Shown: positions 1 to 64,000 of the stretch, in pieces
Numbering within the stretch: the first letter of the stretch is position 1
Layout: each line of letters starts with the position of its first letter
NCBI RefSeq assembly: GCF_000317125.1
Contig: NC_019695.1
Span: 3,956,336-4,020,335, forward strand
Direction: 5' to 3'
From: Chroococcidiopsis thermalis PCC 7203
Lineage (GTDB): Bacteria; Cyanobacteriota; Cyanobacteriia; Cyanobacteriales; Chroococcidiopsidaceae
Length of the DNA: 64,000 bases
Translations under genes and position numbers: made by a program
The notes under the pieces: generated by a model
Told to the model about the DNA's origin: nothing
The model's database searches: none
Seen by the model: the letters and a program-made list of their open reading frames with translations, nothing else

Positions 1-112
1 GTAATTGGTAGTTGGTAGTTGGTTAAAAAGTGGTACGTGGTGCGTGGTGCATGGTAGTTTTGCTCCCGATCGCTCCCTCAGCTCCCTCAGCTCTCTTATC
101 CCGACTCCCGAT

Positions 113-727
113 TTAAGGCTGTAAAACTAATTGCCACTCAGAAGTTTGCCGATCTAAAACTGGTGCTGGTGTCTCGCCTACGATATATGGACCCCAATAA
201 CGACGCGATCCATCTTCGGCGAAAGCGACAATCACATCTCCTTTTTTCAGTTTCAGGCTGCCTTGAGGTAGGGATAAGATTAATCCTTGGCTGCTACCTT
301 CTCCAGGTGCAAAGTCCCAGTGGATGGGTTCGCTGTATTTATCCTTGCTAGCTGTAGAACTCGTTTCAGGCTGTTTTGTCAGTAGTGCGACGCGCAAAGG
401 TTGCTCGCTTTGGTTGCTAACGCGCAAAGCCCCAGGAACCGGTGCTGCGGTTGGTGCTTGTGGAGTAGACTGAGCTATAGTTGTTGGTTCTGGCGATCGC
501 TCTGATGGGGTAGAGGCGGGTGAAACAATGGCAGTACTGTTAGTTACGTCAGATTTATCTGGGGAATTTATCGCTGATTTCCCTGGCAAGACTGCTGTAT
601 CCGATCCCATTGGTTCGACAGTAATCGAGACTTGAAACCACAGCAGTAATATTCCTACCAATCCCAATACACCCAATACAGAAGCAATAATTACCGCAGG
701 ATAAGATCCGGGAGATTTGGCGTTCAT
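113..727 (-). CDS. Hypothetical membrane-anchored protein with Ser/Thr/Pro-rich linker
   Basis: I do not recognise a family. The 204-residue protein has one N-terminal hydrophobic segment (about residues 13-33, not followed by an obvious cleavage site), a low-complexity linker rich in Ser, Thr, Pro and Ala (about 40-100), and a C-terminal globular part (about 100-204) with alternating hydrophobic residues that looks beta-rich. This suggests a single-pass protein with its C-terminal domain outside the cytoplasm. It stands alone: the neighbour on its 5' side is on the other strand. Its 3' flank (1-112) is made of short interspersed repeats. The existence of the gene is likely; the function is unknown. 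Confidence 0.6.
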   Translation of the reverse strand: MNAKSPGSYPAVIIASVLGVLGLVGILLLWFQVSITVEPMGSDTAVLPGKSAINSPDKSDVTNSTAIVSPASTPSERSPEPTTIAQSTPQAPTAAPVPGALRVSNQSEQPLRVALLTKQPETSSTASKDKYSEPIHWDFAPGEGSSQGLILSLPQGSLKLKKGDVIVAFAEDGSRRYWGPYIVGETPAPVLDRQTSEWQLVLQP

Positions 728-937
728 ATTGTCTACAGATAAAGATAATTCTTGAAATTAACGTGCGGTTTGGTGACTGAGCGGGATGCTATTTTTAGTA
801 ACTGGTTACTGTAAAACTGGTAACTGTTGCGATCGCTCCCTATTACTATTGAAACAGGCTTAAAGCTGGTATGTAATACGGCGAAGGAAATATTAGCTCA
901 AATTTTGTTGTGTCATAGTTAGCACCAATTTCAACAA

Positions 938-1270
938 ATGCAAAATACTCGAATTAACGGGCTTTTAGGGGCAATTGCGGCAGCAACACAGCGCTGGTTT
1001 TTCAATCCTTGGCGGCGCTTATCTGTTTTAATAGTCAGCTTGCTATTTGGCTTTTTCCTCGGTTCTGCTTTCTCCACCATAGCCGGACAAGCGGCTGATT
1101 GGGATATCATCGGCGCTGGGGTTTTGGTTGCTGGCAGCGAAATTATCGATCGCATCTACTACAACCGTATCTGGCAAGCAAGGCGCGGGTTGTGGCTTGA
1201 AGCACTAAACGCGCTCAAAATTGGTTTAACTTATAGTTTGTTTCTAGAAGCGTTTAAGCTAGGGTCTTGA
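938..1270 (+). CDS. ycf20: Ycf20-like (DUF565) membrane protein
   Basis: This 110-residue protein resembles the DUF565/Ycf20 family found in cyanobacteria and plastids, which has been linked in algae and plants to photoprotective energy dissipation; its biochemical role is not established. A basic, Trp/Arg-rich N-terminus (about 18-28) is followed by a hydrophobic segment with Gly/Phe repeats (about 29-50). A conserved-looking stretch around residues 66-80 (EIIDRIYYNR) precedes a second hydrophobic helix near the C-terminus. The length fits the family. The gene precedes the glycerate kinase gene in the same direction, with a repeat-rich 106-bp gap between them. Confidence 0.72.
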   Translation: MQNTRINGLLGAIAAATQRWFFNPWRRLSVLIVSLLFGFFLGSAFSTIAGQAADWDIIGAGVLVAGSEIIDRIYYNRIWQARRGLWLEALNALKIGLTYSLFLEAFKLGS

Positions 1271-1376
1271 ATCAGTGACCAGTGACTAGTGACTAGTGGC
1301 TAGTGGTTAGTGGAACCAGTGACTAGAAAAGAGTCTAGCCACTCACCATCAACCATCAACCATCAACCAATGACCA

Positions 1377-2300
1377 ATGACCAATGACCAATCGCAGCTT
1401 TTACGCTCTTTTTACCCGACTTTCGAGCATTTTTGTCAAAACACCCTTCACAAACCACCACAGCAGTTAGAGGAGACGCTACGGGGTTTGTGGCTACCCT
1501 TGGCTATGCAGATAGCCTCCTACCGTCAGGCGCAGTCACGTACTTTAATTCAAGGTATTTTGGGCGGACAAGGGACGGGGAAGACGACTCTAGCAAAAAT
1601 CCTTAGTCTAATTTTAGGACATTTGGGTTATCGAACTCTGAATTTATCCCTTGATGATTTGTACAAGACTTATAGCGATCGCCTAGCTTTACAACAGCAA
1701 GACCCGCGTTTCATTTGGCGAGGTCCACCAGGAACTCACGATATTCAATTAGGTTTGCAGGTTTTGGATCGATTGCGCCAATCCGAGCCCCATTCACCCA
1801 TTGAAATTCCCCGTTTTGATAAATCAGCTTGGCATGGTGCGGGCGATCGCGGTACGCCTGAAATTGTGAATGGTGCTGATATTGTTTTATTTGAAGGTTG
1901 GTTTGTAGGAGTTCGACCGATCGATCCGAGCAATTTCGATCGTCCACCGCCGCCGATTAATACTTATGAAGATCGGCAATTCGCGATCTATATGAATACT
2001 CGATTGCAAGAGTATTTACCTTTATGGGACAAACTAGACCGATTAATAATTCTTTACCCAGTTGATTATCGTCTCAGCCAACAGTGGCGTAAAGATGCCG
2101 AACATCAAATGATAGCAACAGGTAAAACAGGAATGACAGATTTACAAATCGAGCAATTTGTAGAATATTTTTGGAAATCGCTTCACCCAGATTTATTTAT
2201 TAAACCCCTAATTCAAGACTCCCAGCGAGTAGATTTAGTGATAGAAATTAATTGCGATCGGTCTATTGGCAAGATTTATCGTCCAGGTCATCCGAGTTAA
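1377..2300 (+). CDS. D-glycerate 3-kinase (plant/cyanobacterial type)
   Basis: This enzyme phosphorylates D-glycerate to 3-phosphoglycerate with ATP, the last step of photorespiratory 2-phosphoglycolate salvage. The 307-residue protein has a P-loop GGQGTGKTT at residues 63-71 and then LSLDDLYKT, typical of the uridine-kinase/phosphoribulokinase-like fold used by plant-type GLYK. The GPPGTHD and PRFDKSAWHGAGDR stretches that follow are characteristic of that family. The start lies in a run of tandem ATGACCA units just upstream (about 1368-1390), so several in-frame or near-frame ATGs compete; the true start could be a few codons away, and the core begins around residue 8. Confidence 0.88.
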   Translation: MTNDQSQLLRSFYPTFEHFCQNTLHKPPQQLEETLRGLWLPLAMQIASYRQAQSRTLIQGILGGQGTGKTTLAKILSLILGHLGYRTLNLSLDDLYKTYSDRLALQQQDPRFIWRGPPGTHDIQLGLQVLDRLRQSEPHSPIEIPRFDKSAWHGAGDRGTPEIVNGADIVLFEGWFVGVRPIDPSNFDRPPPPINTYEDRQFAIYMNTRLQEYLPLWDKLDRLIILYPVDYRLSQQWRKDAEHQMIATGKTGMTDLQIEQFVEYFWKSLHPDLFIKPLIQDSQRVDLVIEINCDRSIGKIYRPGHPS

Positions 2301-2319
2301 TTCAATGGTGTTAATTGCT

Positions 2320-2676
2320 ATGAACGAGAAATTAATTACACATCTGCTGAAAAAATGTTGGTCGCGAGAATCAAGCTCTCTCTATACTCAAGACAATCCT
2401 GCAAAAGGACAATGTAGCGTGACTGCTCTTGTTATTCAAGATTGCTATGGTGGTCAATTACTTAAAACTAGAGTTGGTGAAAGCTGGCATTTCTATAACT
2501 ACATAAATAGGATGCGCTACGATCTTACAGCAGAGCAATTTGGTTTACCGATAGAGTATTTAGATTTAGCTGCAACTAGAGAAGAAGCTTTTGATGATAC
2601 GAATGTAGTGCAGTATAATTACTTGTTAAATGCATTTCAGCAGCGTCTTACAAAGCAGACACAGAGAAGAAAATAA
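2320..2676 (+). CDS. YunG-like family protein
   Basis: This 118-residue protein matches my memory of the YunG-like family of small uncharacterised bacterial proteins. The recognisable part is the GQCSVTALVIQDCYGG block (about residues 31-46), followed by a Trp-His-Tyr segment and a DLTAEQF motif. The Gln-Cys after Gly, with a downstream His, recalls papain-like or transglutaminase-like folds, but I cannot assign catalysis. An alternative in-frame ATG lies at 2305. The gene begins 20 bp after the glycerate kinase stop, so it may be co-transcribed with it. Confidence 0.6.
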   Translation: MNEKLITHLLKKCWSRESSSLYTQDNPAKGQCSVTALVIQDCYGGQLLKTRVGESWHFYNYINRMRYDLTAEQFGLPIEYLDLAATREEAFDDTNVVQYNYLLNAFQQRLTKQTQRRK

Positions 2677-2685
2677 GTGAATTAG

Positions 2686-3105
2686 GCGGATGAAAAAAAC
2701 TCGATCGGAATAAAGAGTTTCTGTTATGACTGCCAAAAACCAATCGACATAAAAGTAGGACAAGCAGTAGTTAACCTCTGTCTTAGATGGTTTACTTCAT
2801 CTACTTGTTCATTTTGTGGGGCAGCAGTAGAATCAGACGATACCGGTTTTCCACCAGATGAAATCTGACAGAGTATTTTATCCGAACAAGGTGAGTGGAT
2901 TCTCGTAATCGAGAAATTAGAGGTCAGTAAAGTCAAAGCAATCAAAATATTACGTCAAGCTCTGAATCTATCAATTGTAGAAGTAAAAAAAATGTTAGAA
3001 AACTATTCTAATATCCTCATAAAGGGGACTCTAATTGAGATGCAATGGTTAAAAGAGATTTTAGCAAACGAAGGAATACAAGCTACAATAATCAAACAAA
3101 AATAG
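2686..3105 (+). pseudogene. Broken zinc-ribbon plus L7/L12-C-like protein gene
   Basis: One reading frame carries two CxxC pairs (FCYDC and TCSFC, about 2719-2805) typical of a zinc ribbon. It is then cut by an in-frame TGA at 2866-2868 and continues without a stop to TAG at 3103-3105. The second half encodes an amphipathic segment (VSKVKAIKILRQ, VEVKKMLEN, then IKGTLIEMQWLKEIL) resembling the C-terminal domain of ribosomal protein L7/L12 as found in small zinc-ribbon/L12-like bacterial proteins. No start codon is available, because a TAG sits directly upstream of 2686. I infer a once intact gene of about 140 codons that lost its start and gained a nonsense codon. Confidence 0.6.
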
Positions 3106-3182
3106 AATACTGAAAATTTGCCATCACATCTCTAACTAAAAATGTTACGATAAAATATAAAAATCCAGTAGTAGATAAACTC

Positions 3183-3806
3183 GTGTCTACCTTTCTTTCA
3201 TCTAGCGTCCTAAACTTCGAGCAACCTCCGATCGTGCCAACTGAACCAGTATGGCGCTTCAGTGTCGAGCAATATCATCAAATGATTCATCTTGGCATTT
3301 TAACTAAGGACGATCCTGTGGAATTATTAGAAGGGTGGATAGTCCGAAAAATGCCAAAAAACCCCTTACACCGCGCGACAACAAAACTAACTCGCAACGC
3401 CCTAGAACAGATTGTACCGGAGGGGTGGTATGTAGATGCACAAGAACCTATTACTCTGGATGACAGCGAACCTGAGCCTGATGTCGTAGTTGTTAAAGGT
3501 AATACTCGCGATTATCTCGATCGCCATCCAGGTGCAAAAGATGTAGCATTAGTTATAGAAGTTGCAGACTCTACTTTAGAGCGCGATCGCAATTCTAAAA
3601 AACGCCTTTATGCGCGTGCAGGCATTTTATTTTACTGGCTTGTTAATCTTCCCGAACAAAAAGTAGAAGTTTATACACAGCCTACAACCTCAACAATAAA
3701 ACCAACATATCAACAACGCCAAGACTACAGCTTATCTGACGAAATAGTTGTTTTCATTGAAGGATTAGAAGTCGGTCGTATTACTGTACGCGATATAATT
3801 CCATAA
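3183..3806 (+). CDS. Uma2 family (DUF820) putative endonuclease
   Basis: This 207-residue protein belongs to the Uma2/DUF820 family, which is hugely expanded in cyanobacteria and has a PD-(D/E)xK restriction-endonuclease fold; its biological role is largely unknown. Family marks are the early LLEGWIV, the acidic SEPEPDVVVV strand, LVIEVADSTLERDR with the catalytic-type Glu, and the following Lys-rich KKRLYARAGILFYWLVN. The length is normal. Translation probably starts at GTG 3183. The gene stands alone between a pseudogene and a 43-bp palindromic repeat. Confidence 0.85.
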   Translation: MSTFLSSSVLNFEQPPIVPTEPVWRFSVEQYHQMIHLGILTKDDPVELLEGWIVRKMPKNPLHRATTKLTRNALEQIVPEGWYVDAQEPITLDDSEPEPDVVVVKGNTRDYLDRHPGAKDVALVIEVADSTLERDRNSKKRLYARAGILFYWLVNLPEQKVEVYTQPTTSTIKPTYQQRQDYSLSDEIVVFIEGLEVGRITVRDIIP

Positions 3807-3849
3807 AATATTAGAAATCTCTTTGTGTCTTTACTTTGCGTCTTTGCGC

Positions 3850-3892
3850 GGACACTTTCCTCAACGGGGGATACCCCCGCACGTAAGTGTCC
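3850..3892. repeat. 43-bp interspersed palindromic element (copy 1)
   Basis: The ends are inverted (GGACACTT and AAGTGTCC) and the inner part reads CTCAACGGGGG...CCCGCACGT. A second 43-bp copy of the same design lies at 46446-46488. On both sides of this copy the 11-mer GTCTTTGCGCG occurs, which could be a target duplication. It sits between the Uma2 gene and the selO stop codon. Confidence 0.7.
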
Positions 3893-3920
3893 TTGTCTTT
3901 GCGCGACACAAAAAAAGACC

Positions 3921-5342
3921 TTACTGCCCTCCTTGAATCTGCCTTACCAAATCGTAAAAAGGCTGCCAATCATCCTCATTTATAATCGCCTCCCAAATCG
4001 ATTCTATAACTGGTCTTAGCAAAGCAACATTAGGATTAACTTCTTGCAATCTCCGAGAAACATTATCCATCTCTTCCCGAGAAAGTTGACCTAAAACCTG
4101 ATGATAAAGTCTTCGCCATTCATCCCAGTAATCTAACGGTAAGACATCCACCAAAAACAGAATTGAATTCACATCCTCGCGCCAACTAGGCGAACAGCTT
4201 TCAGTCAATTGAATAAAGAAATGATGGTAAGAAATCTGAGTCTCTTTAAGCAAACTCACCGTCAATTGCAACAACCGATCTAATTCAGATGAATTTGTCG
4301 CAACCAACCCCAACTTTTGTAGCATCAAACTTCGATAGGCGATCGCATAACATTCATCAAATTTTGCTAATCCAGCTTCCAGATCGTTCGCATCAATAAC
4401 CGCTTTTAACGGCTTCTGAAGCATTGCCAAATTCCACTGACAAATATTTGGCTGTTGTCCGTAACAATAACGCCCTGAATAGTCAAAATAAGCCGCAGTA
4501 AATAGCGGATCGTAAGTAGGAATGAAAGCATAGGGACCGTAATCAAAACTTTCACCCGTAATCGACATATTATCCGTATTCAAGACCCCATGACAAAATC
4601 CAGCCGCCATCCACTGAGCAGTTAATTCCGCCACTCGCTGGACTAGCTCGGCATAAAATAGGGCATAAGCATCAGATTTACCCCAAATGTGTGGATAGTA
4701 ATATTCGATCGCGTGGTCTACAAGTTTCTTAATTAAATCTGCACGTTTGAGATAGTGCAAGCGTTCAAACGTCCCAAAACGAATGTGCGATCGGCTAAAT
4801 CTTACCATTACCGAAGATCGCGTCGGGGAAGGTTCGTCACCGCGCCAAAGTTGTTCCCCCGTCTCGACTAAACTGAAACAGCGAGAAGTCCGCACACCCA
4901 TGTAATGCAAAGCTTCTGCTGCTAAAACTTCCCGCACCCCTCCCTTAAGAGTCAACCTACCATCGCCGCCACGGGAATAAGGAGTTGTGCCACTCCCTTT
5001 TGTGCCAAAATCGTAGAGTTCGCCGTCTACACCACGCACTTGACCGTAGAGAAAACCCCTCCCATCACCCAAAAACGGATTATATTCGCCAAACTGATAG
5101 CCGTGGTAGCGCAATGCTAGTAAAGGTTCTCGTCCTTGAAATTTACCAAAAGCCTCGATAAAATCTATATCCTTTACTGCTGCGGGATCTAGTCCAATTT
5201 GAGGTAACAGGCGATCGCTACGATAGCGCAAAATATGTTGCGGAAATTCGGCGGCGCTAACTTCATCAAAATAATCGTCGCCGAGAGATTCTAAAGCAGG
5301 TTCGTAGTCGAGGGACAGAAAAGGATTGGGTCTACTATTCAT
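3921..5342 (-). CDS. selO: SelO-type protein adenylyltransferase (YdiU/UPF0061)
   Basis: SelO is a pseudokinase-fold enzyme that transfers AMP from ATP to protein hydroxyl groups, with reported roles in redox stress. The 473-residue protein carries the family's [18 protein letters not shown] segment (about 114-131). It also has [33 protein letters not shown], and the metal-binding [13 protein letters not shown] followed by [14 protein letters not shown]. The C-terminus ends without a Cys/Sec motif such as that used by mitochondrial SelO. The length is normal for bacterial members. The gene stands alone on the minus strand. Confidence 0.93.
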
Positions 5343-5634
5343 TACCAGCAGGTTTAATGAGCTGCATAGTCTATTGTTGCATCTAGACTTGTAGGTATTT
5401 CTTCCTTTTGTCCGATCTAAACGCAGAGGTTAGATTGTACGATCGGTGAAAGAATATGATTGTAGTTGCTTGTATTCAATGATAAGTGACTGCCCTGTTC
5501 GTTTGCTACAGCCAACTAGAGCGAGTTAACGATCGCTTTACATCACAATCGCCGAAAAAACCTTTGACAATCGCTTTTGACAATTGCGAAGGTTTTCTAT
5601 ACTGAGAAGAGGAATACTGGACTACTTAATATCT

Positions 5635-5856
5635 ATGAGCAACATCCAAGATCAAATCGAACAAGCAAGAGAGCAAGCCAGGCAAGCTTGTGAAACCAGC
5701 GGTGAAGATTCTGCTGATTGCGCAGTAGCTTGGGACACAGTAGAAGAATTACAAGCTGAGGCTTCCCACAAACGGCAGGTCAAGCCCAAAAATTCTCTAG
5801 AAATGTACTGCGATGAAAATCCTGATGCTGCTGAATGCCGCGTTTACGACGAATAA
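5635..5856 (+). CDS. cp12: CP12, redox regulator of the Calvin-Benson cycle
   Basis: CP12 is a small, largely disordered protein that links GAPDH and phosphoribulokinase into an inactive complex in the dark. The 73-residue protein has the two Cys pairs (C19/C29 and C59/C68) that form the redox-controlled loops, and the core AVAWDTVEELQAE between them. The acidic C-terminus ECRVYDE inserts into the GAPDH active site in known complexes. I chose ATG 5635 because the upstream in-frame extension is unlike CP12. It is monocistronic, with a 170-bp 3' gap. Confidence 0.95.
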   Translation: MSNIQDQIEQAREQARQACETSGEDSADCAVAWDTVEELQAEASHKRQVKPKNSLEMYCDENPDAAECRVYDE

Positions 5857-6026
5857 AGTTCGAGTTAACATTACCGAACATTAACTTAGATGGCAACAAG
5901 GATAACTTTTCTGTATCCTTTGTTGCTATTTTTCATTAAATCATTGGCACTTTGCGATTAGCAATTATTATTGTTATCGGTGGTTGAATACACAAACCTT
6001 AGTCCTCGATCTCTAGCCTCCGATAT

Positions 6027-6623
6027 ATGCAAAGCGATATTTGGTTTCGACCTTTCATTTGGATGGATTTTCGTTTGGCGCTGTTATTTACCGTCATAGC
6101 ACCATTAGTTTTAATTATCTGGGCGTTCGTGCGGAAAGTAGAACCTATGCAACACCTGCTGGCAATTTACTGGCGGGTGGCGAGTTTGCTAGCGATCGCA
6201 TTGTACGTGTCTATCGCACCGTTTCAAGTTGGATTCATTGCGGGATTGATGTCACGCATTCTCATTCCACTATCTCTCTGGTTTTGGATCGATCTCAACG
6301 AAGAAATTGAAGACCTGCCAGGTAGTGCTTTGAAACTCAGCTTCAATGCTTGGCGCTGGGCGGTGACGCTTTACTGTATTATCGGCGCGATCGCTCAATT
6401 ACCAAGTTTGCAGTGTGCCTTTTCAGATACGTTCTTGCAAGATCCGTTGTGTCAAGCTTGGCTGGAAGTGCCTTTAGTTTATAAAGATATCTTTCATCCA
6501 AACACGCAAGCAGGTTTCCTCGGCTTTATTGGTGGCATGGGTTTAGTTGTTTACGTCTTGTACTTAATCTATTTTGTTTTCCTTAAACTAGGTAAACAAG
6601 GACGATTTGCAGTCAGACAATGA
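6027..6623 (+). CDS. Cyanobacterial multi-pass membrane protein (DUF3177-like)
   Basis: This 198-residue integral membrane protein has about five hydrophobic segments (roughly 15-35, 48-68, 68-88, 112-130 and 165-190). Its order of features (IWMDFRLALLF at the start, WFWIDLNEEIEDLPGSALKLSFNAWRW in the middle) matches my recollection of the cyanobacteria-specific DUF3177 family; its function is unknown. Its stop overlaps the start of the next gene (ATGA), so the two are translationally coupled. Confidence 0.65.
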   Translation: MQSDIWFRPFIWMDFRLALLFTVIAPLVLIIWAFVRKVEPMQHLLAIYWRVASLLAIALYVSIAPFQVGFIAGLMSRILIPLSLWFWIDLNEEIEDLPGSALKLSFNAWRWAVTLYCIIGAIAQLPSLQCAFSDTFLQDPLCQAWLEVPLVYKDIFHPNTQAGFLGFIGGMGLVVYVLYLIYFVFLKLGKQGRFAVRQ

Positions 6624-6919
6624 TAGATTCTGCGGGAAAACGACTGGAAAAATATTCGGCGATCGCCAAACAAGAGGTTTTGATCGTCACTGTGGAGATT
6701 GACGGTGTTGGCGATCGCATTGCGATCTTCAAAGGTTTCTCCAGTTCGTTAACCAGTCCTACAGCCTTCGATCCAGACGTTCCAGTCATTCCAGATACGG
6801 CGAGGATTGTGGCGATCGATCGCGTCGCCAGTCCCTACAATCCTCAGTCTCCTCAGTACATTCAGCAGGGGCTGACTTGGGAGGAATTTCAACCGTTACT
6901 AACGGCTTTGGGGATATAG
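6620..6919 (+). CDS. Small conserved cyanobacterial protein of unknown function
   Basis: This 99-residue soluble protein has a beta-strand-rich core (EVLIVTVEIDG, DRIAIFKGFSSSL, TARIVAIDRV) and a C-terminal helix (TWEEFQPLLTALG). I believe small proteins of this type are conserved in cyanobacteria and plants but cannot name a function. The start codon overlaps the stop of the preceding membrane protein by 4 bp, indicating one operon. Confidence 0.65.
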   Translation: MIDSAGKRLEKYSAIAKQEVLIVTVEIDGVGDRIAIFKGFSSSLTSPTAFDPDVPVIPDTARIVAIDRVASPYNPQSPQYIQQGLTWEEFQPLLTALGI

Positions 6920-7152
6920 CGCTGCTTGCAGGCAAATTTAAGCAAACAAATTTAAATTTTGAATAAAATTACACCTTCTATCGCTCTTGCTGCACTCAGA
7001 AGATAGTAGGATTGCGAATGAAAGTCTACTAACGTAGTACTAAGAAAATACTAAAAATATTTTTGTTTTACAAAAATCTACCGAAATTTTTAAGGAAGTG
7101 TTATTCTCCAAACGTGGGTATTACGTGAGGAGTCAGGAGTCAATAGTTTAAT

Positions 7153-8595
7153 ATGCTAAAGCAAAATTATAAACGCGATCGCCAAAATAAAACAAATATA
7201 CTATCAAATAGCAACTCGCAACTCGATCTTCCCGCTACCGCTTTATTTGGTACAGACGGCATTCGGGGACGAGTAGGAGATTTACTCGATGAAGCTTTGG
7301 CTTGGCAGGTAGGTTTCTGGACGGGTCAAGTTTTACAGCAGCAGACAGACAACGATCTCAGTCCGGTTATCGTGGGGCAAGACTCCAGAAATTCGAGTGA
7401 AATGCTAGCAACTGCCTTATCTCAAGGTCTTGTAGCTGCGGGACTAGATGTTTGGCATATCGGTCTATGTCCGACTCCTGGCGTTGCCTATCTCACTAGT
7501 GCTAGCAATGCCGCAGGTGGAGTTATGATCTCCGCCAGCCACAACCCTCCAGAAGACAATGGAATTAAAATTTTTGGCAGCAATGGCGCTAAACTTTCTC
7601 AACCCTTACAAGAAGCAATTGAAGCAGGGATCAGAGGAAAGGCAGTACCCACCTCTATTCAAGGTCAGGGATATTATGTTCGGCGACCGGAGTTAGTTCA
7701 GAAATACGTCGAATCTTTAAAAGTGCCGCTATCGCCCAATCATGGCGATTTTAGTGGAATGCGTGTCGTGTTAGACCTGGCTTGGGGGGCAGCAGTTGGA
7801 TTAGCACCGAGTTTGTTCCGCGATCTAGGTGCAGAGGTAATTTGTTTGCACGATCGACCCGATGGCGATCGCATTAACGTCAACTGCGGTTCCACTCACC
7901 TCGGACTGCTGAAAACAGCCGTTAACCAAAATTCAGCCCACCTGGGATTTGCCTTTGATGGGGATGCCGACCGAGTGCTAGCAGTCGATTGTCAAGGTAG
8001 ACCTGTAGATGGCGATTACATCCTTTACTTATGGGGTCAAACCTTGCGACAAGCGCAAAAGTTGCCAGATAACTTGATTATTTCTACTGTCATGGCAAAC
8101 TTGGGTTTCGAGCGGGCGTGGCAAAAGCAAGGTGGTAAACTGATTCGGACGGCTGTAGGCGACCAATACGTACAAGCAGAAATGGTACGAACTGGAGGTA
8201 TGTTAGGCGGAGAACAGTCAGGACATATCCTTTGCCGTCACTATGGTATTGCTGGAGATGGTTTATTAACTGCCCTCCACTTAGCTGCATTGGTTAGACA
8301 GGCAGGAGTCTCTTTAACCCAATTAGTAGACCAAAGCTTTCAAACTTATCCGCAACTATTACGCAACGTGCGAGTTGAAAATCGCGATCGCCGCATGAAT
8401 TGGCAACAGTGCGAACCCTTACAAAAGACGATCGCGCAAGCCGAAGCCGCAATGGGCGATCGCGGTCGCATCCTCGTCCGCGCCTCCGGTACGGAACCCG
8501 TAATCCGCGTCATGGTCGAAGCTGCCTGTAGCGAACTCACTCATCATTGGACGGAGACTTTAGTTTCTGCCGTTGAAAAACATGTTGCGGCGTAA
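7153..8595 (+). CDS. glmM: Phosphoglucosamine mutase GlmM
   Basis: GlmM interconverts glucosamine-6-phosphate and glucosamine-1-phosphate on the way to UDP-GlcNAc for peptidoglycan. The 480-residue protein shows the four alpha-D-phosphohexomutase signatures: LFGTDGIRG near residue 32, the phosphoserine loop [15 protein letters not shown], the metal-binding [12 protein letters not shown], and the sugar-binding GGEQSGH plus the phosphate-binding [12 protein letters not shown] near the C-terminus. About 30 polar N-terminal residues precede the usual family start; a later start is not excluded. A palindromic repeat pair follows directly. Confidence 0.93.
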
Positions 8596-8597
8596 GT

Positions 8598-8640
8598 GTA
8601 GAGACGTTACATGTAGAGACGTTACATGTAACGTCTCTAC
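8598..8640. repeat. GTAGAGACGTTACATGTAACGTCTCTAC-type palindromic repeats (1.5 units)
   Basis: The half-unit GTAGAGACGTTACAT occurs twice in tandem and then as its inverse, giving a strong hairpin a few bases after the glmM stop. Relatives occur in this window near 11528-11554, 37617-37644, 49904-49934 and 55040-55080. There is no U-tract, so this is an interspersed repeat that may also act as an mRNA-end hairpin. Confidence 0.7.
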
Positions 8641-8662
8641 ACCAATCGCGTAAAAACTTTTT

Positions 8663-8689
8663 GGGGTCTAGCTAGTGCTGCTAGACCCC
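8663..8689 (-). terminator. Intrinsic terminator, minus strand
   Basis: A perfect 10-bp GC-rich stem (GGGGTCTAGC with GCTAGACCCC, 7-nt loop) is followed on the minus strand by AAAAAGTTTTT (8652-8662). The T-run makes the minus strand the natural direction. The nearest minus-strand gene ends 480 bp away, which suggests a separate transcript in between. Confidence 0.55.
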
Positions 8690-8699
8690 TACAACGTCG

Positions 8700-8950
8700 G
8701 TTGGATTTAATTCGTTCAAAGCAGACTCAATTAATGCACAACAACTAAGGTGAACAACTCTTGGATCTCTAGCATAGTTGCGTCTTTCCAGACCGTAGGT
8801 TGGCTACCTTCACTCTTGAGTGATTTACCTATTGGTCTATGCTTGAGCGATCGCAAGTGGGCTTTTGACAGGGGACACTAGGTCATTGCCCGTATAGATT
8901 TGTTTTTTGTTTTTGTTTGTGTCCTATGTATCTAAAACTAGCACTGCTAT
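8700..8950 (-). ncRNA. Candidate structured non-coding RNA
   Basis: There is no credible ORF in 8700-9171. A long imperfect hairpin can be drawn: CTCTAGCATAG (8767-8777) pairs with CTATGCTTGAG (8837-8847), AGACCGTAGGT (8790-8800) with ACCTATTGGTCT (8827-8838, overlapping the outer arm by two bases), and CACTC with GAGTG at the tip (8811-8822). A weaker outer stem joins about 8714-8722 to 8862-8870 around a large bulge. With the terminator at 8663-8689, transcription from right to left fits. The long hairpin with an open middle recalls 6S RNA, but I could not match any known consensus. The ends are estimates. Confidence 0.35.
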
Positions 8951-9171
8951 CTTCTTACCACAACCTACTATTTACTAAAATTAAAAAGTTGTGAAATTTC
9001 TCCAAGTTCTCGCAATATTAGGTAACGCTTAGCAAGTCAAAAGTTAAAAGTCAAAATGTTTAAGCCCGCTCGTAGCAAGCGATTTGATTGCACTCATAAT
9101 GCAAGTTAAATGTGTGACAGCTTAACAGTTAACAATTAACTGCCAATCTTTGACCATCAACTATCAACCAT

Positions 9172-10137
9172 TTAAACATCAAAATTCCACATAACAGGGT
9201 TTTCATCTAAACGATCGGTGACGCTTGTGCCGATCGCGTCAATTTCCTGCAACTCTTCCGGCGAGAGATAGACATCTGCGGCTTTAGCATTAGCAACGGC
9301 TTGTTCGGTGTTTCTCGCCCCAACGATCGCATTGGTTTGCGGTTGGGCAATTAACCAAGCGATCGCTAAATTAGCTAACGAGACTTGATGTTTTTCGGCA
9401 ATTGGGCGCAGTCGATCTAAAGCTTGTTGCGCCCGCACGTAATTTTCTCCCTGAAACAACCGATTCTTGTTGCGATGATCGTCGGGATGAAATTTGTGTT
9501 CGGGTCCGAATTTTCCTGTCAGCAACCCTTGCGCTAAAGGAGAGTAGGCGAGGATAGAAATATTATTTTCTACGCAATAAGGCGTGAGATCTTTTTCTGC
9601 CCAACGCCAAAACAGAGAATAAGGTGGTTGAACGCTATCGATCCGCCCGTATTGGGCTGCTTCTGCTAGTTGGGTACGGGAAAAATTAGAAACGCCGATC
9701 GCCCGAATTTTACCCTGCTGTTTCAATGTATTTAAAGCACTCATCGTCTCTTCTATCGGTACGACTTCACTTTTATACGAACCAGAGGGCCAGTGAATTT
9801 GGTAGAGATCGATATAATCTGTATTGAGATTTTGCAGCGATCGCTCGCACGCTTCGATAACTTGGTCGTGTTTTAAATGATTGGAAAATACCTTCGTTGC
9901 ATAAACCACGCGATCGCGCACGTCAGAGAGGGCTTGTGCAACGATTTGTTCTGAATGCCCTTTTCCGTAAACTTCCGCCGTATCTACAGTCGTAATCCCA
10001 GCCTCAAATGCTGCCCGGATCGCTTTAATAGTTTCGGCATCCTCTATTCCTACCCACATAGCCTTACCAGCTTGCCAGGTTCCCATAATCACGGGAGTAA
10101 TTTTAATCTCCGATGTCCCAAGCGATCGCAATTCCAT
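9172..10137 (-). CDS. Aldo/keto reductase
   Basis: This is an NAD(P)H-dependent oxidoreductase with a TIM-barrel fold, 321 residues. Catalytic-site marks are D52 and Y57 in DTAEVYGKGHSE, a Lys in YATKVF and the His of IHWPSG. Cofactor-binding segments are GVSNFS, YSPLAQGLLTGKFG and IVGARN near the C-terminus. This resembles the subgroup annotated as general aldehyde/ketone reductases; the substrate cannot be told from sequence. It is monocistronic, and repeat-rich DNA separates it from ddl on its 5' side. Confidence 0.88.
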   Translation of the reverse strand: MELRSLGTSEIKITPVIMGTWQAGKAMWVGIEDAETIKAIRAAFEAGITTVDTAEVYGKGHSEQIVAQALSDVRDRVVYATKVFSNHLKHDQVIEACERSLQNLNTDYIDLYQIHWPSGSYKSEVVPIEETMSALNTLKQQGKIRAIGVSNFSRTQLAEAAQYGRIDSVQPPYSLFWRWAEKDLTPYCVENNISILAYSPLAQGLLTGKFGPEHKFHPDDHRNKNRLFQGENYVRAQQALDRLRPIAEKHQVSLANLAIAWLIAQPQTNAIVGARNTEQAVANAKAADVYLSPEELQEIDAIGTSVTDRLDENPVMWNFDV

Positions 10138-10384
10138 GCCATTCTCCCAAGTTATAAAGTTCAGGTATGAAGTTCTGTATAGATTTTAAAAGCCTGACAC
10201 AGATCGTGCTTACACCTATACTTAGTTATCAGCCATCAGTTATCGGCGATCGATTATCAGTGACATCTTTTCAAGTACCACCCAACTACCAACTACCAAC
10301 TACCAATTACCAATTACCACTCTTTCCCCAGTTGTGATAGGCTATTGCGCATTAATAGTGTCTAGAGGCTGAGAGGATAAAAAA

Positions 10385-11515
10385 ATGAAGGTAGGACTGT
10401 TATTCGGTGGACGATCTGGGGAACATGAGGTGTCAATTAATTCGGCAAGGGCGATCGCTAAAGCCATCTCAACCGGAGAAAACCGAAATAAGTACGAGCT
10501 ACTACCATTTTATATCCAGAAAGACGGGCGCTGGCTGGCAGGACAAGCATCTCACAAGGTTTTAGAGTCGGGGGTTCCCATACTCACAACGGCTGATTCT
10601 GTTGCTTCTCAGTCTCACTTAGGCGGATGGGAAGATGAGGAGATGAAAAATAGCAGCCAACTAGACAACTTCCACGATGCAAAAATGCTCGATTGCATCC
10701 CAGCTTCTTTACCCCAAGTTGCATCTGTCGATGTCTGGTTTCCAATCTTACATGGACCTAATGGAGAAGATGGGACGGTGCAAGGACTGCTGAAATTAAT
10801 GCAAGTCCCCTTTGTTGGTTCTGGTGTTTTGGGTTCGGCGCTGGGAATGGATAAAATCGCGATGAAAATGGCATTTGCCCAAGCGGGATTACCGCAGGTG
10901 AAGTACGTTGCCGTCAATCGTTCTCAAATCTGGTCAAATCCGTGCGTATTCCCCAAACTTTGCGATCGCATTGAAGAAACTGTGGGTTATCCCTGTTTTG
11001 TCAAGCCTGCTAACTTAGGTTCTTCAGTTGGAATTAGTAAAGTGCGATCGCGATCGGAATTAGAAACTGCCCTCGACAACGCTGCTAGCTACGATCGCCG
11101 TATAATTGTCGAAGCTGGCGTGGTTGCAAGAGAGCTAGAATGTGCGGTTTTAGGTAATGATGAACCCAAAGCCTCAGTAGTGGGCGAAATTACTTACCAA
11201 AGCGATTTTTATGATTACGAAACCAAATACAGTGCAGGGATGGCAGATATTATAATTCCCGCCGCCATTCCAGAAGCTGTTGCCGCTCAAATTCAGCAAA
11301 TGTCTCTCGAAGCTTTCGCAGCTGTCGATGCTGCGGGATTGGCTAGAGTAGACTTTTTCTATACCGAAAGCGGCGAAGTCTTAATCAATGAAATTAATAC
11401 CATCCCTGGGTTTACTGCGACTAGTATGTATCCCATGATGTGGGAAAAAAGTGGTATTCCTTTTCCAGAATTAGTCGATCGATTAATTCAATTAGCTTTA
11501 GAAAGAAACAGTTAA
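10385..11515 (+). CDS. ddl: D-alanine--D-alanine ligase
   Basis: This ATP-grasp enzyme joins two D-alanines for peptidoglycan precursors in the cytoplasm. The 376-residue protein begins with the family [17 protein letters not shown]. It contains [15 protein letters not shown], the ATP-grasp P-loop-like [24 protein letters not shown], and the C-terminal metal-binding [16 protein letters not shown] stretch at about 65-100 between the second strand and [10 protein letters not shown] is longer and more polar than in typical members. The region directly upstream contains short tandem CCAACTA/CCAATTA repeats. Confidence 0.93.
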
Positions 11516-11604
11516 CGGTTATCAGTGTACAGACCTTACCTGTAACGTCTGTACAAGTTATCTAGCCACCAGCCACTAGTTCCACTAGCTACTTACTTTT
11601 TCTA

Positions 11605-12444
11605 ATGCAGTATCAAAATAATTCGCAACATACTATTACTAAGCCTCTTGCTTCAGACGATGAAATTAAAAGAGTTAAAAAGCAAAACGAACGAAAAAAA
11701 GTAGCTAATTCTTATTTTTTTCGAGAACTGATTCAGCGCCATCCAAGGTGGGTTTTGCTTGGAGTTAGTGCTTTTTTATTATTCGCTATTTACTCTTCTA
11801 TCACGAGTATATTTCAGATTGGCGTTCTGAAAGAAGAAACTGGAACGACATCTATAACTCCTGTAAATACTTCAAATTCTTCACATGCATCGTCTGATAA
11901 TTCTTTGTCTTCGTGGTTGCTAGGTGCAGTTACTCTGGGGGCTGCTGTAGGTGGAGTTGCGATCGCCAAACGTTTGTCTAAGTCATCGTCGGACTTGTCT
12001 CAATTTTTCTTACAATTTCACTCTTCTCCTCAGCAACAATTTTCGCCATTGCGAGAATCAATTCTCAGTCTTTCCTCTCTCAAACTTTCAGAACCGAAAC
12101 CGACTTGGGCAGAATCTTCTATGGAGACAGAATCGAAGTTAAATATCTATTCAGAAACAGACGAATTTACTATTTTGATAGAAGAAGATTCATTAGACGA
12201 TGGAAAAGAACACTTTTTAGAGACGCTAGAACTAACACCAGAAGAGAAAAATCTTATCTTTGAAAATATTGTTTTTCATCAGAGATCGGAATTATCTTCA
12301 GTAGAAGATATCTCCCCTTCTGAAACTGAATCGAATTCAGTACCAGAAAATGATGTATACTCTCCTTGTAGTAGATCTTTAGCAGAAATGTTAGATCTGC
12401 GTCAGAAACTTTCTCTAGCAACACTGTTAGAAATTGACAAATAA
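11605..12444 (+). CDS. Hypothetical membrane protein, acidic C-terminal half
   Basis: I do not recognise a family. The 279-residue protein has a basic N-terminus (RVKKQNERKK), a clear hydrophobic helix (about 48-68), a Ser/Thr/Asn-rich stretch and a second hydrophobic helix (about 102-122, WLLGAVTLGAAVGGVAIA). The long C-terminal half is acidic and Ser/Glu-rich. Such a layout suggests a membrane-tethered protein with a disordered tail. Its base composition is more AT-rich than that of its neighbours. Confidence 0.5.
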   Translation: MQYQNNSQHTITKPLASDDEIKRVKKQNERKKVANSYFFRELIQRHPRWVLLGVSAFLLFAIYSSITSIFQIGVLKEETGTTSITPVNTSNSSHASSDNSLSSWLLGAVTLGAAVGGVAIAKRLSKSSSDLSQFFLQFHSSPQQQFSPLRESILSLSSLKLSEPKPTWAESSMETESKLNIYSETDEFTILIEEDSLDDGKEHFLETLELTPEEKNLIFENIVFHQRSELSSVEDISPSETESNSVPENDVYSPCSRSLAEMLDLRQKLSLATLLEIDK

Positions 12445-12467
12445 CAGCCTTAGTTCCTTATCTCCTC

Positions 12468-12875
12468 ATGTCTGCCACACTAAAAGAATTCTTGGAAGCC
12501 TGCGAAAGCCTCTCCACGCTGCGGATCATTGTCACTAGCAGCGCGGGTGTTTTAGAAGTCCGCAGTAAGTTACAAAAGCTGTTTTATGCTGAATTACCCA
12601 AAGGAAAATATGCAAATATGCACGCCGAAGACTTTGAATTTCACTTGAATATGGATGAAATTCAGCAAGTTAAGTTCGAGACTGGGGAAGCGAAACGAGG
12701 TAATTTTACAACATATGCAATTCGATTATTAGACAAACAAAATCAGCCTGCTTTGAGTTTATTTCTACAATGGGGCAAACCAGGAGAATACGAACCTGGA
12801 CAGGTAGAAACTTGGCATTCCTTACGAGAAAAGTACGGTGAAGCATGGGAACCCGTACCAGTTGAAAGTTTATAA
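12468..12875 (+). CDS. ChuX/HutX-like fold protein, conserved in cyanobacteria
   Basis: This is a 135-residue soluble protein. The block FHLNMDEIQQVKFETGEAKRG, followed by YAIRLLDKQNQPALSLFLQWGKPGEYEPGQVETWHSLREKYGE, resembles the heme-utilisation ChuX/HutX/HemS repeat, where alternating strands end in a Phe-Leu core. I cannot see the heme-ligand residues with confidence, so heme binding is only a possibility. Its stop codon abuts the next gene's GTG start with no gap, so the two are one operon. Confidence 0.5.
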   Translation: MSATLKEFLEACESLSTLRIIVTSSAGVLEVRSKLQKLFYAELPKGKYANMHAEDFEFHLNMDEIQQVKFETGEAKRGNFTTYAIRLLDKQNQPALSLFLQWGKPGEYEPGQVETWHSLREKYGEAWEPVPVESL

Positions 12876-13676
12876 GTGTTGAAAAACTTTCTCGTGAAAA
12901 AAATTTTGCTGCTATCCCTAACTCTAGTCTTATTCTTATTCTGGATAGGTGAAGCTAATGCCGGACAATTAAGCGATCGCATTGCAACCTTTCCTAAGTG
13001 GGATAATAAGCCTACGGTACAGGTTGCATCTGGCGATTTAGTCTATCCAGAGTGGATGGCAGGAACTTGGATGGTAAAAAGTACTTTAGTTGATTTGATT
13101 GCTCCTTTAGCCCCAGAGATTACTACCCCTGGATTTGAAGGTAATCGGCGTTATTTGAACCAATCAGTCCAGTTTCAAGTCAAATTTATCAAACAAAACT
13201 TACTCGGACAGCCCTCAAAGTTAATTCCCCAGCCTGTGAAGGTAAAATCGGCTGTGGTAGCAGATCGAGCTTTTAATGGTCTAAGTCTAGCAAGAGCATA
13301 TCTGGGCGATCGCACCGTGAAAGCAGTAAAAGTCGATCCAGACTCGCCCAACCGTCAGATTACCTTATTACAAGGCGATCGCCAACTCATTTCGATTGTG
13401 ACTGGTCGTACTACAGAAGTGACAGCAGAGAATGGATATGTTACTACAGAAATATTCGGGCAGCAATTTCGCGGTAATAGGGTGCGTCCCTATTTCAACC
13501 AAGTAGAATCGACAACCGCATATCACTACGTACCCAATTCTACTGTTAAAATTGTCGCCGACCAGTTTACGGCTGTTTATCTGTCTGCTCAAGATCCAGA
13601 TTACTTTAAAGCGGGCGATCGCCCCGTTGCGCTCTATCGCTACCGCTTGGAATTTTCCCCACAAACCGATCTTTAA
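12876..13676 (+). CDS. Secreted DUF6816-like protein
   Basis: This 266-residue protein has a typical signal peptide: a basic start, a hydrophobic core to about residue 25, and GEANAG as the cleavage region. The mature part opens with WMAGTWMV and continues with alternating strands, which suggests a lipocalin-like beta barrel. I recall such proteins being listed as DUF6816 in cyanobacteria and plastids; the function is unknown. The start is GTG (followed by TTG) directly after the TAA of the upstream gene. It converges on rpsU, overlapping by 4 bp. Confidence 0.6.
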
Positions 13677-13852
13677 AAGCGGCTTCTCTTACGTCGTCTG
13701 GCGATCGCTTTGCGCTTGCGCTTTTCAATTGGAGTTTCAAAGTGGCGCAGCCGTCTTAAATCTGGGAAAATTCCAGCCTTCGAGACTTGACGCTTAAACC
13801 TACGTAATGCCGATTCTATATTTTCATTTTCACCCACAACCACTTGGGTCAT
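13673..13852 (-). CDS. rpsU: 30S ribosomal protein S21
   Basis: S21 is a small subunit protein that contacts the anti-Shine-Dalgarno region of 16S rRNA. The 59-residue product has the family pattern [19 protein letters not shown] at the start and a very basic tail ([15 protein letters not shown]). I chose ATG 13852 because CCTCCT at 13860-13865 gives a perfect AGGAGG on the coding strand 7 bp upstream; a longer in-frame extension would disrupt the S21 start. It lies about 240 bp downstream of an RRM protein gene, the arrangement known for cyanobacterial rbp-rpsU clusters. Confidence 0.95.
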
Positions 13853-14089
13853 CGTATTTCCTCCTAAACTTGCGTTGACGATCGGGCAATTGCACTTCCT
13901 CTGAAAAGAGTTTGTGCTAAATTGCCCGTTCAAACTGGTACACTCCTGACAGTGAGTGCAAGACTAACATTGAACTTCAAGCTATCCAGCTAAATTACAG
14001 TAGCAAGTTCTGTCGGAAATGCTAATGCATTCGATCGAAATTGGAAATTCTGCTCTAATTGTAACTGTCTACTTTCGTCTCAAAGGAAT

Positions 14090-14407
14090 TTAGTAGCGAT
14101 TGCGCGAGTAACCACCGCCGCCACCGCCGCGATTATTTCCCCAGCTACCACCACGGCTCTTTTCTTCGCGCGGTCTAGCCTTATTGACCTTAAGTTCTCT
14201 GCCCATCCACTCAGCACCGTCTAAAGCTTCTATCGCTGCTGCTTCCGCTGCTTCTGTTTCCATTTCTACAAAAGCGAAACCGCGCGGACGACCAGTTTCT
14301 CTATCGGTGGGTAGTTGCACCCGCTTTACGGTGCCATATTCGCTAAATACTTTGCTGAGTTCTTCTTCTGCGACTTGATAAGACAAATTTCCTACGTATA
14401 CTGACAT
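14090..14407 (-). CDS. Glycine-rich RRM RNA-binding protein (Rbp)
   Basis: This 105-residue protein has one RNA recognition motif: RNP2 as YVGNLSY (residues 4-10) and RNP1 as RGFAFVEM (about 42-49). A short Gly/Asn/Arg tail (GGSWGNNRGGGGGGYSRNRY) follows. Cyanobacterial proteins of this glycine-rich class are often cold-induced and bind RNA, and they are commonly linked to rpsU, as here. I chose ATG 14407 because the extension to 14467 has no RRM character. The 257-bp AT-rich upstream gap is long enough to hold the regulated leader known for this class, but I could not read a defined element in it. Confidence 0.93.
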   Translation of the reverse strand: MSVYVGNLSYQVAEEELSKVFSEYGTVKRVQLPTDRETGRPRGFAFVEMETEAAEAAAIEALDGAEWMGRELKVNKARPREEKSRGGSWGNNRGGGGGGYSRNRY

Positions 14408-14664
14408 TGCGTCCCTCACTGTGTTGTCGAAGTACTTCCGGAGAGGCGCTTGTGAATAATTGAACAAACACTACCACCGAATCTACTTTTCTTTTAGTAG
14501 ACTAACACAATATTGACTGGGAGCAATGTTGAGTTCGAGCAAGTCTCAATTTGACTTAACAAATCTGTAACATTGCCGCTCGATCGCCACAACTTAACTT
14601 TTGTAGTATATGTAGTATAAGTTTCCCAGTAGCACCGTGCTAAAGAGTTCGGCTCCCAAGCATT

Positions 14665-16479
14665 ATGGCGAAATTTCAAGACTTATTCAAATATTATCGT
14701 CCCTGGCGGACAATCGCCCTGTTTAGCATTGCCGCAGCCTGTTTTTTCGAGATTGTCGATTTAGTAGTTCCTTATGCAATCGGACAGATTTTAAACGTAC
14801 TGTCTAACCACCCCTTAGATCGTCCCATCCAAGAAGCAATCGCTGCCATTTCTCAACTGACTCATTTGCCACGCGATCGCTTTCTATCTTTAATCGTACT
14901 GATGGGTTTGATTTTTGTCGTCACTGTTGGCAAAGGTCCAACGCAAATGTGGTTAAGTGGTTGGTTTCACTGGTATATAGCCTTGAGATCGCGTCAGTAT
15001 CACACGCGAAAAGCGATCGCTAAAATTCTGACTCTGCCGTTAGAATTTTACGATGTAAATAACCCAGGTAGAATCTCCGGTCGAGTCGCCAGAGGATTAA
15101 GCAATCATACTTGGACATATCCAGAGATAGCCGGACAGTTAATTCCTAAACTGTTTCGCGTTCTGGGAATTTTTGTAGTGATTTGGTTTATTGAGTGGCG
15201 TATTGCTGTTTTATTTCTAATTTCGTTTATCGTTATTCTCGGTTTTAGTCTCAAAGATTTAACCCGGTTGATTAAACAAGAAGAACGACTCGATCGGTAC
15301 ATGGAAAATACCGAAAGTCGAACTTCAGAAATTATCACTAACATTAAAACAGTCAAAGCTTTTGCCACCGAGGGTTTAGAACTAAAACGCCAGCATCAGC
15401 GCCTCAATCGCGAGTTAAAGGTCGTACTATTTCGCATCCATTTAGGTTATGTAAAACTAGGAACTTGGCAAAAAACTGTCATTCAATTATGCGTTTTTGG
15501 CGTATTGGGATTAACGCTCAAATCCACAATTCAAGGACAAATTTCGCTCGGACATTTTATCACGACTTTGACTGTTTCTAGTATGGCTTATGCAGAGTTA
15601 GAACCGATTAGCAACTTTGCCGAAATTTTTGCCCGTCGGTATGCTTCTATGATGCGACTGCATGAGTTTATGCAACACCCCATAGGTAAAGATGCTGGCA
15701 GTCTAGAGACTTCATCTGATGTAACTCAATATCGTTTTACCGGTAAATTGGAGTTAGCTAGCGTTACTTTCGGCTACGATCCGCTACGTCCGGTATTGAA
15801 AGAGATTGACTTGTCGATCGAACCTTATCAAACAGTAGCATTAGTAGGGCGATCGGGTTCGGGCAAATCTACTTTGGTTAAACTACTGTATCGCTATTTT
15901 GAACCAAACGCAGGACGCATCTTGCTAGATGGACGAGATATTCGGCAATTTGATATTGCCGCTTACCGCAGACGATTGGCGATCGTGCATCAAGAGGTGG
16001 ACGTATTCAATGGTAGTTTGATAGATAACCTAATTTATGGCAATCGTAGTGCTAGTTTTGAGGAAGTAGAACAAGCCTGTGCGATCGCCCGTTTAGATGA
16101 AGTTATCGCGCAGTTACCTGAAAGATATTTTACTGTAGTAGGTGAGAGGGGCGTGCGCTTATCTGGCGGACAGAGACAGCGATTAGGAATTGCTAGAGCA
16201 TTGTTAGTAAACCCAGATATTCTAATTTTTGACGAGGCTACCTCTAGCCTGGATTACGAATCAGAGAGATCGATTCAGCTAGCCATGCGCTCGATTCTCG
16301 GTACTCGCACTACCATCATTATCGCCCACCGTCTCAGTACAGTGCGGGAAGCAGATAAAATTGTCGTCCTCGATCGCGGTAGGATTGCGGAAGTTGGCAG
16401 CCATACAGAGCTATTAAACCACGCCGGAATTTACCACCGTCTGCATTCTTTGCAAGAAACTGGAGAATTGCTTACATAA
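14665..16479 (+). CDS. ABC half-transporter (fused permease and ATPase)
   Basis: This 604-residue type-IV ABC exporter has an N-terminal transmembrane domain (about residues 15-320, roughly six helices) and a C-terminal ATPase. The ATPase shows Walker A GRSGSGKST at about 394-402, signature LSGGQRQRLGIARALL near 499, Walker B ILIFDEATSSLD near 518, and the switch His in IIAHRLSTV. It should work as a homodimer or with an unlinked partner. The substrate (lipid, peptide or drug) cannot be inferred. The gene is followed by tRNA-Tyr in the same direction. Confidence 0.9.
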   Translation: MAKFQDLFKYYRPWRTIALFSIAAACFFEIVDLVVPYAIGQILNVLSNHPLDRPIQEAIAAISQLTHLPRDRFLSLIVLMGLIFVVTVGKGPTQMWLSGWFHWYIALRSRQYHTRKAIAKILTLPLEFYDVNNPGRISGRVARGLSNHTWTYPEIAGQLIPKLFRVLGIFVVIWFIEWRIAVLFLISFIVILGFSLKDLTRLIKQEERLDRYMENTESRTSEIITNIKTVKAFATEGLELKRQHQRLNRELKVVLFRIHLGYVKLGTWQKTVIQLCVFGVLGLTLKSTIQGQISLGHFITTLTVSSMAYAELEPISNFAEIFARRYASMMRLHEFMQHPIGKDAGSLETSSDVTQYRFTGKLELASVTFGYDPLRPVLKEIDLSIEPYQTVALVGRSGSGKSTLVKLLYRYFEPNAGRILLDGRDIRQFDIAAYRRRLAIVHQEVDVFNGSLIDNLIYGNRSASFEEVEQACAIARLDEVIAQLPERYFTVVGERGVRLSGGQRQRLGIARALLVNPDILIFDEATSSLDYESERSIQLAMRSILGTRTTIIIAHRLSTVREADKIVVLDRGRIAEVGSHTELLNHAGIYHRLHSLQETGELLT

Positions 16480-16531
16480 GCCTTGTCATCTCAGATAACT
16501 CATGTTAATATAGTGAATCGGTGGATTCAAT

Positions 16532-16613
16532 GGGTCGATGCCCGAGCGGTTAATGGGGGCGGACTGTAAATCCGTTGGCTATGCCTACGCTGGTTCAAAT
16601 CCAGCTCGGCCCA
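16532..16613 (+). tRNA. trnY: tRNA-Tyr (GTA)
   Basis: The acceptor stem GGGTCGA pairs with TCGGCCC, with one G-T pair. The anticodon GTA (16566-16568) sits in the loop CTGTAAA flanked by GGA/TCC. A long variable arm (GGCTATGCCTACGC region) and a TTCAAAT T-loop are present, as expected for bacterial tRNA-Tyr. The 3' CCA is not fully encoded (only CCCA, then TATCC). Confidence 0.96.
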
Positions 16614-16635
16614 TATCCACAAAAAGAATAAATTT

Positions 16636-16707
16636 GCCCGTGTAGCTCAGTGGTAGAGCACACCCTTGGTAAGGGTGAGGTCATGAGTTCAATCCTCATC
16701 ACGGGCT
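16636..16707 (+). tRNA. trnT: tRNA-Thr (GGT)
   Basis: The acceptor stem GCCCGTG pairs with CACGGGC. The D-arm is GCTC...GAGC, and the anticodon stem CACCC/GGGTG surrounds the loop TTGGTAA with anticodon GGT (16668-16670). The T-loop is TTCAATC. No CCA is encoded. It lies 22 bp after tRNA-Tyr and 160 bp before the integrase gene, so this 3' end may have served as an integration site. Confidence 0.96.
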
Positions 16708-16713
16708 TTAGTC

Positions 16714-16738
16714 AAAACCCTCTATTGGAGAGGGTTTT
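16714..16738 (+). terminator. Intrinsic terminator after tRNA-Thr
   Basis: The stem AAAACCCTCT / AGAGGGTTTT with a 5-nt loop ends in a T-run. A hairpin of the same design (AAACCCTTT / AAAGGGTTT) follows tRNA-Ala at 58242-58264. Confidence 0.8.
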
Positions 16739-16766
16739 CGCGTTTGTGAGGAGCTGTAGCAGCCCT

Positions 16767-16783
16767 AGTTCATTCTCAATAAG
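16767..16783 (+). other. 17-bp direct repeat downstream of tRNA-Thr (possible att or arm site)
   Basis: AGTTCATTCTCAATAAG begins exactly 60 nt after the last base of tRNA-Thr. The identical 17-mer begins exactly 60 nt after the last base of tRNA-Ala (58294-58310). Here it lies between the tRNA terminator and the integrase gene. A role as integrase core or arm site is inferred from this placement. Confidence 0.5.
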
Positions 16784-16867
16784 GGTGCTAGTTTGGGGCA
16801 TTTTAGGTCTTGTTTATATCAAAAATTGAGATAACAATGAGATACAAAATTTAGATGTATTGCCCTT

Positions 16868-18062
16868 ATGTCAAGCATTAGGAATGCTGTCGAGAAGACG
16901 AGCGAACTCCCACACTTATCTCAATCGTTATCTCAATCGCAATCTCAACAAAGAAGGAAAGCACCCAAGGGGACGGTTTCAGTCCAGGTGTTCAAAGACA
17001 GGCTGCGTTTGTGTTGGAGCTACTACGGCAAACGTTACTTTTTGTATGTTGGGTTGCCCGATAGCAAGATTAATCGAGTGGTTGCCGAACAAAAAGCCAG
17101 ACAAATAGAAGGCGACATGGCGACTGGTAACTTCGATCCAAGCTTAAGGAAATATAAACCGGAGTACCAACAACATCAAAGTATTAGCGTTACCAAGCTG
17201 TTTGAACGCTTCATGGAACAAAAAGCTAAAGATGTCACACCTAAAACAATGGAGAAGTATCGAGCTACCCTTGTCTATCTAAAATGCTTTTTTAAGGATG
17301 TAGCCGCCGAATCAGTTACTAGCTCTAACTCTGAAGGCTTTGCTCGGCATCTAAATGACAAAGGTTTAGCACCAAACCAATGCAAGCGGAGGTTAGAAGA
17401 ATTAAAGGCTTGTTGGAATTGGGCGATCGCCAAAAATGCGATCGCGTCTAACCAACCCCTGGACTGAAGTTGCTAAGCGGATCAAAGTACCACCGAAGCA
17501 GAAACCCAAGCCGTTTAGCAAAGAGGAAATTAAGGCGATCGTCCAGGCGTTTAGGACAGACCATTATTACTCGCATTACACCGACTATGTCGAGTTCTTG
17601 TTTGGTACGGGAGTCCGAACTGGGGAGGCGATTGGACTGCGATGGAAGCACCTCACAGATGACTGTTCCATTGTCTGGATTGGTAAAATTCTGAGCCGAG
17701 GCAATCGTAGACCTACCAAAAGTAATAAGGATAGAACTATCAACCTCACTCCTAAACTACAGAAAATGCTACTAGCGCGTAGACCTGCAAACCCAGATCC
17801 AGAAGGTTTAGTTTTCGTCTCTCCTCCAGGTAAAGCTATAGAAGACCAGAACTTTAGAACTCGCGCTTGGAAGAAAATACTATCCCACTTACAGATTGAC
17901 TATCGCAAGCCATACACAACTCGCCACACCTTGGTCAGCCATGCTTTGGATTCAGGGATGAATCCTGTCAATGTTGCTCAGCTAACAGGACATAACGTTA
18001 AGACACTGTACGAAAACTATGCGGGAAACGTTAATAGTCGTCCCCTGTTACCGGAGCTATAG
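16868..18062 (+). pseudogene. Tyrosine recombinase (integrase), frameshifted
   Basis: The first frame (16868-17467) encodes the arm- and core-binding N-terminal part: a basic WSYYGKRYFLYVGLP segment and the helical region with MEQKAKDVTPKTMEKYR. The second frame (from about 17450 to 18062) encodes the catalytic domain: FGTGVRTGEAIGLRW with the box I Arg, TTRHTLVSHAL with the box II residues, and LTGHNVKTLYENY with the nucleophilic Tyr. The frames meet at AACCAACCCC near 17450. Removing one AACC restores a continuous reading ...ASNPWTEVAK, so a 4-bp tandem duplication explains the break. It lies just downstream of tRNA-Thr, as in tRNA-targeted integrative elements. Confidence 0.85.
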
Positions 18063-18079
18063 GAATGAGCGATCGCATA

Positions 18080-18182
18080 ATACCAATTTACTCTTTGACT
18101 ACGACAAAAGAGATCCCCCCAACCCCCCTTATCAAGGGGGCGTAGGGGGATCTTCTGTAGCATAGTTTTAGTGAAATGGTAT
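18080..18182. mobile_element. MITE-like element, about 103 bp (copy A)
   Basis: The ends are imperfect inverted repeats: ATACCAATTTACT on the left, and ATACCATTTCACT as the complement of the right end. The interior holds CCCCCCAACCCCCCTTATCAAGGGGG. A relative with the same ends and core lies at 58491-58591. It has no coding capacity. It interrupts the remnant of a PIN-domain toxin gene on the minus strand, and a host gene in this state is what one expects after insertion. Confidence 0.65.
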
Positions 18183-18369
18183 AAGGTATTAAGAATTTCC
18201 TCTCTACCAAATTTATAGGGGTTGCCTCGCAAAACCCACACTAATTCGCACAGTACAATGTTGGCGATAAAGCACAGTTGCCTGCTTTCTATTACCTCAC
18301 AAGCTTGTTGCCACTGGCTTTCGTCATCCCGTGTTAGCGAAGCAAGACATTCATATCAAGTCCAATCAC
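18183..18369 (-). pseudogene. Truncated, frameshifted PIN-domain (VapC-like) toxin
   Basis: Read from 18369 leftwards, a GTG start gives VIGLDMNVLLR, the typical opening of a PIN toxin with its catalytic Asp, then hits TAA. In another frame the sequence continues TRDDESQWQQACEVIES, then FIANIVLCELVWVLRGNPYKFGREEIL, matching the second PIN strand and helix with its acidic residue. Loss of 4 (or 1) bases after LLR explains the shift. The C-terminal half is gone, replaced by the MITE-like element at 18080-18182. Confidence 0.7.
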
Positions 18370-18512
18370 TCGTACCCAGGTGCGATCGCTTGCTCCATTT
18401 CCTCGATCGTTGCTGCTTTCATTCCCTCACGATGCAGAATTCCCGACAACGCATTGGCAGGAACATTTAAGGGGATAACTTTTACCTGTCCGTCAGCATC
18501 AATGACCTCAAT
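18366..18512 (-). pseudogene. AbrB-type antitoxin remnant
   Basis: The minus-strand frame reads EVIDADGQVKVIPLNVP, then HREGMKAATIEEMEQAIAPGYE, ending in a TGA that overlaps the toxin's GTG. Antitoxins that pair with PIN toxins of this kind often end in such an EEMEQAI segment. No start codon is present, because TAA directly precedes the readable part. Together with 18183-18369 this was once a two-gene addiction module. Confidence 0.55.
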
Positions 18513-18604
18513 TTACCAAATTCCCATATTGATAGATGCCCTATAACTAGACCTACAATTACGATTATTGTGGTTTGCAGTTGAGCATCTAGAGGTAAGT
18601 AGCC

Positions 18605-20164
18605 TTGAAACTCGTGTCCGATCCCGCGATCGCTGACAAAATTAGCAGAATGAAGGAACGAGTCCGGTGGCAAGATCCTGTCATTCAACGACGAGGAATT
18701 GACCAAACTCGGCTAGTGCTGGAAGACAATCGAGCGGACGATCCAGAGTTTTCGTTTTTAGTTATCGGCGATACTGGCACTGGTTCGCACCGATATAATA
18801 ATCCCCAACGCGAGGTAGCTGGACTATTGCAGCCGCATCTTGCCGACAGTAGTTTTATGCTACATACGGGCGATGTCATTTATCTAGTTGGATCGAGCGA
18901 GTTTTATCTGGATAATTTCATCAAGCCTTATCGAGAGTTTTTAGTCGGTGGCGAAAATCCCAAAGCGATCGCCTACGATCGCATGGTTTTTAAGTCGCCA
19001 ATCCTACCAGTTCTAGGAAATCACGATTATTACAATTTGCCATTATTATTTGGCGCAATCTCTTTGACGACATTACCCGTGCGCCGTCTGCTTAAATTTA
19101 GAAGAGACTTTGATGTAGGTTGGCACGGATCGAAACAAGGCGATGCTTATGCACGAGCATTTTTAGATTATCTCAAAGCGTTGAGACTACCTGGCGAATT
19201 AGATAATCACTTAAATAGACACTACACGGCGAAAACAGATACGGGTTATTGCTTGCGCTACGAACCCGGGCATTTTACTCGCTTGCCCAATCGTTACTAT
19301 ACTTTTCGCTATGGCGGAATTGATTTCTTTGCTTTAGATTCCAACACGTTTAACGACCCGATCCCACTATCAACCACCCCAGAGGGAGAAGCACGTCGTC
19401 AGCAGTTAATACAGCGCCGCGATCGCCTAGAACAAGAAAAGCTACAAATTCTTGACGCATCAGACAAACTGAATCCCGACGATCCCGACGATGCAGAACA
19501 ACTAGACGATTTGCAAGTCAAACTGTCGCAGATTGAAGAAATTATTGTCGATATCGAAAAGCAATTAGCTATTAACAAAGCAGTTGTCACCGACACCGAA
19601 CAACTCGATTGGTTGCAACAGCGATTAATTGAATCGTGGCATACAGATGAGGTACGGGGTAGGGTGCTGTACTTCCATCATCCCCCTTACGTGACTGAGG
19701 CGACAAAATGGCATCAAGCGCAAACTTTAGCAGTTCGCGATCGCTTGCGTAACGTCCTCAACGGAGTCGCTGAGGCTGTGGGTTCTCTTCCTCAAGGTCG
19801 TCCGATTGTCGATCTAGTTTTAAACGGTCACGCGCACTGTTTAGAATACCTAAAAACTATGGACACGGGACACGCTGACTCCAATATCAATTGGATTGTT
19901 TGTGGTGGAAGCGGTTACAGCTTGCGCCGCCAGCGCCAAGAGGGGACAGATCTAATGGAAGGAGAGGCGGAAGAAAGGTTAGTAGCGCGATCGCATCTGT
20001 TTGTCGGTCGCAACGGTTATGCTACCGAAAAACGTCGCCCCTACACTTGTTTGCGAATTGACGTACAAGATGGTTGTCCCCCTAAATTTGTCATCCGTCC
20101 TTTTGTTACCGAACGATATCAAAAGCAGTGGCACAGATACGAGATCGATCCTTTTACGATTTGA
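18605..20164 (+). CDS. Calcineurin-like metallophosphoesterase
   Basis: This 519-residue protein has the metallophosphoesterase metal-binding blocks in order: GDTGTGSH, HTGDVIY, LGNHDYYN, FHHPPY and NGHAHCLEY. Between the third and fourth blocks lies a long insertion with a charged, probably coiled-coil region (about residues 265-325, rich in Asp/Glu/Gln/Arg). The substrate is unknown. No signal peptide is seen, so it is probably cytoplasmic. Start candidates are TTG 18605, GTG 18614 and ATG 18650; the last is the only ATG. Confidence 0.85.
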   Translation: MKLVSDPAIADKISRMKERVRWQDPVIQRRGIDQTRLVLEDNRADDPEFSFLVIGDTGTGSHRYNNPQREVAGLLQPHLADSSFMLHTGDVIYLVGSSEFYLDNFIKPYREFLVGGENPKAIAYDRMVFKSPILPVLGNHDYYNLPLLFGAISLTTLPVRRLLKFRRDFDVGWHGSKQGDAYARAFLDYLKALRLPGELDNHLNRHYTAKTDTGYCLRYEPGHFTRLPNRYYTFRYGGIDFFALDSNTFNDPIPLSTTPEGEARRQQLIQRRDRLEQEKLQILDASDKLNPDDPDDAEQLDDLQVKLSQIEEIIVDIEKQLAINKAVVTDTEQLDWLQQRLIESWHTDEVRGRVLYFHHPPYVTEATKWHQAQTLAVRDRLRNVLNGVAEAVGSLPQGRPIVDLVLNGHAHCLEYLKTMDTGHADSNINWIVCGGSGYSLRRQRQEGTDLMEGEAEERLVARSHLFVGRNGYATEKRRPYTCLRIDVQDGCPPKFVIRPFVTERYQKQWHRYEIDPFTI

Positions 20165-20255
20165 ATAGTATTGGTAATGGCGAGAAGTGAGGAGCGAGGC
20201 GATCGCGCTTGCCGAGGTTTATGCCAAAAATTCAACTCTACGACTCACGACTTAT

Positions 20256-21206
20256 TTAAACAGGATCGACCGCTACAAAAGTCGTAAAAATCTTGTCACC
20301 CACATCGTTAATTTGATGCTGGATGCGATCGAGAAATTCATGCAGTCCAATATTGACAATTTCCTCAATTGTGATGTATTCCAATTCCGATCGCGATCGA
20401 CCGAGTGCGCGTTCGGCGGGATTTTGCCAAGTACCGATGGGAGTTCCAGTAATTTGATGTAGCGATTGCTCTGCTTGGAGTAAGCAAAATTGAATCGAAC
20501 GAGGAAATTCGCGGTTGAGAATCAAAAATTCCGCTACAGCTGTAGGCGCAATGCGATGTCGTCCCCATTTACGATACATCTCGTAAGCACTCGCAGATTT
20601 TAGCAATGCTATCCATTGCAACTGGTCTAGAGTCGTCCCCACATCTTTAGCTGAAGGTAGCAAAATATAGTATTTTACATCTAAAATTCGAGCAGTTTTA
20701 TCAGCCCGTTCTAACAAACGTCCAATTTGTCCGAAATGCCAACCTTCATTGTGCGTCATGGTTGCATTCATCACCCCAGCAAACAAGTGACTGGCTAGCT
20801 TGACTTCAGCAAAAAAATTCGACCATTCAGGAACGGTATGAGATTGAGCCGCTTCCTTGACTAGGAAGTAAAATGCATTTACCCGTTCCCACATTTCCGA
20901 GGAAATAATTTCACGGATCGATCGCGCGTTCTCTCTAGCAGCAAACAAGCAAGAAGCGATCGAATTAGAATATTCGCGATCGAACGTTAAGAACTGAATC
21001 ACATTTTCTGCTGTCGCTTCACCGTAGCGTTCTTGAAATAATGATAAATCTCCTGTAGTTAAAATCAAAGGTTTCCACTGCTGCGCTTCTCCAGTAGGAG
21101 CATCCAACAATAGAGTTAAATTAACATCAATAAAACGGGCAACATTTTCTGCCCTTTCTACATAGCGGTTTAACCAGTAAATTGAATCAGCAACTCTGCT
21201 TAGCAT
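20256..21206 (-). CDS. Alpha-E domain protein (DUF403, COG2307)
   Basis: This 316-residue, all-helical protein opens with MLSRVADSIYWLNRYVERAENVAR, the hallmark of the alpha-E family. Such proteins occur next to circularly permuted ATP-grasp enzymes in gene sets predicted to make or modify a short peptide, sometimes with a transglutaminase-like protein and the proteasome homologue Anbu. Its partner lies 86 bp upstream at 21293-22726 in the same direction, with short repeats in the gap. No Anbu or transglutaminase gene adjoins here. Confidence 0.9.
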   Translation of the reverse strand: MLSRVADSIYWLNRYVERAENVARFIDVNLTLLLDAPTGEAQQWKPLILTTGDLSLFQERYGEATAENVIQFLTFDREYSNSIASCLFAARENARSIREIISSEMWERVNAFYFLVKEAAQSHTVPEWSNFFAEVKLASHLFAGVMNATMTHNEGWHFGQIGRLLERADKTARILDVKYYILLPSAKDVGTTLDQLQWIALLKSASAYEMYRKWGRHRIAPTAVAEFLILNREFPRSIQFCLLQAEQSLHQITGTPIGTWQNPAERALGRSRSELEYITIEEIVNIGLHEFLDRIQHQINDVGDKIFTTFVAVDPV

Positions 21207-21292
21207 AATCGGTTATCAGTTATCAGTTATCAGCGATCGGTGGCTAGTAGCTGAATTCTTCATCTAGCCACTAGCCACCAGCCACTATCCAC

Positions 21293-22726
21293 TCATTTAC
21301 ATACCACCCAAGTATCTTTACTCCCTCCACCTTGGGAGGAGTTGACTACTAGAGAACCTCTTCTAAGGGCGACGCGGGTTAGTCCACCTGGATTGACGTA
21401 AATTTCTTTGCCGTAGAGGATATACGGTCGCAAGTCTACGTGACAGCCTTCAAATTGGTCTTCTAGAATGGTTGGCACGCGAGACAAACACAAAGTTGGT
21501 TGGGCAATGTAGTTGCGCGGACTAGCCTTAATTTTTTCGGCAAATTCTTGGCGTTGTTCTGGGGTGGCAGAAGAACCAATGAGCATTCCGTAGCCACCAG
21601 ATTCATTCGCTGCTTTGACAACTAACTTATCGAGATTTGCCAAAACATGAGCCTGTTGATTAGGTTCCCAGCAGAGGTATGTAGGAACGTTAGATAAAAT
21701 CGGTTCTTCGCCCAAATAGTAGCGGATCATCGCTGGAACGTATGCGTAGATGACTTTATCATCAGCTACACCAGTTCCTAGTGCGTTAGCCAGCCCCACT
21801 CTACCCGCACGATAGACTTCCATCAGTCCAGGTATACCTAATAAAGAATCAGGACGAAATGCTAACGGATCGATAAAATCGTCGTCAATCCGGCGATAAA
21901 CGGCATCAACGCGCTTTAAGCCTTTGGTAGTCCGCATTTGTAGGTAGCCATCCGCCACTACCAAATCTCGTCCTTCTACCAACTCCACACCCATCTGCTG
22001 CGCCAAGAAGGAATGCTCGAAGTAAGCTGAGTTATAAATTCCTGGTGTTAAAACAACTACCGTTGGATCGTAGAGTTGAGGAGGAGCCAGGTTGAGTAGG
22101 GTTTCTAGTAAATGACTGGGGTATTCCTCAACGGGCTGAATTGTCATCGACTCAAAGACTTTGGGAAAAGTGCTTTTCATGACGCGACGATTTTCCAGCA
22201 CGTAGGAAACGCCAGAAGGACAGCGCATATTATCTTCTAGCACGTACCAGCGACCATCGCGATCGCGCACTAGGTCTGTTCCGGTAATATGACACCAGAT
22301 CCCACCAGGCGGTTTTAGTCCAATACAAGGCTTTAAAAATCCCGTAGCCGATTCGATTAACTCGCTCGGAATCACGCTATCTCTGATAATTTTCTGCTCG
22401 TTATAAATATCGTTGATAAACAAGTTCAGGGCAAAGATCCGTTGCTTCAGTCCCTTTTCTAGAGACTGCCATTCTTCGGCTGAGACAATGCGAGGAATGA
22501 TGTCAAAGGGAAAAATCCTTTCTGTACCTTCACCCTCACTGTAGACATTAAAGGTGACTCCCATGTTCATCAAAGCAATTTGCGCTGCTTGATGTCGCCG
22601 TTGTAATTCTCCAGCTGGTAGAGAATTAATTCTTTCTAGCAGTGGAATTGCCTCCGCACGAGGTTTGTCTTTAGTGACGAATAGCTCGTCGTAAAAGTCT
22701 CCTGGTTCGTAATTGTCGAATCGCAC
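21293..22726 (-). CDS. Circularly permuted ATP-grasp protein (COG2308)
   Basis: This 477-residue protein matches the circularly permuted type-2 ATP-grasp family, predicted to form amide bonds in peptide-like products. Recognisable blocks are the N-terminal YDELF and [53 protein letters not shown], and the ATP-binding [22 protein letters not shown] and CHVDLRPY. It is the first gene of a two-gene operon with the alpha-E protein. A heptameric AAGTCGT repeat run (about 22753-22786) sits just upstream of the start. Confidence 0.9.
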
Positions 22727-22752
22727 AATAGAAAGGGTAGGGGTAAGGGGGA

Positions 22753-22786
22753 AAGTCGTAAGTCGTAAGTCGTAAGTCGTAAGTCA
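22753..22786. repeat. Heptameric tandem repeat (AAGTCGT)n
   Basis: Nearly five perfect tandem copies of AAGTCGT lie within 30 bp of the ATP-grasp gene's start codon. Such short tandemly repeated repetitive sequences are typical of cyanobacterial intergenic DNA and are common elsewhere in this window (for example near 1280-1385, 10270-10320, 29581-29650 and 31800-31830). Confidence 0.85.
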
Positions 22787-22968
22787 GAAGTTCTTCCGAC
22801 TTGCTACTTTTTAGCGATCGCAGTTTGTCTGTCGTCAATATTGAATTACCTTACCAAATAGAATATCGATCGCATTTCAACTGTAGTTTTGACTACAAAA
22901 TCAATTGTTAATTCGTAAATAAGGGGTAGGTAGTGGCGCTTTGGCTGGGGTGAAACCAGCCTGAGAAT

Positions 22969-23349
22969 TCAACTACTCATGGGCGGAACTCGCGCCACAA
23001 TACCTTTTTTCAGTGGTTCCGGTCGCTCCGACCATGGCAGCAGACCGTCGTTCTTAGCATGATACTTGCTAGCGCACTCGAGTATGGCAGCAGCGCTATC
23101 TTCAGCTGGTAGTGTCCCAAATACGTAAGTACACTTTCCTGCTGCCGCAAACGTCACAACGCAGGGAGAGTTACACGCACTCATGCACTCCACCGCTTGT
23201 AAAGAAAATTCTGGTGCGAGTTGCCACTCTTCATAAAGTTGGGTTAAGCGATCGAACAAGATTTGACCACCACTCACTCCCACTCGTTTACCGTCCTGCC
23301 AAGTACTGGCGCAGGTTGTACAGACAAATACAGTGTGTTTCTCGTTCAT
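22969..23349 (-). CDS. DUF1636 metal-binding (ferredoxin-like) protein
   Basis: This 126-residue protein begins with VFVCTTCAS and carries CMSACNSPC near residues 54-62, the cysteine set of the DUF1636/COG5469 family. That family resembles thioredoxin-like 2Fe-2S ferredoxins. Its role is unknown, although relatives are often found near cobalamin or metal metabolism genes; nothing of that kind is visible here. It is divergent from the HLIP gene with only 72 bp between starts, so the two share a promoter region. Confidence 0.8.
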   Translation of the reverse strand: MNEKHTVFVCTTCASTWQDGKRVGVSGGQILFDRLTQLYEEWQLAPEFSLQAVECMSACNSPCVVTFAAAGKCTYVFGTLPAEDSAAAILECASKYHAKNDGLLPWSERPEPLKKGIVARVPPMSS

Positions 23350-23421
23350 AAATGTTGCAAAACTTAATAAAGTTTGTTAAGTTTATTTAAGACAAAGTAA
23401 CAAATAGACAAAAACAACCTC

Positions 23422-23646
23422 ATGACACGCTCTGGATATATTACTTCACCTGGCGAAGGCGAAAAGCTCAACAATTTCGCAGTCGAACCCAAAATGTATG
23501 TAGATGAGACCCCTCGCATTGGTTTTACCGAGTACGCAGAACTACTCAACGGGCGTTTAGCAGCAATTGGTTTTGTGGCTTTGATTGCAATGGAAGTATT
23601 GACTGGTCACGGCATCTTTGGGTATTTAGCTGGTTTAGGACAGTAG
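23422..23646 (+). CDS. High-light-inducible protein (HLIP/Scp family)
   Basis: This 74-residue single-helix chlorophyll-binding protein of the thylakoid membrane protects photosystems and chlorophyll during stress. The family motif ELLNGRLAAIGF (about 46-57) with the Glu, Asn and Arg pigment ligands opens the only transmembrane helix (about 46-68). The polar N-terminal part is typical of HLIPs. The gene is monocistronic. I looked for an HLR1-type box in the 72-bp upstream gap and did not find a convincing one. Confidence 0.93.
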   Translation: MTRSGYITSPGEGEKLNNFAVEPKMYVDETPRIGFTEYAELLNGRLAAIGFVALIAMEVLTGHGIFGYLAGLGQ

Positions 23647-24043
23647 ATATTAGAGCCTGCATTGCGATCTGATGGAGAATCAAGAGTCGTAGAGGCGGGT
23701 GCGCGCAAACAAATTTACAACCTCAGCAGTAAACCAGGAGTCAAAACCCGCCCGTACAGGAGTCGGGAGTGAGAAAGAATCTTCATTCCTGGTTGTGAAT
23801 TCCATTCATGATGTTCTCTTGTGCGCATTCAAACTCCATCTGCGTTCTACGAGTATTAAATTTTTTAAAATCTAGCGCTTTTGCAAGAACTCTGTTGTTG
23901 GTAGTTGATAGTAAATTGCCATAAACTATTAGCCATTAACTATAGCAATCCTATTTGATTCATGGTGGAGCAAGCTTCTAGCCTGTGGCAGGCTAGAAGC
24001 CTACTTTACAAATCATTTAAAACTGCTATGTCAACAGTTCTAA
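23647..24043. other. Gene-free stretch with two repeats
   Basis: No gene is visible. About 23690-23762 contains a degenerate copy of the GGCGGGTTT/AAACCCGCC family seen at 52962-53023 and 54274-54340. At 23974-24000 a perfect 12-bp inverted repeat (GCTTCTAGCCTG with CAGGCTAGAAGC, 3-nt loop) lies 43 bp after the amine oxidase stop codon and could end its transcript, though it lacks a T-run. Confidence 0.6.
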
Positions 24044-26086
24044 TTAGGAAGAGTGATTGATGGGCGTTGATTCTGGTAAGTTGATAGCAGGATTGCGCGT
24101 GAAGAACCCTACGGGCATCAACTTAAAACCAGCATGGTGAACGGGCATAACAGGCCAGTCTTCAGGGCGAGGAACGTGGGTAGTACCGAACGTGTACCAA
24201 GCTACCAAGTCTTGACCTATAAGCGGTTCATTATCCGCAACAAGGGTAGGTAAGCCCTGTTGGGAGTTGCTTTGGTTGGGATATTCTCCTCCAGCGTGGA
24301 GTTCTTTAGGTTTATACTTAGTCACCCAGAAATGGTGAGTAGCGAAGCCCGCGCGATCGCGAATTGTTGCGTCTTGGCTGGGAAAAAAGACTGTATTTCC
24401 AGATGGCATGAGCATATAACTCGTAGGTGCGCCGAGTTGATTTTTGCGAGTCGTACTGGCGATCGCCCATTTTCGATTTTCTGCCATACTGAGATCTCGG
24501 ACGGCGCTTTTTTCTGTTGTTAGCGGCGCGTCTTTGGCAACAAATGCATTGCCTTGAGGGTTATTTGCACCGATAGGTAGGGATTGAACCGTCATTTCCA
24601 TCGGCATATTTGCTTCACCGTCTACATCCAGATCTAACCGAAAGTTAAAAAAGTGCTGGTGATTGACACCGACAATGTTTTTGGCGATTAACTTGCCGTA
24701 GGTATCTCGATTTGCAGTGGTGACAGAATCCGATCCTTGGGCTAGAACAATTCCATGCAAGTCAGCACGAACGTCTAAAGAACCATCCTGGTGAAAGATC
24801 CAGTTGATGGCATAGTCGTAATTACCGATCGCGGCTGTCGTTGTGACAATGAGCTGGCGATCGCGTCGGACATCCTTGCGTTCGGATCTATAATCGTAGT
24901 GCTTCCACAACACGCCATTATCTTTTTCATAGATCCCGATAACATCAGGCATGGCATAAGGTTTGCCTTGCGAGTCTGCTAGCACTGCATCTAGCAATAC
25001 CCCATTTTCAGGAACTTCTTTGCCTAGTTCCTGAGTATTAGTTAGCGTACCGAAATTGTATTCTCCGACATCAAAGGCATTGCGAAACGACCACTGCGGA
25101 TTGGGATCGCCATAGGGAACGACCATTTCAGATAGGCTGGCACGATACATGACTGGACGAAATTCGCGACCGTCTTCATGCTGCATTTGGTAAAGGATCA
25201 AGCCATCCCGTGGATGCATCATGTAGCGGAATTTCCACCCCTGCCAACTCACTTCATTACCATTGAGTTTGAAGGTGTGACCGTTTGGTTGCAGGATTTT
25301 TAGTAACTTGGCTGCCGTTCTTAGGGGGCTAAGCGATCGCGGATCGTAGTCCCAATTTTCCTTGGAGAGAGCTACGACACCCGTATCGCTAAAACTAGCC
25401 AGTTTTTTCGCATTGAGATCGACAGTTGCAACGACTCCCTCTATTGGCGTGCCGTAATAGTTCCAGCGATCGCCTTTGAAGTAAGATAACGTGCGACACA
25501 GACGCGCCCCACTTGACTTTTCTGCTTCAGTCACCAGCCCTACTGCCCAGCCTTCAACGACAACTTGTTTGAAGTCAGTAATGCCTCGCTTCCTCATGGC
25601 TGCTTGCCAGCGCGGATCGGCTTTAGTGACTGCCGCTGCTATTTCATATTCTGGTTCCATGATGGCTGGCTGCACGCCAGGAATCTCTTGCCAGGATGAT
25701 AAAACCGCAGCTTTAGCTTTAGTTTTCGGTTTTAAACTTACAACAGCTTCGTAGGTTTTGTTTTGAGAGCGATCGTAAACCACAGCAAACACTTCTCGTC
25801 TGAAGGGTTGCCCTGGCTTGAAATTCAAGACTTCTGTTTTATCTGGTTCATTCAGAGCAACGATGGGAAAGTGAATTTCCTGTTGGGGCATTTTTTGTTT
25901 AATGAGTGCAACGGCTGCTGTAATCTCTTGTGCCGTTAATGAATCGAGTGGATGAGTAGGGGTGACTATTCGAGCTAGAGAGATTTGAATCGAACCGATG
26001 GCGATCGCGACTACGATAAACATGGCTGTAGATAACCAAAATTGCTTTCGCCGCTTCGAGAATAACTGGGAAAGAATTTGCAACAT
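24044..26086 (-). CDS. Copper (primary) amine oxidase, membrane-anchored
   Basis: Copper amine oxidases oxidise primary amines to aldehydes, releasing ammonia and H2O2, using a topaquinone made from a Tyr in a T-x-x-N-Y-[DE] context. Here that Tyr lies in GNYDYAINW (about residue 423). Copper ligands appear as HQHFF (about 484-488) and a C-terminal His in HVPRPEDWPVMPVHH, and FDVGEYNFG holds the likely catalytic Asp. Residues 15-37 form an N-terminal membrane anchor or signal, so the enzyme should act outside the cytoplasm. The 680-residue length is normal. It follows the hexapeptide-repeat gene by 18 bp and is probably co-transcribed with it. Confidence 0.9.
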   Translation of the reverse strand: MLQILSQLFSKRRKQFWLSTAMFIVVAIAIGSIQISLARIVTPTHPLDSLTAQEITAAVALIKQKMPQQEIHFPIVALNEPDKTEVLNFKPGQPFRREVFAVVYDRSQNKTYEAVVSLKPKTKAKAAVLSSWQEIPGVQPAIMEPEYEIAAAVTKADPRWQAAMRKRGITDFKQVVVEGWAVGLVTEAEKSSGARLCRTLSYFKGDRWNYYGTPIEGVVATVDLNAKKLASFSDTGVVALSKENWDYDPRSLSPLRTAAKLLKILQPNGHTFKLNGNEVSWQGWKFRYMMHPRDGLILYQMQHEDGREFRPVMYRASLSEMVVPYGDPNPQWSFRNAFDVGEYNFGTLTNTQELGKEVPENGVLLDAVLADSQGKPYAMPDVIGIYEKDNGVLWKHYDYRSERKDVRRDRQLIVTTTAAIGNYDYAINWIFHQDGSLDVRADLHGIVLAQGSDSVTTANRDTYGKLIAKNIVGVNHQHFFNFRLDLDVDGEANMPMEMTVQSLPIGANNPQGNAFVAKDAPLTTEKSAVRDLSMAENRKWAIASTTRKNQLGAPTSYMLMPSGNTVFFPSQDATIRDRAGFATHHFWVTKYKPKELHAGGEYPNQSNSQQGLPTLVADNEPLIGQDLVAWYTFGTTHVPRPEDWPVMPVHHAGFKLMPVGFFTRNPAINLPESTPINHSS

Positions 26087-26104
26087 AGGAAAACTTCTGC
26101 GCTG

Positions 26105-27277
26105 TCAGATTTGTAGCCTTGGCGATCGCACTAAGGCATCTGCTTGCTTCTGGGTGGTAATAATAGCGCGATCGGGAACTTTTACGCCGTTTTGCAGCGT
26201 TACGCCCACCACTATAGCCTCGCTGCCGATGGTCACGTCATTACCAACTTTAGAACGAAATAATACAGTATCATCTCCAATTGTGAGATTATCGCCAACT
26301 TCGAGAGGCCCGTGAAAAACGATGTTATCGCTCGTATCTAAGTTTTTACCAATATGGATGCTCGTACCTTTGAGCGCATGAAACGTGACTCGATCCTCAA
26401 TTTGGGCATTCTCTCCAATAATAATTGGCGTGCCTTCATCAGCACGAATTGAAGTTCGCTGTCCCACGGTGCTATTATTGCCAAGCCTGACATCTCCAAC
26501 GATGCGAGCAAACTCATCGAGTTTCACATTCTGACCGATCGTGGGTTTGACTGGTTTCGGATTCCAAGATGTTTTTGGTGCTGTACTAACACCCGTTACG
26601 GCATCAAATCCTGCTTCTTCGTATAGGTGGCTGTAGTTTTCAGCAAACTCGGCGTTGACTTCTAATACTTCTTCTTGAAACTTAGAATTAGCTTCCGTTT
26701 TGAGCGGGAGAGCATCAGCCTGCGCTTGAGTCGTAATAACTGCCCCAATTGGTACTAAACGGTTTTTGCCAATCCGCACGTTCGACAGAATCGCACCATG
26801 CAGTATAAAAGCACCGTCTTCTAGCACTACGTTGCGCAAGCGAGTATGAAAACCGATAAAGGTGAAGTTGCCAATTTGTGAATTCTCAATATTTGCCTGA
26901 TGAGCAATACTCACTCGTTCGCCAGTACTACTTGATTTTGCTGCACAAGCACTTGGAGGAGCCGTATTTCTACGGAGGACTAGAAATAAAATATTGTCTT
27001 GAAAATTAGTCCGATCGCCAATACAAATGCGAGTGTCGGGTTCCGCTCGGATGATAGTGTTACTAGCAATAAAAACTTTTCGCCCAATTAAAACATCACC
27101 GAAAAACTCATCTAACGGACTAATAAAGCTAGAATTAACTACGATTTTAAATGGTTCAAATAAACTGGTCGAACCCTGAGAATGAACGTTAACAACAATC
27201 GTATTTAGTGTAAAAATAATAACAATCAGACCGAGGAACACGAAAAGCTTCAACCTACTTTTAGCATTTTTTAACAT
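26105..27277 (-). CDS. Membrane-anchored tandem gamma-carbonic-anhydrase-like protein
   Basis: This 390-residue protein has an N-terminal hydrophobic anchor (about 11-30) and two left-handed beta-helix (hexapeptide) domains, about 55-195 and 250-390. Both resemble the gamma-CA domain of Cam and CcmM and both end in an ITTQ(A/K)QADAL motif. Repeat 2 keeps R278, D280, H300 (VTFHA) and H322 (FHGP) but has D317 where the middle zinc His is expected. Repeat 1 keeps H126 (SIAHQ) and Q93-D94 but lacks the other two His. It is the first gene of a likely operon with the copper amine oxidase. Activity is uncertain. Confidence 0.75.
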   Translation of the reverse strand: MLKNAKSRLKLFVFLGLIVIIFTLNTIVVNVHSQGSTSLFEPFKIVVNSSFISPLDEFFGDVLIGRKVFIASNTIIRAEPDTRICIGDRTNFQDNILFLVLRRNTAPPSACAAKSSSTGERVSIAHQANIENSQIGNFTFIGFHTRLRNVVLEDGAFILHGAILSNVRIGKNRLVPIGAVITTQAQADALPLKTEANSKFQEEVLEVNAEFAENYSHLYEEAGFDAVTGVSTAPKTSWNPKPVKPTIGQNVKLDEFARIVGDVRLGNNSTVGQRTSIRADEGTPIIIGENAQIEDRVTFHALKGTSIHIGKNLDTSDNIVFHGPLEVGDNLTIGDDTVLFRSKVGNDVTIGSEAIVVGVTLQNGVKVPDRAIITTQKQADALVRSPRLQI

Positions 27278-29580
<2,303 letters not shown>

Positions 29581-29667
29581 TCAGTTATCAGTAGTCAGTT
29601 ATCAGTTATCGTAAGCCGTAAGTGTTTTTTTACTTACGACTTACGACTTATTACTTACCCCTGTGTT

Positions 29668-29976
29668 ATGGCAAAAACTCTGGGAGAACAGCTTTTAGCA
29701 GTGACTGTGCAACGCTCTCACCATGCAGGAACTCGTTCTAATTGCTGTAGTGTTTGTGGGAAACCCTTAAGTGGCGATCGAACTTCTAGCGATCGCCAAG
29801 TTGTAACTGAATCAGATTCAAGTCAAATACTCGTTTTTGGGCTAACTGTACTCATCGGTTTACCCATGCTTTGTGGTGGACTGTATCTACTCGGAAGTAC
29901 GCTAGCAGATCTGCAAACTAAAGGGAATCGCGCGAATCCGGCGATCGTCAATCGTTGCAACGCTCCCGCGCGCTAG
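29668..29976 (+). CDS. Small membrane protein with CxxC, unknown
   Basis: This is a 102-residue hypothetical. An N-terminal soluble part carries CCSVCGKPL (about 26-34), a possible half zinc-ribbon. One hydrophobic helix (about 53-75, LVFGLTVLIGLPMLCGGLYLLG) follows, then a polar tail. I do not recognise a family. Short repeats separate it from pgm. Confidence 0.5.
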   Translation: MAKTLGEQLLAVTVQRSHHAGTRSNCCSVCGKPLSGDRTSSDRQVVTESDSSQILVFGLTVLIGLPMLCGGLYLLGSTLADLQTKGNRANPAIVNRCNAPAR

Positions 29977-30047
29977 CACTGATTATGCGATCGAATAGGT
30001 ATCAAAATCTGTTTCTTGACTCCCGACTCCCCTGTACGGGCGCACAT

Positions 30048-30075
30048 GTAGGGGCGCACCGCTGTGCGCCCCTAC
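30048..30075. repeat. GTAGGGGCGCAC/GTGCGCCCCTAC palindromic repeat
   Basis: A hairpin-forming unit flanked by GACTCCC heptamers. The same unit occurs at 33646-33674 (inside a HEAT gene), 35207-35236 (inside nirA), 50157-50185, and as a related tandem array at 52646-52830. Confidence 0.85.
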
Positions 30076-30255
30076 CGACTCCCGCTTTTTACAGCAAGCA
30101 CTGACGAATAAGTCAACTTTTCTATAGTTTCACGACAAAATACAATGTTTGATTCTAACTAATAGTTAAGTTGCAAATACTACCATTTTGCGTGGTTGCC
30201 AATACTACTATCCTAATGACCTAGCGTTACAACAAAAGGGTAGGAGAGCAAAACC

Positions 30256-31512
30256 ATGAAATTTAGCCAGAATACAACTATTAGCAGGTTGCGTTGGTGG
30301 CAACTGCCTGTTTTGCTCTCTTTTGTGTCTCAGTTACCTGTCAGCACCACTCAAGCCGCTCCGATTCAAGGGGAGTGTAAAGCTAATACTGATGCAGTTC
30401 CCAGAATTGCTCTCGTTTCGGCATTTTCTGGTGAGGCAGATCGATTTATTGATGAAATGCGTTTGAATGACGGTCAAAATAAATTCGATGGCTGTCTAAA
30501 TATTAACGGACATCGCTTTAGTAAGGGAAAATTGCGCGGTAAGAATGTCGTTGTCGTGCTGACTAATATTAGTATTGTCAACGCTACAATGGTGACGCAA
30601 TTGACGCTAGACAAATTTAACGTCTCGAAAGTAATTTTTAGCGGGATCGCAGGTGGAGTTGGTGGAGTTGGGGCAAACGATGACGACCCTAATACCCCGA
30701 ACGAGACACCCATCGGTTCGGTAACGATCCCCAAACGTTGGGGTTTCCCTCAAGAAACGTATTTCAATAATACGGCGGAAATCGTACCGTGTGCGTTCTC
30801 ACCTGGACTTCAGCTCAATCACGTCTTGCAAGACCCCTTAGAGGAAGCTAAGACTTGCAATTTTTTACTGGGACAAGCATCAGAACCAGGGCAAGCTAAC
30901 CCAGCAGGAATCTTTCAACCAGATGCGAAGAATGCTTTTTTACGCAATACAAATGTCAGTTCCGATCGCGCACCGCAATTTTATTTCAACCAAAACAACG
31001 AACAAATCATCCGTCAAGTTCCATTCCCAGGTGCGTCTGTTAACCCAGAGACAGATCAGGACTTAAAATTTTGGTTTACGGTTGATGAGACAATGTTTAA
31101 AACAGCAAGTCAGTTGGAAGTTAAGTTATTGGACTGTCCCCAACTCGACCAGGCGGGAAATTGCGCTACTACGCCGATCGATCCACCACCTCAACTGATC
31201 GTCGGTCAAAATGGGGTCGCCGGACCTACGTTTGTCGATAACGCCCAATATCGGAGATTTCTAGCGACAACTCTCAATTTTGACGAACAAGGCAACCGTA
31301 ACGCTGAAACGGATGTATTAGTTGTCGATATGGAAACCACTGCATCAGCAATGGTAGCCTATTCTAATAACGTCCCTTTTATTGCTGTCAGAAGCGTTTC
31401 CGATTTAGCGGGTGGTGGCGAAGAGGCAGCAGCAACCCAAATCGGCACATTTTTTGCGATCGCGGCGGAAAATCAAGCACGGGTTGTATTTGCTCTCCTC
31501 GAAAAGCTGTGA
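30256..31512 (+). CDS. Secreted nucleoside phosphorylase/nucleosidase-fold protein
   Basis: This 418-residue protein has a signal peptide (about 1-35, ending TQAAP) and then a PNP/MTAN-type fold. The opening is IALVSAFSGEADRF; VVVVLTNISIVNATMVTQ and IFSGIAGGVGG give the phosphate/ribose region. Late in the protein VVDMETTASAM holds the Met-Glu ribose-binding pair and AVRSVSDLAGG the catalytic Asp. Most family members are cytosolic, so an exported version suggests scavenging of extracellular nucleosides or a cell-wall role. A long insertion (about 140-300) is unlike MTAN. AGGAG lies upstream of the start. Confidence 0.75.
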   Translation: MKFSQNTTISRLRWWQLPVLLSFVSQLPVSTTQAAPIQGECKANTDAVPRIALVSAFSGEADRFIDEMRLNDGQNKFDGCLNINGHRFSKGKLRGKNVVVVLTNISIVNATMVTQLTLDKFNVSKVIFSGIAGGVGGVGANDDDPNTPNETPIGSVTIPKRWGFPQETYFNNTAEIVPCAFSPGLQLNHVLQDPLEEAKTCNFLLGQASEPGQANPAGIFQPDAKNAFLRNTNVSSDRAPQFYFNQNNEQIIRQVPFPGASVNPETDQDLKFWFTVDETMFKTASQLEVKLLDCPQLDQAGNCATTPIDPPPQLIVGQNGVAGPTFVDNAQYRRFLATTLNFDEQGNRNAETDVLVVDMETTASAMVAYSNNVPFIAVRSVSDLAGGGEEAAATQIGTFFAIAAENQARVVFALLEKL

Positions 31513-31609
31513 GAGATCGATTGGCAACAACCTCGTTTGATATGACAAATGGTAGCCAACGCAGTATATATTGACTTCGTGCTACCTGTAATATCGGAGG
31601 GTTCGATTT

Positions 31610-31798
31610 ATGTCTGCTCATGATGCTAATGCGCCTGCCCATCCTACAGACCCAACCATGTTGGATAAAGGATTGACTAAACGCGAATACATTGCCGCGA
31701 TCGCCCTAGCCGCAACTGATGCTAGTGCAACCGCCCAGGAACGAGCTAAGCAAGCTGTCGAACTGACAGATGCTCTGTTTAAGGCACTGCATGGTTAA
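31610..31798 (+). CDS. Small hypothetical protein
   Basis: This 62-residue protein has an Ala/Thr-rich, probably helical C-terminal half preceded by LTKREYIAAIALAA, a phrase also seen in small phage-like hypotheticals. A strong ribosome binding site (GGAGGG, 8 bp before the ATG) supports translation. The function is unknown. Confidence 0.5.
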   Translation: MSAHDANAPAHPTDPTMLDKGLTKREYIAAIALAATDASATAQERAKQAVELTDALFKALHG

Positions 31799-31920
31799 TT
31801 CGTAATTCATAATTCGTAATTCGTAATTATTTCTTCAATTGCGAATTGCGAAAAATTTAGCTGTCAATTAAGGACGAGCTGCTTTATTTTTGGCAGGTTT
31901 GATTTTATAATGGTCTTACT

Positions 31921-31969
31921 ATAATGGAAATATTTGCGCTTTTAAAAAAATTAAAAATATTTCCATTAT
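31921..31969. repeat. Perfect 15-bp inverted repeat, AT-rich
   Basis: ATAATGGAAATATTT (31921-31935) is matched by its exact complement at 31955-31969, with a 19-nt A/T-rich loop. An extra TATAATGG copy lies just left of it. It is about 100 bp upstream of the gene at 32072. It could be a hairpin, an operator or a small element remnant. Confidence 0.6.
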
Positions 31970-32071
31970 GAAGTAAATAGTATCAAAAGCGTCGTGTAAA
32001 AGCAAGTGACCTGCCTTCCAATCTCAGAAATTTTTATAATTAATTAAGAGTAATAGCAATCGAGAAAAACG

Positions 32072-32482
32072 ATGGAACGTGGTTTGATTTGGTTGCCACT
32101 GCTAGGATTATTTTTTTGGTTAGCTTGGCAGGGACGAAACGAATTTCAAAAAGTAGAAGCCTACCAAAATTGGGCAAAACAATTTGAAAAGTCAAAATAC
32201 GATATTTATGCGGTTTTGGGGCAGAATGGGAACGAATTAACTTGGGGAAAACCAACACGCACGGGACCCATTGACCTGAAAACTTTTTCTTTAGATCGGG
32301 TACAAGAAATTCACTTACTAGTAGAGGAAAAACCAGTAGCGTTGGAGACACCACCAAATAAAGGGAAAGCGATCGCGCTAGAATTTATCATGCAAGATTC
32401 ACAAGATACCGTGCGAATTCCCTTTACAGAGATCCCGATTGCTGTAGAGTGGGGTAAATATTTACTTAAAAAGAAGAATTAA
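32072..32482 (+). CDS. Hypothetical protein with N-terminal membrane anchor
   Basis: This 136-residue protein starts with a hydrophobic segment (about 5-20, LIWLPLLGLFFWLAW) and continues with a soluble domain of alternating strands (DIYAVLGQNG, VQEIHLLVEEKPV, KAIALEFIMQDSQDTVRIPF). I do not recognise the family. It converges on the HEAT-repeat gene and overlaps it by 17 bp. Confidence 0.55.
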   Translation: MERGLIWLPLLGLFFWLAWQGRNEFQKVEAYQNWAKQFEKSKYDIYAVLGQNGNELTWGKPTRTGPIDLKTFSLDRVQEIHLLVEEKPVALETPPNKGKAIALEFIMQDSQDTVRIPFTEIPIAVEWGKYLLKKKN

Positions 32483-33860
32483 GATCCCATTCTCGCAAAG
32501 CGATCGCCACTCCCTGTTGTAGTTGCGGTGAAATGTTAGCATCAGCAGCAAGTTGAGTTAACTGCTGATAGGCAGCAGTAGAATTTAACTGTTTGAGAGC
32601 AGCGATCGCGTGCAATTTGACGGCAAGATCTGAGTCTGCTAGTAATTGAATGAGCGATGGAATTGCTTGCATTTCACCCAATTGACCTAAAGACAAAGCG
32701 ATCGCTTGCTTGAGTTTGGCGTGTTGTACTGCTAAGCGATTGGTACGCAGCAATTCGAGTAAAATCTCTACTGCTTGTGGCTTTAAACTTAACTGTTCGA
32801 CTCGTCCTAAAGCATTAATTGTTTCTTGCCAAATTGCGATTGAAGTTATTTGCTCGAAAACTTGCCGTAAATATTCCAGACTAGCTGAGGTTGCAATTCT
32901 GCCCAGAGCTAAGACAATTTCTATCTGTAAAGCGCTCGGCGTATGGGGAGACTGCAAGACTCGGAACAAACCTGTTGCAGCTCGATCCGTTCCCAATCTA
33001 CCCAAACCGTTTGCAGCAGCTAGACAAACATCTATGCTGAAGTCATGCAATCTCAGCAGCAAGAGATCGACTAAATTCAATTCTTCACGTAAATCGGGGC
33101 GAAAACTCAAGCCAGTAACGGCTTCTTTTCTCACTTTTGCCCCCAAATCGCTTAAAGCTTCAATTAAAACGGGCGGAATTTTAGGATCGTGAAAGCTACT
33201 CAAAGCTTCGATCGCGATCGCTCTAATTTCCACATCTGAGTCTCGAACAACGCTGAGTAGAGGCTCGATTGTTTCTTTAGTACGAATATAGGCAAGCGAT
33301 CGCGTAGCTAGCGCTCTGGTATTCTCTCGCTCTAACAACTTTGTAATTGCAGATACAGCATTCGAGCCAATTTCTGCCAAAGCTGCGGCTGCTATTCCCT
33401 GTTCTTCTGGATTTGCTGATGTTTGCAACAACTCTACCAAAGCGGCGATCGCTTCTGGATCGTCAAAAGTCCCCAAACTCCGCACGGCAAACCAGCGCAA
33501 TTCTTCATCCGCATCTTCATCTGCCAAAATCTCCAATAAAGATGCGATCGCCTCTCGTCCGAATTTAGGCAGTAACTTTGCCACATCCCACCGTTGATGA
33601 AAATCTCCCCACGTCAAAATATCGATTGCCCATGTGAGGGGAGACGGTAGGGGCGCACTGCTGTGCGCCCGTACAGAGGAGTCGGGAGTCGGCGAGAAGA
33701 GAGCTGAGGAAGCTGAGGGAGAAAATGGAGTTCCGAATTCCGCATTCCGAATTCCGAATTCTGAGATGAGTTGCTGAAGGCATTGGAGTAGCAACGCCCA
33801 GTTAGAAGCAGCGTGGGCGAGTTGTGCCTGTTCTAACAAATTAGCAGTTTGTAAATTCAC
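32466..33860 (-). CDS. HEAT-repeat protein with repeat-derived in-frame insert
   Basis: This 464-residue protein is built of about a dozen HEAT/PBS-lyase-type helical pairs (for example LRWFAVRSLGTFDDPEAI and VKLHAIAALKQLNS). Such proteins act as binding scaffolds or, in cyanobacteria, in phycobilin attachment; the repeats alone do not tell which. Residues about 31-77 are different: Ser/Pro-rich, with IRNAEFGTPFSP and SSVRAHSSAPLP. They are encoded by interspersed repeats (33646-33674 palindrome, then CATTCCGAATTCCGAATTC units) that keep the frame open. Confidence 0.85.
   Translation of the reverse strand: MNLQTANLLEQAQLAHAASNWALLLQCLQQLISEFGIRNAEFGTPFSPSASSALFSPTPDSSVRAHSSAPLPSPLTWAIDILTWGDFHQRWDVAKLLPKFGREAIASLLEILADEDADEELRWFAVRSLGTFDDPEAIAALVELLQTSANPEEQGIAAAALAEIGSNAVSAITKLLERENTRALATRSLAYIRTKETIEPLLSVVRDSDVEIRAIAIEALSSFHDPKIPPVLIEALSDLGAKVRKEAVTGLSFRPDLREELNLVDLLLLRLHDFSIDVCLAAANGLGRLGTDRAATGLFRVLQSPHTPSALQIEIVLALGRIATSASLEYLRQVFEQITSIAIWQETINALGRVEQLSLKPQAVEILLELLRTNRLAVQHAKLKQAIALSLGQLGEMQAIPSLIQLLADSDLAVKLHAIAALKQLNSTAAYQQLTQLAADANISPQLQQGVAIALREWDLNSSF
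33646..33674. repeat. Palindromic repeat inside the HEAT-repeat gene
   Basis: GGTAGGGGCGCAC...GTGCGCCCGTACAG, followed by GAGTCGGGAGTC. This is the same unit as at 30048-30075 and 35207-35236. It encodes part of the unusual linker at residues about 62-72 of the HEAT protein. Confidence 0.85.
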
Positions 33861-34093
33861 GGTTAAATTACTGCGATTTGAATTAGATGATTATCAGGGA
33901 GCAGGGAAGAGAGCTGAGGGAGCAACTACCAATTACCAATTACCAATTTCCCACACCCCGTTCGCCGATCGCTGACAACTGATAACTGATTTCAGTCTGC
34001 CCTAATTGAGACATGCTACATCCGTCTTTGTACCGAGTTTCATGTCATATCTGCATAGGAATGATGCAAAAAGTTCAATAAAAGCAATGATTT

Positions 34094-34135
34094 GTTACTT
34101 AAGTTACGAATTGGTAGGAAAAATCCGCGTAATTT
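34094..34135 (+). promoter_or_regulatory. NtcA-type promoter of the nirA operon
   Basis: GTT-N8-TAC (34094-34107; one mismatch to GTA-N8-TAC) is followed after exactly 22 bp by TAATTT (34130-34135), which fits the -10 pattern TAN3T. This is the class II layout of nitrogen-control promoters activated by NtcA in response to 2-oxoglutarate. Transcription from here would give a leader of about 415 nt before nirA. The nearby TGCA...TGCA pair at about 34054-34070 might be a nitrite-regulator site, but its 9-bp spacing differs from the known 5 bp. Confidence 0.7.
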
Positions 34136-34558
34136 AGTTTCTAGCAAGCAAGCAACGCAAGTCGGCACTGGATCGAACTGCGATCCATCAAACTATATAT
34201 TCAGACTGCAAAGACTGGGGTTGTTGCTCAAATTCGGAGGGTTAATCGTACAGAAGGCGATCGCAAAGTATCGAATGTATCAAAAATACAGGGATGACTT
34301 TTCATATGATGCCATTTTAAAGCCATTTTAAAATAACTGCGTGGTGTCTTGTCTGATTCCAACCTCAAACGAAAAGAAGGTGCGTCGCGAACGCCCATCA
34401 TACCGATGAAAAGAAGATTTTGCCAAGGAAGACAACGGACAGCAGGTTGTAACAAAATCTAACAGATGACAGAAACTTAGAACTAGCGGAATTTTTGATT
34501 TTTTCAACATAAGTGCTGGTAGTGGCACGGAAATAGCAGATAACAGGAATAAAGCCAT

Positions 34559-36175
34559 ATGACGGACGCAGCAACCTCCAAGGCAAGTCTGAATAAATTT
34601 GAAAAATTTAAGGCAGAGAAAGATGGTCTTGCGGTTAAAGCAGAGATCGAGCAATTTGCCTCTATTGGTTGGGAAGCAATGGATGAAACAGATCGCGACC
34701 ATCGCCTTAAGTGGCTAGGCGTGTTCTTTCGTCCAGTCACTCCAGGTAAATTCATGATGCGGCTGCGGATGCCTAATGGCATTATCACCACCCATCAGAT
34801 GCGAGTCCTGGGTGAAGTCCTGCAACGCTATGGCGATGACGGTAGCGCAGACATCACTACCAGACAGAATATTCAGCTGCGGGGCATTCGGATTGAAGAC
34901 TTGCCAGAGATCTTTCAAAAGTTTGCTGCTGTGGGATTAACCAGCATCCAATCGGGGATGGATAACGTCCGTAACATTACTGGCGATCCGCTAGCAGGAC
35001 TCGATACCGAAGAGTTATTTGACACGCGAGACTTAGTGCATCAAGTGCAAGACGCAATCACCAATTACGGTGAAGGAAACCCAGAATTCACCAACCTACC
35101 GCGAAAATTTAATATTGCCATTACTGGTGGTCGCGATAACTCCGTCCATGCAGAGATCAACGATCTTGCTTTTGTTCCGGCGTTTAAGGGCGGGAGTCGG
35201 GAGTCGGTAGGGGCGCACGGCTGTGCGCCCGTACAGGAGAGTCAGGAAAAAGAATTTGGTTTTAATATCCTAGTTGGTGGTTTCTTTTCTGCTAAACGTT
35301 GCGAGGCGGCGGTTCCTTTAGATGCTTGGGTAGCACCAGAAGATGTAGTTGCTGTATGCAAAGCAGTTTTGGAAGTTTATCGAGATAATGGACTGCGAGC
35401 CAATCGACAAAAAGCTCGCTTGATGTGGTTGATTGACGAGTGGGGGATGGAAAAATTCCGTCTAGCTGTAGAAACCCGAATGGGTAAATCTTTGCGATCG
35501 GCAGCTGCTAAAGACGAAATTGACTGGGAAAAACGCGACCACATTGGCGTCTACCCTCAAAAACAGCCAGGACTAAACTACATCGGCTTACACGTTCCTG
35601 TCGGACGGCTCTACGCTCAAGATATGTTTGAAGTAGCGCGGTTGGCAGAAGTTTATGGTAGTGGTGAGATTCGCCTGACTGTAGAACAAAACATAATTAT
35701 TCCCAACATTCCCGATTCGCGTCTCGGAACCTTCCTGGCGGAACCACTCTTACAACGCTTCTCCATAGAACCCGAAACGCTAACCCGAGGACTCGTATCA
35801 TGTACGGGCGCTCAGTTCTGTAACTTTGCCTTGATTGAAACCAAAAATCGAGCGCTGGCAACAATTAAGGCGCTAGAGGCAGAACTAAGATTTACTCAAC
35901 CAGTCCGCATTCACTGGACGGGATGCCCTAACTCCTGCGGACAACCCCAGGTAGCGGACATTGGACTGATGGGAACCAAAGTCCGTAAAGATGGCAAAGC
36001 TGTAGAAGGTGTTGATATCTACATGGGTGGCAAAGTCGGCAAGGATGCTCATTTAGGTAGCTGCATCACGAAGGGAATTCCCTGCGATGATTTGCAGCCA
36101 GTATTGCGCAATTTACTCGTCGAGCATTTCGGCGCTAGACCGAGGCAAGAAGTTGCAATAGGGGCTAGAGGCTAG
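34559..36175 (+). CDS. nirA: Ferredoxin-nitrite reductase
   Basis: NirA reduces nitrite to ammonium with six electrons from ferredoxin, using siroheme and a 4Fe-4S cluster. The cluster ligands are visible as C415-x5-C421 (SCTGAQFC) and C456-x3-C460 (GCPNSCGQ). Other family blocks are FMMRLRMPNGI, TTRQNIQLRGI and NIAITGGRDNSVHAEINDLAFVPAF. At residues about 211-230 the protein contains an extra segment (SRESVGAHGCAPVQ and flanks) encoded by an interspersed palindromic repeat; the frame is kept. At 538 residues it is longer than most cyanobacterial NirA, consistent with this insert. It is the first gene of the nir-nrt operon. Confidence 0.95.
   Translation: MTDAATSKASLNKFEKFKAEKDGLAVKAEIEQFASIGWEAMDETDRDHRLKWLGVFFRPVTPGKFMMRLRMPNGIITTHQMRVLGEVLQRYGDDGSADITTRQNIQLRGIRIEDLPEIFQKFAAVGLTSIQSGMDNVRNITGDPLAGLDTEELFDTRDLVHQVQDAITNYGEGNPEFTNLPRKFNIAITGGRDNSVHAEINDLAFVPAFKGGSRESVGAHGCAPVQESQEKEFGFNILVGGFFSAKRCEAAVPLDAWVAPEDVVAVCKAVLEVYRDNGLRANRQKARLMWLIDEWGMEKFRLAVETRMGKSLRSAAAKDEIDWEKRDHIGVYPQKQPGLNYIGLHVPVGRLYAQDMFEVARLAEVYGSGEIRLTVEQNIIIPNIPDSRLGTFLAEPLLQRFSIEPETLTRGLVSCTGAQFCNFALIETKNRALATIKALEAELRFTQPVRIHWTGCPNSCGQPQVADIGLMGTKVRKDGKAVEGVDIYMGGKVGKDAHLGSCITKGIPCDDLQPVLRNLLVEHFGARPRQEVAIGARG
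35192..35245. repeat. Interspersed repeat inserted in frame within nirA
   Basis: GGGAGTCGGGAGTC is followed by GTAGGGGCGCAC...GTGCGCCCGTACAG (35207-35236) and GAGAGTC. The unit equals the intergenic copies at 30048-30075 and 50157-50185. Normal NirA sequence resumes directly after it (FGFNILVGGFFSAKRC). Confidence 0.85.
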
Positions 36176-36254
36176 GGAAAGAAGTCAAAAGTCAAAATCT
36201 ACCTCTCGCCAATTACCAATTACCAATTACTCATTACCAATTACCACTTCAAGA

Positions 36255-37589
36255 ATGACCAAGTTTACAAGACGGCAATTCATCATTACCACAAGTGCAG
36301 CAGCGGCAGGTTCAGCTTTAGTTCACGGCTGTAGTTCAAGCAACACGGCAAGTAACAATACCTCTACTACGAATACTAGTTCGACAGCTAATGTTAGTCC
36401 CGTTGCCGACGCTCCCAAAGTGGAGACGACTACAGCAAGGTTAGGCTTTATCGCCCTGACTGATTCTGCACCCTTGATTATTGCTGCGGAAAAGGGGCTT
36501 TTTGCCAAGTACGGCATGACTGATGTGAAGGTGGAAAAGCAAGCCTCTTGGCCCGTCACCCGCGATAATTTAACACTAGGTTCTGGTGGTGGTGGGATTG
36601 ATGGGGCACATATCCTTACGCCAATGCCTTACCTAATGAGCTTGGGAACGATTACTGAGGGTAAAAAGGTTCCCATGTACATTCTGGCAAGGTTGAATAC
36701 CAACGGTCAGGCAATTTCTGTTGCTGAAACTTACAAGGAGTTAAAGGTAGCTAAGGAAAGCACGCCACTCAAGGAAGCTTTCGCTAAATCTAAAGCTGCT
36801 GGCAAAGATCTCAAGGTAGCCATGACCTTTCCTGGCGGGACACACGACTTATGGATTCGTTACTGGCTAGCGGCTGGTGGCATTAATCCTGACTCTGATG
36901 TTTCGGTCGTCCCCGTTCCACCACCGCAAATGGTCGCCAACATGAAAGTGGGCAACATGGAAGCTTTCTGTGTCGGAGAACCTTGGAATGCTCAACTCGT
37001 GAACCAAAAGCGGGGTTATACAGCTTTGGTAACTGGAGAGTTGTGGAACGACCACCCAGAAAAAGCTTTTGCAATGCGGGCTGACTGGGTAGATAAGAAC
37101 CCCAATGCGGCGAAAGCATTATTGATGGCAGTACAAGAAGCCCAACAATGGTGTGAAAAAGCAGAAAACAAAGAGGAGATGGTGAATATCGTTTCCCAGC
37201 AGAAGTGGTTTAGAGTCCCAGCTAAAGATATTATCGAGCGAGCTAAAGGCAACATTGACTACGGCGACGGTCGTACAGAAGAAAACTTCGCCTACAAAAT
37301 GAAGTTCTGGGCGAACAATGCTTCTTATCCATATAAGAGTCACGATCTGTGGTTTTTGACGGAAAACATTCGCTGGGGTTATATTCCGGCAAATACCGAC
37401 ACGAAGAAACTCGTAGACCAGGTAAATCGCGAAGATCTATGGAAAGAAGCTGCTAAAGCAATTGGCGTACCAGATGCAGAAATTCCTAAGAGTTCTTCCC
37501 GTGGTGTGGAAACTTTCTTTGATGGAGTCAAATTCGATCCGGCAAATCCCGAAGCTTATTTGAAGAGTCTAAAGATTAAGAAAGCTTGA
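36255..37589 (+). CDS. nrtA: Nitrate/nitrite-binding lipoprotein of ABC transporter
   Basis: NrtA captures nitrate or nitrite outside the inner membrane and delivers it to NrtB. The 444-residue protein has a twin-arginine-like start (TRRQF, R6-R7), a lipobox VHGC with C26, and a Ser/Thr/Asn-rich tether. The NrtA/CynA-type solute-binding domain follows (LGFIALTDSAPLIIAAEKGLFAKYG, MTFPGGTHDLWIRYWLAAGGI, FCVGEPWNAQLV). Its homologue is repeated in the C-terminal half of NrtC. The location between nirA and nrtB supports nitrate over cyanate or bicarbonate as substrate. Confidence 0.93.
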   Translation: MTKFTRRQFIITTSAAAAGSALVHGCSSSNTASNNTSTTNTSSTANVSPVADAPKVETTTARLGFIALTDSAPLIIAAEKGLFAKYGMTDVKVEKQASWPVTRDNLTLGSGGGGIDGAHILTPMPYLMSLGTITEGKKVPMYILARLNTNGQAISVAETYKELKVAKESTPLKEAFAKSKAAGKDLKVAMTFPGGTHDLWIRYWLAAGGINPDSDVSVVPVPPPQMVANMKVGNMEAFCVGEPWNAQLVNQKRGYTALVTGELWNDHPEKAFAMRADWVDKNPNAAKALLMAVQEAQQWCEKAENKEEMVNIVSQQKWFRVPAKDIIERAKGNIDYGDGRTEENFAYKMKFWANNASYPYKSHDLWFLTENIRWGYIPANTDTKKLVDQVNREDLWKEAAKAIGVPDAEIPKSSSRGVETFFDGVKFDPANPEAYLKSLKIKKA

Positions 37590-37695
37590 TGATGGGCTAG
37601 GGAAAAAAGAACTCCTGTAGAGAGGTTAAATGTAACGTCTCTACAATTCCCGACTCCCGCAATTCTTTATATAAACGTAGAAGCATAGGAGGAGC

Positions 37696-38526
37696 ATGAC
37701 TGCAACGCTAGATCGTTCGAGAAAAAGTTTACAGCAAAAAGCGATCGCCAAGTTTATTGCTAAAAAAGTGATTCCACCGATCGTGGCGATCGCCATTTTT
37801 GCATTGATTTGGCAGTTACTTACAATGAGTGGGATTCTTGCTTTGCCTTCACCGATCGAGGTCATTCAAGAAACATGGGACCCTTACATCATCAATCCCT
37901 TTTTTGATAATGGCGGGACAGATAAGGGATTAGCATTACAAATTCTGGCTAGTTTGGGACGGGTCGCAATCGGTTTTTCCCTCTCAGCTATTGTCGGAAT
38001 TACTCTGGGAATTCTAATTGGCTCGAATGAATTTGTTTACAACGCTGTAGACCCGATTTTTCAAGTTCTTAGAACCGTTCCACCTTTGGCATGGTTGCCC
38101 TTATCGTTAGCAGCATTACAACAATCCAATCCCTCCGCAATTTTTGTAATTTTCATTACAGCAATTTGGCCCATCATCATCAACACAACAGTGGGCGTAC
38201 AACAACTGCCTCAAGATTATCGCAACGTCGCTAGAGTTCTCAAACTCAGAGGAAAAAAATATTTCTTTAAAATTCTGTTTCCCGCCACCGTGCCTTACAT
38301 TTTTACAGGTTTGAGAATCGGGATCGGTTTATCTTGGTTAGCAATTGTTGCCGCAGAAATGTTAGTTGGTGGAGTCGGCATCGGCTTTTTTATCTGGGAT
38401 GCTTATAACAGCTCTTTATTAAGTCAAATCATCATCGCACTGATTTATGTCGGTGTCGTCGGTCTGCTATTAGACAGAATCGTTGCTTTCATTGCTAGTA
38501 AAGTCGTTCCAGAAGAACAGCGATAG
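37696..38526 (+). CDS. nrtB: Nitrate ABC transporter permease
   Basis: This 276-residue inner-membrane permease of the nitrate/sulfonate/taurine class has about six transmembrane helices. The ATPase-contacting EAA-like loop reads ARVLKLRGKKYFFKILFPATVPYIFTGLRIGIG (about 178-210). It pairs with NrtC and NrtD. The 106-bp gap to nrtA contains a GTAGAGA/TCTCTAC palindromic repeat (about 37617-37644), so the operon is not tightly packed. Confidence 0.93.
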   Translation: MTATLDRSRKSLQQKAIAKFIAKKVIPPIVAIAIFALIWQLLTMSGILALPSPIEVIQETWDPYIINPFFDNGGTDKGLALQILASLGRVAIGFSLSAIVGITLGILIGSNEFVYNAVDPIFQVLRTVPPLAWLPLSLAALQQSNPSAIFVIFITAIWPIIINTTVGVQQLPQDYRNVARVLKLRGKKYFFKILFPATVPYIFTGLRIGIGLSWLAIVAAEMLVGGVGIGFFIWDAYNSSLLSQIIIALIYVGVVGLLLDRIVAFIASKVVPEEQR

Positions 38527-38641
38527 GGGCAGAAACAGTGACCAGTTTAACAGTGACCAGTGACCGCTACTGACAAACCCTGGTAGCTAGTGACTGACTC
38601 ACTACTCCCTACTTCCTACTCCCTACTCCCTAAAAATCACC

Positions 38642-40642
38642 ATGTCAGTTTTTGTTGAAGTTGACCACGTTGATAGAATATTTTCATTGCCAAATGGTAG
38701 TACCTATACGGCACTGAAAAATATTGAATTAAAAATTAAACAGGGTGAGTTTATTTCCTTAGTCGGTCACTCTGGTTGCGGCAAATCTACGCTACTAAAT
38801 ATTATTGCTGGTCTAGACCGTGCTAGTCGTGGTGGTGTAATTCTAGAAGGACGGCAGGTAAAAGAACCTGGACCCGATCGCATGGTGGTATTTCAAAACT
38901 ACTCTCTACTGCCCTGGATGACAGTGTACGAGAATATCTCGCTGGCGGTTGATGAAGTTTACAAAAATCAAACCAAGGCAGAAAGACGATCGACTGTCGA
39001 ACATCACATCGATTTAGTCGGCTTGCGTCACGCTAGAGATAAGCGTCCGGGCGAACTTTCTGGAGGAATGAAACAACGGGTGGCGATCGCTCGTGCTTTG
39101 GCAATTCGTCCTAAGTTGCTGCTACTCGACGAACCCTTTGGGGCGTTAGATGCTTTAACGCGAGGCGGTTTGCAAGAACAGTTGATGAAAATCTGCGAAG
39201 AAAGTCACGTTACCTGCGTGATGGTGACACACGACGTAGACGAAGCCTTGCTGCTGAGCGATCGCATTGTCATGCTCACCAACGGTCCCGAAGCGCAAAT
39301 CGGACAAATTCTGGATGTCAACATTCCCCGTCCCCGTCAGCGGATGGAAGTTGTCAATCATCCCAGCTACTACGCTATGCGTAACGAGCTGATTTACTTC
39401 CTCAACCAACAAAAACGCATCAAGCAGCGCAAAGCAAAACAACACGTCGTCGTTGCTGGCAATGGCTTAGAAAAAGTCAATTTAGAAATCGGCTTTATCC
39501 CCCTGACCGACTGCGCCCCATTGGTAGTCGCCAAAGAAAAAGGCTTCTTTGCTAAATACGGCTTAACCGATGTCACCCTCAGCCGCGAACCGAGTTGGAA
39601 GGAAATCTCTAAGGGGGTAGGTACGGGACGCTTAGACGCTGCCCAAATGGTTGCAGGAATGCCCTTAGCCATGACTTTAGGGGCGGGTGGTAAAACTCCT
39701 ATCCCCATCGTCAGCGCCCTCACCCTCTCCCGTAACGGTAACGCCATTACGCTGAGCAAAAAGTTTTTCGAGCAAGGAGTTAGAACCCTAGCCGACTTAA
39801 AAGCCGCGATCGCTTCTGACTCCGATACCATCCACACCTTCGGGATGGTACACCCAGCCTCAATGCATAACCTAATGTTGCGTTACTGGCTGGCGAGTGG
39901 TGGCATTCATCCCGATGAAGATGTCAGCTTAACCGTGATTCCGCCACCGCAAATGGTAGCTAATCTCAGAGCTGGAAACATCGACGGTTATTGTGTCGGC
40001 GAACCTTGGAATTCCCGCGCCGTCTACGAAGACTTGGGATTTGTCGTTGCCACCGATTTAGACTTGTGGGCGGGACATCCAGAAAAAGTTTTAGGCGTGC
40101 GGGAAGAATGGGCAAACCAATATCCACAGACCCACGTTGCCCTAGTTAAAGCCTTATTAGAAGCTTGCGACTACTGCGACGATCGCCGCCATCGGGAAGA
40201 AATTCTCGAATTACTCTGCCGACCAGAATACGTCGGTTCCGATCCCGCTTACACCCGTCCTGGTTTCCTCGACCCCTACAATCGCGGTGACGGTTCCGCA
40301 CCCCAACAACTATTACATTTCAACCAATTCCACGTAGACAAAGCCAACTATCGCGATCGCACCGATCTGCTGTGGATCTTGACTCAGTTGGCACGTTGGG
40401 GATTAATTCCATTTCCGAAAAACTGGGTGGAAGTCCTCGATCGCGTCAGCCGTAACGATGTATTTGGCATCGCCGCCCGCGAACTTGGATTTATGGACAT
40501 TGGACACGATCCTCAACCCATCAAACTATTTGACGGCAAAATTCTCTATCCCGATCGCCCAATTGACTACCTCAACAGTTTAGAAATCAAACACCAAATC
40601 CGCGTCGAAGAAATTGCGATCGATCCTATAGTCACTGTTTGA
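38642..40642 (+). CDS. nrtC: Nitrate ABC transporter ATPase fused to a NrtA-like domain
   Basis: NrtC has an N-terminal ATPase (Walker [10 protein letters not shown] at 42-50, signature [15 protein letters not shown] near 141, Walker [13 protein letters not shown] near 160). A linker follows, then a C-terminal domain (about 275-655) homologous to NrtA ([52 protein letters not shown]). In known cyanobacterial systems this domain mediates ammonium-promoted inhibition of uptake. The 666-residue length is normal. A 115-bp repeat-containing spacer separates it from nrtB. Confidence 0.95.
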
Positions 40643-40728
40643 AAGAAGGGTAATTGGTAATGGGTAATTGGTAATTGGTCGCTCTTACCCCTACTTCCGA
40701 CTCCCGACTCCCTATTCCCTAGAGAAAC

Positions 40729-41565
40729 ATGCAAATTAGAGAAACTCAGCTTACACCCCAGATCGTAGAACCCAGAACCCAGAACCCTTTTTTAGTCATA
40801 GAGGATGTTTCCAAGGTCTATCCTACGAAAAATGGTCCTTACACAGTTTTAAAAGATGTCAATTTCACTGCTCGCGAAGGTGAGTTTATCTGTCTGATCG
40901 GTCACTCTGGCTGTGGCAAGACTACCCTGCTAAATATGGTGGCAGGATTTAACAAACCCACTACAGGGGAAGTCAGGCTGCAAAGCGATCTCGTCACCGA
41001 ACCAGGACCGGAACGGATGATGGTGTTTCAAAATTACTCCCTGCTGCCTTGGATGACGGCGTTTGATAACGTTTATCTATCCATTGATGCCGTCCATCCC
41101 AATATGCCTGCGGCGCAGAAAAAAGCGATCGCTAAAGAGCATTTAGCAATGGTAGGACTGACGGAAGCTGCCGATAAAAAGCCGCGTCAGCTATCTGGAG
41201 GAATGAAACAACGAGTGGCGATCGCCCGTGCTTTAGCTATTCGTCCCCAAATCCTGATCCTCGACGAACCTTTCGGGGCGCTGGATGCCATTACCAAAGA
41301 GGAACTCCAAGAAGAACTGCTAACAATTTGGCGAGAACACCGCGTCACCGTGCTAATGATCACGCACGACATTGACGAAGCCCTATTTTTATCCGATCGA
41401 ACGATCATGATGACCAACGGTCCTTCGGCAACGATTGGTGAAGTTGTGGAGATTCCCTTCCCTCGTCCGCGCCAACGCGCCCGTATCATCGAAGATCCCC
41501 GTTACTACGAACTGCGCAACCACATCCTCGACTTTTTATATCATCGTCATGCCCATGTGGAGTAG
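40729..41565 (+). CDS. nrtD: Nitrate ABC transporter ATPase
   Basis: NrtD is the second ATPase of the NrtABCD pump, 278 residues. It shows Walker A GHSGCGKTT (about 60-68), [16 protein letters not shown], signature [15 protein letters not shown] and Walker [14 protein letters not shown], closely matching the ATPase half of NrtC but without the binding domain. The first 20 residues are a variable leader, and GGTAATTGGTAATTGG-type tandem repeats fill the gap to nrtC. It ends the ABC part of the cluster. Confidence 0.94.
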   Translation: MQIRETQLTPQIVEPRTQNPFLVIEDVSKVYPTKNGPYTVLKDVNFTAREGEFICLIGHSGCGKTTLLNMVAGFNKPTTGEVRLQSDLVTEPGPERMMVFQNYSLLPWMTAFDNVYLSIDAVHPNMPAAQKKAIAKEHLAMVGLTEAADKKPRQLSGGMKQRVAIARALAIRPQILILDEPFGALDAITKEELQEELLTIWREHRVTVLMITHDIDEALFLSDRTIMMTNGPSATIGEVVEIPFPRPRQRARIIEDPRYYELRNHILDFLYHRHAHVE

Positions 41566-42091
41566 AGAGTGGCTGGTGGCTAGTGGCTAGTGGCTGGACT
41601 CTTTTCTAGTCACTAGCTACTAGTCACTCATCACTGATAACTGAAAACAGCGATCGCTCCGACATTTAGGCGATCGCTATTTTTTTGCAATCTGTCTTTG
41701 GGTGGTAAATATGCATGAAAATGCATGAAAACTATGCGTTTATTTCATAATTAATGTAATTTCGTTACAAAATATACGAAACTTCTGGCTTTAGTAATCC
41801 AATCTAGAGTAGTAACCAGTATTGAAAGTGCCATTAAAAATTCAGACGCGATCGCTTTTCTATCAGTGTTATGGATGTAATTTGTGCAAATAAAAAGTCA
41901 AGCCAGCAAATGTTTACGGTATGGTTCGCCAATATTTTCGACACTGATAGAACTTTTTCAAACTGGTAAAAGATAGCCTAATTCAGACTTATAGAACCCA
42001 ACAGCTCTTACAACACTCTTGAGGCAATTCACAGAATTGCTAACAGCACAACTTTTGCAATTCCTCTTCTTTTGACTTAGGAAGTCATCTC
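41566..42091. other. Intergenic region upstream of the MFS nitrate transporter
   Basis: The stretch has short CTAGTGGCTAGTGG tandem repeats (about 41568-41640), then AT-rich DNA with a TGCATGAAAATGCATG direct repeat (about 41711-41726). A weak NtcA-like box GTT-N8-TAC lies at 41764-41777. No TAN3T sits at the canonical 22-bp spacing (TAGAGT at 41805 is 27 bp away), so NtcA control from here is only possible. A leader of about 270 nt would follow. Confidence 0.4.
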
Positions 42092-43612
42092 ATGCTCAAA
42101 GGCTTAATTTCATTCCAGGGTCGCTATCGCATCTTACATCAAACGTGGTTTGCTTTCTTTTTAACTTTCGTTTGTTGGTTTAACTTTGCACCCTTTGCCG
42201 GATTAATTCAGAAAGAACTTCATTTAAGCGATCCGCAAAAAACAACTCTCCTCATCTGCAACGTAGCACTGACAATTCCAGCCCGTATTATTATCGGTAT
42301 GCTGCTGGATCGGTTTGGACCGAGAATTACCTACTCTTTTCTGTTGATGTTTGCTGTAGTTCCTTGTATGGCAACAGCGATATCTCACGATTTCAACCAA
42401 TTGGTATGGAGTCGTTTGTTGATGGGGATTGTCGGTTCTGGATTTGTCATCGGCATTCGCATGGTGTCTGAGTGGTTCCCGCCCAAAGATATTGGTATTG
42501 CTCAAGGTGTGTATGGCGGCTGGGGTAACTTTGGGGCTTTTGGGGCTGAATTTGCTCTCCCAATTCTTGCAGTAGCTACTGGCTTTGTTGCAGGTGGTGC
42601 ATCTAACTGGCGTTTGGCAGTTGCCTTTACAGGTATTGTTGCTGCAATTTACGGTGTTATCTACTTCAATACTGTCCAAGATACTCCTAGCGGTAAAGTT
42701 TACAAGCGTCCTAAGAAAAATGGTGCGATGGAAGTCACCAGCAAAGGCAGTTTTTATGCCATGCTGCTGTCAAATTTCGGTCTAATTTTCGCTCTTGGTT
42801 TGTTAGCTTGGCGTTTGGCTCAACCTAAAATTCACTTCCTCAGCCTAAGCCAAATGTATATTGTTTGGATTGGACTATTAGGATTGTATGCTTACCAAAC
42901 TTATCAAGCTTGGCGCGTCAATAAAGAGTTATTAACCGGACAAAAAATCTACTCTCCATCCGAACGCTATCAATTTCGTCAAGTTGCTCTACTCGAATTT
43001 ACTTACGTCACAAATTTTGGTTCGGAATTGGCAGCAGTTTCTATGCTCCCAATCTTCTTTGAAACAACTTTTAGCTTGGATCATCATATGGCAAGTATTA
43101 TTGCCTCATGCTATCCATTCTTAAACTTAGTTTCTCGTCCTAGTGGTGGTTTAATTTCTGATAAATTAGGTTCGCGCAAATGGACGATGACAGTTATTTC
43201 GGTTGGAATTGGGATTAGCTACTTACTCGCTTATGAAATTAATGGGAGCTGGGCTTTACCACTAGCGATCGCCGTGACAATGCTCTCTGCTTACTTTGCC
43301 CAAGCTGGTTGTGGTGCAACTTACGGGATCGTACCTCTGATTAAAAAAGAAATTACCGGACAAATTTCTGGTAACGTCGGAGCATATGGTAACTTTGGTG
43401 GGGTAATTTATTTAACAATTCTCAGCCTGACCAATGCCCGTACTTTGTTTGCCACAATGGGAATTGCTGCTCTAGTTTGTGCTAGTTTGTGTGCTTTCTT
43501 TTTGAAGGAACCAAAAGGCTCTTTTGCTGAAGATTATGAGGCTACTGCTGCAACAGATACACCAGAACACGCGCTACCAAGTAGTTCTATATTGGCAGAG
43601 GAATTAGAATAA
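42092..43612 (+). CDS. narK: MFS nitrate/nitrite transporter (NarK/NrtP type)
   Basis: This 506-residue, 12-helix major facilitator imports nitrate and/or nitrite. The nitrate-porter look is seen in WFNFAPFAGLIQKEL near the start, the ARIIIGMLLDRFGPR loop, the glycine-rich GGWGNFGAFGAEFALP helix (nitrate signature), and the second signature GNVGAYGNFGGVIYLTI near residue 427. Freshwater cyanobacteria usually have either this permease or NrtABCD; here both are present. It has a separate upstream region, so it may be transcribed independently of nrtD. Confidence 0.92.
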   Translation: MLKGLISFQGRYRILHQTWFAFFLTFVCWFNFAPFAGLIQKELHLSDPQKTTLLICNVALTIPARIIIGMLLDRFGPRITYSFLLMFAVVPCMATAISHDFNQLVWSRLLMGIVGSGFVIGIRMVSEWFPPKDIGIAQGVYGGWGNFGAFGAEFALPILAVATGFVAGGASNWRLAVAFTGIVAAIYGVIYFNTVQDTPSGKVYKRPKKNGAMEVTSKGSFYAMLLSNFGLIFALGLLAWRLAQPKIHFLSLSQMYIVWIGLLGLYAYQTYQAWRVNKELLTGQKIYSPSERYQFRQVALLEFTYVTNFGSELAAVSMLPIFFETTFSLDHHMASIIASCYPFLNLVSRPSGGLISDKLGSRKWTMTVISVGIGISYLLAYEINGSWALPLAIAVTMLSAYFAQAGCGATYGIVPLIKKEITGQISGNVGAYGNFGGVIYLTILSLTNARTLFATMGIAALVCASLCAFFLKEPKGSFAEDYEATAATDTPEHALPSSSILAEELE

Positions 43613-44136
43613 AATCTCTTGCTGCATTCCACCTACCTAATCCTTATACGGGATAACGCAGGTAAATTTTAAACTGCGTTATCCTAGTTTTCTATTATTA
43701 GCACTCAACGACGCTTATAAAAGAAAGTTATCAGTTGCCAACTACCAATTACCAATTACCAATTATCAATCACAGCGATCGCCAAAAGTTCTTTAAAATA
43801 CTATATTTGTTTGCTTCTATCTGCGGTTATAATTTTTACTAGGGCTGATTGAGGTAAATAGTATATCTGGATATCAAAATTAAATAGGATCTGTTCGAGC
43901 TATTTCGATTTTGATTATGTCAGAACTTTCAGACAATTTTACTCTTGAAAACGGTATTTGTGTAACATTTTCTACAGACTAAAATTTCAAACGTGGGTAT
44001 GTTGTCTGGTAATGTAGAATCGTGGTTTAAAGTGCTGAAAAACTGTCAAATTTATCAAATTTACTGAAAGAGCTTCTAATAATTCTCCAACTTTAAATCT
44101 GTAGCCCATTAACGAAAAAATTGCGGTAACACTGTC
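43613..44136. other. Intergenic region carrying the narB promoter
   Basis: Short CCAATTACC repeats follow the transporter gene (about 43740-43768). The rest is AT-rich, without ORFs, and holds the NtcA-type promoter described at 43962-44003. Confidence 0.6.
43962..44003 (+). promoter_or_regulatory. Canonical NtcA-activated promoter of narB
   Basis: GTA-N8-TAC (43962-43975, perfect consensus) is followed after exactly 22 bp by TATGTT (43998-44003), which fits TAN3T. This is the textbook class II NtcA promoter. Transcription would start near 44010, giving a leader of about 125 nt. It shows that narB has its own nitrogen-controlled promoter. Confidence 0.85.
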
Positions 44137-46353
44137 ATGACTGACTCCACCAAAACCCTATGTCCTTATTGTGGTGTCGGCTGCGGCTTAGAAGTCTCAC
44201 CCCCAGCCGCTGCTGGCAAAGCGACCAATCGAGACAGTCAAGGGAATCCAGTCTGGAAAGTGAGAGGGGATAAAGCCCATCCTTCCAGTCAAGGAATGGT
44301 GTGCGTCAAAGGCGCGACAATAGCAGAAGCGATCGCCAAAAGCCGCTTGCGTTATCCGATGGTGAGAGACTCGCTCAATGAAGAGTTCCGCCAGGTAAGC
44401 TGGGAAGAAGCACTAGAAAAAATCGTCAATCGCATTCAAACAGTCCGCCTGACTCAAGGGGCTGATGCAATTTGCATGTATGGTTCCGGTCAGTTTCAGA
44501 CCGAAGACTATTACATCGCGCAAAAACTCATGAAGGGGTGTTTGGGGACGAATAACTTTGATGCCAATTCTCGCCTGTGCATGTCGTCCGCGGTATCTGG
44601 TTACATACAGAGTTTTGGTGCTGACGGTCCTCCCTGTTGCTACGAAGATTTAGAACAAACCGATTGCGCTTTTTTAATCGGTACGAACACTGCTGAGTGT
44701 CATCCAATTGTTTTCAACCGCCTCAACAAATACTGCAAGCAGAACCGCAACGTCAAAATGGTCGTTGTCGATCCCCGCTACACAACTACGGCGGAAGCTG
44801 CTGACTTGCATCTGGCGATTCATCCTGGTACAGATATCGACTTACTTAACGGGATCGCCCATTTGTTAATGCGTTGGGGCTGTATCGACTTAGATTTTAT
44901 TGAAGATTGTACGAGTAATTTTCCTGCTTATGCAGAGGTAATTCAAGATTACACCCCAGAGATGGTGGCGCAAAAATGCGGAATCTCTGCTGCCGATTTA
45001 GAGACGGCGGCGCGATACTGGAAAGAATCGAAGCGCGTCCTATCTATGTGGTCGATGGGCGTAAACCAGTCTTCAGAAGGTACGGCAAAGGTCAGAACCA
45101 TTATCAACTTGCACCTCATGACAGGGCAAATTGGCAAGCCTGGTGCGGGTCCATTTTCCCTCACGGGACAGCCGAATGCAATGGGCGGACGGGAAGCAGG
45201 GGGATTGGCACATCTGCTTCCAGGTTACCGCAGCGTGAAAAATCCACAACACCGCGCCGAGTTAGAGCAACTTTGGGGTCTGCCAACTGGTAGTATCTCG
45301 TCTGAGACTGGTAGAAATACTTGGGAAATTATCACGGGCTTGGAGTCTGGGGAAGTCGGCGTATTGTGGATTGCAGCAACTAACCCAGCTGTAAGTATGC
45401 CAGATTTGGAAAGGACGAAAGCAGCACTATTGCGATCGCCTTTTACCATTTACCAAGATGCCTACTATCCTACCGAAACTGCTGCCTACGCCCACGTCTT
45501 GCTTCCCGCCGCACAGTGGAGTGAAAAGACGGGCGTAATGACAAATTCCGAACGGCGCGTAACTCTGTGTAGTGCCTTTCGTCAGCCACCAGGAGAAGCT
45601 AAAGCAGACTGGGAAATCTTTGCTGAAGTTGGGAGAAGGTTGGGCTTTACCGAACAGTTTGCTTTTTCTGCTGCCACCCAAGTTTACGCTGAATTTACCA
45701 AAGTTACGCGCGATCGCCCTTGCGACATGTCAGGATTGAGTCACGAACGCCTCCGCGCCGAAGGACCGCAGCAATGGCCCTGTCCCGAATCTGAATTAGG
45801 TAAATCGGATCGTCACGAAAAAGCCAAACGATTGTATACAGACTTTAAATTCCATACCCCTGATGGTAGGGCGAAGTTCGCCGCCTATCACTCGCGGGGA
45901 CTGGCAGAACCACCCGATCCGCAATATCCTTATGTCCTGACAAACGGACGATTATACGGGCATTGGCACACCCTAACTCGCACGGGCAGAATTGATAAAA
46001 TTCAACAGATGCATCCCAACCCATTTATCGAAATTCATCCCCGCGATGCTGCGAGTTTGAAAATTAACAATGACGATTGGGTAGAAGTGCGATCGCGACG
46101 TGGTAAAGCCAAATTTCCTGCTAAAGTAACAAAAGCGATCGCTCCTGGTACTGTGTTTGTGCCGATGCACTGGGGCGCGTTGTGGGCAGAACAAGCTGAA
46201 GCCAATGCCCTCACCCATCCCGAATCTTGTCCTGATTCCAAACAGCCAGAATTAAAAGCTTGTGCGGTGCAACTGATTCCTCTGAGCAACAACTTTTTCT
46301 CATATCAAGAAGCGGAGCAATACGATCCTGCGCCCTCGCCTATTTCTGTGTGA
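44137..46353 (+). CDS. narB: Ferredoxin-nitrate reductase (molybdopterin)
   Basis: NarB reduces nitrate to nitrite in the cytoplasm with electrons from ferredoxin, using Mo-bis-MGD and one 4Fe-4S cluster. The cluster ligands are C9, C12, C16 (CPYCGVGC) and C56 (GMVCVKG). Molybdopterin-binding blocks follow: [24 protein letters not shown] with the likely Mo-ligand Cys, [32 protein letters not shown], and the C-terminal [17 protein letters not shown]. The 738-residue length is normal. The gene is preceded by an NtcA promoter and followed by a MITE-like element. Confidence 0.95.
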
Positions 46354-46404
46354 GCAAAACAATTCAAAATTCAAATTCAAAATTCAAAATTTCAGAGAGT
46401 ACAA

Positions 46405-46579
46405 CCCAATACTTTTCGGTTAAGACAAGATCCCCCCTAACCCACGGACACTTTACTCAAATCGGGAAACCTGCCCACGTAAGTGTCCTCCCCTTAAAAA
46501 GGGGGGAACTTAAGCCCCCTTTTTAAGGGGGTTGGGGGATCTTCCAAGATCTTTGCATCACTAATCGAGATGTATTGGG
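46405..46579. mobile_element. MITE-like element, about 175 bp, with a nested 43-bp insertion
   Basis: The left end CCCAATACTTTTCGGTTA is an imperfect 18-bp inverted repeat of the right end TAATCGAGATGTATTGGG. Both sides are flanked by the direct repeat GTACAA (46399-46404 and 46580-46585), a likely 6-bp target duplication. The interior has CCCCCT/AAGGGGG palindromes, and the 43-bp GGACACTT element (46446-46488) sits inside. There is no coding capacity. Confidence 0.7.
46446..46488. repeat. 43-bp interspersed palindromic element (copy 2)
   Basis: GGACACTT...AAGTGTCC with the inner CTCAAATCGGG...CCCACGT. It has the same length and design as 3850-3892 and is nested inside the MITE-like element 46405-46579. 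Confidence 0.75.
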
Positions 46580-46719
46580 GTACAACCCTCTAACAAATGT
46601 CTGTGCCTCTCTCTGGCTCAAGCAACGTCAAGAGTGCAAATTCTAGTAGCTACGGATGCAAGTAAAGAGTTAAAGTAAATACTTAAGATTATAAAGATTT
46701 ATTAAAGGCGATCGCCTCT

Positions 46720-47466
46720 ATGACGGTTCTCCTGTTGGCAGTGTCGAGCTTTATTGCTTGGGTTATTAGTAGCTTAGCTGGTGGGGGAAGTCCGTTTATT
46801 ATTATTCCGATGGTAAACTTCCTGCTGGAAACGCCAGCTATTCCGCCAGTCGTGACCACAGGCATGTTATTGGGGAACTTGCAACGAGTTTTTGTTTTTT
46901 GGCAAGATATAGACTGGCGGCTCACTTGGTGGTATTTGCCTGGTGCAGTGTCGGGGGCGATTTTGGGTGCGATCGCGTTTACTCAAACTCATCTAGAGTG
47001 GATACAAACTCTACTAGGGCTATTTTTAGTCAGTTCTGCTTTCAGTATGTTTGTAGGCGAGAGCAAACCAACTTTTCAAGTACCAGGTTGGGTTTTCTTA
47101 CCTGCTGGTTTCATTCATGCTTTTCTCTCAGGCTTACTCGGTAGTATTGGTCCAATCTTAAATCCACTGTATTTAAATTACGGCTTATTCAAAGAAAAAA
47201 TGATCGGCACGAAATCCGCCCATGTTCTAGTAGTACATATAGCCAAAATGTGTACTTACGCTAGCTTGGGAGCATTTACCAAATCGTATCTCTGGTATGG
47301 ATTAGTCATTGGGATGGCAGCAATTCCGGCAAACTGGGTAGGACAGCAAATGTTACAGAAAATGAGTAACGAGCAGTTTCACAAGTTTGTGACTGTGCTG
47401 ATAACTATTAGCGGTTTATCAATATTGTGGAATCAAAGAAAATTTTTTGCTATTTTGTTGCAATGA
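46720..47466 (+). CDS. TauE/SafE family (sulfite exporter-like) membrane protein
   Basis: This 248-residue membrane protein has about seven to eight helices. The TauE/SafE signs are the internal duplication with Gly-rich SSLAGGGSPFIIIPM at the start and GLLGSIGPILNPLYLNYGL (about 139-158) in the second half. The family exports small anions such as sulfite or sulfoacetate, but substrates vary. It lies downstream of the nitrate cluster but is separated by 366 bp including a mobile element, so a link to nitrogen use is not supported. Confidence 0.82.
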   Translation: MTVLLLAVSSFIAWVISSLAGGGSPFIIIPMVNFLLETPAIPPVVTTGMLLGNLQRVFVFWQDIDWRLTWWYLPGAVSGAILGAIAFTQTHLEWIQTLLGLFLVSSAFSMFVGESKPTFQVPGWVFLPAGFIHAFLSGLLGSIGPILNPLYLNYGLFKEKMIGTKSAHVLVVHIAKMCTYASLGAFTKSYLWYGLVIGMAAIPANWVGQQMLQKMSNEQFHKFVTVLITISGLSILWNQRKFFAILLQ

Positions 47467-47537
47467 GATTAAGACTGCCGCACTCACGTTAAGATAGATC
47501 GCAAAAGCGATACACCAAACGGTAGCTCGGACTCGAT

Positions 47538-48059
47538 ATGCCAAGAAGCCAGCGTAATGACAACTTTGTAGATAAAACATTTACCGTCATGGCAGATATC
47601 ATTCTGAAGATTCTGCCTACCAATAAAAAAGCTAAAGAAGCTTTTGTCTATTACCGCGATGGTATGTCTGCTCAGGGTGCTGGAGAGTATGCCGAAGCTT
47701 TAGACAACTACAGACAGGCTTTGGAACTAGAAGAAGATCCATACGATCGCAGCTACGTTCTCTACAATATGGGGTTAATTTATACAAATAATGGCGAACA
47801 CGAGATAGCTTTGGAGTACTACGAAAAAGCACTCGAATGTTACCCCAACATGACGCAAGCCTTGAATAACATGGCTGTCATCTATCACTTCCAAGGGGAA
47901 AAAGCCAAAGAAGAAGGAGATAGCGATCGCGCCGATAGTTTATTCGATCTCGCTGCTGACTACTGGAAACGTGCTATCCAAATAGATCCCAACAACTATC
48001 TCGAAGCACAAAACTGGCTCAAAACCACCGGACGTTTATCAAAAGATATTTACTTTTAA
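47538..48059 (+). CDS. ycf3: Photosystem I assembly protein Ycf3
   Basis: Ycf3 is a TPR protein at the thylakoid surface needed to assemble the PSI core. The 173-residue product starts with [27 protein letters not shown], the conserved family opening. It carries three TPR units ([52 protein letters not shown] and a third with [12 protein letters not shown]). The length is normal. It is followed by gatC after a repeat-containing gap. Confidence 0.96.
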
Positions 48060-48145
48060 TGGTAATGGGAAAGTCAAAAGTGAAAAGTTAAAAGTCAAAA
48101 ACTATAGATGACAAACTACTAACTACCAATTACCAATTACCATCC

Positions 48146-48436
48146 ATGCTCGACAAAGAACAAGTTCGTAAAGTTGCCCATCTCGCACGCTTAGCACTCA
48201 CTCCCGAAGAGGAGGAACAATTTACCACTCAATTGAGTAGCATTCTAGATTATTTCGAGCAGTTGAGCGAACTTGACGTAACTGACGTACCTCCAACCAT
48301 GCGGGCAATTGATGCTAGTAACATCACCCGTGCGGATAAACTAGAACCATATGGCGATCGCGATGCTATACTCGAAAGCGCTCCAGAACAGGATGGGGAA
48401 TTTTTCAAAGTCCCCAAGATCCTCAACGAAGCCTAA
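48146..48436 (+). CDS. gatC: Glutamyl/aspartyl-tRNA amidotransferase subunit C
   Basis: GatC is the small subunit of the GatCAB complex that converts Glu-tRNA(Gln) to Gln-tRNA(Gln). The 96-residue protein begins [24 protein letters not shown] and continues with [23 protein letters not shown], both standard for GatC, and ends in FFKVPKIL. gatA and gatB are not in the window. It is convergent with the symporter gene, with 8 bp between stops. Confidence 0.95.
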
Positions 48437-48444
48437 TTCTCTCG

Positions 48445-49872
48445 TCATCTATGCTGGTTAGATCTAGACTTAGAAGCCAGCAATCGCGCTGTGACATAGA
48501 CTAAGCTACCTGCAATCATACCTGGTAGGACTTCGTAAACTACGGAAGATAACTTAAATACCAGGTTCCAACTAATAGCGGTGATGATTCCAACAGCCAT
48601 CATTAATAGTGCTACAGGCGTACTGACGGGCAATTGCCCAACTCGCAATAGTAACAGTGGACCTAAACCCGAAGCTAAAGCCGACCAAGAAAATGTAATT
48701 AAGAGAAACACATTATCATCGCCTACTAAAGCAATACTCAAAACGATCGCAGTGACAGTTAAAGTGCCTAACTTGACAATTCGATAGGAATTAGCAAATT
48801 GAGGCGCGATGTCTTGAGTCAACGCCGCCGAACAGCAGAGAATCTGAGAATCGGCAGTAGACATAGTAGCAGCAAAGACTCCGGCTAGCATCAGTCCGAC
48901 AAAGCCTGCGGGTAGCAATTCTTCTGCTAAATACGGCAATGCCAACTCAGGATCGCCACCTGATATCAAGTCGGGTAACAACACCCGTGCTGCTAAGCCG
49001 ATGGTAATGGAAGAAAAAGATGTGGTTAAACTCGCAATAGTTTTGATATTCAGCGCCCTATTGACATTATCGGGCGAGTCAATTGCCATTGCTCGGACTA
49101 AAATATGCGGTTGACCGACTACACCAAATCCAGCCACAATCCAACCAATAAAAAAGGGCAAAAAGCCCAACGGTAGATTAGATGGACTCAAATTAATTAG
49201 CTTTGCATCAATCGCGCCCAATCTTGTCCAAAGTTGCCCAAATCCACCACAGTCGGTAATTGCTACGGATAGTAGGAGCAGCAACGAACCAATCATAATT
49301 ATCCCTTGGACTGCATCCGTCCAAATCTCCGCTCGCACACCTCCAGAAAAACAGTAGATAACAACTATTACTGCTCCGAGGATAATTCCTAGACGATAAT
49401 CCCAGCCGAAGACGACATTCAGTGCTTTGCTACCTGCTACGAGTTGCGATGCTGCATACGCACCGAGAAAAGCCACAATAATTATGCCTGAGACAATCGA
49501 GATCCAACGAGCGCCAGAAGTATTTTGCGCTAAGAAATCAGAAACAGTATCCGATGCTGTTTCTTCGGATCTTTTTCTTAAACGTTTGAAAAATAAAAAC
49601 CAAGCGAGATAGTCTCCTATTGCCCAACCAATAACTAACCAAATAGCAGAAATTCCGGCTGTGTAGGCAAAGCCAACTTGACCGAGAAATAATAAACCAC
49701 TCTGACCCGTTGACATGGCGGAAAGCGCCGTCAGCCAAGGACTTACCCCGCGACTAGCGAGGATGTAGTCAGCAGTTGTATTTTTCTTATGAGTTGATGA
49801 GTAGATGCCAACGCCAATAATCAGAGCTAGAAAAACAATGAAAGCAGCTGCAATAAATATGCGATCGCTCAT
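48445..49872 (-). CDS. Sodium:solute symporter (SSS family)
   Basis: This 475-residue membrane protein has about 12-13 helices with the SSS family layout. The early TADYILASRGVSPWLTALSAMSTGQSGLLFLG matches the sodium/proline symporter (PutP) region, and later CFSGGVRAEIWTDAVQGIIM and AATMSTADSQILCCSAALTQDI are diagnostic. Proline or a related solute is likely but not proven. The upstream region (49873-50418) is rich in repeats. Confidence 0.88.
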   Translation of the reverse strand: MSDRIFIAAAFIVFLALIIGVGIYSSTHKKNTTADYILASRGVSPWLTALSAMSTGQSGLLFLGQVGFAYTAGISAIWLVIGWAIGDYLAWFLFFKRLRKRSEETASDTVSDFLAQNTSGARWISIVSGIIIVAFLGAYAASQLVAGSKALNVVFGWDYRLGIILGAVIVVIYCFSGGVRAEIWTDAVQGIIMIGSLLLLLSVAITDCGGFGQLWTRLGAIDAKLINLSPSNLPLGFLPFFIGWIVAGFGVVGQPHILVRAMAIDSPDNVNRALNIKTIASLTTSFSSITIGLAARVLLPDLISGGDPELALPYLAEELLPAGFVGLMLAGVFAATMSTADSQILCCSAALTQDIAPQFANSYRIVKLGTLTVTAIVLSIALVGDDNVFLLITFSWSALASGLGPLLLLRVGQLPVSTPVALLMMAVGIITAISWNLVFKLSSVVYEVLPGMIAGSLVYVTARLLASKSRSNQHR

Positions 49873-50418
49873 AGATTTATCAGTTATCAGTTATCAGTTA
49901 TCAGTGTAGAGACGTTAGATGTAACGTCTCTACAAAGTTATCAGTGGTTGCTGATGCAGATGACTTTACTTTTTGTTACATCTTAAGACATCCTGCTTCT
50001 GAGTGAAAGTGAAAATCAACTGCTGATTTGGTTAGAAGGTGAATGGCGATCGCAATTTATATTTGATTTATGAGAACAAATTACTATTTTTTGATGATTC
50101 AATCTTAATATTTTATTTTTGTCTTATAGCAATTCTCAACTGCGTGCGTGACATTTGTAGGGGCGCATAGCTGTGCGCCCCTACAGATTGCGTGTTTTAC
50201 CTAAATCAAAACCGCTATTAGTAGAATAGGCAATGCTCGCCTACATTTGAATTCTCACTTCACTCGATGAGCCTAATTTTTTATACCATAAGATAGATGC
50301 ATTTTTCTCCAAACTAGTAGAAGAAGACTTCTAACTTCTGACTTCACTTTATTGGTTTAGCATGTATGAAGAGCGAACTTAGAAACTCACAAATACAAAT
50401 TCGCAAGAGGTGCGATCG
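49873..50418. other. Gene-free region with several repeat families
   Basis: It contains TTATCAGTTATCAG tandem repeats (about 49880-49902), a GTAGAGACGTTA/TAACGTCTCTAC palindrome (about 49904-49934) and the GTAGGGGCGCA/TGCGCCCCTAC palindrome (50157-50185). No ORF or RNA gene is recognised. It lies between divergent genes, so both promoters must be here. Confidence 0.6.
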
Positions 50419-51399
50419 ATGGGTTTAGGTATTCTAGCTGACGGTAAATGGATTTCCGAACGGGAACAAGAAGATAACCAAGGGAAATTTATCCGCCCTT
50501 CTACTACCTTTCGCAATAAAATTACTGCTGATGGTTCGAGTGGTTTTAAAGCAGAAGCAGGACGCTATCACTTATATATTTCTTGGGCTTGCCCTTGGGC
50601 ACATCGAACGGCAATTATGCGTCGTCTGAAGGGACTAGAAGATGCAATTGGATTATCTGTAGTAGCAGCAGAGATCGACCAAAATAGTTGGGAGTTTAGT
50701 AGTGAACCTGGAGCGATTCCCGATACTGTTAACGGGACGCAATATCTTTGGCAACTTTATCTAAAAGCCGAACCAAATTATAGCGGACGGGTAACAGTTC
50801 CCGTGTTATGGGATAAGCAAACTCAGTCAATTGTGAATAATGAATCTCGCGAAATTATTCGCATGTTTGACACTGAGTTTAACGATATTGCGAGTAAGAA
50901 TGTCAACTTCTACCCCAAAGATTTGCAGGCACAAATAGACAAAACTATCGATGAGATTTACCAGCCAATTAATAATGGTGTCTACCGAGCCGGATTTGCC
51001 ACTCAACAAGTGGCTTATGAGGAGGCTGTAACGGAGTTATTTGAGGCTTTAGACCGTTGGGAAAATGTTTTAGCTAAACAACGTTATTTATGTGGTAATT
51101 GCATTACAGAAGCCGATTGGTGTATGTTTACAACCTTACTGCGTTTTGATGCTGTTTATTACGTCCATTTCAAATGCAACTTACGCCGGATTGTAGATTA
51201 TCCTAACTTGTGGAACTACTTAAAAGACTTGTACCAACAACCAGGAGTGAAAGAAACTTGCAACTTGGATCATATTAAAAGACATTACTATCGGAGTCAT
51301 CCCAAAGTTAATCCTACTCGCATCGTCCCTAAAGGACCAATAATTGATTTTGAGGCTCCCCACAACCGTAATGAAATAGGTGTTGCAGTTGCAGTTTAA
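50419..51399 (+). CDS. Glutathione S-transferase, glutathionyl-hydroquinone reductase type
   Basis: This 326-residue, Xi-class GST-like protein (YqjG/ECM4 family) reduces glutathionyl-hydroquinones using glutathione. The catalytic Cys lies in the family motif SWACPWAHRT (about residue 55). The C-terminal helical domain contains YLCGNCITEADWCMFTTLLRFDAVYYVHFKCN, where Tyr residues typical of the family occur. I chose ATG 50419, with AAGAGG nine bases upstream, over GTG 50410, which would add three residues. It ends in a hairpin shared with the convergent rtcB gene. Confidence 0.92.
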   Translation: MGLGILADGKWISEREQEDNQGKFIRPSTTFRNKITADGSSGFKAEAGRYHLYISWACPWAHRTAIMRRLKGLEDAIGLSVVAAEIDQNSWEFSSEPGAIPDTVNGTQYLWQLYLKAEPNYSGRVTVPVLWDKQTQSIVNNESREIIRMFDTEFNDIASKNVNFYPKDLQAQIDKTIDEIYQPINNGVYRAGFATQQVAYEEAVTELFEALDRWENVLAKQRYLCGNCITEADWCMFTTLLRFDAVYYVHFKCNLRRIVDYPNLWNYLKDLYQQPGVKETCNLDHIKRHYYRSHPKVNPTRIVPKGPIIDFEAPHNRNEIGVAVAV

Positions 51400-51430
51400 A
51401 AAGTAGGGTGGGCATTGCCCACCCTACTTT
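51400..51430. terminator. Bidirectional hairpin between GST and rtcB genes
   Basis: A perfect 15-bp palindrome (AAAGTAGGGTGGGCA with its complement, 1-nt loop) starts right after the GST stop and overlaps the rtcB stop codon. It has A/T flanks on both sides (TAAA and TTTAA), so it can end transcripts from both genes. Confidence 0.75.
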
Positions 51431-52610
51431 AACCTTTGACGCAAACAACTTGCTTCAATGTTGCTATAATTTCGACCAGATCTGACTGATTATTCATTAC
51501 CTCGTCTATCGGCTTATATGCCCCAGGAATCTCATCTAAGACACCCGTGTCTTTGCGGCATTCTACGCCCTTCGTTTGCTCGATCAAATCGTCAAGTGTA
51601 TAGACATTTTTTGCCTTATTACGAGACATCAAACGCCCCGCACCGTGACTGCAAGAACAATAACTTTCAGCATGACCTTTACCTCTGACAATAAATGATT
51701 TCGCACCCATTGAACCAGGGATAATCCCATAATCTTCAGTCTGCGCCCTTACCGCACCCTTACGAGTCACGTAAACATCTTCGCCAAAATGCACTTCCTT
51801 TTCGGCATAGTTGTGATGGCAATTGACTTCTAATAGAGGCTTGAATGGCTTACCACCAGCTACATGTTTTTCTACAACTCGCTTAAAGCGTGCCATCATT
51901 ACGTCACGATTGACACGGGCATAGTTTTGCGCCCACTGCAAGTCTCGCCAATAAGCAGCAAACTCTGACGTACCGGAAACAAAATAAGCCAAGTCAGGAT
52001 CGGGCAAGCGATCGCCTGCTAATTTTGCTAGTTCTTTAGCAGTATTAATATGGCACTGTGCCAACTTGTTACCGATATTTCGGGAACCAGAATGCAACAT
52101 CAACCAAACTCGATCTTCCGTATCGAGACAAACTTCTAAGAAGTGGTTGCCACCGCCAAGAGAACCCATTTGTTTCATGGCTTTTCCTTGCAAGTCTTGC
52201 ACCCCGCGATGTAGATCTTTAAAATCATGCCAATGTTGCCAGTTAGTAATAGATTTTTCTACATCTTTATTTTCGTTAAAACCAACTGGAATTGATGCTT
52301 CAATATCCAAACGGATTTTTTTCAACTTGCCTTCTAATTGTTCGGCATGATATGGAGTTTGAATGGCAGCCATGCCACAACCAATATCTACTCCCACAGC
52401 CGCAGGCAAAATTGCATCTTTAGTTGCTACAACCGAGCCGACTAAAGCACCTTTACCTAAGTGGACATCGGGCATCAATGCGACATGTTTAAATACAAAT
52501 GGTAGCGATGCCACGTTTTTCGCCATCTGGGTTTCTTCATGTCCTAAAGCATGATTTGCCCAAGAAAGTACGGGTGCTGGTGTATTAATTTCTAGTTTTT
52601 CGTATGGCAT
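51429..52610 (-). CDS. rtcB: RtcB family RNA ligase
   Basis: RtcB joins RNA 2',3'-cyclic phosphate or 3'-phosphate ends to 5'-OH ends with GTP and Mn2+ and acts in RNA repair. The 393-residue protein has the family metal and guanylate sites: GVDIGCGM with Asp and Cys, GGGNHFLEV, MLHSGSRNIG, NCHHNYAEKE, PGSMGAKSFIVRG, and the SCSHGAGRLMSR block holding the guanylated His. No archease gene is nearby. Its upstream region holds a five-unit 38-bp tandem array. Confidence 0.94.
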   Translation of the reverse strand: MPYEKLEINTPAPVLSWANHALGHEETQMAKNVASLPFVFKHVALMPDVHLGKGALVGSVVATKDAILPAAVGVDIGCGMAAIQTPYHAEQLEGKLKKIRLDIEASIPVGFNENKDVEKSITNWQHWHDFKDLHRGVQDLQGKAMKQMGSLGGGNHFLEVCLDTEDRVWLMLHSGSRNIGNKLAQCHINTAKELAKLAGDRLPDPDLAYFVSGTSEFAAYWRDLQWAQNYARVNRDVMMARFKRVVEKHVAGGKPFKPLLEVNCHHNYAEKEVHFGEDVYVTRKGAVRAQTEDYGIIPGSMGAKSFIVRGKGHAESYCSCSHGAGRLMSRNKAKNVYTLDDLIEQTKGVECRKDTGVLDEIPGAYKPIDEVMNNQSDLVEIIATLKQVVCVKG

Positions 52611-52645
52611 ATTTTTAGTTAAAAATTAAGGAAAAATGACCGATA

Positions 52646-52830
52646 CATGATCCAGGGCGCACGACTGTGCGCCCCTACAGAAACATGATCCAGGGCGCAC
52701 GGCTGCCCCTACAGAAACATGACCCAGGGCGCACGGCTGTGCGCCCCTACAGAAACATGACCCAGGGCACACGACTGTGCGCCCCTACAGAAACATGACC
52801 CAGGGCGCACGACTGTGCGCCCCTAGAGAA
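52646..52830. repeat. Five tandem 38-bp units in the rtcB upstream region
   Basis: The unit starts CATGACCCAGGGCGCAC and ends GTGCGCCCCTACAGAAA. Copies 1, 3, 4 and 5 are near full length; copy 2 lacks 4 bp in the palindromic part. Each unit can form a hairpin of the GGGCGCAC/GTGCGCCC type found singly elsewhere in the window. There is no CRISPR-like spacer diversity. Confidence 0.9.
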
Positions 52831-52961
52831 TACTTGGGTTTTTGATTCCCAGATTGACTATCTCTACAGGGGAGAATACTAACTTAGCTTATGCAAGTTC
52901 ATTTTACATAATACATTGTGCTACAAAAAAATACAACAAGAGAACTCCTCCGAATATGGGT

Positions 52962-53023
52962 GTAAGGGCGGGTTTATTAAACCGCTTCGTTTAGCAGAGA
53001 TTTTAGGTGAAACCCGCCCCTAC
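52962..53023. repeat. GGGCGGGTTT/AAACCCGCCC repeat at the MFS gene end
   Basis: Inverted ends (GGGCGGGTTT and AAACCCGCCCCTAC) surround about 40 bp that includes GTTTAGC. A related copy in inverse orientation is at 54274-54340, and a degenerate one is near 23690-23762. The MFS transporter's TAG stop (53020-53022) lies inside its right end. Confidence 0.75.
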
Positions 53024-54246
53024 ATCGATCGCTGCTCCCTGCTCCCCGTTCCTACTAGCCATCGATGTACAATTACCATCACTAGGGCTAGAGGCATCAT
53101 TAAAACAGGAATAATTTCCAAACTAGTACGGGAGGCGATCCAACCGACTGCACTGGGCAAACTGGCTGCACCTAAACTAGCGACACTCGACACGAAACCG
53201 ATCGCGGCTGGTATTAATGCAGGAGATATCCTCTGTGGTAATAAGGCAATTGTTGCCGGATAGATTGCCGCAAACCCGAAACCAATCAGCGGTAAGCTCA
53301 AATACAGGTTTGGTACTAGCCACCAAGCTAGTAAACCAATACTCAGCACCACTAGAGAAATATCCAACGTGCGGACTGCACCGAGTCGTCGCATGAAATA
53401 TCCCAAACTCAAACGCCCAATTGTCAGTCCCAGCCAGTAAGCGCTAATGCTGTATCCAGCAACGATTGGCGGGATCCCGCGACTGAGATTTTGCACCGAG
53501 TAAGCCCAGTTACCCACACAAACCTCTGCACCCACATAAACCATCAATAGCAAACCCGTTAGCAGGACAGCAGGTGTCTGTAAAGCAACGCGGAGATTAG
53601 CCTTAGCACTCGTCCCAGAAGCATTGATTTTCTGCGTCATCGGTCGATAATTTTGGACGATCGCTATAGCCACCGCCACCACCAACAGCCCTACCACTCC
53701 TGCAAATACCAAATAGATCGATCGCCAATTCAACCCAAAAGCTAGTAGCGAAGTGGCGATCGTGGGACCTAACAATGCACCAACACCATAAAAAGCGTGC
53801 AACATTCCCACGAGATGGTTAGTCCGTTGGTTATCCACAATAAATGTATTAATTCCAGCATCAATCAGGGCAATTCCCAGCCCCAAAAGCACGCCAGCCG
53901 CCACCATCACCCACCAAAACGGATTCAGCGCATAGATTATCAGCGCCCCCATCAGCAACATTGCCGCTACTAACAGCATCCGTGCCAACCCCAAACGGCT
54001 GCTAATCAGACTACTAGAGAACGCTGCCACAACATAACCACCCGTCTGACTGATAAACAGCAGCGTTACAGTTGCCGGATTTAAATTATATGCAGCCAAA
54101 ATCGAAGGCAACAAAACCCCCAATCCCGCCTCTGCTACTGCGATCGCCACAAAAGCATAAAACGCGATCGCTACCCCAAACCAAACCGCCTCTTTCCCAA
54201 AATGCGATCGCTTCACATTTTTGCCTAACACCCGCTTATCACCCAT
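53020..54246 (-). CDS. MFS transporter
   Basis: This 408-residue, 12-helix major facilitator has loop motifs SSRLGLARMLLVAA after helix 2 and SLGYFMRRLGAVRTLDI after helix 8. The first helix starts near residue 25. It resembles sugar/FucP-like or drug-type members, and the substrate is not deducible. The stop codon is supplied by an interspersed repeat, so the last few codons (GSREQRSM) may be recent. The 54274-54340 repeat sits just upstream. Confidence 0.82.
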   Translation of the reverse strand: MGDKRVLGKNVKRSHFGKEAVWFGVAIAFYAFVAIAVAEAGLGVLLPSILAAYNLNPATVTLLFISQTGGYVVAAFSSSLISSRLGLARMLLVAAMLLMGALIIYALNPFWWVMVAAGVLLGLGIALIDAGINTFIVDNQRTNHLVGMLHAFYGVGALLGPTIATSLLAFGLNWRSIYLVFAGVVGLLVVAVAIAIVQNYRPMTQKINASGTSAKANLRVALQTPAVLLTGLLLMVYVGAEVCVGNWAYSVQNLSRGIPPIVAGYSISAYWLGLTIGRLSLGYFMRRLGAVRTLDISLVVLSIGLLAWWLVPNLYLSLPLIGFGFAAIYPATIALLPQRISPALIPAAIGFVSSVASLGAASLPSAVGWIASRTSLEIIPVLMMPLALVMVIVHRWLVGTGSREQRSM

Positions 54247-54273
54247 ATCTCCCCTGCATTTATTTGGCTTGGG

Positions 54274-54340
54274 TACGGGCGGGTTTTCACCAAAGATTCA
54301 CTGTTTCAGTGGTCGATCTATTCGCTAAACCCGCCCCTAC
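54274..54340. repeat. GGGCGGGTTT/AAACCCGCCC repeat between MFS and HAD genes
   Basis: Inverted ends with an inner region including TTCGCTAAACCC on the plus strand. It is the inverse-orientation relative of 52962-53023, so the MFS gene is bracketed by two copies in opposite orientation. Confidence 0.75.
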
Positions 54341-54354
54341 AACTTCTGACTTCC

Positions 54355-55023
54355 TCACGCTTCTGCTAACAACACCCTTAACCCAACCCGATCGCCATCC
54401 ATCACCTGTTGCTCGATCGCCATCCCTACCAAAGCAGGTACGATCGCATCCGCCTCAATTAAATCTGCTGGCTGATAAGTCGTCGCCACCGCCACCACAC
54501 TCATTCCCGCTGCCCGTGCCGCTTTGACACCAGCCACAGCATCCTCCACTACCAGACAGCGTTCTGGTGGGACACCCAACCTTGATGCTGCTTTGAGATA
54601 TCCTTCAGGATCGGGCTTACCACGGCTAATATCATCTGCCGTAATCATGACTTTGGGAACAGATAAACCAACATGACGCAAACGGTTGGTTGCGATCGCC
54701 TGCGTCCCTGACGTGACAATTGCCCATTGCCGATCTGGTAATGAATTCAGTAAATTTGCTACTCCTTCCACTTCCACCACACCAGCTAAATCCTCCGCCT
54801 CCCGTTGCAGAAACGCCCTACCTTCTTCCTCTGCGATTAAGTGCGGCGCAACTTCGCGAATTGTCTCTGTCGCCGGACGACCGTGAGAGATTTTCAAAAT
54901 TGCCTCTGCATCTAAACCGTGCTGCTGCGCCCACCTACGCCAATGTCCTTCTACAGCTACATTTGAATTGACCAATACACCGTCGAGATCGAATAGGACT
55001 GCCTCACAGTCGAAGCTTTTCAT
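54355..55023 (-). CDS. HAD-family sugar/polyol phosphatase
   Basis: From ATG 55023 the 222-residue protein shows all HAD motifs: I, VLFDLDGVLVNS with D12 and D14; II, IVTSGTQAIA; III, the Lys in GKPDPEGYLKAASRLGV; IV, CLVVEDAVAGVKAA. The cap layout fits the small sugar-phosphate phosphatases (2-deoxyglucose-6-P or glycerol-3-P type). It is divergent from the ROK regulator with a shared 106-bp promoter region that holds a GTTTGTT/AACAAAC operator-like site, so it is probably under the regulator's control. An in-frame extension to 55068 lies in repeat DNA. Confidence 0.88.
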   Translation of the reverse strand: MKSFDCEAVLFDLDGVLVNSNVAVEGHWRRWAQQHGLDAEAILKISHGRPATETIREVAPHLIAEEEGRAFLQREAEDLAGVVEVEGVANLLNSLPDRQWAIVTSGTQAIATNRLRHVGLSVPKVMITADDISRGKPDPEGYLKAASRLGVPPERCLVVEDAVAGVKAARAAGMSVVAVATTYQPADLIEADAIVPALVGMAIEQQVMDGDRVGLRVLLAEA

Positions 55024-55092
55024 ATCTTTTTCTCCAGCAGAGATGTGACATGGAACGTCTCTACACACATAACGTCTCTATAATGCTAATTT

Positions 55093-55111
55093 GTTTGTTA
55101 GAAAAACAAAC
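55093..55111. promoter_or_regulatory. Operator-like inverted repeat for the ROK regulator
   Basis: GTTTGTT (55093-55099) and AACAAAC (55105-55111) are exact inverse copies 5 bp apart. XylR/NagC-type ROK repressors bind sites with a TTTGTTT...AAACAAA core. The site lies 18 bp before the regulator's ATG and 69 bp before the divergent HAD gene, a good position to control both. Confidence 0.6.
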
Positions 55112-55129
55112 TTACTAAAGATTAGAAAA

Positions 55130-56332
55130 ATGACCGCAGATCGACATTCACCATCGATCGCCACCAATACAACACTGTTAAAACAAATCAACTATGCCCG
55201 CATTTTGGAACTTCTTAGATGTCGTGCGCCAAAGACTCGGGCTGAAATTGCCCGTTCCACAGGACTGACGCGATCGACTGTTACCGTAATTACAGCCGAA
55301 TTAATCTCGCAGGGCTTAATTCGAGAAAGCGGTGAAATTATCGCGCCTCCTGGAGGGGGAAGACCAGGAGTCGGACTGAGTTTAAATCCCGATGGGGCAT
55401 TTTTTATTGGTGCGGCGATCGAGTACGAACAGCTAACGGTAGTGCAGTTGAATTTAGCTGCCCAAGTTGTCAACCGCATTCAAGCACCACTAATAGGTAG
55501 TCGAGAACCAGAAATTGTCCTCAGCCAACTCGGACAATTAATTGGGCAAGTGCAGCAGTCCGATCCGACCAAACAAGAGCGATCGCGAGGAATTGGGCTA
55601 GCCATCCAAGCAACCATGAACTTAGCAGGTGTGGTCATCTATTCGCCATTTTTACAGTGGGTAGGTGTCGATCTGCGCCGCTACCTTCAGCCTCACATTC
55701 AATTGCCTTTATTTGTAGATAATGATGCGAACGCCGCCGCTTTAGCAGAGGTGTATCTAGGTAGTGCCATGCACTGTCATAGCTTGCTCTATCTATTAAT
55801 TAATAAAGGAATTGGGGCGGGAATCGTGTTAAACAATCGCATCTTTCGCGGCGCTTACGGCACTGCGGGAGAAGTCGGGGCAATTTTACCAATGCCAACT
55901 GGCTGCGGAGATTTAGGCACATTTGTCGGTAGAGAGGCGTTGCTGCAAAACTATCGCCAGCGGGGAGGACAAGCAGGAGAAATTGGCGATTTGGTCGTAC
56001 ATTTCCGCCAAGACGAACCCCTCGCCCGCGCGGTTGTGTCTGAATGGGTGCAGATATTAGGCTGGGGATTAATTAACTTAGCAAATATTCTCAATCCCGA
56101 ACGAATCGCGATCGGTGGACCGCTTGCTGTATTGGTTCCTCACGTTAAAGAGGAATTGGACTCGATGTTGCGAGACTGCGTACCTGGTAATGGTGGTGGT
56201 GGATTCTTCAGCGATCCGAAAGCTCGTTTTGACGTATCAGTTTTTGGCGAAGATGCGGCAGCAATTGGCGGGGCTGTACTTGCCTATCAGTCACTCTTTC
56301 AAGTTCCCGATTTAGTTTTGTTAGCTGGCTAA
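55130..56332 (+). CDS. ROK family transcriptional regulator
   Basis: This 400-residue protein has an N-terminal winged-helix DNA-binding domain (about 20-75, RILELLRCRAPKTRAEIARSTGLTRSTVTVITAELISQG) and a ROK sugar-kinase-like domain. The latter has FVDNDANAAALAEVYLG, INKGIGAGIVLNNRIFRGAYGTAGEVG and the ROK zinc-site region TGCGDLG (other ROK proteins use C-x-C-x4-C; here only one Cys is seen). It probably responds to a sugar or sugar phosphate. I chose ATG 55130; an in-frame TTG at 55091 would place the start inside the operator. Confidence 0.88.
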   Translation: MTADRHSPSIATNTTLLKQINYARILELLRCRAPKTRAEIARSTGLTRSTVTVITAELISQGLIRESGEIIAPPGGGRPGVGLSLNPDGAFFIGAAIEYEQLTVVQLNLAAQVVNRIQAPLIGSREPEIVLSQLGQLIGQVQQSDPTKQERSRGIGLAIQATMNLAGVVIYSPFLQWVGVDLRRYLQPHIQLPLFVDNDANAAALAEVYLGSAMHCHSLLYLLINKGIGAGIVLNNRIFRGAYGTAGEVGAILPMPTGCGDLGTFVGREALLQNYRQRGGQAGEIGDLVVHFRQDEPLARAVVSEWVQILGWGLINLANILNPERIAIGGPLAVLVPHVKEELDSMLRDCVPGNGGGGFFSDPKARFDVSVFGEDAAAIGGAVLAYQSLFQVPDLVLLAG

Positions 56333-56482
56333 TTTCGGGAGTTGGGGGAGTTGGGGAAGTTGAGGGAGCAAGACAATTCTAGTCACTAGTCACCAGCCAC
56401 TAGCCACTGACAACTGCAAGAATGTATTAAAATTTGTAAATAGAAATAGCAAGTCGCGATCGTCCCTTAGCGAGGCATACTT

Positions 56483-57361
<879 letters not shown>

Positions 57362-57375
57362 GGTAATAATATAGT

Positions 57376-58104
57376 ATGGCGTTAAAGGCAGTTTTATTTG
57401 ATTTTAATGGCGTTATTATTAATGACGAACCGATTCATAAACAACTGATCGAACAGTTATTAGTTGAAGAAAATTTACGCCCAATCCCGGGTGAGTTTGA
57501 AGAAGTTTGTCTAGGGAGAAGCGATCGCGTTTGTTTAGCTGAATTGCTCAAACGTCGAGGTCGATTTGTGAGTGAGACATATTTACTCCAATTAATGCAG
57601 CGCAAGGCGCAGGCATACCAGCAAGAATTAGAAAAAATTCCTAACTTACCTACGTATCCAGGTTTAGAAGATTTGGTTTTTCAAGCCCGTAGCCAACAAT
57701 TAAAGTTAGCTGTAGTTAGTGGCGCAATGCGATCGGAAATTGAATTAGTTTTGCAGCGTTTGAATTTGACACAATACTTTTCTGTATTAGTTGCTGGCGA
57801 TGATATTACTACCAGTAAACCAGAACCAGATGGCTATTTGTTGGCAGTAGAACGCCTCAACCAACTCTATCCCGAACTTCGGTTGCAGCCAAGAGAGTGT
57901 ATTGCGATCGAAGATACTCCAGCAGGAATCCAAGCAGCGAAGACAGCAAAAATTCCGGTTGTTGGAGTTGCAAATACCTATCCATTTCACATGATGCAAC
58001 GTCAAGCAAACTGGGCTGTAGATTACCTCAACCAGTTAGATTTGGAATGGGTGCAACAAGTACTTTCCAAAGCAAACTCACAAGCCACCGTCGCTGAATG
58101 TTAA
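57376..58104 (+). CDS. HAD-IA family phosphatase/phosphoglucomutase-like protein
   Basis: This 242-residue protein resembles beta-phosphoglucomutase-like HAD enzymes: motif I VLFDFNGVIIND, motif II LAVVSGAMRSEIE, motif III Lys in TSKPEPDGYLLAVERL, and motif IV CIAIEDTPAGIQAAK. The second acidic residue of motif I (DxD) is Asn11 here. In phosphatases this position is the general acid/base, so catalysis may differ or be weak. It is in an operon with the methyltransferase gene (14-bp gap). Confidence 0.85.
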   Translation: MALKAVLFDFNGVIINDEPIHKQLIEQLLVEENLRPIPGEFEEVCLGRSDRVCLAELLKRRGRFVSETYLLQLMQRKAQAYQQELEKIPNLPTYPGLEDLVFQARSQQLKLAVVSGAMRSEIELVLQRLNLTQYFSVLVAGDDITTSKPEPDGYLLAVERLNQLYPELRLQPRECIAIEDTPAGIQAAKTAKIPVVGVANTYPFHMMQRQANWAVDYLNQLDLEWVQQVLSKANSQATVAEC

Positions 58105-58161
58105 AATACCAAGTGGCATATAGGAATTTGAGACTAGCAGTCCAAAATCTAAAATTAGTAC

Positions 58162-58234
58162 GGGGAATTAGCTCAGTTGGTAGAGCGCTGCGATCGCACC
58201 GCAGAGGTCAGGGGTTCGAGTCTCCTATTCTCCA
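58162..58234 (+). tRNA. trnA: tRNA-Ala (CGC)
   Basis: The acceptor stem GGGGAAT pairs with ATTCTCC. The D-arm is GCTC...GAGC, and the anticodon stem CTGCG/CGCAG has the loop ATCGCAC and so anticodon CGC. The T-loop is TTCGAGT. Discriminator A; no CCA encoded. The anticodon arm includes GCGATCGC, a HIP1 octamer. A terminator hairpin follows. Confidence 0.93.
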
Positions 58235-58241
58235 TCGTCGC

Positions 58242-58264
58242 AAACCCTTTCTATTAAAGGGTTT
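58242..58264 (+). terminator. Intrinsic terminator after tRNA-Ala
   Basis: The stem AAACCCTTT / AAAGGGTTT with a 5-nt loop and T-rich end is built like the hairpin after tRNA-Thr (16714-16738). Confidence 0.75.
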
Positions 58265-58293
58265 TGTAGTTTATCAGCCTAACTTTGTTTACG

Positions 58294-58310
58294 AGTTCAT
58301 TCTCAATAAG
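58294..58310 (+). other. 17-bp direct repeat downstream of tRNA-Ala (possible att or arm site)
   Basis: AGTTCATTCTCAATAAG is identical to 16767-16783 and begins at the same distance (60 nt) after the tRNA end. Accessory genes (HTH, methyltransferase, toxin-antitoxin pairs) start within 600 bp, but no integrase gene is seen on this side. Confidence 0.5.
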
Positions 58311-58490
58311 CAACCCAAAAATGGGTACAGATCGAGATATCTAGAGCTGGTGTCGATTAACAGGGTTGTTTGTCGCTTTAACAAATTAATGTTATCCGAT
58401 CGTCAACTGCTGAAAACAAGTCGGCTCTGGGAGTTGTAGTTTTTTGAGCATACTTCACAAGGCGCGGTTGAGCAATCGCTTCAACAACTG

Positions 58491-58591
58491 ATACCATTTT
58501 GAGCTGACTGTGCCACGGAAGAGCCCCAACCCCCCTTAACAAGGGGGGCTATGAGCGACCGATTTAGTGCAAGGATAAATAGAATTGGTAT
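58491..58591. mobile_element. MITE-like element, about 101 bp (copy B)
   Basis: The ends ATACCATTTT and AGAATTGGTAT are inverted, with the core CCCCAACCCCCCTTAACAAGGGGGG. It matches copy A (18080-18182) in ends, size and core. Otherwise 58311-58841 holds no gene that I can support. Confidence 0.65.
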
Positions 58592-58841
58592 GAAACCGCT
58601 TGTGCTGCAAGGTTTTCTCTTTCGATGACATCAATCTGTTAAGACGGTAAATAATTTGTTAACCAACATCAAGTGCGATCGCAGTATCTCCAAATTAAAG
58701 TTTCTATAAAGTCTCAGTAGACTACTGATTTTTTGACTTCAGTGAAATTTTCAATGACATTCTTTAGTGGAAGCAAATAGGATGTTGCACGTAGCAGATT
58801 AAATGCTATGTCAAGTAACGCGCTCCAGGTTCAAAGGTCAG

Positions 58842-59084
58842 ATGTCTGTCCAAAAGCTGCTCAACCAATTACAAATTAGCCAGTTCGTTCGAGAACTAAG
58901 GGCTTTGACGGGTTTAACCCAAGAACAGTTTGCTGCTCGGTTGGGCGTGACATACTCCTCTGTCAGCAGGTGGGAAAGGGGGCGTGGTATTCCTTCACCT
59001 CTGGCTGTGCAGAAGATTGAGGGAATGCTGCAACAGATGGGCGATCGCGGTCAGGAGTTGCTGGCTAAATATTTAGCTAGTTAG
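58842..59084 (+). CDS. Small HTH (XRE-type) transcriptional regulator
   Basis: This 80-residue protein has a lambda-repressor-like helix-turn-helix: FVRELRALTGLTQEQFAARLGVTYSSVSRWERGRGIPSPLA (about 14-54). A short helical tail follows. I start at ATG 58842, since the upstream in-frame residues are not part of the domain. It directly precedes the large methyltransferase gene in the same direction, a layout typical of controller proteins of restriction-modification or related systems. Confidence 0.85.
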   Translation: MSVQKLLNQLQISQFVRELRALTGLTQEQFAARLGVTYSSVSRWERGRGIPSPLAVQKIEGMLQQMGDRGQELLAKYLAS

Positions 59085-59172
59085 TCTTCCAGACAGATTG
59101 GACGAGAGCCTGTTCCACGTCTATAAACGGCTCAATTTTTATCACTTAAAAGTAATCAGGGATTGGTGGCTT

Positions 59173-62100
59173 ATGGCTCTCACCAAGGAGCATTTGCGTG
59201 TAGTTATGACTGGGACGCAAGAGGATCGCGTTGAGGAATTGCGGAAAATTTTAGGATACCCAGTTAAAGAACTCGATCGCGAAGGTTCTCGGTTTTGGTA
59301 TTTGCGTCCTGGTGAGAGTAAAGAGGATGCAGCTGATACTTGTCCGATCGCGGTTGGTTTTTATGCAGAATTAAATGATGGGAGCGATCGCGACATCAGG
59401 CAGTTTTTGATCGCACCAGAGCAACAAAACAATATTTACGGGCATTATGTTGGGCGGGTGACAACAGAGCAACCCGTAATGTATCTGCTCTTACCCGAAG
59501 CAAATCTGCAAGGGCGCGTGGCATTAATCTTACCAACTGAGGGAGGGTTGCGACAACGGCAGATTCAGACTTTTGAGTGGAGCGATCGCGAGTTACCAGG
59601 ACGATTGAGCCGATTGCAACAGGGAACGGTACGCATAGCCGATCGCCTTACAGCTTTGATTCCGCAAGTTGATTGGGTGTTCTACCCAGGCGTGAAGACG
59701 GCTGAGAAGTTGGCGCAGTTGATGGCAGAAGTTGCCAGACGGATCGAACAGGCAATTCCCTCGGTTTATGAAACCGAAACAGCAGGGGGATACTTGCATA
59801 AGCTATTCGAGAGCTTTAGAAAGGAACTGCTACCAACACTCAAACTTCAAGCAGATAACGAGAAAGACTATAGCTTTGCAGATATCTACGCTCAGACTGT
59901 CGCCTATGGGTTGTTTACGGCAAGGGTGTTTGGTTTTCTCAAATTCAAGCGAGAGAAAAAGAATCCGAACGATCTGGAACCAGACTTTTACCGCGATAAT
60001 GCTTGGGAATTTCTACCAGAAACTAATCCTTTCCTCCGTAAACTATTTGAAGATATCTCAAAACAACCACCCGAAGATTTGGGAGAGGATTTAGTTAGTG
60101 CTGTCTCAGAATTATTGTCAGTGTTAAGAGCAGCAGAAATGGATGCTGTACTATCAGATTTTGAGCAAAAGATCGGGCAAGAAGATATTATTATTCGGTT
60201 CTACGAAGATTTTCTGAAAGCATATAAACCACAGATGCGGGAACGGCGAGGGGTTTACTACACGCCGGAACCTGTGGTTTCTTATATGGTGCGATCGGTA
60301 GATATTTTATTGAAAGAGAAGTTTAATAAGCCTTTGGGACTAGCCGATCCAGAGGTGATGATACTCGATCCTGCTTGCGGCACTGGGACATTTTTATTGT
60401 GGATTTGTCAACTAATTTATCAGCGTTTTCAAGAGTCACCAGAAGCATTAACAGTAGGGTTAACTGATAAGTCTTGGTCTAGTTATGTAAAAGAGCGATT
60501 ATTACCAAGAATATTCGGGTTTGAGTTATTGATGGCTCCTTATGCGATCGCGCATCTCAAAATCAGTTTGTTTTTAAAAGAAACAGGGTATCAGTTTAAT
60601 AGTGGTAAGCGGCTAGGGATTTATCTAACTAACACGCTAGATGATGCAGTTAGAAAGACTGAAACTCTATTTGAGGAGTTCATTGCACAGGAAGCTGACC
60701 AAGCGACAGAAATCAAGCGTGACTTGCCAATTATGGTAGTTGTTGGTAATCCTCCATATTCAGCTAACTCTGCTAATACAAAAAAATGGGCAACTGATTT
60801 AGTTCGAGATAGCTATTATCCAAAAGATGAAATTAAAGAACAAAATCCTAAACTTTTATTAGATGACTATGTAAAATTTATCCGCTTTGCTCAATGGCGA
60901 ATTGAGCAGACAGGTTATGGAATTTTAAGCTTTATTACTAATCATGGCTACTTAGACAATCCAACTTTTCGTGGTATGCGTCAAAGTTTAATACAGACAT
61001 TTGATACTATTTATACTCTTGACTTACATGGGAATTCTAAAAGAAAAGAAAAAACTCCTAATGGCTCAAAAGACGAAAATGTTTTTGATATTCAACAGGG
61101 TGTAGCAATTGGTATCTTTACTCAAGTCCAAAAAAAATCTCAGAATATAAATACTACTTATCATACCAATTTATGGGGTAGTAGAGAAGCAAAGCATGAA
61201 TGGTTGAATAAAAATGATATAGCGACTACAAAATGGAGTTGTATCAATCCCAAACTACCTTTCTCTCTTTTTTCTCCTCAAGATGTTTCTCTGTTACCGG
61301 AATATGAGCTTTGCTGGAAGATTACAGATGCCATGCCATTAAATTCAACAGGTGCTAGAACTCATCGTGACGATTTCGTCATGAATTTTGACTTGTCAAG
61401 ACTTTACGATGGTATATCAAGCTTTAGAAATTTAGATATTTCAGATGTAGAAATCTCTGAAAATTACAATCTTAAAGACACTCGTGATTGGAAACTCAGT
61501 AAGAAACGACTCTCTTTAGCTAAAAACAAAGAATGGGAAAAATTCTTTACAAAGACTCTTTACCGCCCTTTCGATTTTAGACAGTACTATCATCACGCAG
61601 ATGTGGTAGAGTTTCCAAGAAATGAAATAGTAGGTCATCTTTTAGTAGAATCTAACTTTGCTCTACTTTGGACTAGACCCCTTTCTCCAAGCTATGAATT
61701 TTCTATACTTGTAAGTGGTTATATTCCTCATCAGTGCGTTATTGGTAACAAAAATGCTGGTGCTGGTGCATCTTACATTGCTCCTCTCTACCTCTACCCA
61801 AACACTAATAGTTCTCTACAATTAGCCTTAGAAGAACAATCCCGACCTAATTTTTCTCCAGACTTCCTCAAAGACATCACCTCAAAACTCGGCTATACTC
61901 CCACCCCAGAAGCTATCTTCTACTACATCTACGCCATCTTCCACTCCCCCACCTACCGCACCCGCTACGCTGAATTCCTCAAAATCGACTTTCCCCGCGT
62001 CCCCCTCACCAGCAGCGACAAACTCTTCCACCAGTTAGCTGCATACGGTGAAGAACTGGTAGCACTGCATTTGATGAAATCTCCTAAATTAGACAACACA

Positions 62101-62397
62101 ATTACCCAGTATGAAGATCGCGGTGGCGATCGAGTTGTTGATATTGCACCCAAATACCAGCAGGGTGACGTAATCATCAACAAAAAAGGCGACAGATTCA
62201 CCGGAGTACCTGAAAACGTCTGGAACTTCTACGTTGGCGGCTACCAAGTCTGTCAAAAATGGCTCAAAGATCGTAAAGGGCGCACCCTTAGCGATGAAGA
62301 CATCCTACACTATATGCGGATCGTCGTTGCCCTGCAAGAGACAATAGAGCTAATGGCAAAAATTGACGCAGCCATTCCTGGCTTTCCCATTCAATAA
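59173..62397 (+). CDS. Large type-ISP-like adenine DNA methyltransferase
   Basis: From ATG 59173 the product has 1074 residues; an in-frame TTG at 59098 would add 25. The central N6-adenine methyltransferase domain shows RRGVYYTPEPVVSYMV, SAM motif DPACGTGTFLLW (about 396-407) and catalytic NPPYSAN (about 532-538). A C-terminal target-recognition-like region follows (LYRPFDFRQYYHH, ending in DILHYMRIVVALQETI). The N-terminal 330 residues are of unknown type; I see neither the PD-ExK nuclease nor the DEAD helicase of classical single-chain type ISP enzymes. The part around 61000-61900 is AT-rich, unlike core genes here. Confidence 0.8.
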   Translation: MALTKEHLRVVMTGTQEDRVEELRKILGYPVKELDREGSRFWYLRPGESKEDAADTCPIAVGFYAELNDGSDRDIRQFLIAPEQQNNIYGHYVGRVTTEQPVMYLLLPEANLQGRVALILPTEGGLRQRQIQTFEWSDRELPGRLSRLQQGTVRIADRLTALIPQVDWVFYPGVKTAEKLAQLMAEVARRIEQAIPSVYETETAGGYLHKLFESFRKELLPTLKLQADNEKDYSFADIYAQTVAYGLFTARVFGFLKFKREKKNPNDLEPDFYRDNAWEFLPETNPFLRKLFEDISKQPPEDLGEDLVSAVSELLSVLRAAEMDAVLSDFEQKIGQEDIIIRFYEDFLKAYKPQMRERRGVYYTPEPVVSYMVRSVDILLKEKFNKPLGLADPEVMILDPACGTGTFLLWICQLIYQRFQESPEALTVGLTDKSWSSYVKERLLPRIFGFELLMAPYAIAHLKISLFLKETGYQFNSGKRLGIYLTNTLDDAVRKTETLFEEFIAQEADQATEIKRDLPIMVVVGNPPYSANSANTKKWATDLVRDSYYPKDEIKEQNPKLLLDDYVKFIRFAQWRIEQTGYGILSFITNHGYLDNPTFRGMRQSLIQTFDTIYTLDLHGNSKRKEKTPNGSKDENVFDIQQGVAIGIFTQVQKKSQNINTTYHTNLWGSREAKHEWLNKNDIATTKWSCINPKLPFSLFSPQDVSLLPEYELCWKITDAMPLNSTGARTHRDDFVMNFDLSRLYDGISSFRNLDISDVEISENYNLKDTRDWKLSKKRLSLAKNKEWEKFFTKTLYRPFDFRQYYHHADVVEFPRNEIVGHLLVESNFALLWTRPLSPSYEFSILVSGYIPHQCVIGNKNAGAGASYIAPLYLYPNTNSSLQLALEEQSRPNFSPDFLKDITSKLGYTPTPEAIFYYIYAIFHSPTYRTRYAEFLKIDFPRVPLTSSDKLFHQLAAYGEELVALHLMKSPKLDNTITQYEDRGGDRVVDIAPKYQQGDVIINKKGDRFTGVPENVWNFYVGGYQVCQKWLKDRKGRTLSDEDILHYMRIVVALQETIELMAKIDAAIPGFPIQ

Positions 62398-62675
62398 ACT
62401 TCATCATGAGTACCAACGTCCAACAAAATTACAAGTATTTCACCGCTTTCTTCCTCCGTTTCAATCGCAAAGACAATACGACAGTCATACCCACAAGAAC
62501 AAGATAGTAAACCCGATAATTTTCCTTCTAGCTTATGAGTACCCAAAGATGGATTGAATATGTCATCAGACAACGCAGTAATTGTTTCCTCAATCCGTAC
62601 TTGCAACTGCGTATTACGGCGAGTAAATTTGCGGAACGCTCTCTTGAATTTACTGGAGATGACTATTTTACTCAT
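62391..62675 (-). CDS. RelE/YafQ-type toxin
   Basis: This 94-residue protein has the mRNA-interferase YafQ/RelE pattern: SSKFKRAFRKFTRRN at the start, HKLEGKLSGLLSCSCGYDCRIVFAIE in the middle, and LLDVGTHDEVY at the end, where the C-terminal His-Asp-x-x-Tyr is typical of the active side. It lies 3 bp after its antitoxin gene. The two are convergent with the methyltransferase gene, overlapping it by 7 bp. Confidence 0.88.
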   Translation of the reverse strand: MSKIVISSKFKRAFRKFTRRNTQLQVRIEETITALSDDIFNPSLGTHKLEGKLSGLLSCSCGYDCRIVFAIETEEESGEILVILLDVGTHDEVY

Positions 62676-62678
62676 TAT

Positions 62679-62900
62679 TCATGAGTTAAGAAATTCTCGT
62701 AGTTCGGCGATCGCTTCAGAAGCGGTTTGCGCTTTTAGCTTACCTGCTCTGAATTGGGCTAAAGAAGCTGCGGCATCAGCAGCAATTTCATCTCTGCGTC
62801 GCTCTATCATCCGACGTTGTAGGATTTGTACCAGCATTTCCTGCTGTTCTAGTGGCAAATCCATTGCCTCATCCAAAACTTTATCTAGGTTTGCCATCAC
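62679..62900 (-). CDS. Antitoxin of the RelE/YafQ-type pair
   Basis: This 73-residue, helical, charged protein (LDKVLDEAMDLPLEQQEMLVQILQRRMIERRRDEIAADA) resembles antitoxins common in cyanobacteria next to RelE-like toxins. It is the first gene of a two-gene unit and probably represses its own promoter in the 71-bp gap to the divergent VapBC pair. Confidence 0.8.
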   Translation of the reverse strand: MMANLDKVLDEAMDLPLEQQEMLVQILQRRMIERRRDEIAADAAASLAQFRAGKLKAQTASEAIAELREFLNS

Positions 62901-62971
62901 GCTGACTCAGAAATCTACATATTATTATGGATAAGTTTTAGATAACAGTAAAGAAACGTAAGGATTAACCC

Positions 62972-63286
62972 ATGACTATTAAAAAACAACTACTTCAAGA
63001 AATAGAATCTACCCCAGATACTCTTTTGGCTGAAACGCTAGACTTTTTGCGCTTTTTGAAAACAAAACAAAATCTAGAGAAGTCAGAAGCCGCATCTACT
63101 GTACCAACCAAATTGGAAACAGATTCAACCAAAAATTCTCAACAACCCTATCGCCCTGCTTCTGGGCGTTCTATCCTCAGACACGCTGGGACGTGGGCTG
63201 GCGACGACTTTGAAGAGTGCCTTCAGCAAGTTTACGCCACACGTGGCAAAGCCAAGTTTGAGTATGACCTTAATCCCTTTGAATAA
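62972..63286 (+). CDS. Antitoxin of the VapC-type pair
   Basis: This 104-residue protein opens with a DUF2281-like segment ([30 protein letters not shown]) known from VapB-type antitoxins. A polar linker and a C-terminal part ([29 protein letters not shown]) probably wrap the toxin. Its TAA overlaps the toxin ATG (TAATG), a coupled start. Confidence 0.82.
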
Positions 63287-63729
63287 TGTACCTGCTCGAT
63301 ACGAACCACTGTAGCGCTATCATTTCAGGCGAACCAAACGTTATTCGCCGAGTCGCCCAAGTGGGAGAGTTGAATATTGCTACCTGCGTCATCGTGCAGG
63401 GAGAACTCACATACATGGTGGAAAAATCAACTCAAAAGGAAACTAATCGCGCTCGCTTGGCAGAATTTCTCGAAGATATACGTATCTATTTAGTTATAGA
63501 TAATACCGCTACTATTTACGGACAACGAAAAGCAGCACTATTTAACCAGTTTGCTCCCAAAGAGAAAAGCAAGCGCCGGAAGACAAAAATTACCGATTTA
63601 GGATTTGATGAAAACGATCTTTGGATTGCTGCCATTGCTTTGCAACACAGTCTTACCGTTGTATCAGTCGATAGTGACTTTCCGCGTATCCAACAAGTAA
63701 AAACATTGTCAGTTGAATCCTGGCTTTAA
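63286..63729 (+). CDS. PIN-domain VapC-type toxin ribonuclease
   Basis: This 147-residue protein has PIN-domain acidic residues in order: D5 in [12 protein letters not shown] in [12 protein letters not shown] in [14 protein letters not shown], and D in VVSVDSDF. It should cleave RNA when freed from its antitoxin. It is translationally coupled to the antitoxin gene upstream. Unlike the dead pair at 18.2-18.5 kb, this pair is intact. Confidence 0.9.
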
Positions 63730-63748
63730 ATCCCCTCGCGTCCCTCTC

Positions 63749-64000
63749 ATGCTTGAAAACGTTATCCAAGATCTCATTCGCAAACAACGCCCTTACTACC
63801 TACCCCAAGGTAATCCCATCAAGGGCATTGACAACCAACATTGGCTAGTTTTCAAGCACCGCGACGCTGACACCTTACTGAGGAATATCGTCACCTTTTT
63901 GGGTATCGGTGGCAAACACGCCACGCATAAACTGCTGCGGATCGATCCCAAACGCGCCAAAGTTTTCACCTACGCCCCCCGCTTCACTGGCAGCATCCCC
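63749..64000 (+). CDS. Unidentified protein, partial (runs off the window)
   Basis: From ATG 63749, 84 codons without a stop reach the window end. The residues start MLENVIQDLIRKQRPYYLPQ and include QHWLVFKHRDADTLLRNIV and HKLLRIDPKRAKVF. I recognise no family. It starts 19 bp after the VapC stop and may belong to the same accessory block; codon use is richer in C-ending codons than in the methyltransferase middle. Confidence 0.6.
   Translation, partial: MLENVIQDLIRKQRPYYLPQGNPIKGIDNQHWLVFKHRDADTLLRNIVTFLGIGGKHATHKLLRIDPKRAKVFTYAPRFTGSIP

What the first reader, a model, noticed from the sequence alone, without database searches (positions are those of the whole stretch)
26105..27277. Tandem gamma-carbonic-anhydrase-like protein with zinc ligands split between repeats
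In Cam-type gamma-CAs, zinc is held by two His of one subunit and one His of the neighbour. Here repeat 2 keeps the equivalents of the first pair (H300, H322), and repeat 1 keeps only the equivalent of the neighbour's His (H126). Each repeat lacks exactly what the other supplies. A single chain might thus form one hetero-site between its own repeats or with another copy. The protein is also membrane-anchored, unlike CcmM. A secreted, internally asymmetric gamma-CA would be new to me.
Basis: partly seen in the sequence, partly recalled or inferred. Interest (0 to 1): 0.75.

Follow-up and report, generated by a model that had tools for sequence, protein, structure and literature searches.

The report
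Single-chain split-site gamma carbonic anhydrase
A probably exported cyanobacterial protein contains two copies of a carbonic-anhydrase domain, and each copy has kept only one half of the zinc-binding site, so the protein probably builds one enzyme site from two unlike halves.

Summary
The 390-aa ORF (26105-27277, minus) is two gamma-carbonic-anhydrase-like repeats. R1 keeps only the Cam His117 equivalent (H126); R2 keeps those of His81 and His122 (H300, H322). All 34 distinct orthologs complete through both repeats keep all three His, and the empty positions never hold His.

The split goes beyond histidines. Mapped onto published gamma-CA interface residues (PMC8000050), R2 conserves one side of the subunit interface (R59, D61, E62, H81, H122) and R1 the other (Q75, D76, H117), with the C-terminal helix that R2 lacks. 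The two unused sides are more variable than other positions. This polarity survives removal of ligands and catalytic residues (60 of 50,000 permutations with my first selection of positions; 1 of 50,000 with the full one-sided lists).

Best reading: an exported gamma-CA with one asymmetric site, probably formed within one chain. In one lineage a beta-CA gene with an export-like leader follows 9-11 bp downstream. Plant complex I gamma-CA uses the same logic in separate subunits. Both AlphaFold2 models failed, so contact, metal and activity are unproven. The membrane anchor is not established; a cleavable signal peptide fits as well.

The parts
26105..27277 (-). ORF of the tandem gamma-CA-like protein, 390 aa
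27176..27277 (-). Residues 1-34: basic then hydrophobic N-terminus, likely signal peptide (or anchor)
   Evidence: N-terminal comparison of the A4 rows; no predictor run
26627..27142 (-). Repeat 1 (R1), residues about 46-217, with the C-terminal helix segment
   Evidence: NCBIfam match 46-217, alignment A4
26996..27007 (-). R1 N91-F92-Q93-D94 (Cam N73, Q75, D76 equivalents)
   Evidence: N, Q and D each 39/39
26900..26902 (-). R1 H126, Cam H117 equivalent
   Evidence: 39/39
26612..26695 (-). Helix segment of R1, residues 195-222, with invariant N208 (Cam N202 equivalent by alignment)
   Evidence: alignment to Cam; N208 39/39; absent after R2
26945..27025 (-). Stretch of R1 from C85 to C111, two invariant Cys, possible disulfide
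   Evidence: both in 34 of 34; disulfide is inference
26129..26596 (-). Repeat 2 (R2), residues about 228-383, with the Cam-like N-terminal strap and no C-terminal helix
26435..26446 (-). R2 R278-A279-D280-E281 (Cam R59, D61, E62 equivalents)
   Evidence: R, D and E each 39/39
26378..26380 (-). R2 H300, Cam H81 equivalent
   Evidence: 39/39
26312..26314 (-). R2 H322, Cam H122 equivalent
   Evidence: 39/39

Best explanation
It is an exported gamma-class carbonic anhydrase whose two homologous beta-helix domains have specialised into complementary half-sites. R2 supplies the interface side with R278, D280, E281, H300 and H322; R1 supplies the opposite side with N91, Q93, D94, H126 and the C-terminal helix (N208). 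Together they form one three-histidine metal site at one R2(side A)-R1(side B) interface, most simply within one chain, which interconverts CO2 and bicarbonate outside the cytoplasm. Shown: homology of both repeats, the residue split, its fixation in 34 orthologs, and the conservation polarity of the whole interface. Inferred: physical contact, formation in cis, metal, catalysis, location and physiological role.
For: Three His fixed in 34 of 34 distinct orthologs. Second-shell residues follow the same split: R1 N91/Q93/D94/N208 and R2 R278/D280/E281 are 39/39, while their counterparts vary (R1 R77 33/39; R2 292 holds seven residue types). Interface sides taken from PMC8000050: weighted entropy R2 side A 0.21 and R1 side B 0.19 against R1 side A 1.02 and R2 side B 0.89, other positions 0.69/0.59; permutations 7, 25 and 60 of 50,000 for all positions, without ligands, without ligands and catalytic residues; with the full one-sided lists 1, 0 and 1 of 50,000. 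CcmM rows conserve both sides. R2 lacks the side-B helix and R1 carries it. Repeat order fits: in known trimers the N-terminus of the side-A chain touches the C-terminus of the side-B chain (PMC8000050). A beta-CA gene lies 9-11 bp downstream in four loci of one lineage.
Against: No usable structural model: job 1 pLDDT 53.6; job 2 pLDDT 74 and pTM 0.77 but no gamma-CA among the 50 Foldseek rows shown. The proton-shuttle position E84 is K in 38 of 39. R2 side B keeps E294 (37/39), D295 (38/39) and D317 (38/39), so that side is not wholly relaxed. R1 side A is not clearly more polar than R2 side A. The slide control is not clean: lists moved by +1 column still give T 1.49 against 1.77. Some copies are broken or partial (five found), so the gene is dispensable or poorly sequenced there. 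Export is not proven, and the window's own N-terminus has no A-x-A site.
Confidence: 0.66

Rival explanations
1. R2 repeats of three chains form a homotrimer with a 2-His-1-Asp metal site (H300 and H322 of one R2, D317 of the next), and R1 is a scaffold.
For: D317 lies exactly at the H117 position and is D in 38 of 39 rows (N in one); E294 and D295 nearby are also conserved.
Against: The rest of R2 side B is variable and 49% charged, against 11-12% in R1, CcmM and Cam-like rows, and R2 has no C-terminal helix. It leaves the fixation of H126, N91, Q93 and N208 in R1 unexplained.
Confidence: 0.1
2. A closed mixed trimer: R1 and R2 of neighbouring chains fill canonical three-domain rings, each ring with exactly one live site (as in plant complex I); the site forms between chains or within one.
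For: Gamma-CAs are described as trimers with sites between subunits (PMC8000050), and plant complex I has mixed rings with one zinc site (PMC7447434).
Against: The two unused sides (R1 side A, R2 side B) are more variable than other positions, and R2 side B is charged, unexpected if both were buried in a conserved ring. This bears on the third position, not on the split site.
Confidence: 0.3
3. The protein is a degenerate, non-catalytic gamma-CA-like fold used for binding (for example bicarbonate or a partner), and the His split is drift.
For: Many gamma-CA relatives show no activity (PMC7199487, passages read); E84 position is K; complementarity of the His alone has odds of 1 in 3.
Against: Fixation of the three His and of the second-shell residues in 34 of 34, and polarity of the whole interface, are not expected of drift. 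Binding without catalysis remains possible.
Confidence: 0.15

Closest known systems
Plant mitochondrial complex I gamma-CA heterotrimer (CA1/CA2/CAL2 in Vigna; PMC7447434, PMC7567890, passages read)
   Same: Gamma-CA domains that are unlike each other; only one interface keeps all three His and the zinc.
   Different: Three separate chains in a matrix-side ring of complex I; here two repeats are in one chain, the split is strictly complementary, and an export-like N-terminus is present.
Cam of Methanosarcina thermophila (PMC4519908, PMC5746736, passages read)
   Same: R2 resembles Cam most among solved proteins; equivalents of R59, D61, E62, N73, Q75, D76, H81, H117, H122 and N202 all exist once the two repeats are combined.
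   Different: Cam is a homotrimer of single-domain chains with three equal sites and E84 in an acidic loop; here one site at most per chain, K at E84, no acidic loop.
CcmM gamma-CA domain (beta-carboxysome)
   Same: Homologous fold and site; best NCBIfam match by E-value.
   Different: CcmM carries RbcS-like repeats and works in the carboxysome; the genome has its own CcmM (L002).
Extracytoplasmic cyanobacterial CAs EcaA (alpha) and EcaB (beta) (PMC10096703, PMC9865033, passages read)
   Same: Predicted place of action; a beta-CA with an export-like leader is the next gene in four loci of one lineage.
   Different: Unrelated folds; whether that beta-CA is EcaB was not tested.

Membership tests
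Gamma-class carbonic anhydrase (Cam/CamH) | Sequence homology to gamma-CA over the domain | tested here: met
   (both repeats)
Gamma-class carbonic anhydrase (Cam/CamH) | Curated family cut-offs (NCBIfam) | tested here: not met
   198 of 550 bits for CcmM, 179 of 380 for carb_anhyd
Gamma-class carbonic anhydrase (Cam/CamH) | Three zinc His in one domain sequence (two act in one subunit, one in the next) | tested here: not met
   met only across the two repeats: H126 in R1, H300 and H322 in R2
Gamma-class carbonic anhydrase (Cam/CamH) | Second-shell residues R59, D61, Q75, D76 | tested here: met
   across the two repeats, each 39/39 on the retained side
Gamma-class carbonic anhydrase (Cam/CamH) | E84 / acidic loop (Cam subclass only) | tested here: not met
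   K303 in 38 of 39
Gamma-class carbonic anhydrase (Cam/CamH) | Left-handed beta-helix fold | tested here: inconclusive
   sequence homology strong; AlphaFold2 models unusable
Gamma-class carbonic anhydrase (Cam/CamH) | Trimer, metal, CO2 hydration | not testable with these tools
   needs protein
CcmM | RbcS-like repeats after the gamma-CA domain | tested here: not met
   no such domain in 390 aa; own CcmM is 566 aa
Exported protein | Cleavable signal peptide | tested here: inconclusive
   N-termini compared by eye and pattern only

The most novel reading that the evidence does not exclude
A gamma-carbonic anhydrase that has left the obligate trimer: one secreted chain whose two beta-helix domains pair through a single interface and form a single active site, while the two other former interface faces have become solvent-exposed.
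Probability: 0.33. Interest if true: 0.8.

Novelty: new variant of a known kind. Interest (0 to 1): 0.66.

Why it matters
Gamma-CAs are described as working only as trimers with sites between subunits (PMC8000050, passages read). A natural single-chain form with one split site would allow each side of the interface to be mutated alone, which a homotrimer does not allow, and would show how a symmetric oligomer turns into an asymmetric two-domain enzyme. It would also add a gamma-class candidate to the extracytoplasmic CAs of cyanobacteria: the review PMC10096703 (passages read) describes alpha and beta external forms and names CcmM as the gamma-class CA.

Tried and rejected
Structure prediction. 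Job 1 (A2, 30 rows) gave pLDDT 53.6. Job 2 (A5) used 34 tandem rows plus 36 C-terminal-half and 36 N-terminal-half fragments of CcmM/Cam-like proteins, chosen so that MAFFT laid them on R1 and R2 respectively. It gave pLDDT 74 and pTM 0.77, but no gamma-CA is among the 50 Foldseek rows shown of 234, and the best hits have TM of about 0.2 or less. I judge it wrong and drew no geometry from it. Model 1 matches Cam chains only at E 0.83 and weaker, 50 rows shown of 71. Coordinates are not supplied, so His-His distances could not be measured.

Origin. The domain tree (72 rows: 18 of the 34 tandem genes, 36 single-domain rows) makes R1 and R2 each one group (100/100) on long branches; R1 with CcmM has only 86/26, so the origin is unresolved.

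Neighbourhood. No neighbour is shared by most of the 30 loci compared (flanks of 1.5-6 kb or less). The most frequent is a gene cluster in 10 of 30 whose one tested member is a creatininase.

First permutation test. The first selection of interface positions (16 and 9) was mine from the published table, leaving out positions listed on both sides, the N-terminal and helix residues and some positions listed less often. I reran it with all one-sided beta-helix positions (23 and 10) of the gamma-PhCA and gamma-PmCA rows; the result was stronger.

Full report
What is there. The ORF at 26105-27277 (minus) is intact and codes for 390 aa. Pfam finds hexapeptide repeats. NCBIfam finds CcmM (E 1.7e-58) and carb_anhyd (8.8e-53), both below the curated cut-offs. 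Among solved proteins the best sequence matches are dGCA1 (4.7e-29), Cam (about 1e-28 to 1e-26) and CcmM (4e-24 to 5e-18). Repeat 1 (R1) spans about residues 46-217 and includes a segment that aligns with the C-terminal helix of Cam. Repeat 2 (R2) spans about 228-383, starts with a Cam-like strap (TSWNPxP) and ends without that helix. The same genome holds an ordinary CcmM (L002, 566 aa) and an ordinary Cam-like gamma-CA (L003, 259 aa), each with the three His motifs.

The split. H126 in R1 aligns with Cam H117; H300 and H322 in R2 align with H81 and H122. Alignment A4 has 39 rows; five are the same gene from a second collection, leaving 34 distinct genes complete through both repeats. H126, H300 and H322 are in all. 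The empty positions vary: R1@81 L/I/V/A, R1@122 K/E/R/V/Q, R2@117 D with one N. Only four His columns are filled in all 34: 126, 160, 300 and 322. Broken or partial copies were not counted: L015/L057 (frameshift), L055/L100 (frameshift), L054 (truncated inside R2), L016/L059 (fragment) and a remnant of 66 residues in G032. Two counted rows (L047, L014) come from bins labelled Burkholderiales and Tatlockia, which I take to be misbinned cyanobacterial contigs; this was not tested.

Bias check. The genome-contig scan used two peptide patterns, one of which contains H322. The orthologs from the genome search were found by whole-protein similarity and show the same residues, among them five rows with NVVFHGP, which that pattern would miss.

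More than the histidines. PMC8000050 (passages and part of Table 2 seen) lists residues on each side of the gamma-CA subunit interface. Side A carries R45, D47, V48, H66, H69 and H89 (Cam R59, D61, E62, H81, E84, H122); side B carries Q60, D61, H84 and C-terminal helix residues (Cam Q75, D76, H117). I mapped the beta-helix positions onto both repeats through the shared anchors. With 16 side-A and 9 side-B positions the weighted mean entropy is 0.21 for R2 side A and 0.19 for R1 side B, but 1.02 for R1 side A and 0.89 for R2 side B; the 83 other positions average 0.69 (R1) and 0.59 (R2). Shuffled position labels reach this polarity in 7 of 50,000 trials, 25 without the three ligand positions, and 60 without ligand and catalytic positions. 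With all one-sided positions (23 and 10) the figures are 1, 0 and 1 of 50,000. Against the trend, R1 is the less variable repeat at 2 of 16 (4 of 23) side-A positions, and R2 at 1 of 9 (1 of 10) side-B positions. A slide control gives T 1.77 in register, 1.49 at +1, 0.91 or less at the other seven shifts, so the signal is local but not confined to the exact column. Shuffling treats positions as independent, which they are not quite.

Controls. CcmM (21 rows) conserves both sides (0.15 and 0.09, unweighted). Cam-like proteins (15 rows, four of which lack at least one zinc His) give 0.77 and 0.28. R2 side B is 49% charged against 11-12% for R1, CcmM and Cam-like rows, as expected of an exposed face. 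R1 side A does not differ clearly in hydropathy or charge from R2 side A. The reading that both unused faces are exposed is therefore better supported for R2 than for R1.

Why the repeat order fits. The same paper reports contacts, in the Thermus enzyme, between N-terminal residues of one chain and C-terminal residues of the next, and its table places them on sides A and B respectively. A chain in which the side-B domain (R1) precedes the side-A domain (R2) thus needs only a short linker to make the site within itself. This is inference.

Catalytic residues. Equivalents of R59, D61, E62 and two His (R2) and of N73, Q75, D76, H117 and N202 (R1) are each 39/39. E84 is K in 38 of 39; 9 of 36 single-domain rows also have K there. 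Activity is plausible, not shown.

Place and context. N-termini are basic then hydrophobic. A loose A-x-A pattern occurs in 31 of the 39 rows of A4, in several of them within the hydrophobic stretch; the window and its two same-genus relatives lack it, and five rows lack it because they start late. C85 and C111 are in all 34, which would allow a disulfide. In 4 of 30 loci (L013, L046, L049, L051; one lineage) a beta-CA gene follows 9-11 bp downstream on the same strand; its leader has a twin-arginine-like motif (motif recalled). In the window, L004 and L005 an amine oxidase gene follows instead.

Distribution. Matches at E <= 1e-40: 5 of 386 genomes of a phylum sample (own genome and one broken copy included) and 14 of 388 of a class sample (two broken copies included). 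The genome-contig scan gave 24 loci, 22 of them titled as cyanobacteria of many genera.

Structure. Both AlphaFold2 jobs failed to give a usable model. Contact between the half-sites rests on homology and conservation alone.

Literature. Seven searches showed me no title or abstract about a tandem or exported gamma-CA in cyanobacteria; the library is partial, the lists were capped, and full texts were not all read. PMC10096703 (passages) describes alpha EcaA and beta EcaB/CahB1 as external or thylakoid forms and CcmM as gamma-class. Plant complex I has a gamma-CA heterotrimer with one intact zinc interface (PMC7447434, PMC7567890; passages).

Noticed in passing
L013 787-1485, L046 1678-2373, L049 7174-7863, L051 4693-5382: A beta-CA (Pro_CA) gene with a twin-arginine-like leader follows the tandem gene by 9-11 bp in four loci of one lineage; in L059 a similar gene lies upstream of the fragment.
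   Followed up: partly
L102 119-2244 (own genome): A bicarbonate transporter gene (Pfam Sbt_1, E 9.7e-125) precedes a beta-CA with a similar leader on the same strand. A second such beta-CA is at L101.
   Followed up: partly
window 26798-26800 (H160): A fourth invariant His, at a position that maps to interface side B of R1 (Cam 152), outside the known zinc site.
   Followed up: no
window 26393-26398 and 26327-26329: E294, D295 and D317 on the otherwise variable side B of R2 are conserved; D317 sits exactly where the third zinc His would be.
   Followed up: partly
window 24044-26086: Copper amine oxidase gene starts 18 bp downstream of the tandem gene on the same strand; same order in L004 and L005.
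   Followed up: partly
L062, L075, L077, L078: Single-domain Cam-like proteins of distant members of the phylum lack one or more zinc His and may be inactive relatives.
   Followed up: no
window 20256-22726: Alpha-E domain protein next to a circularly permuted ATP-grasp protein.
   Followed up: no
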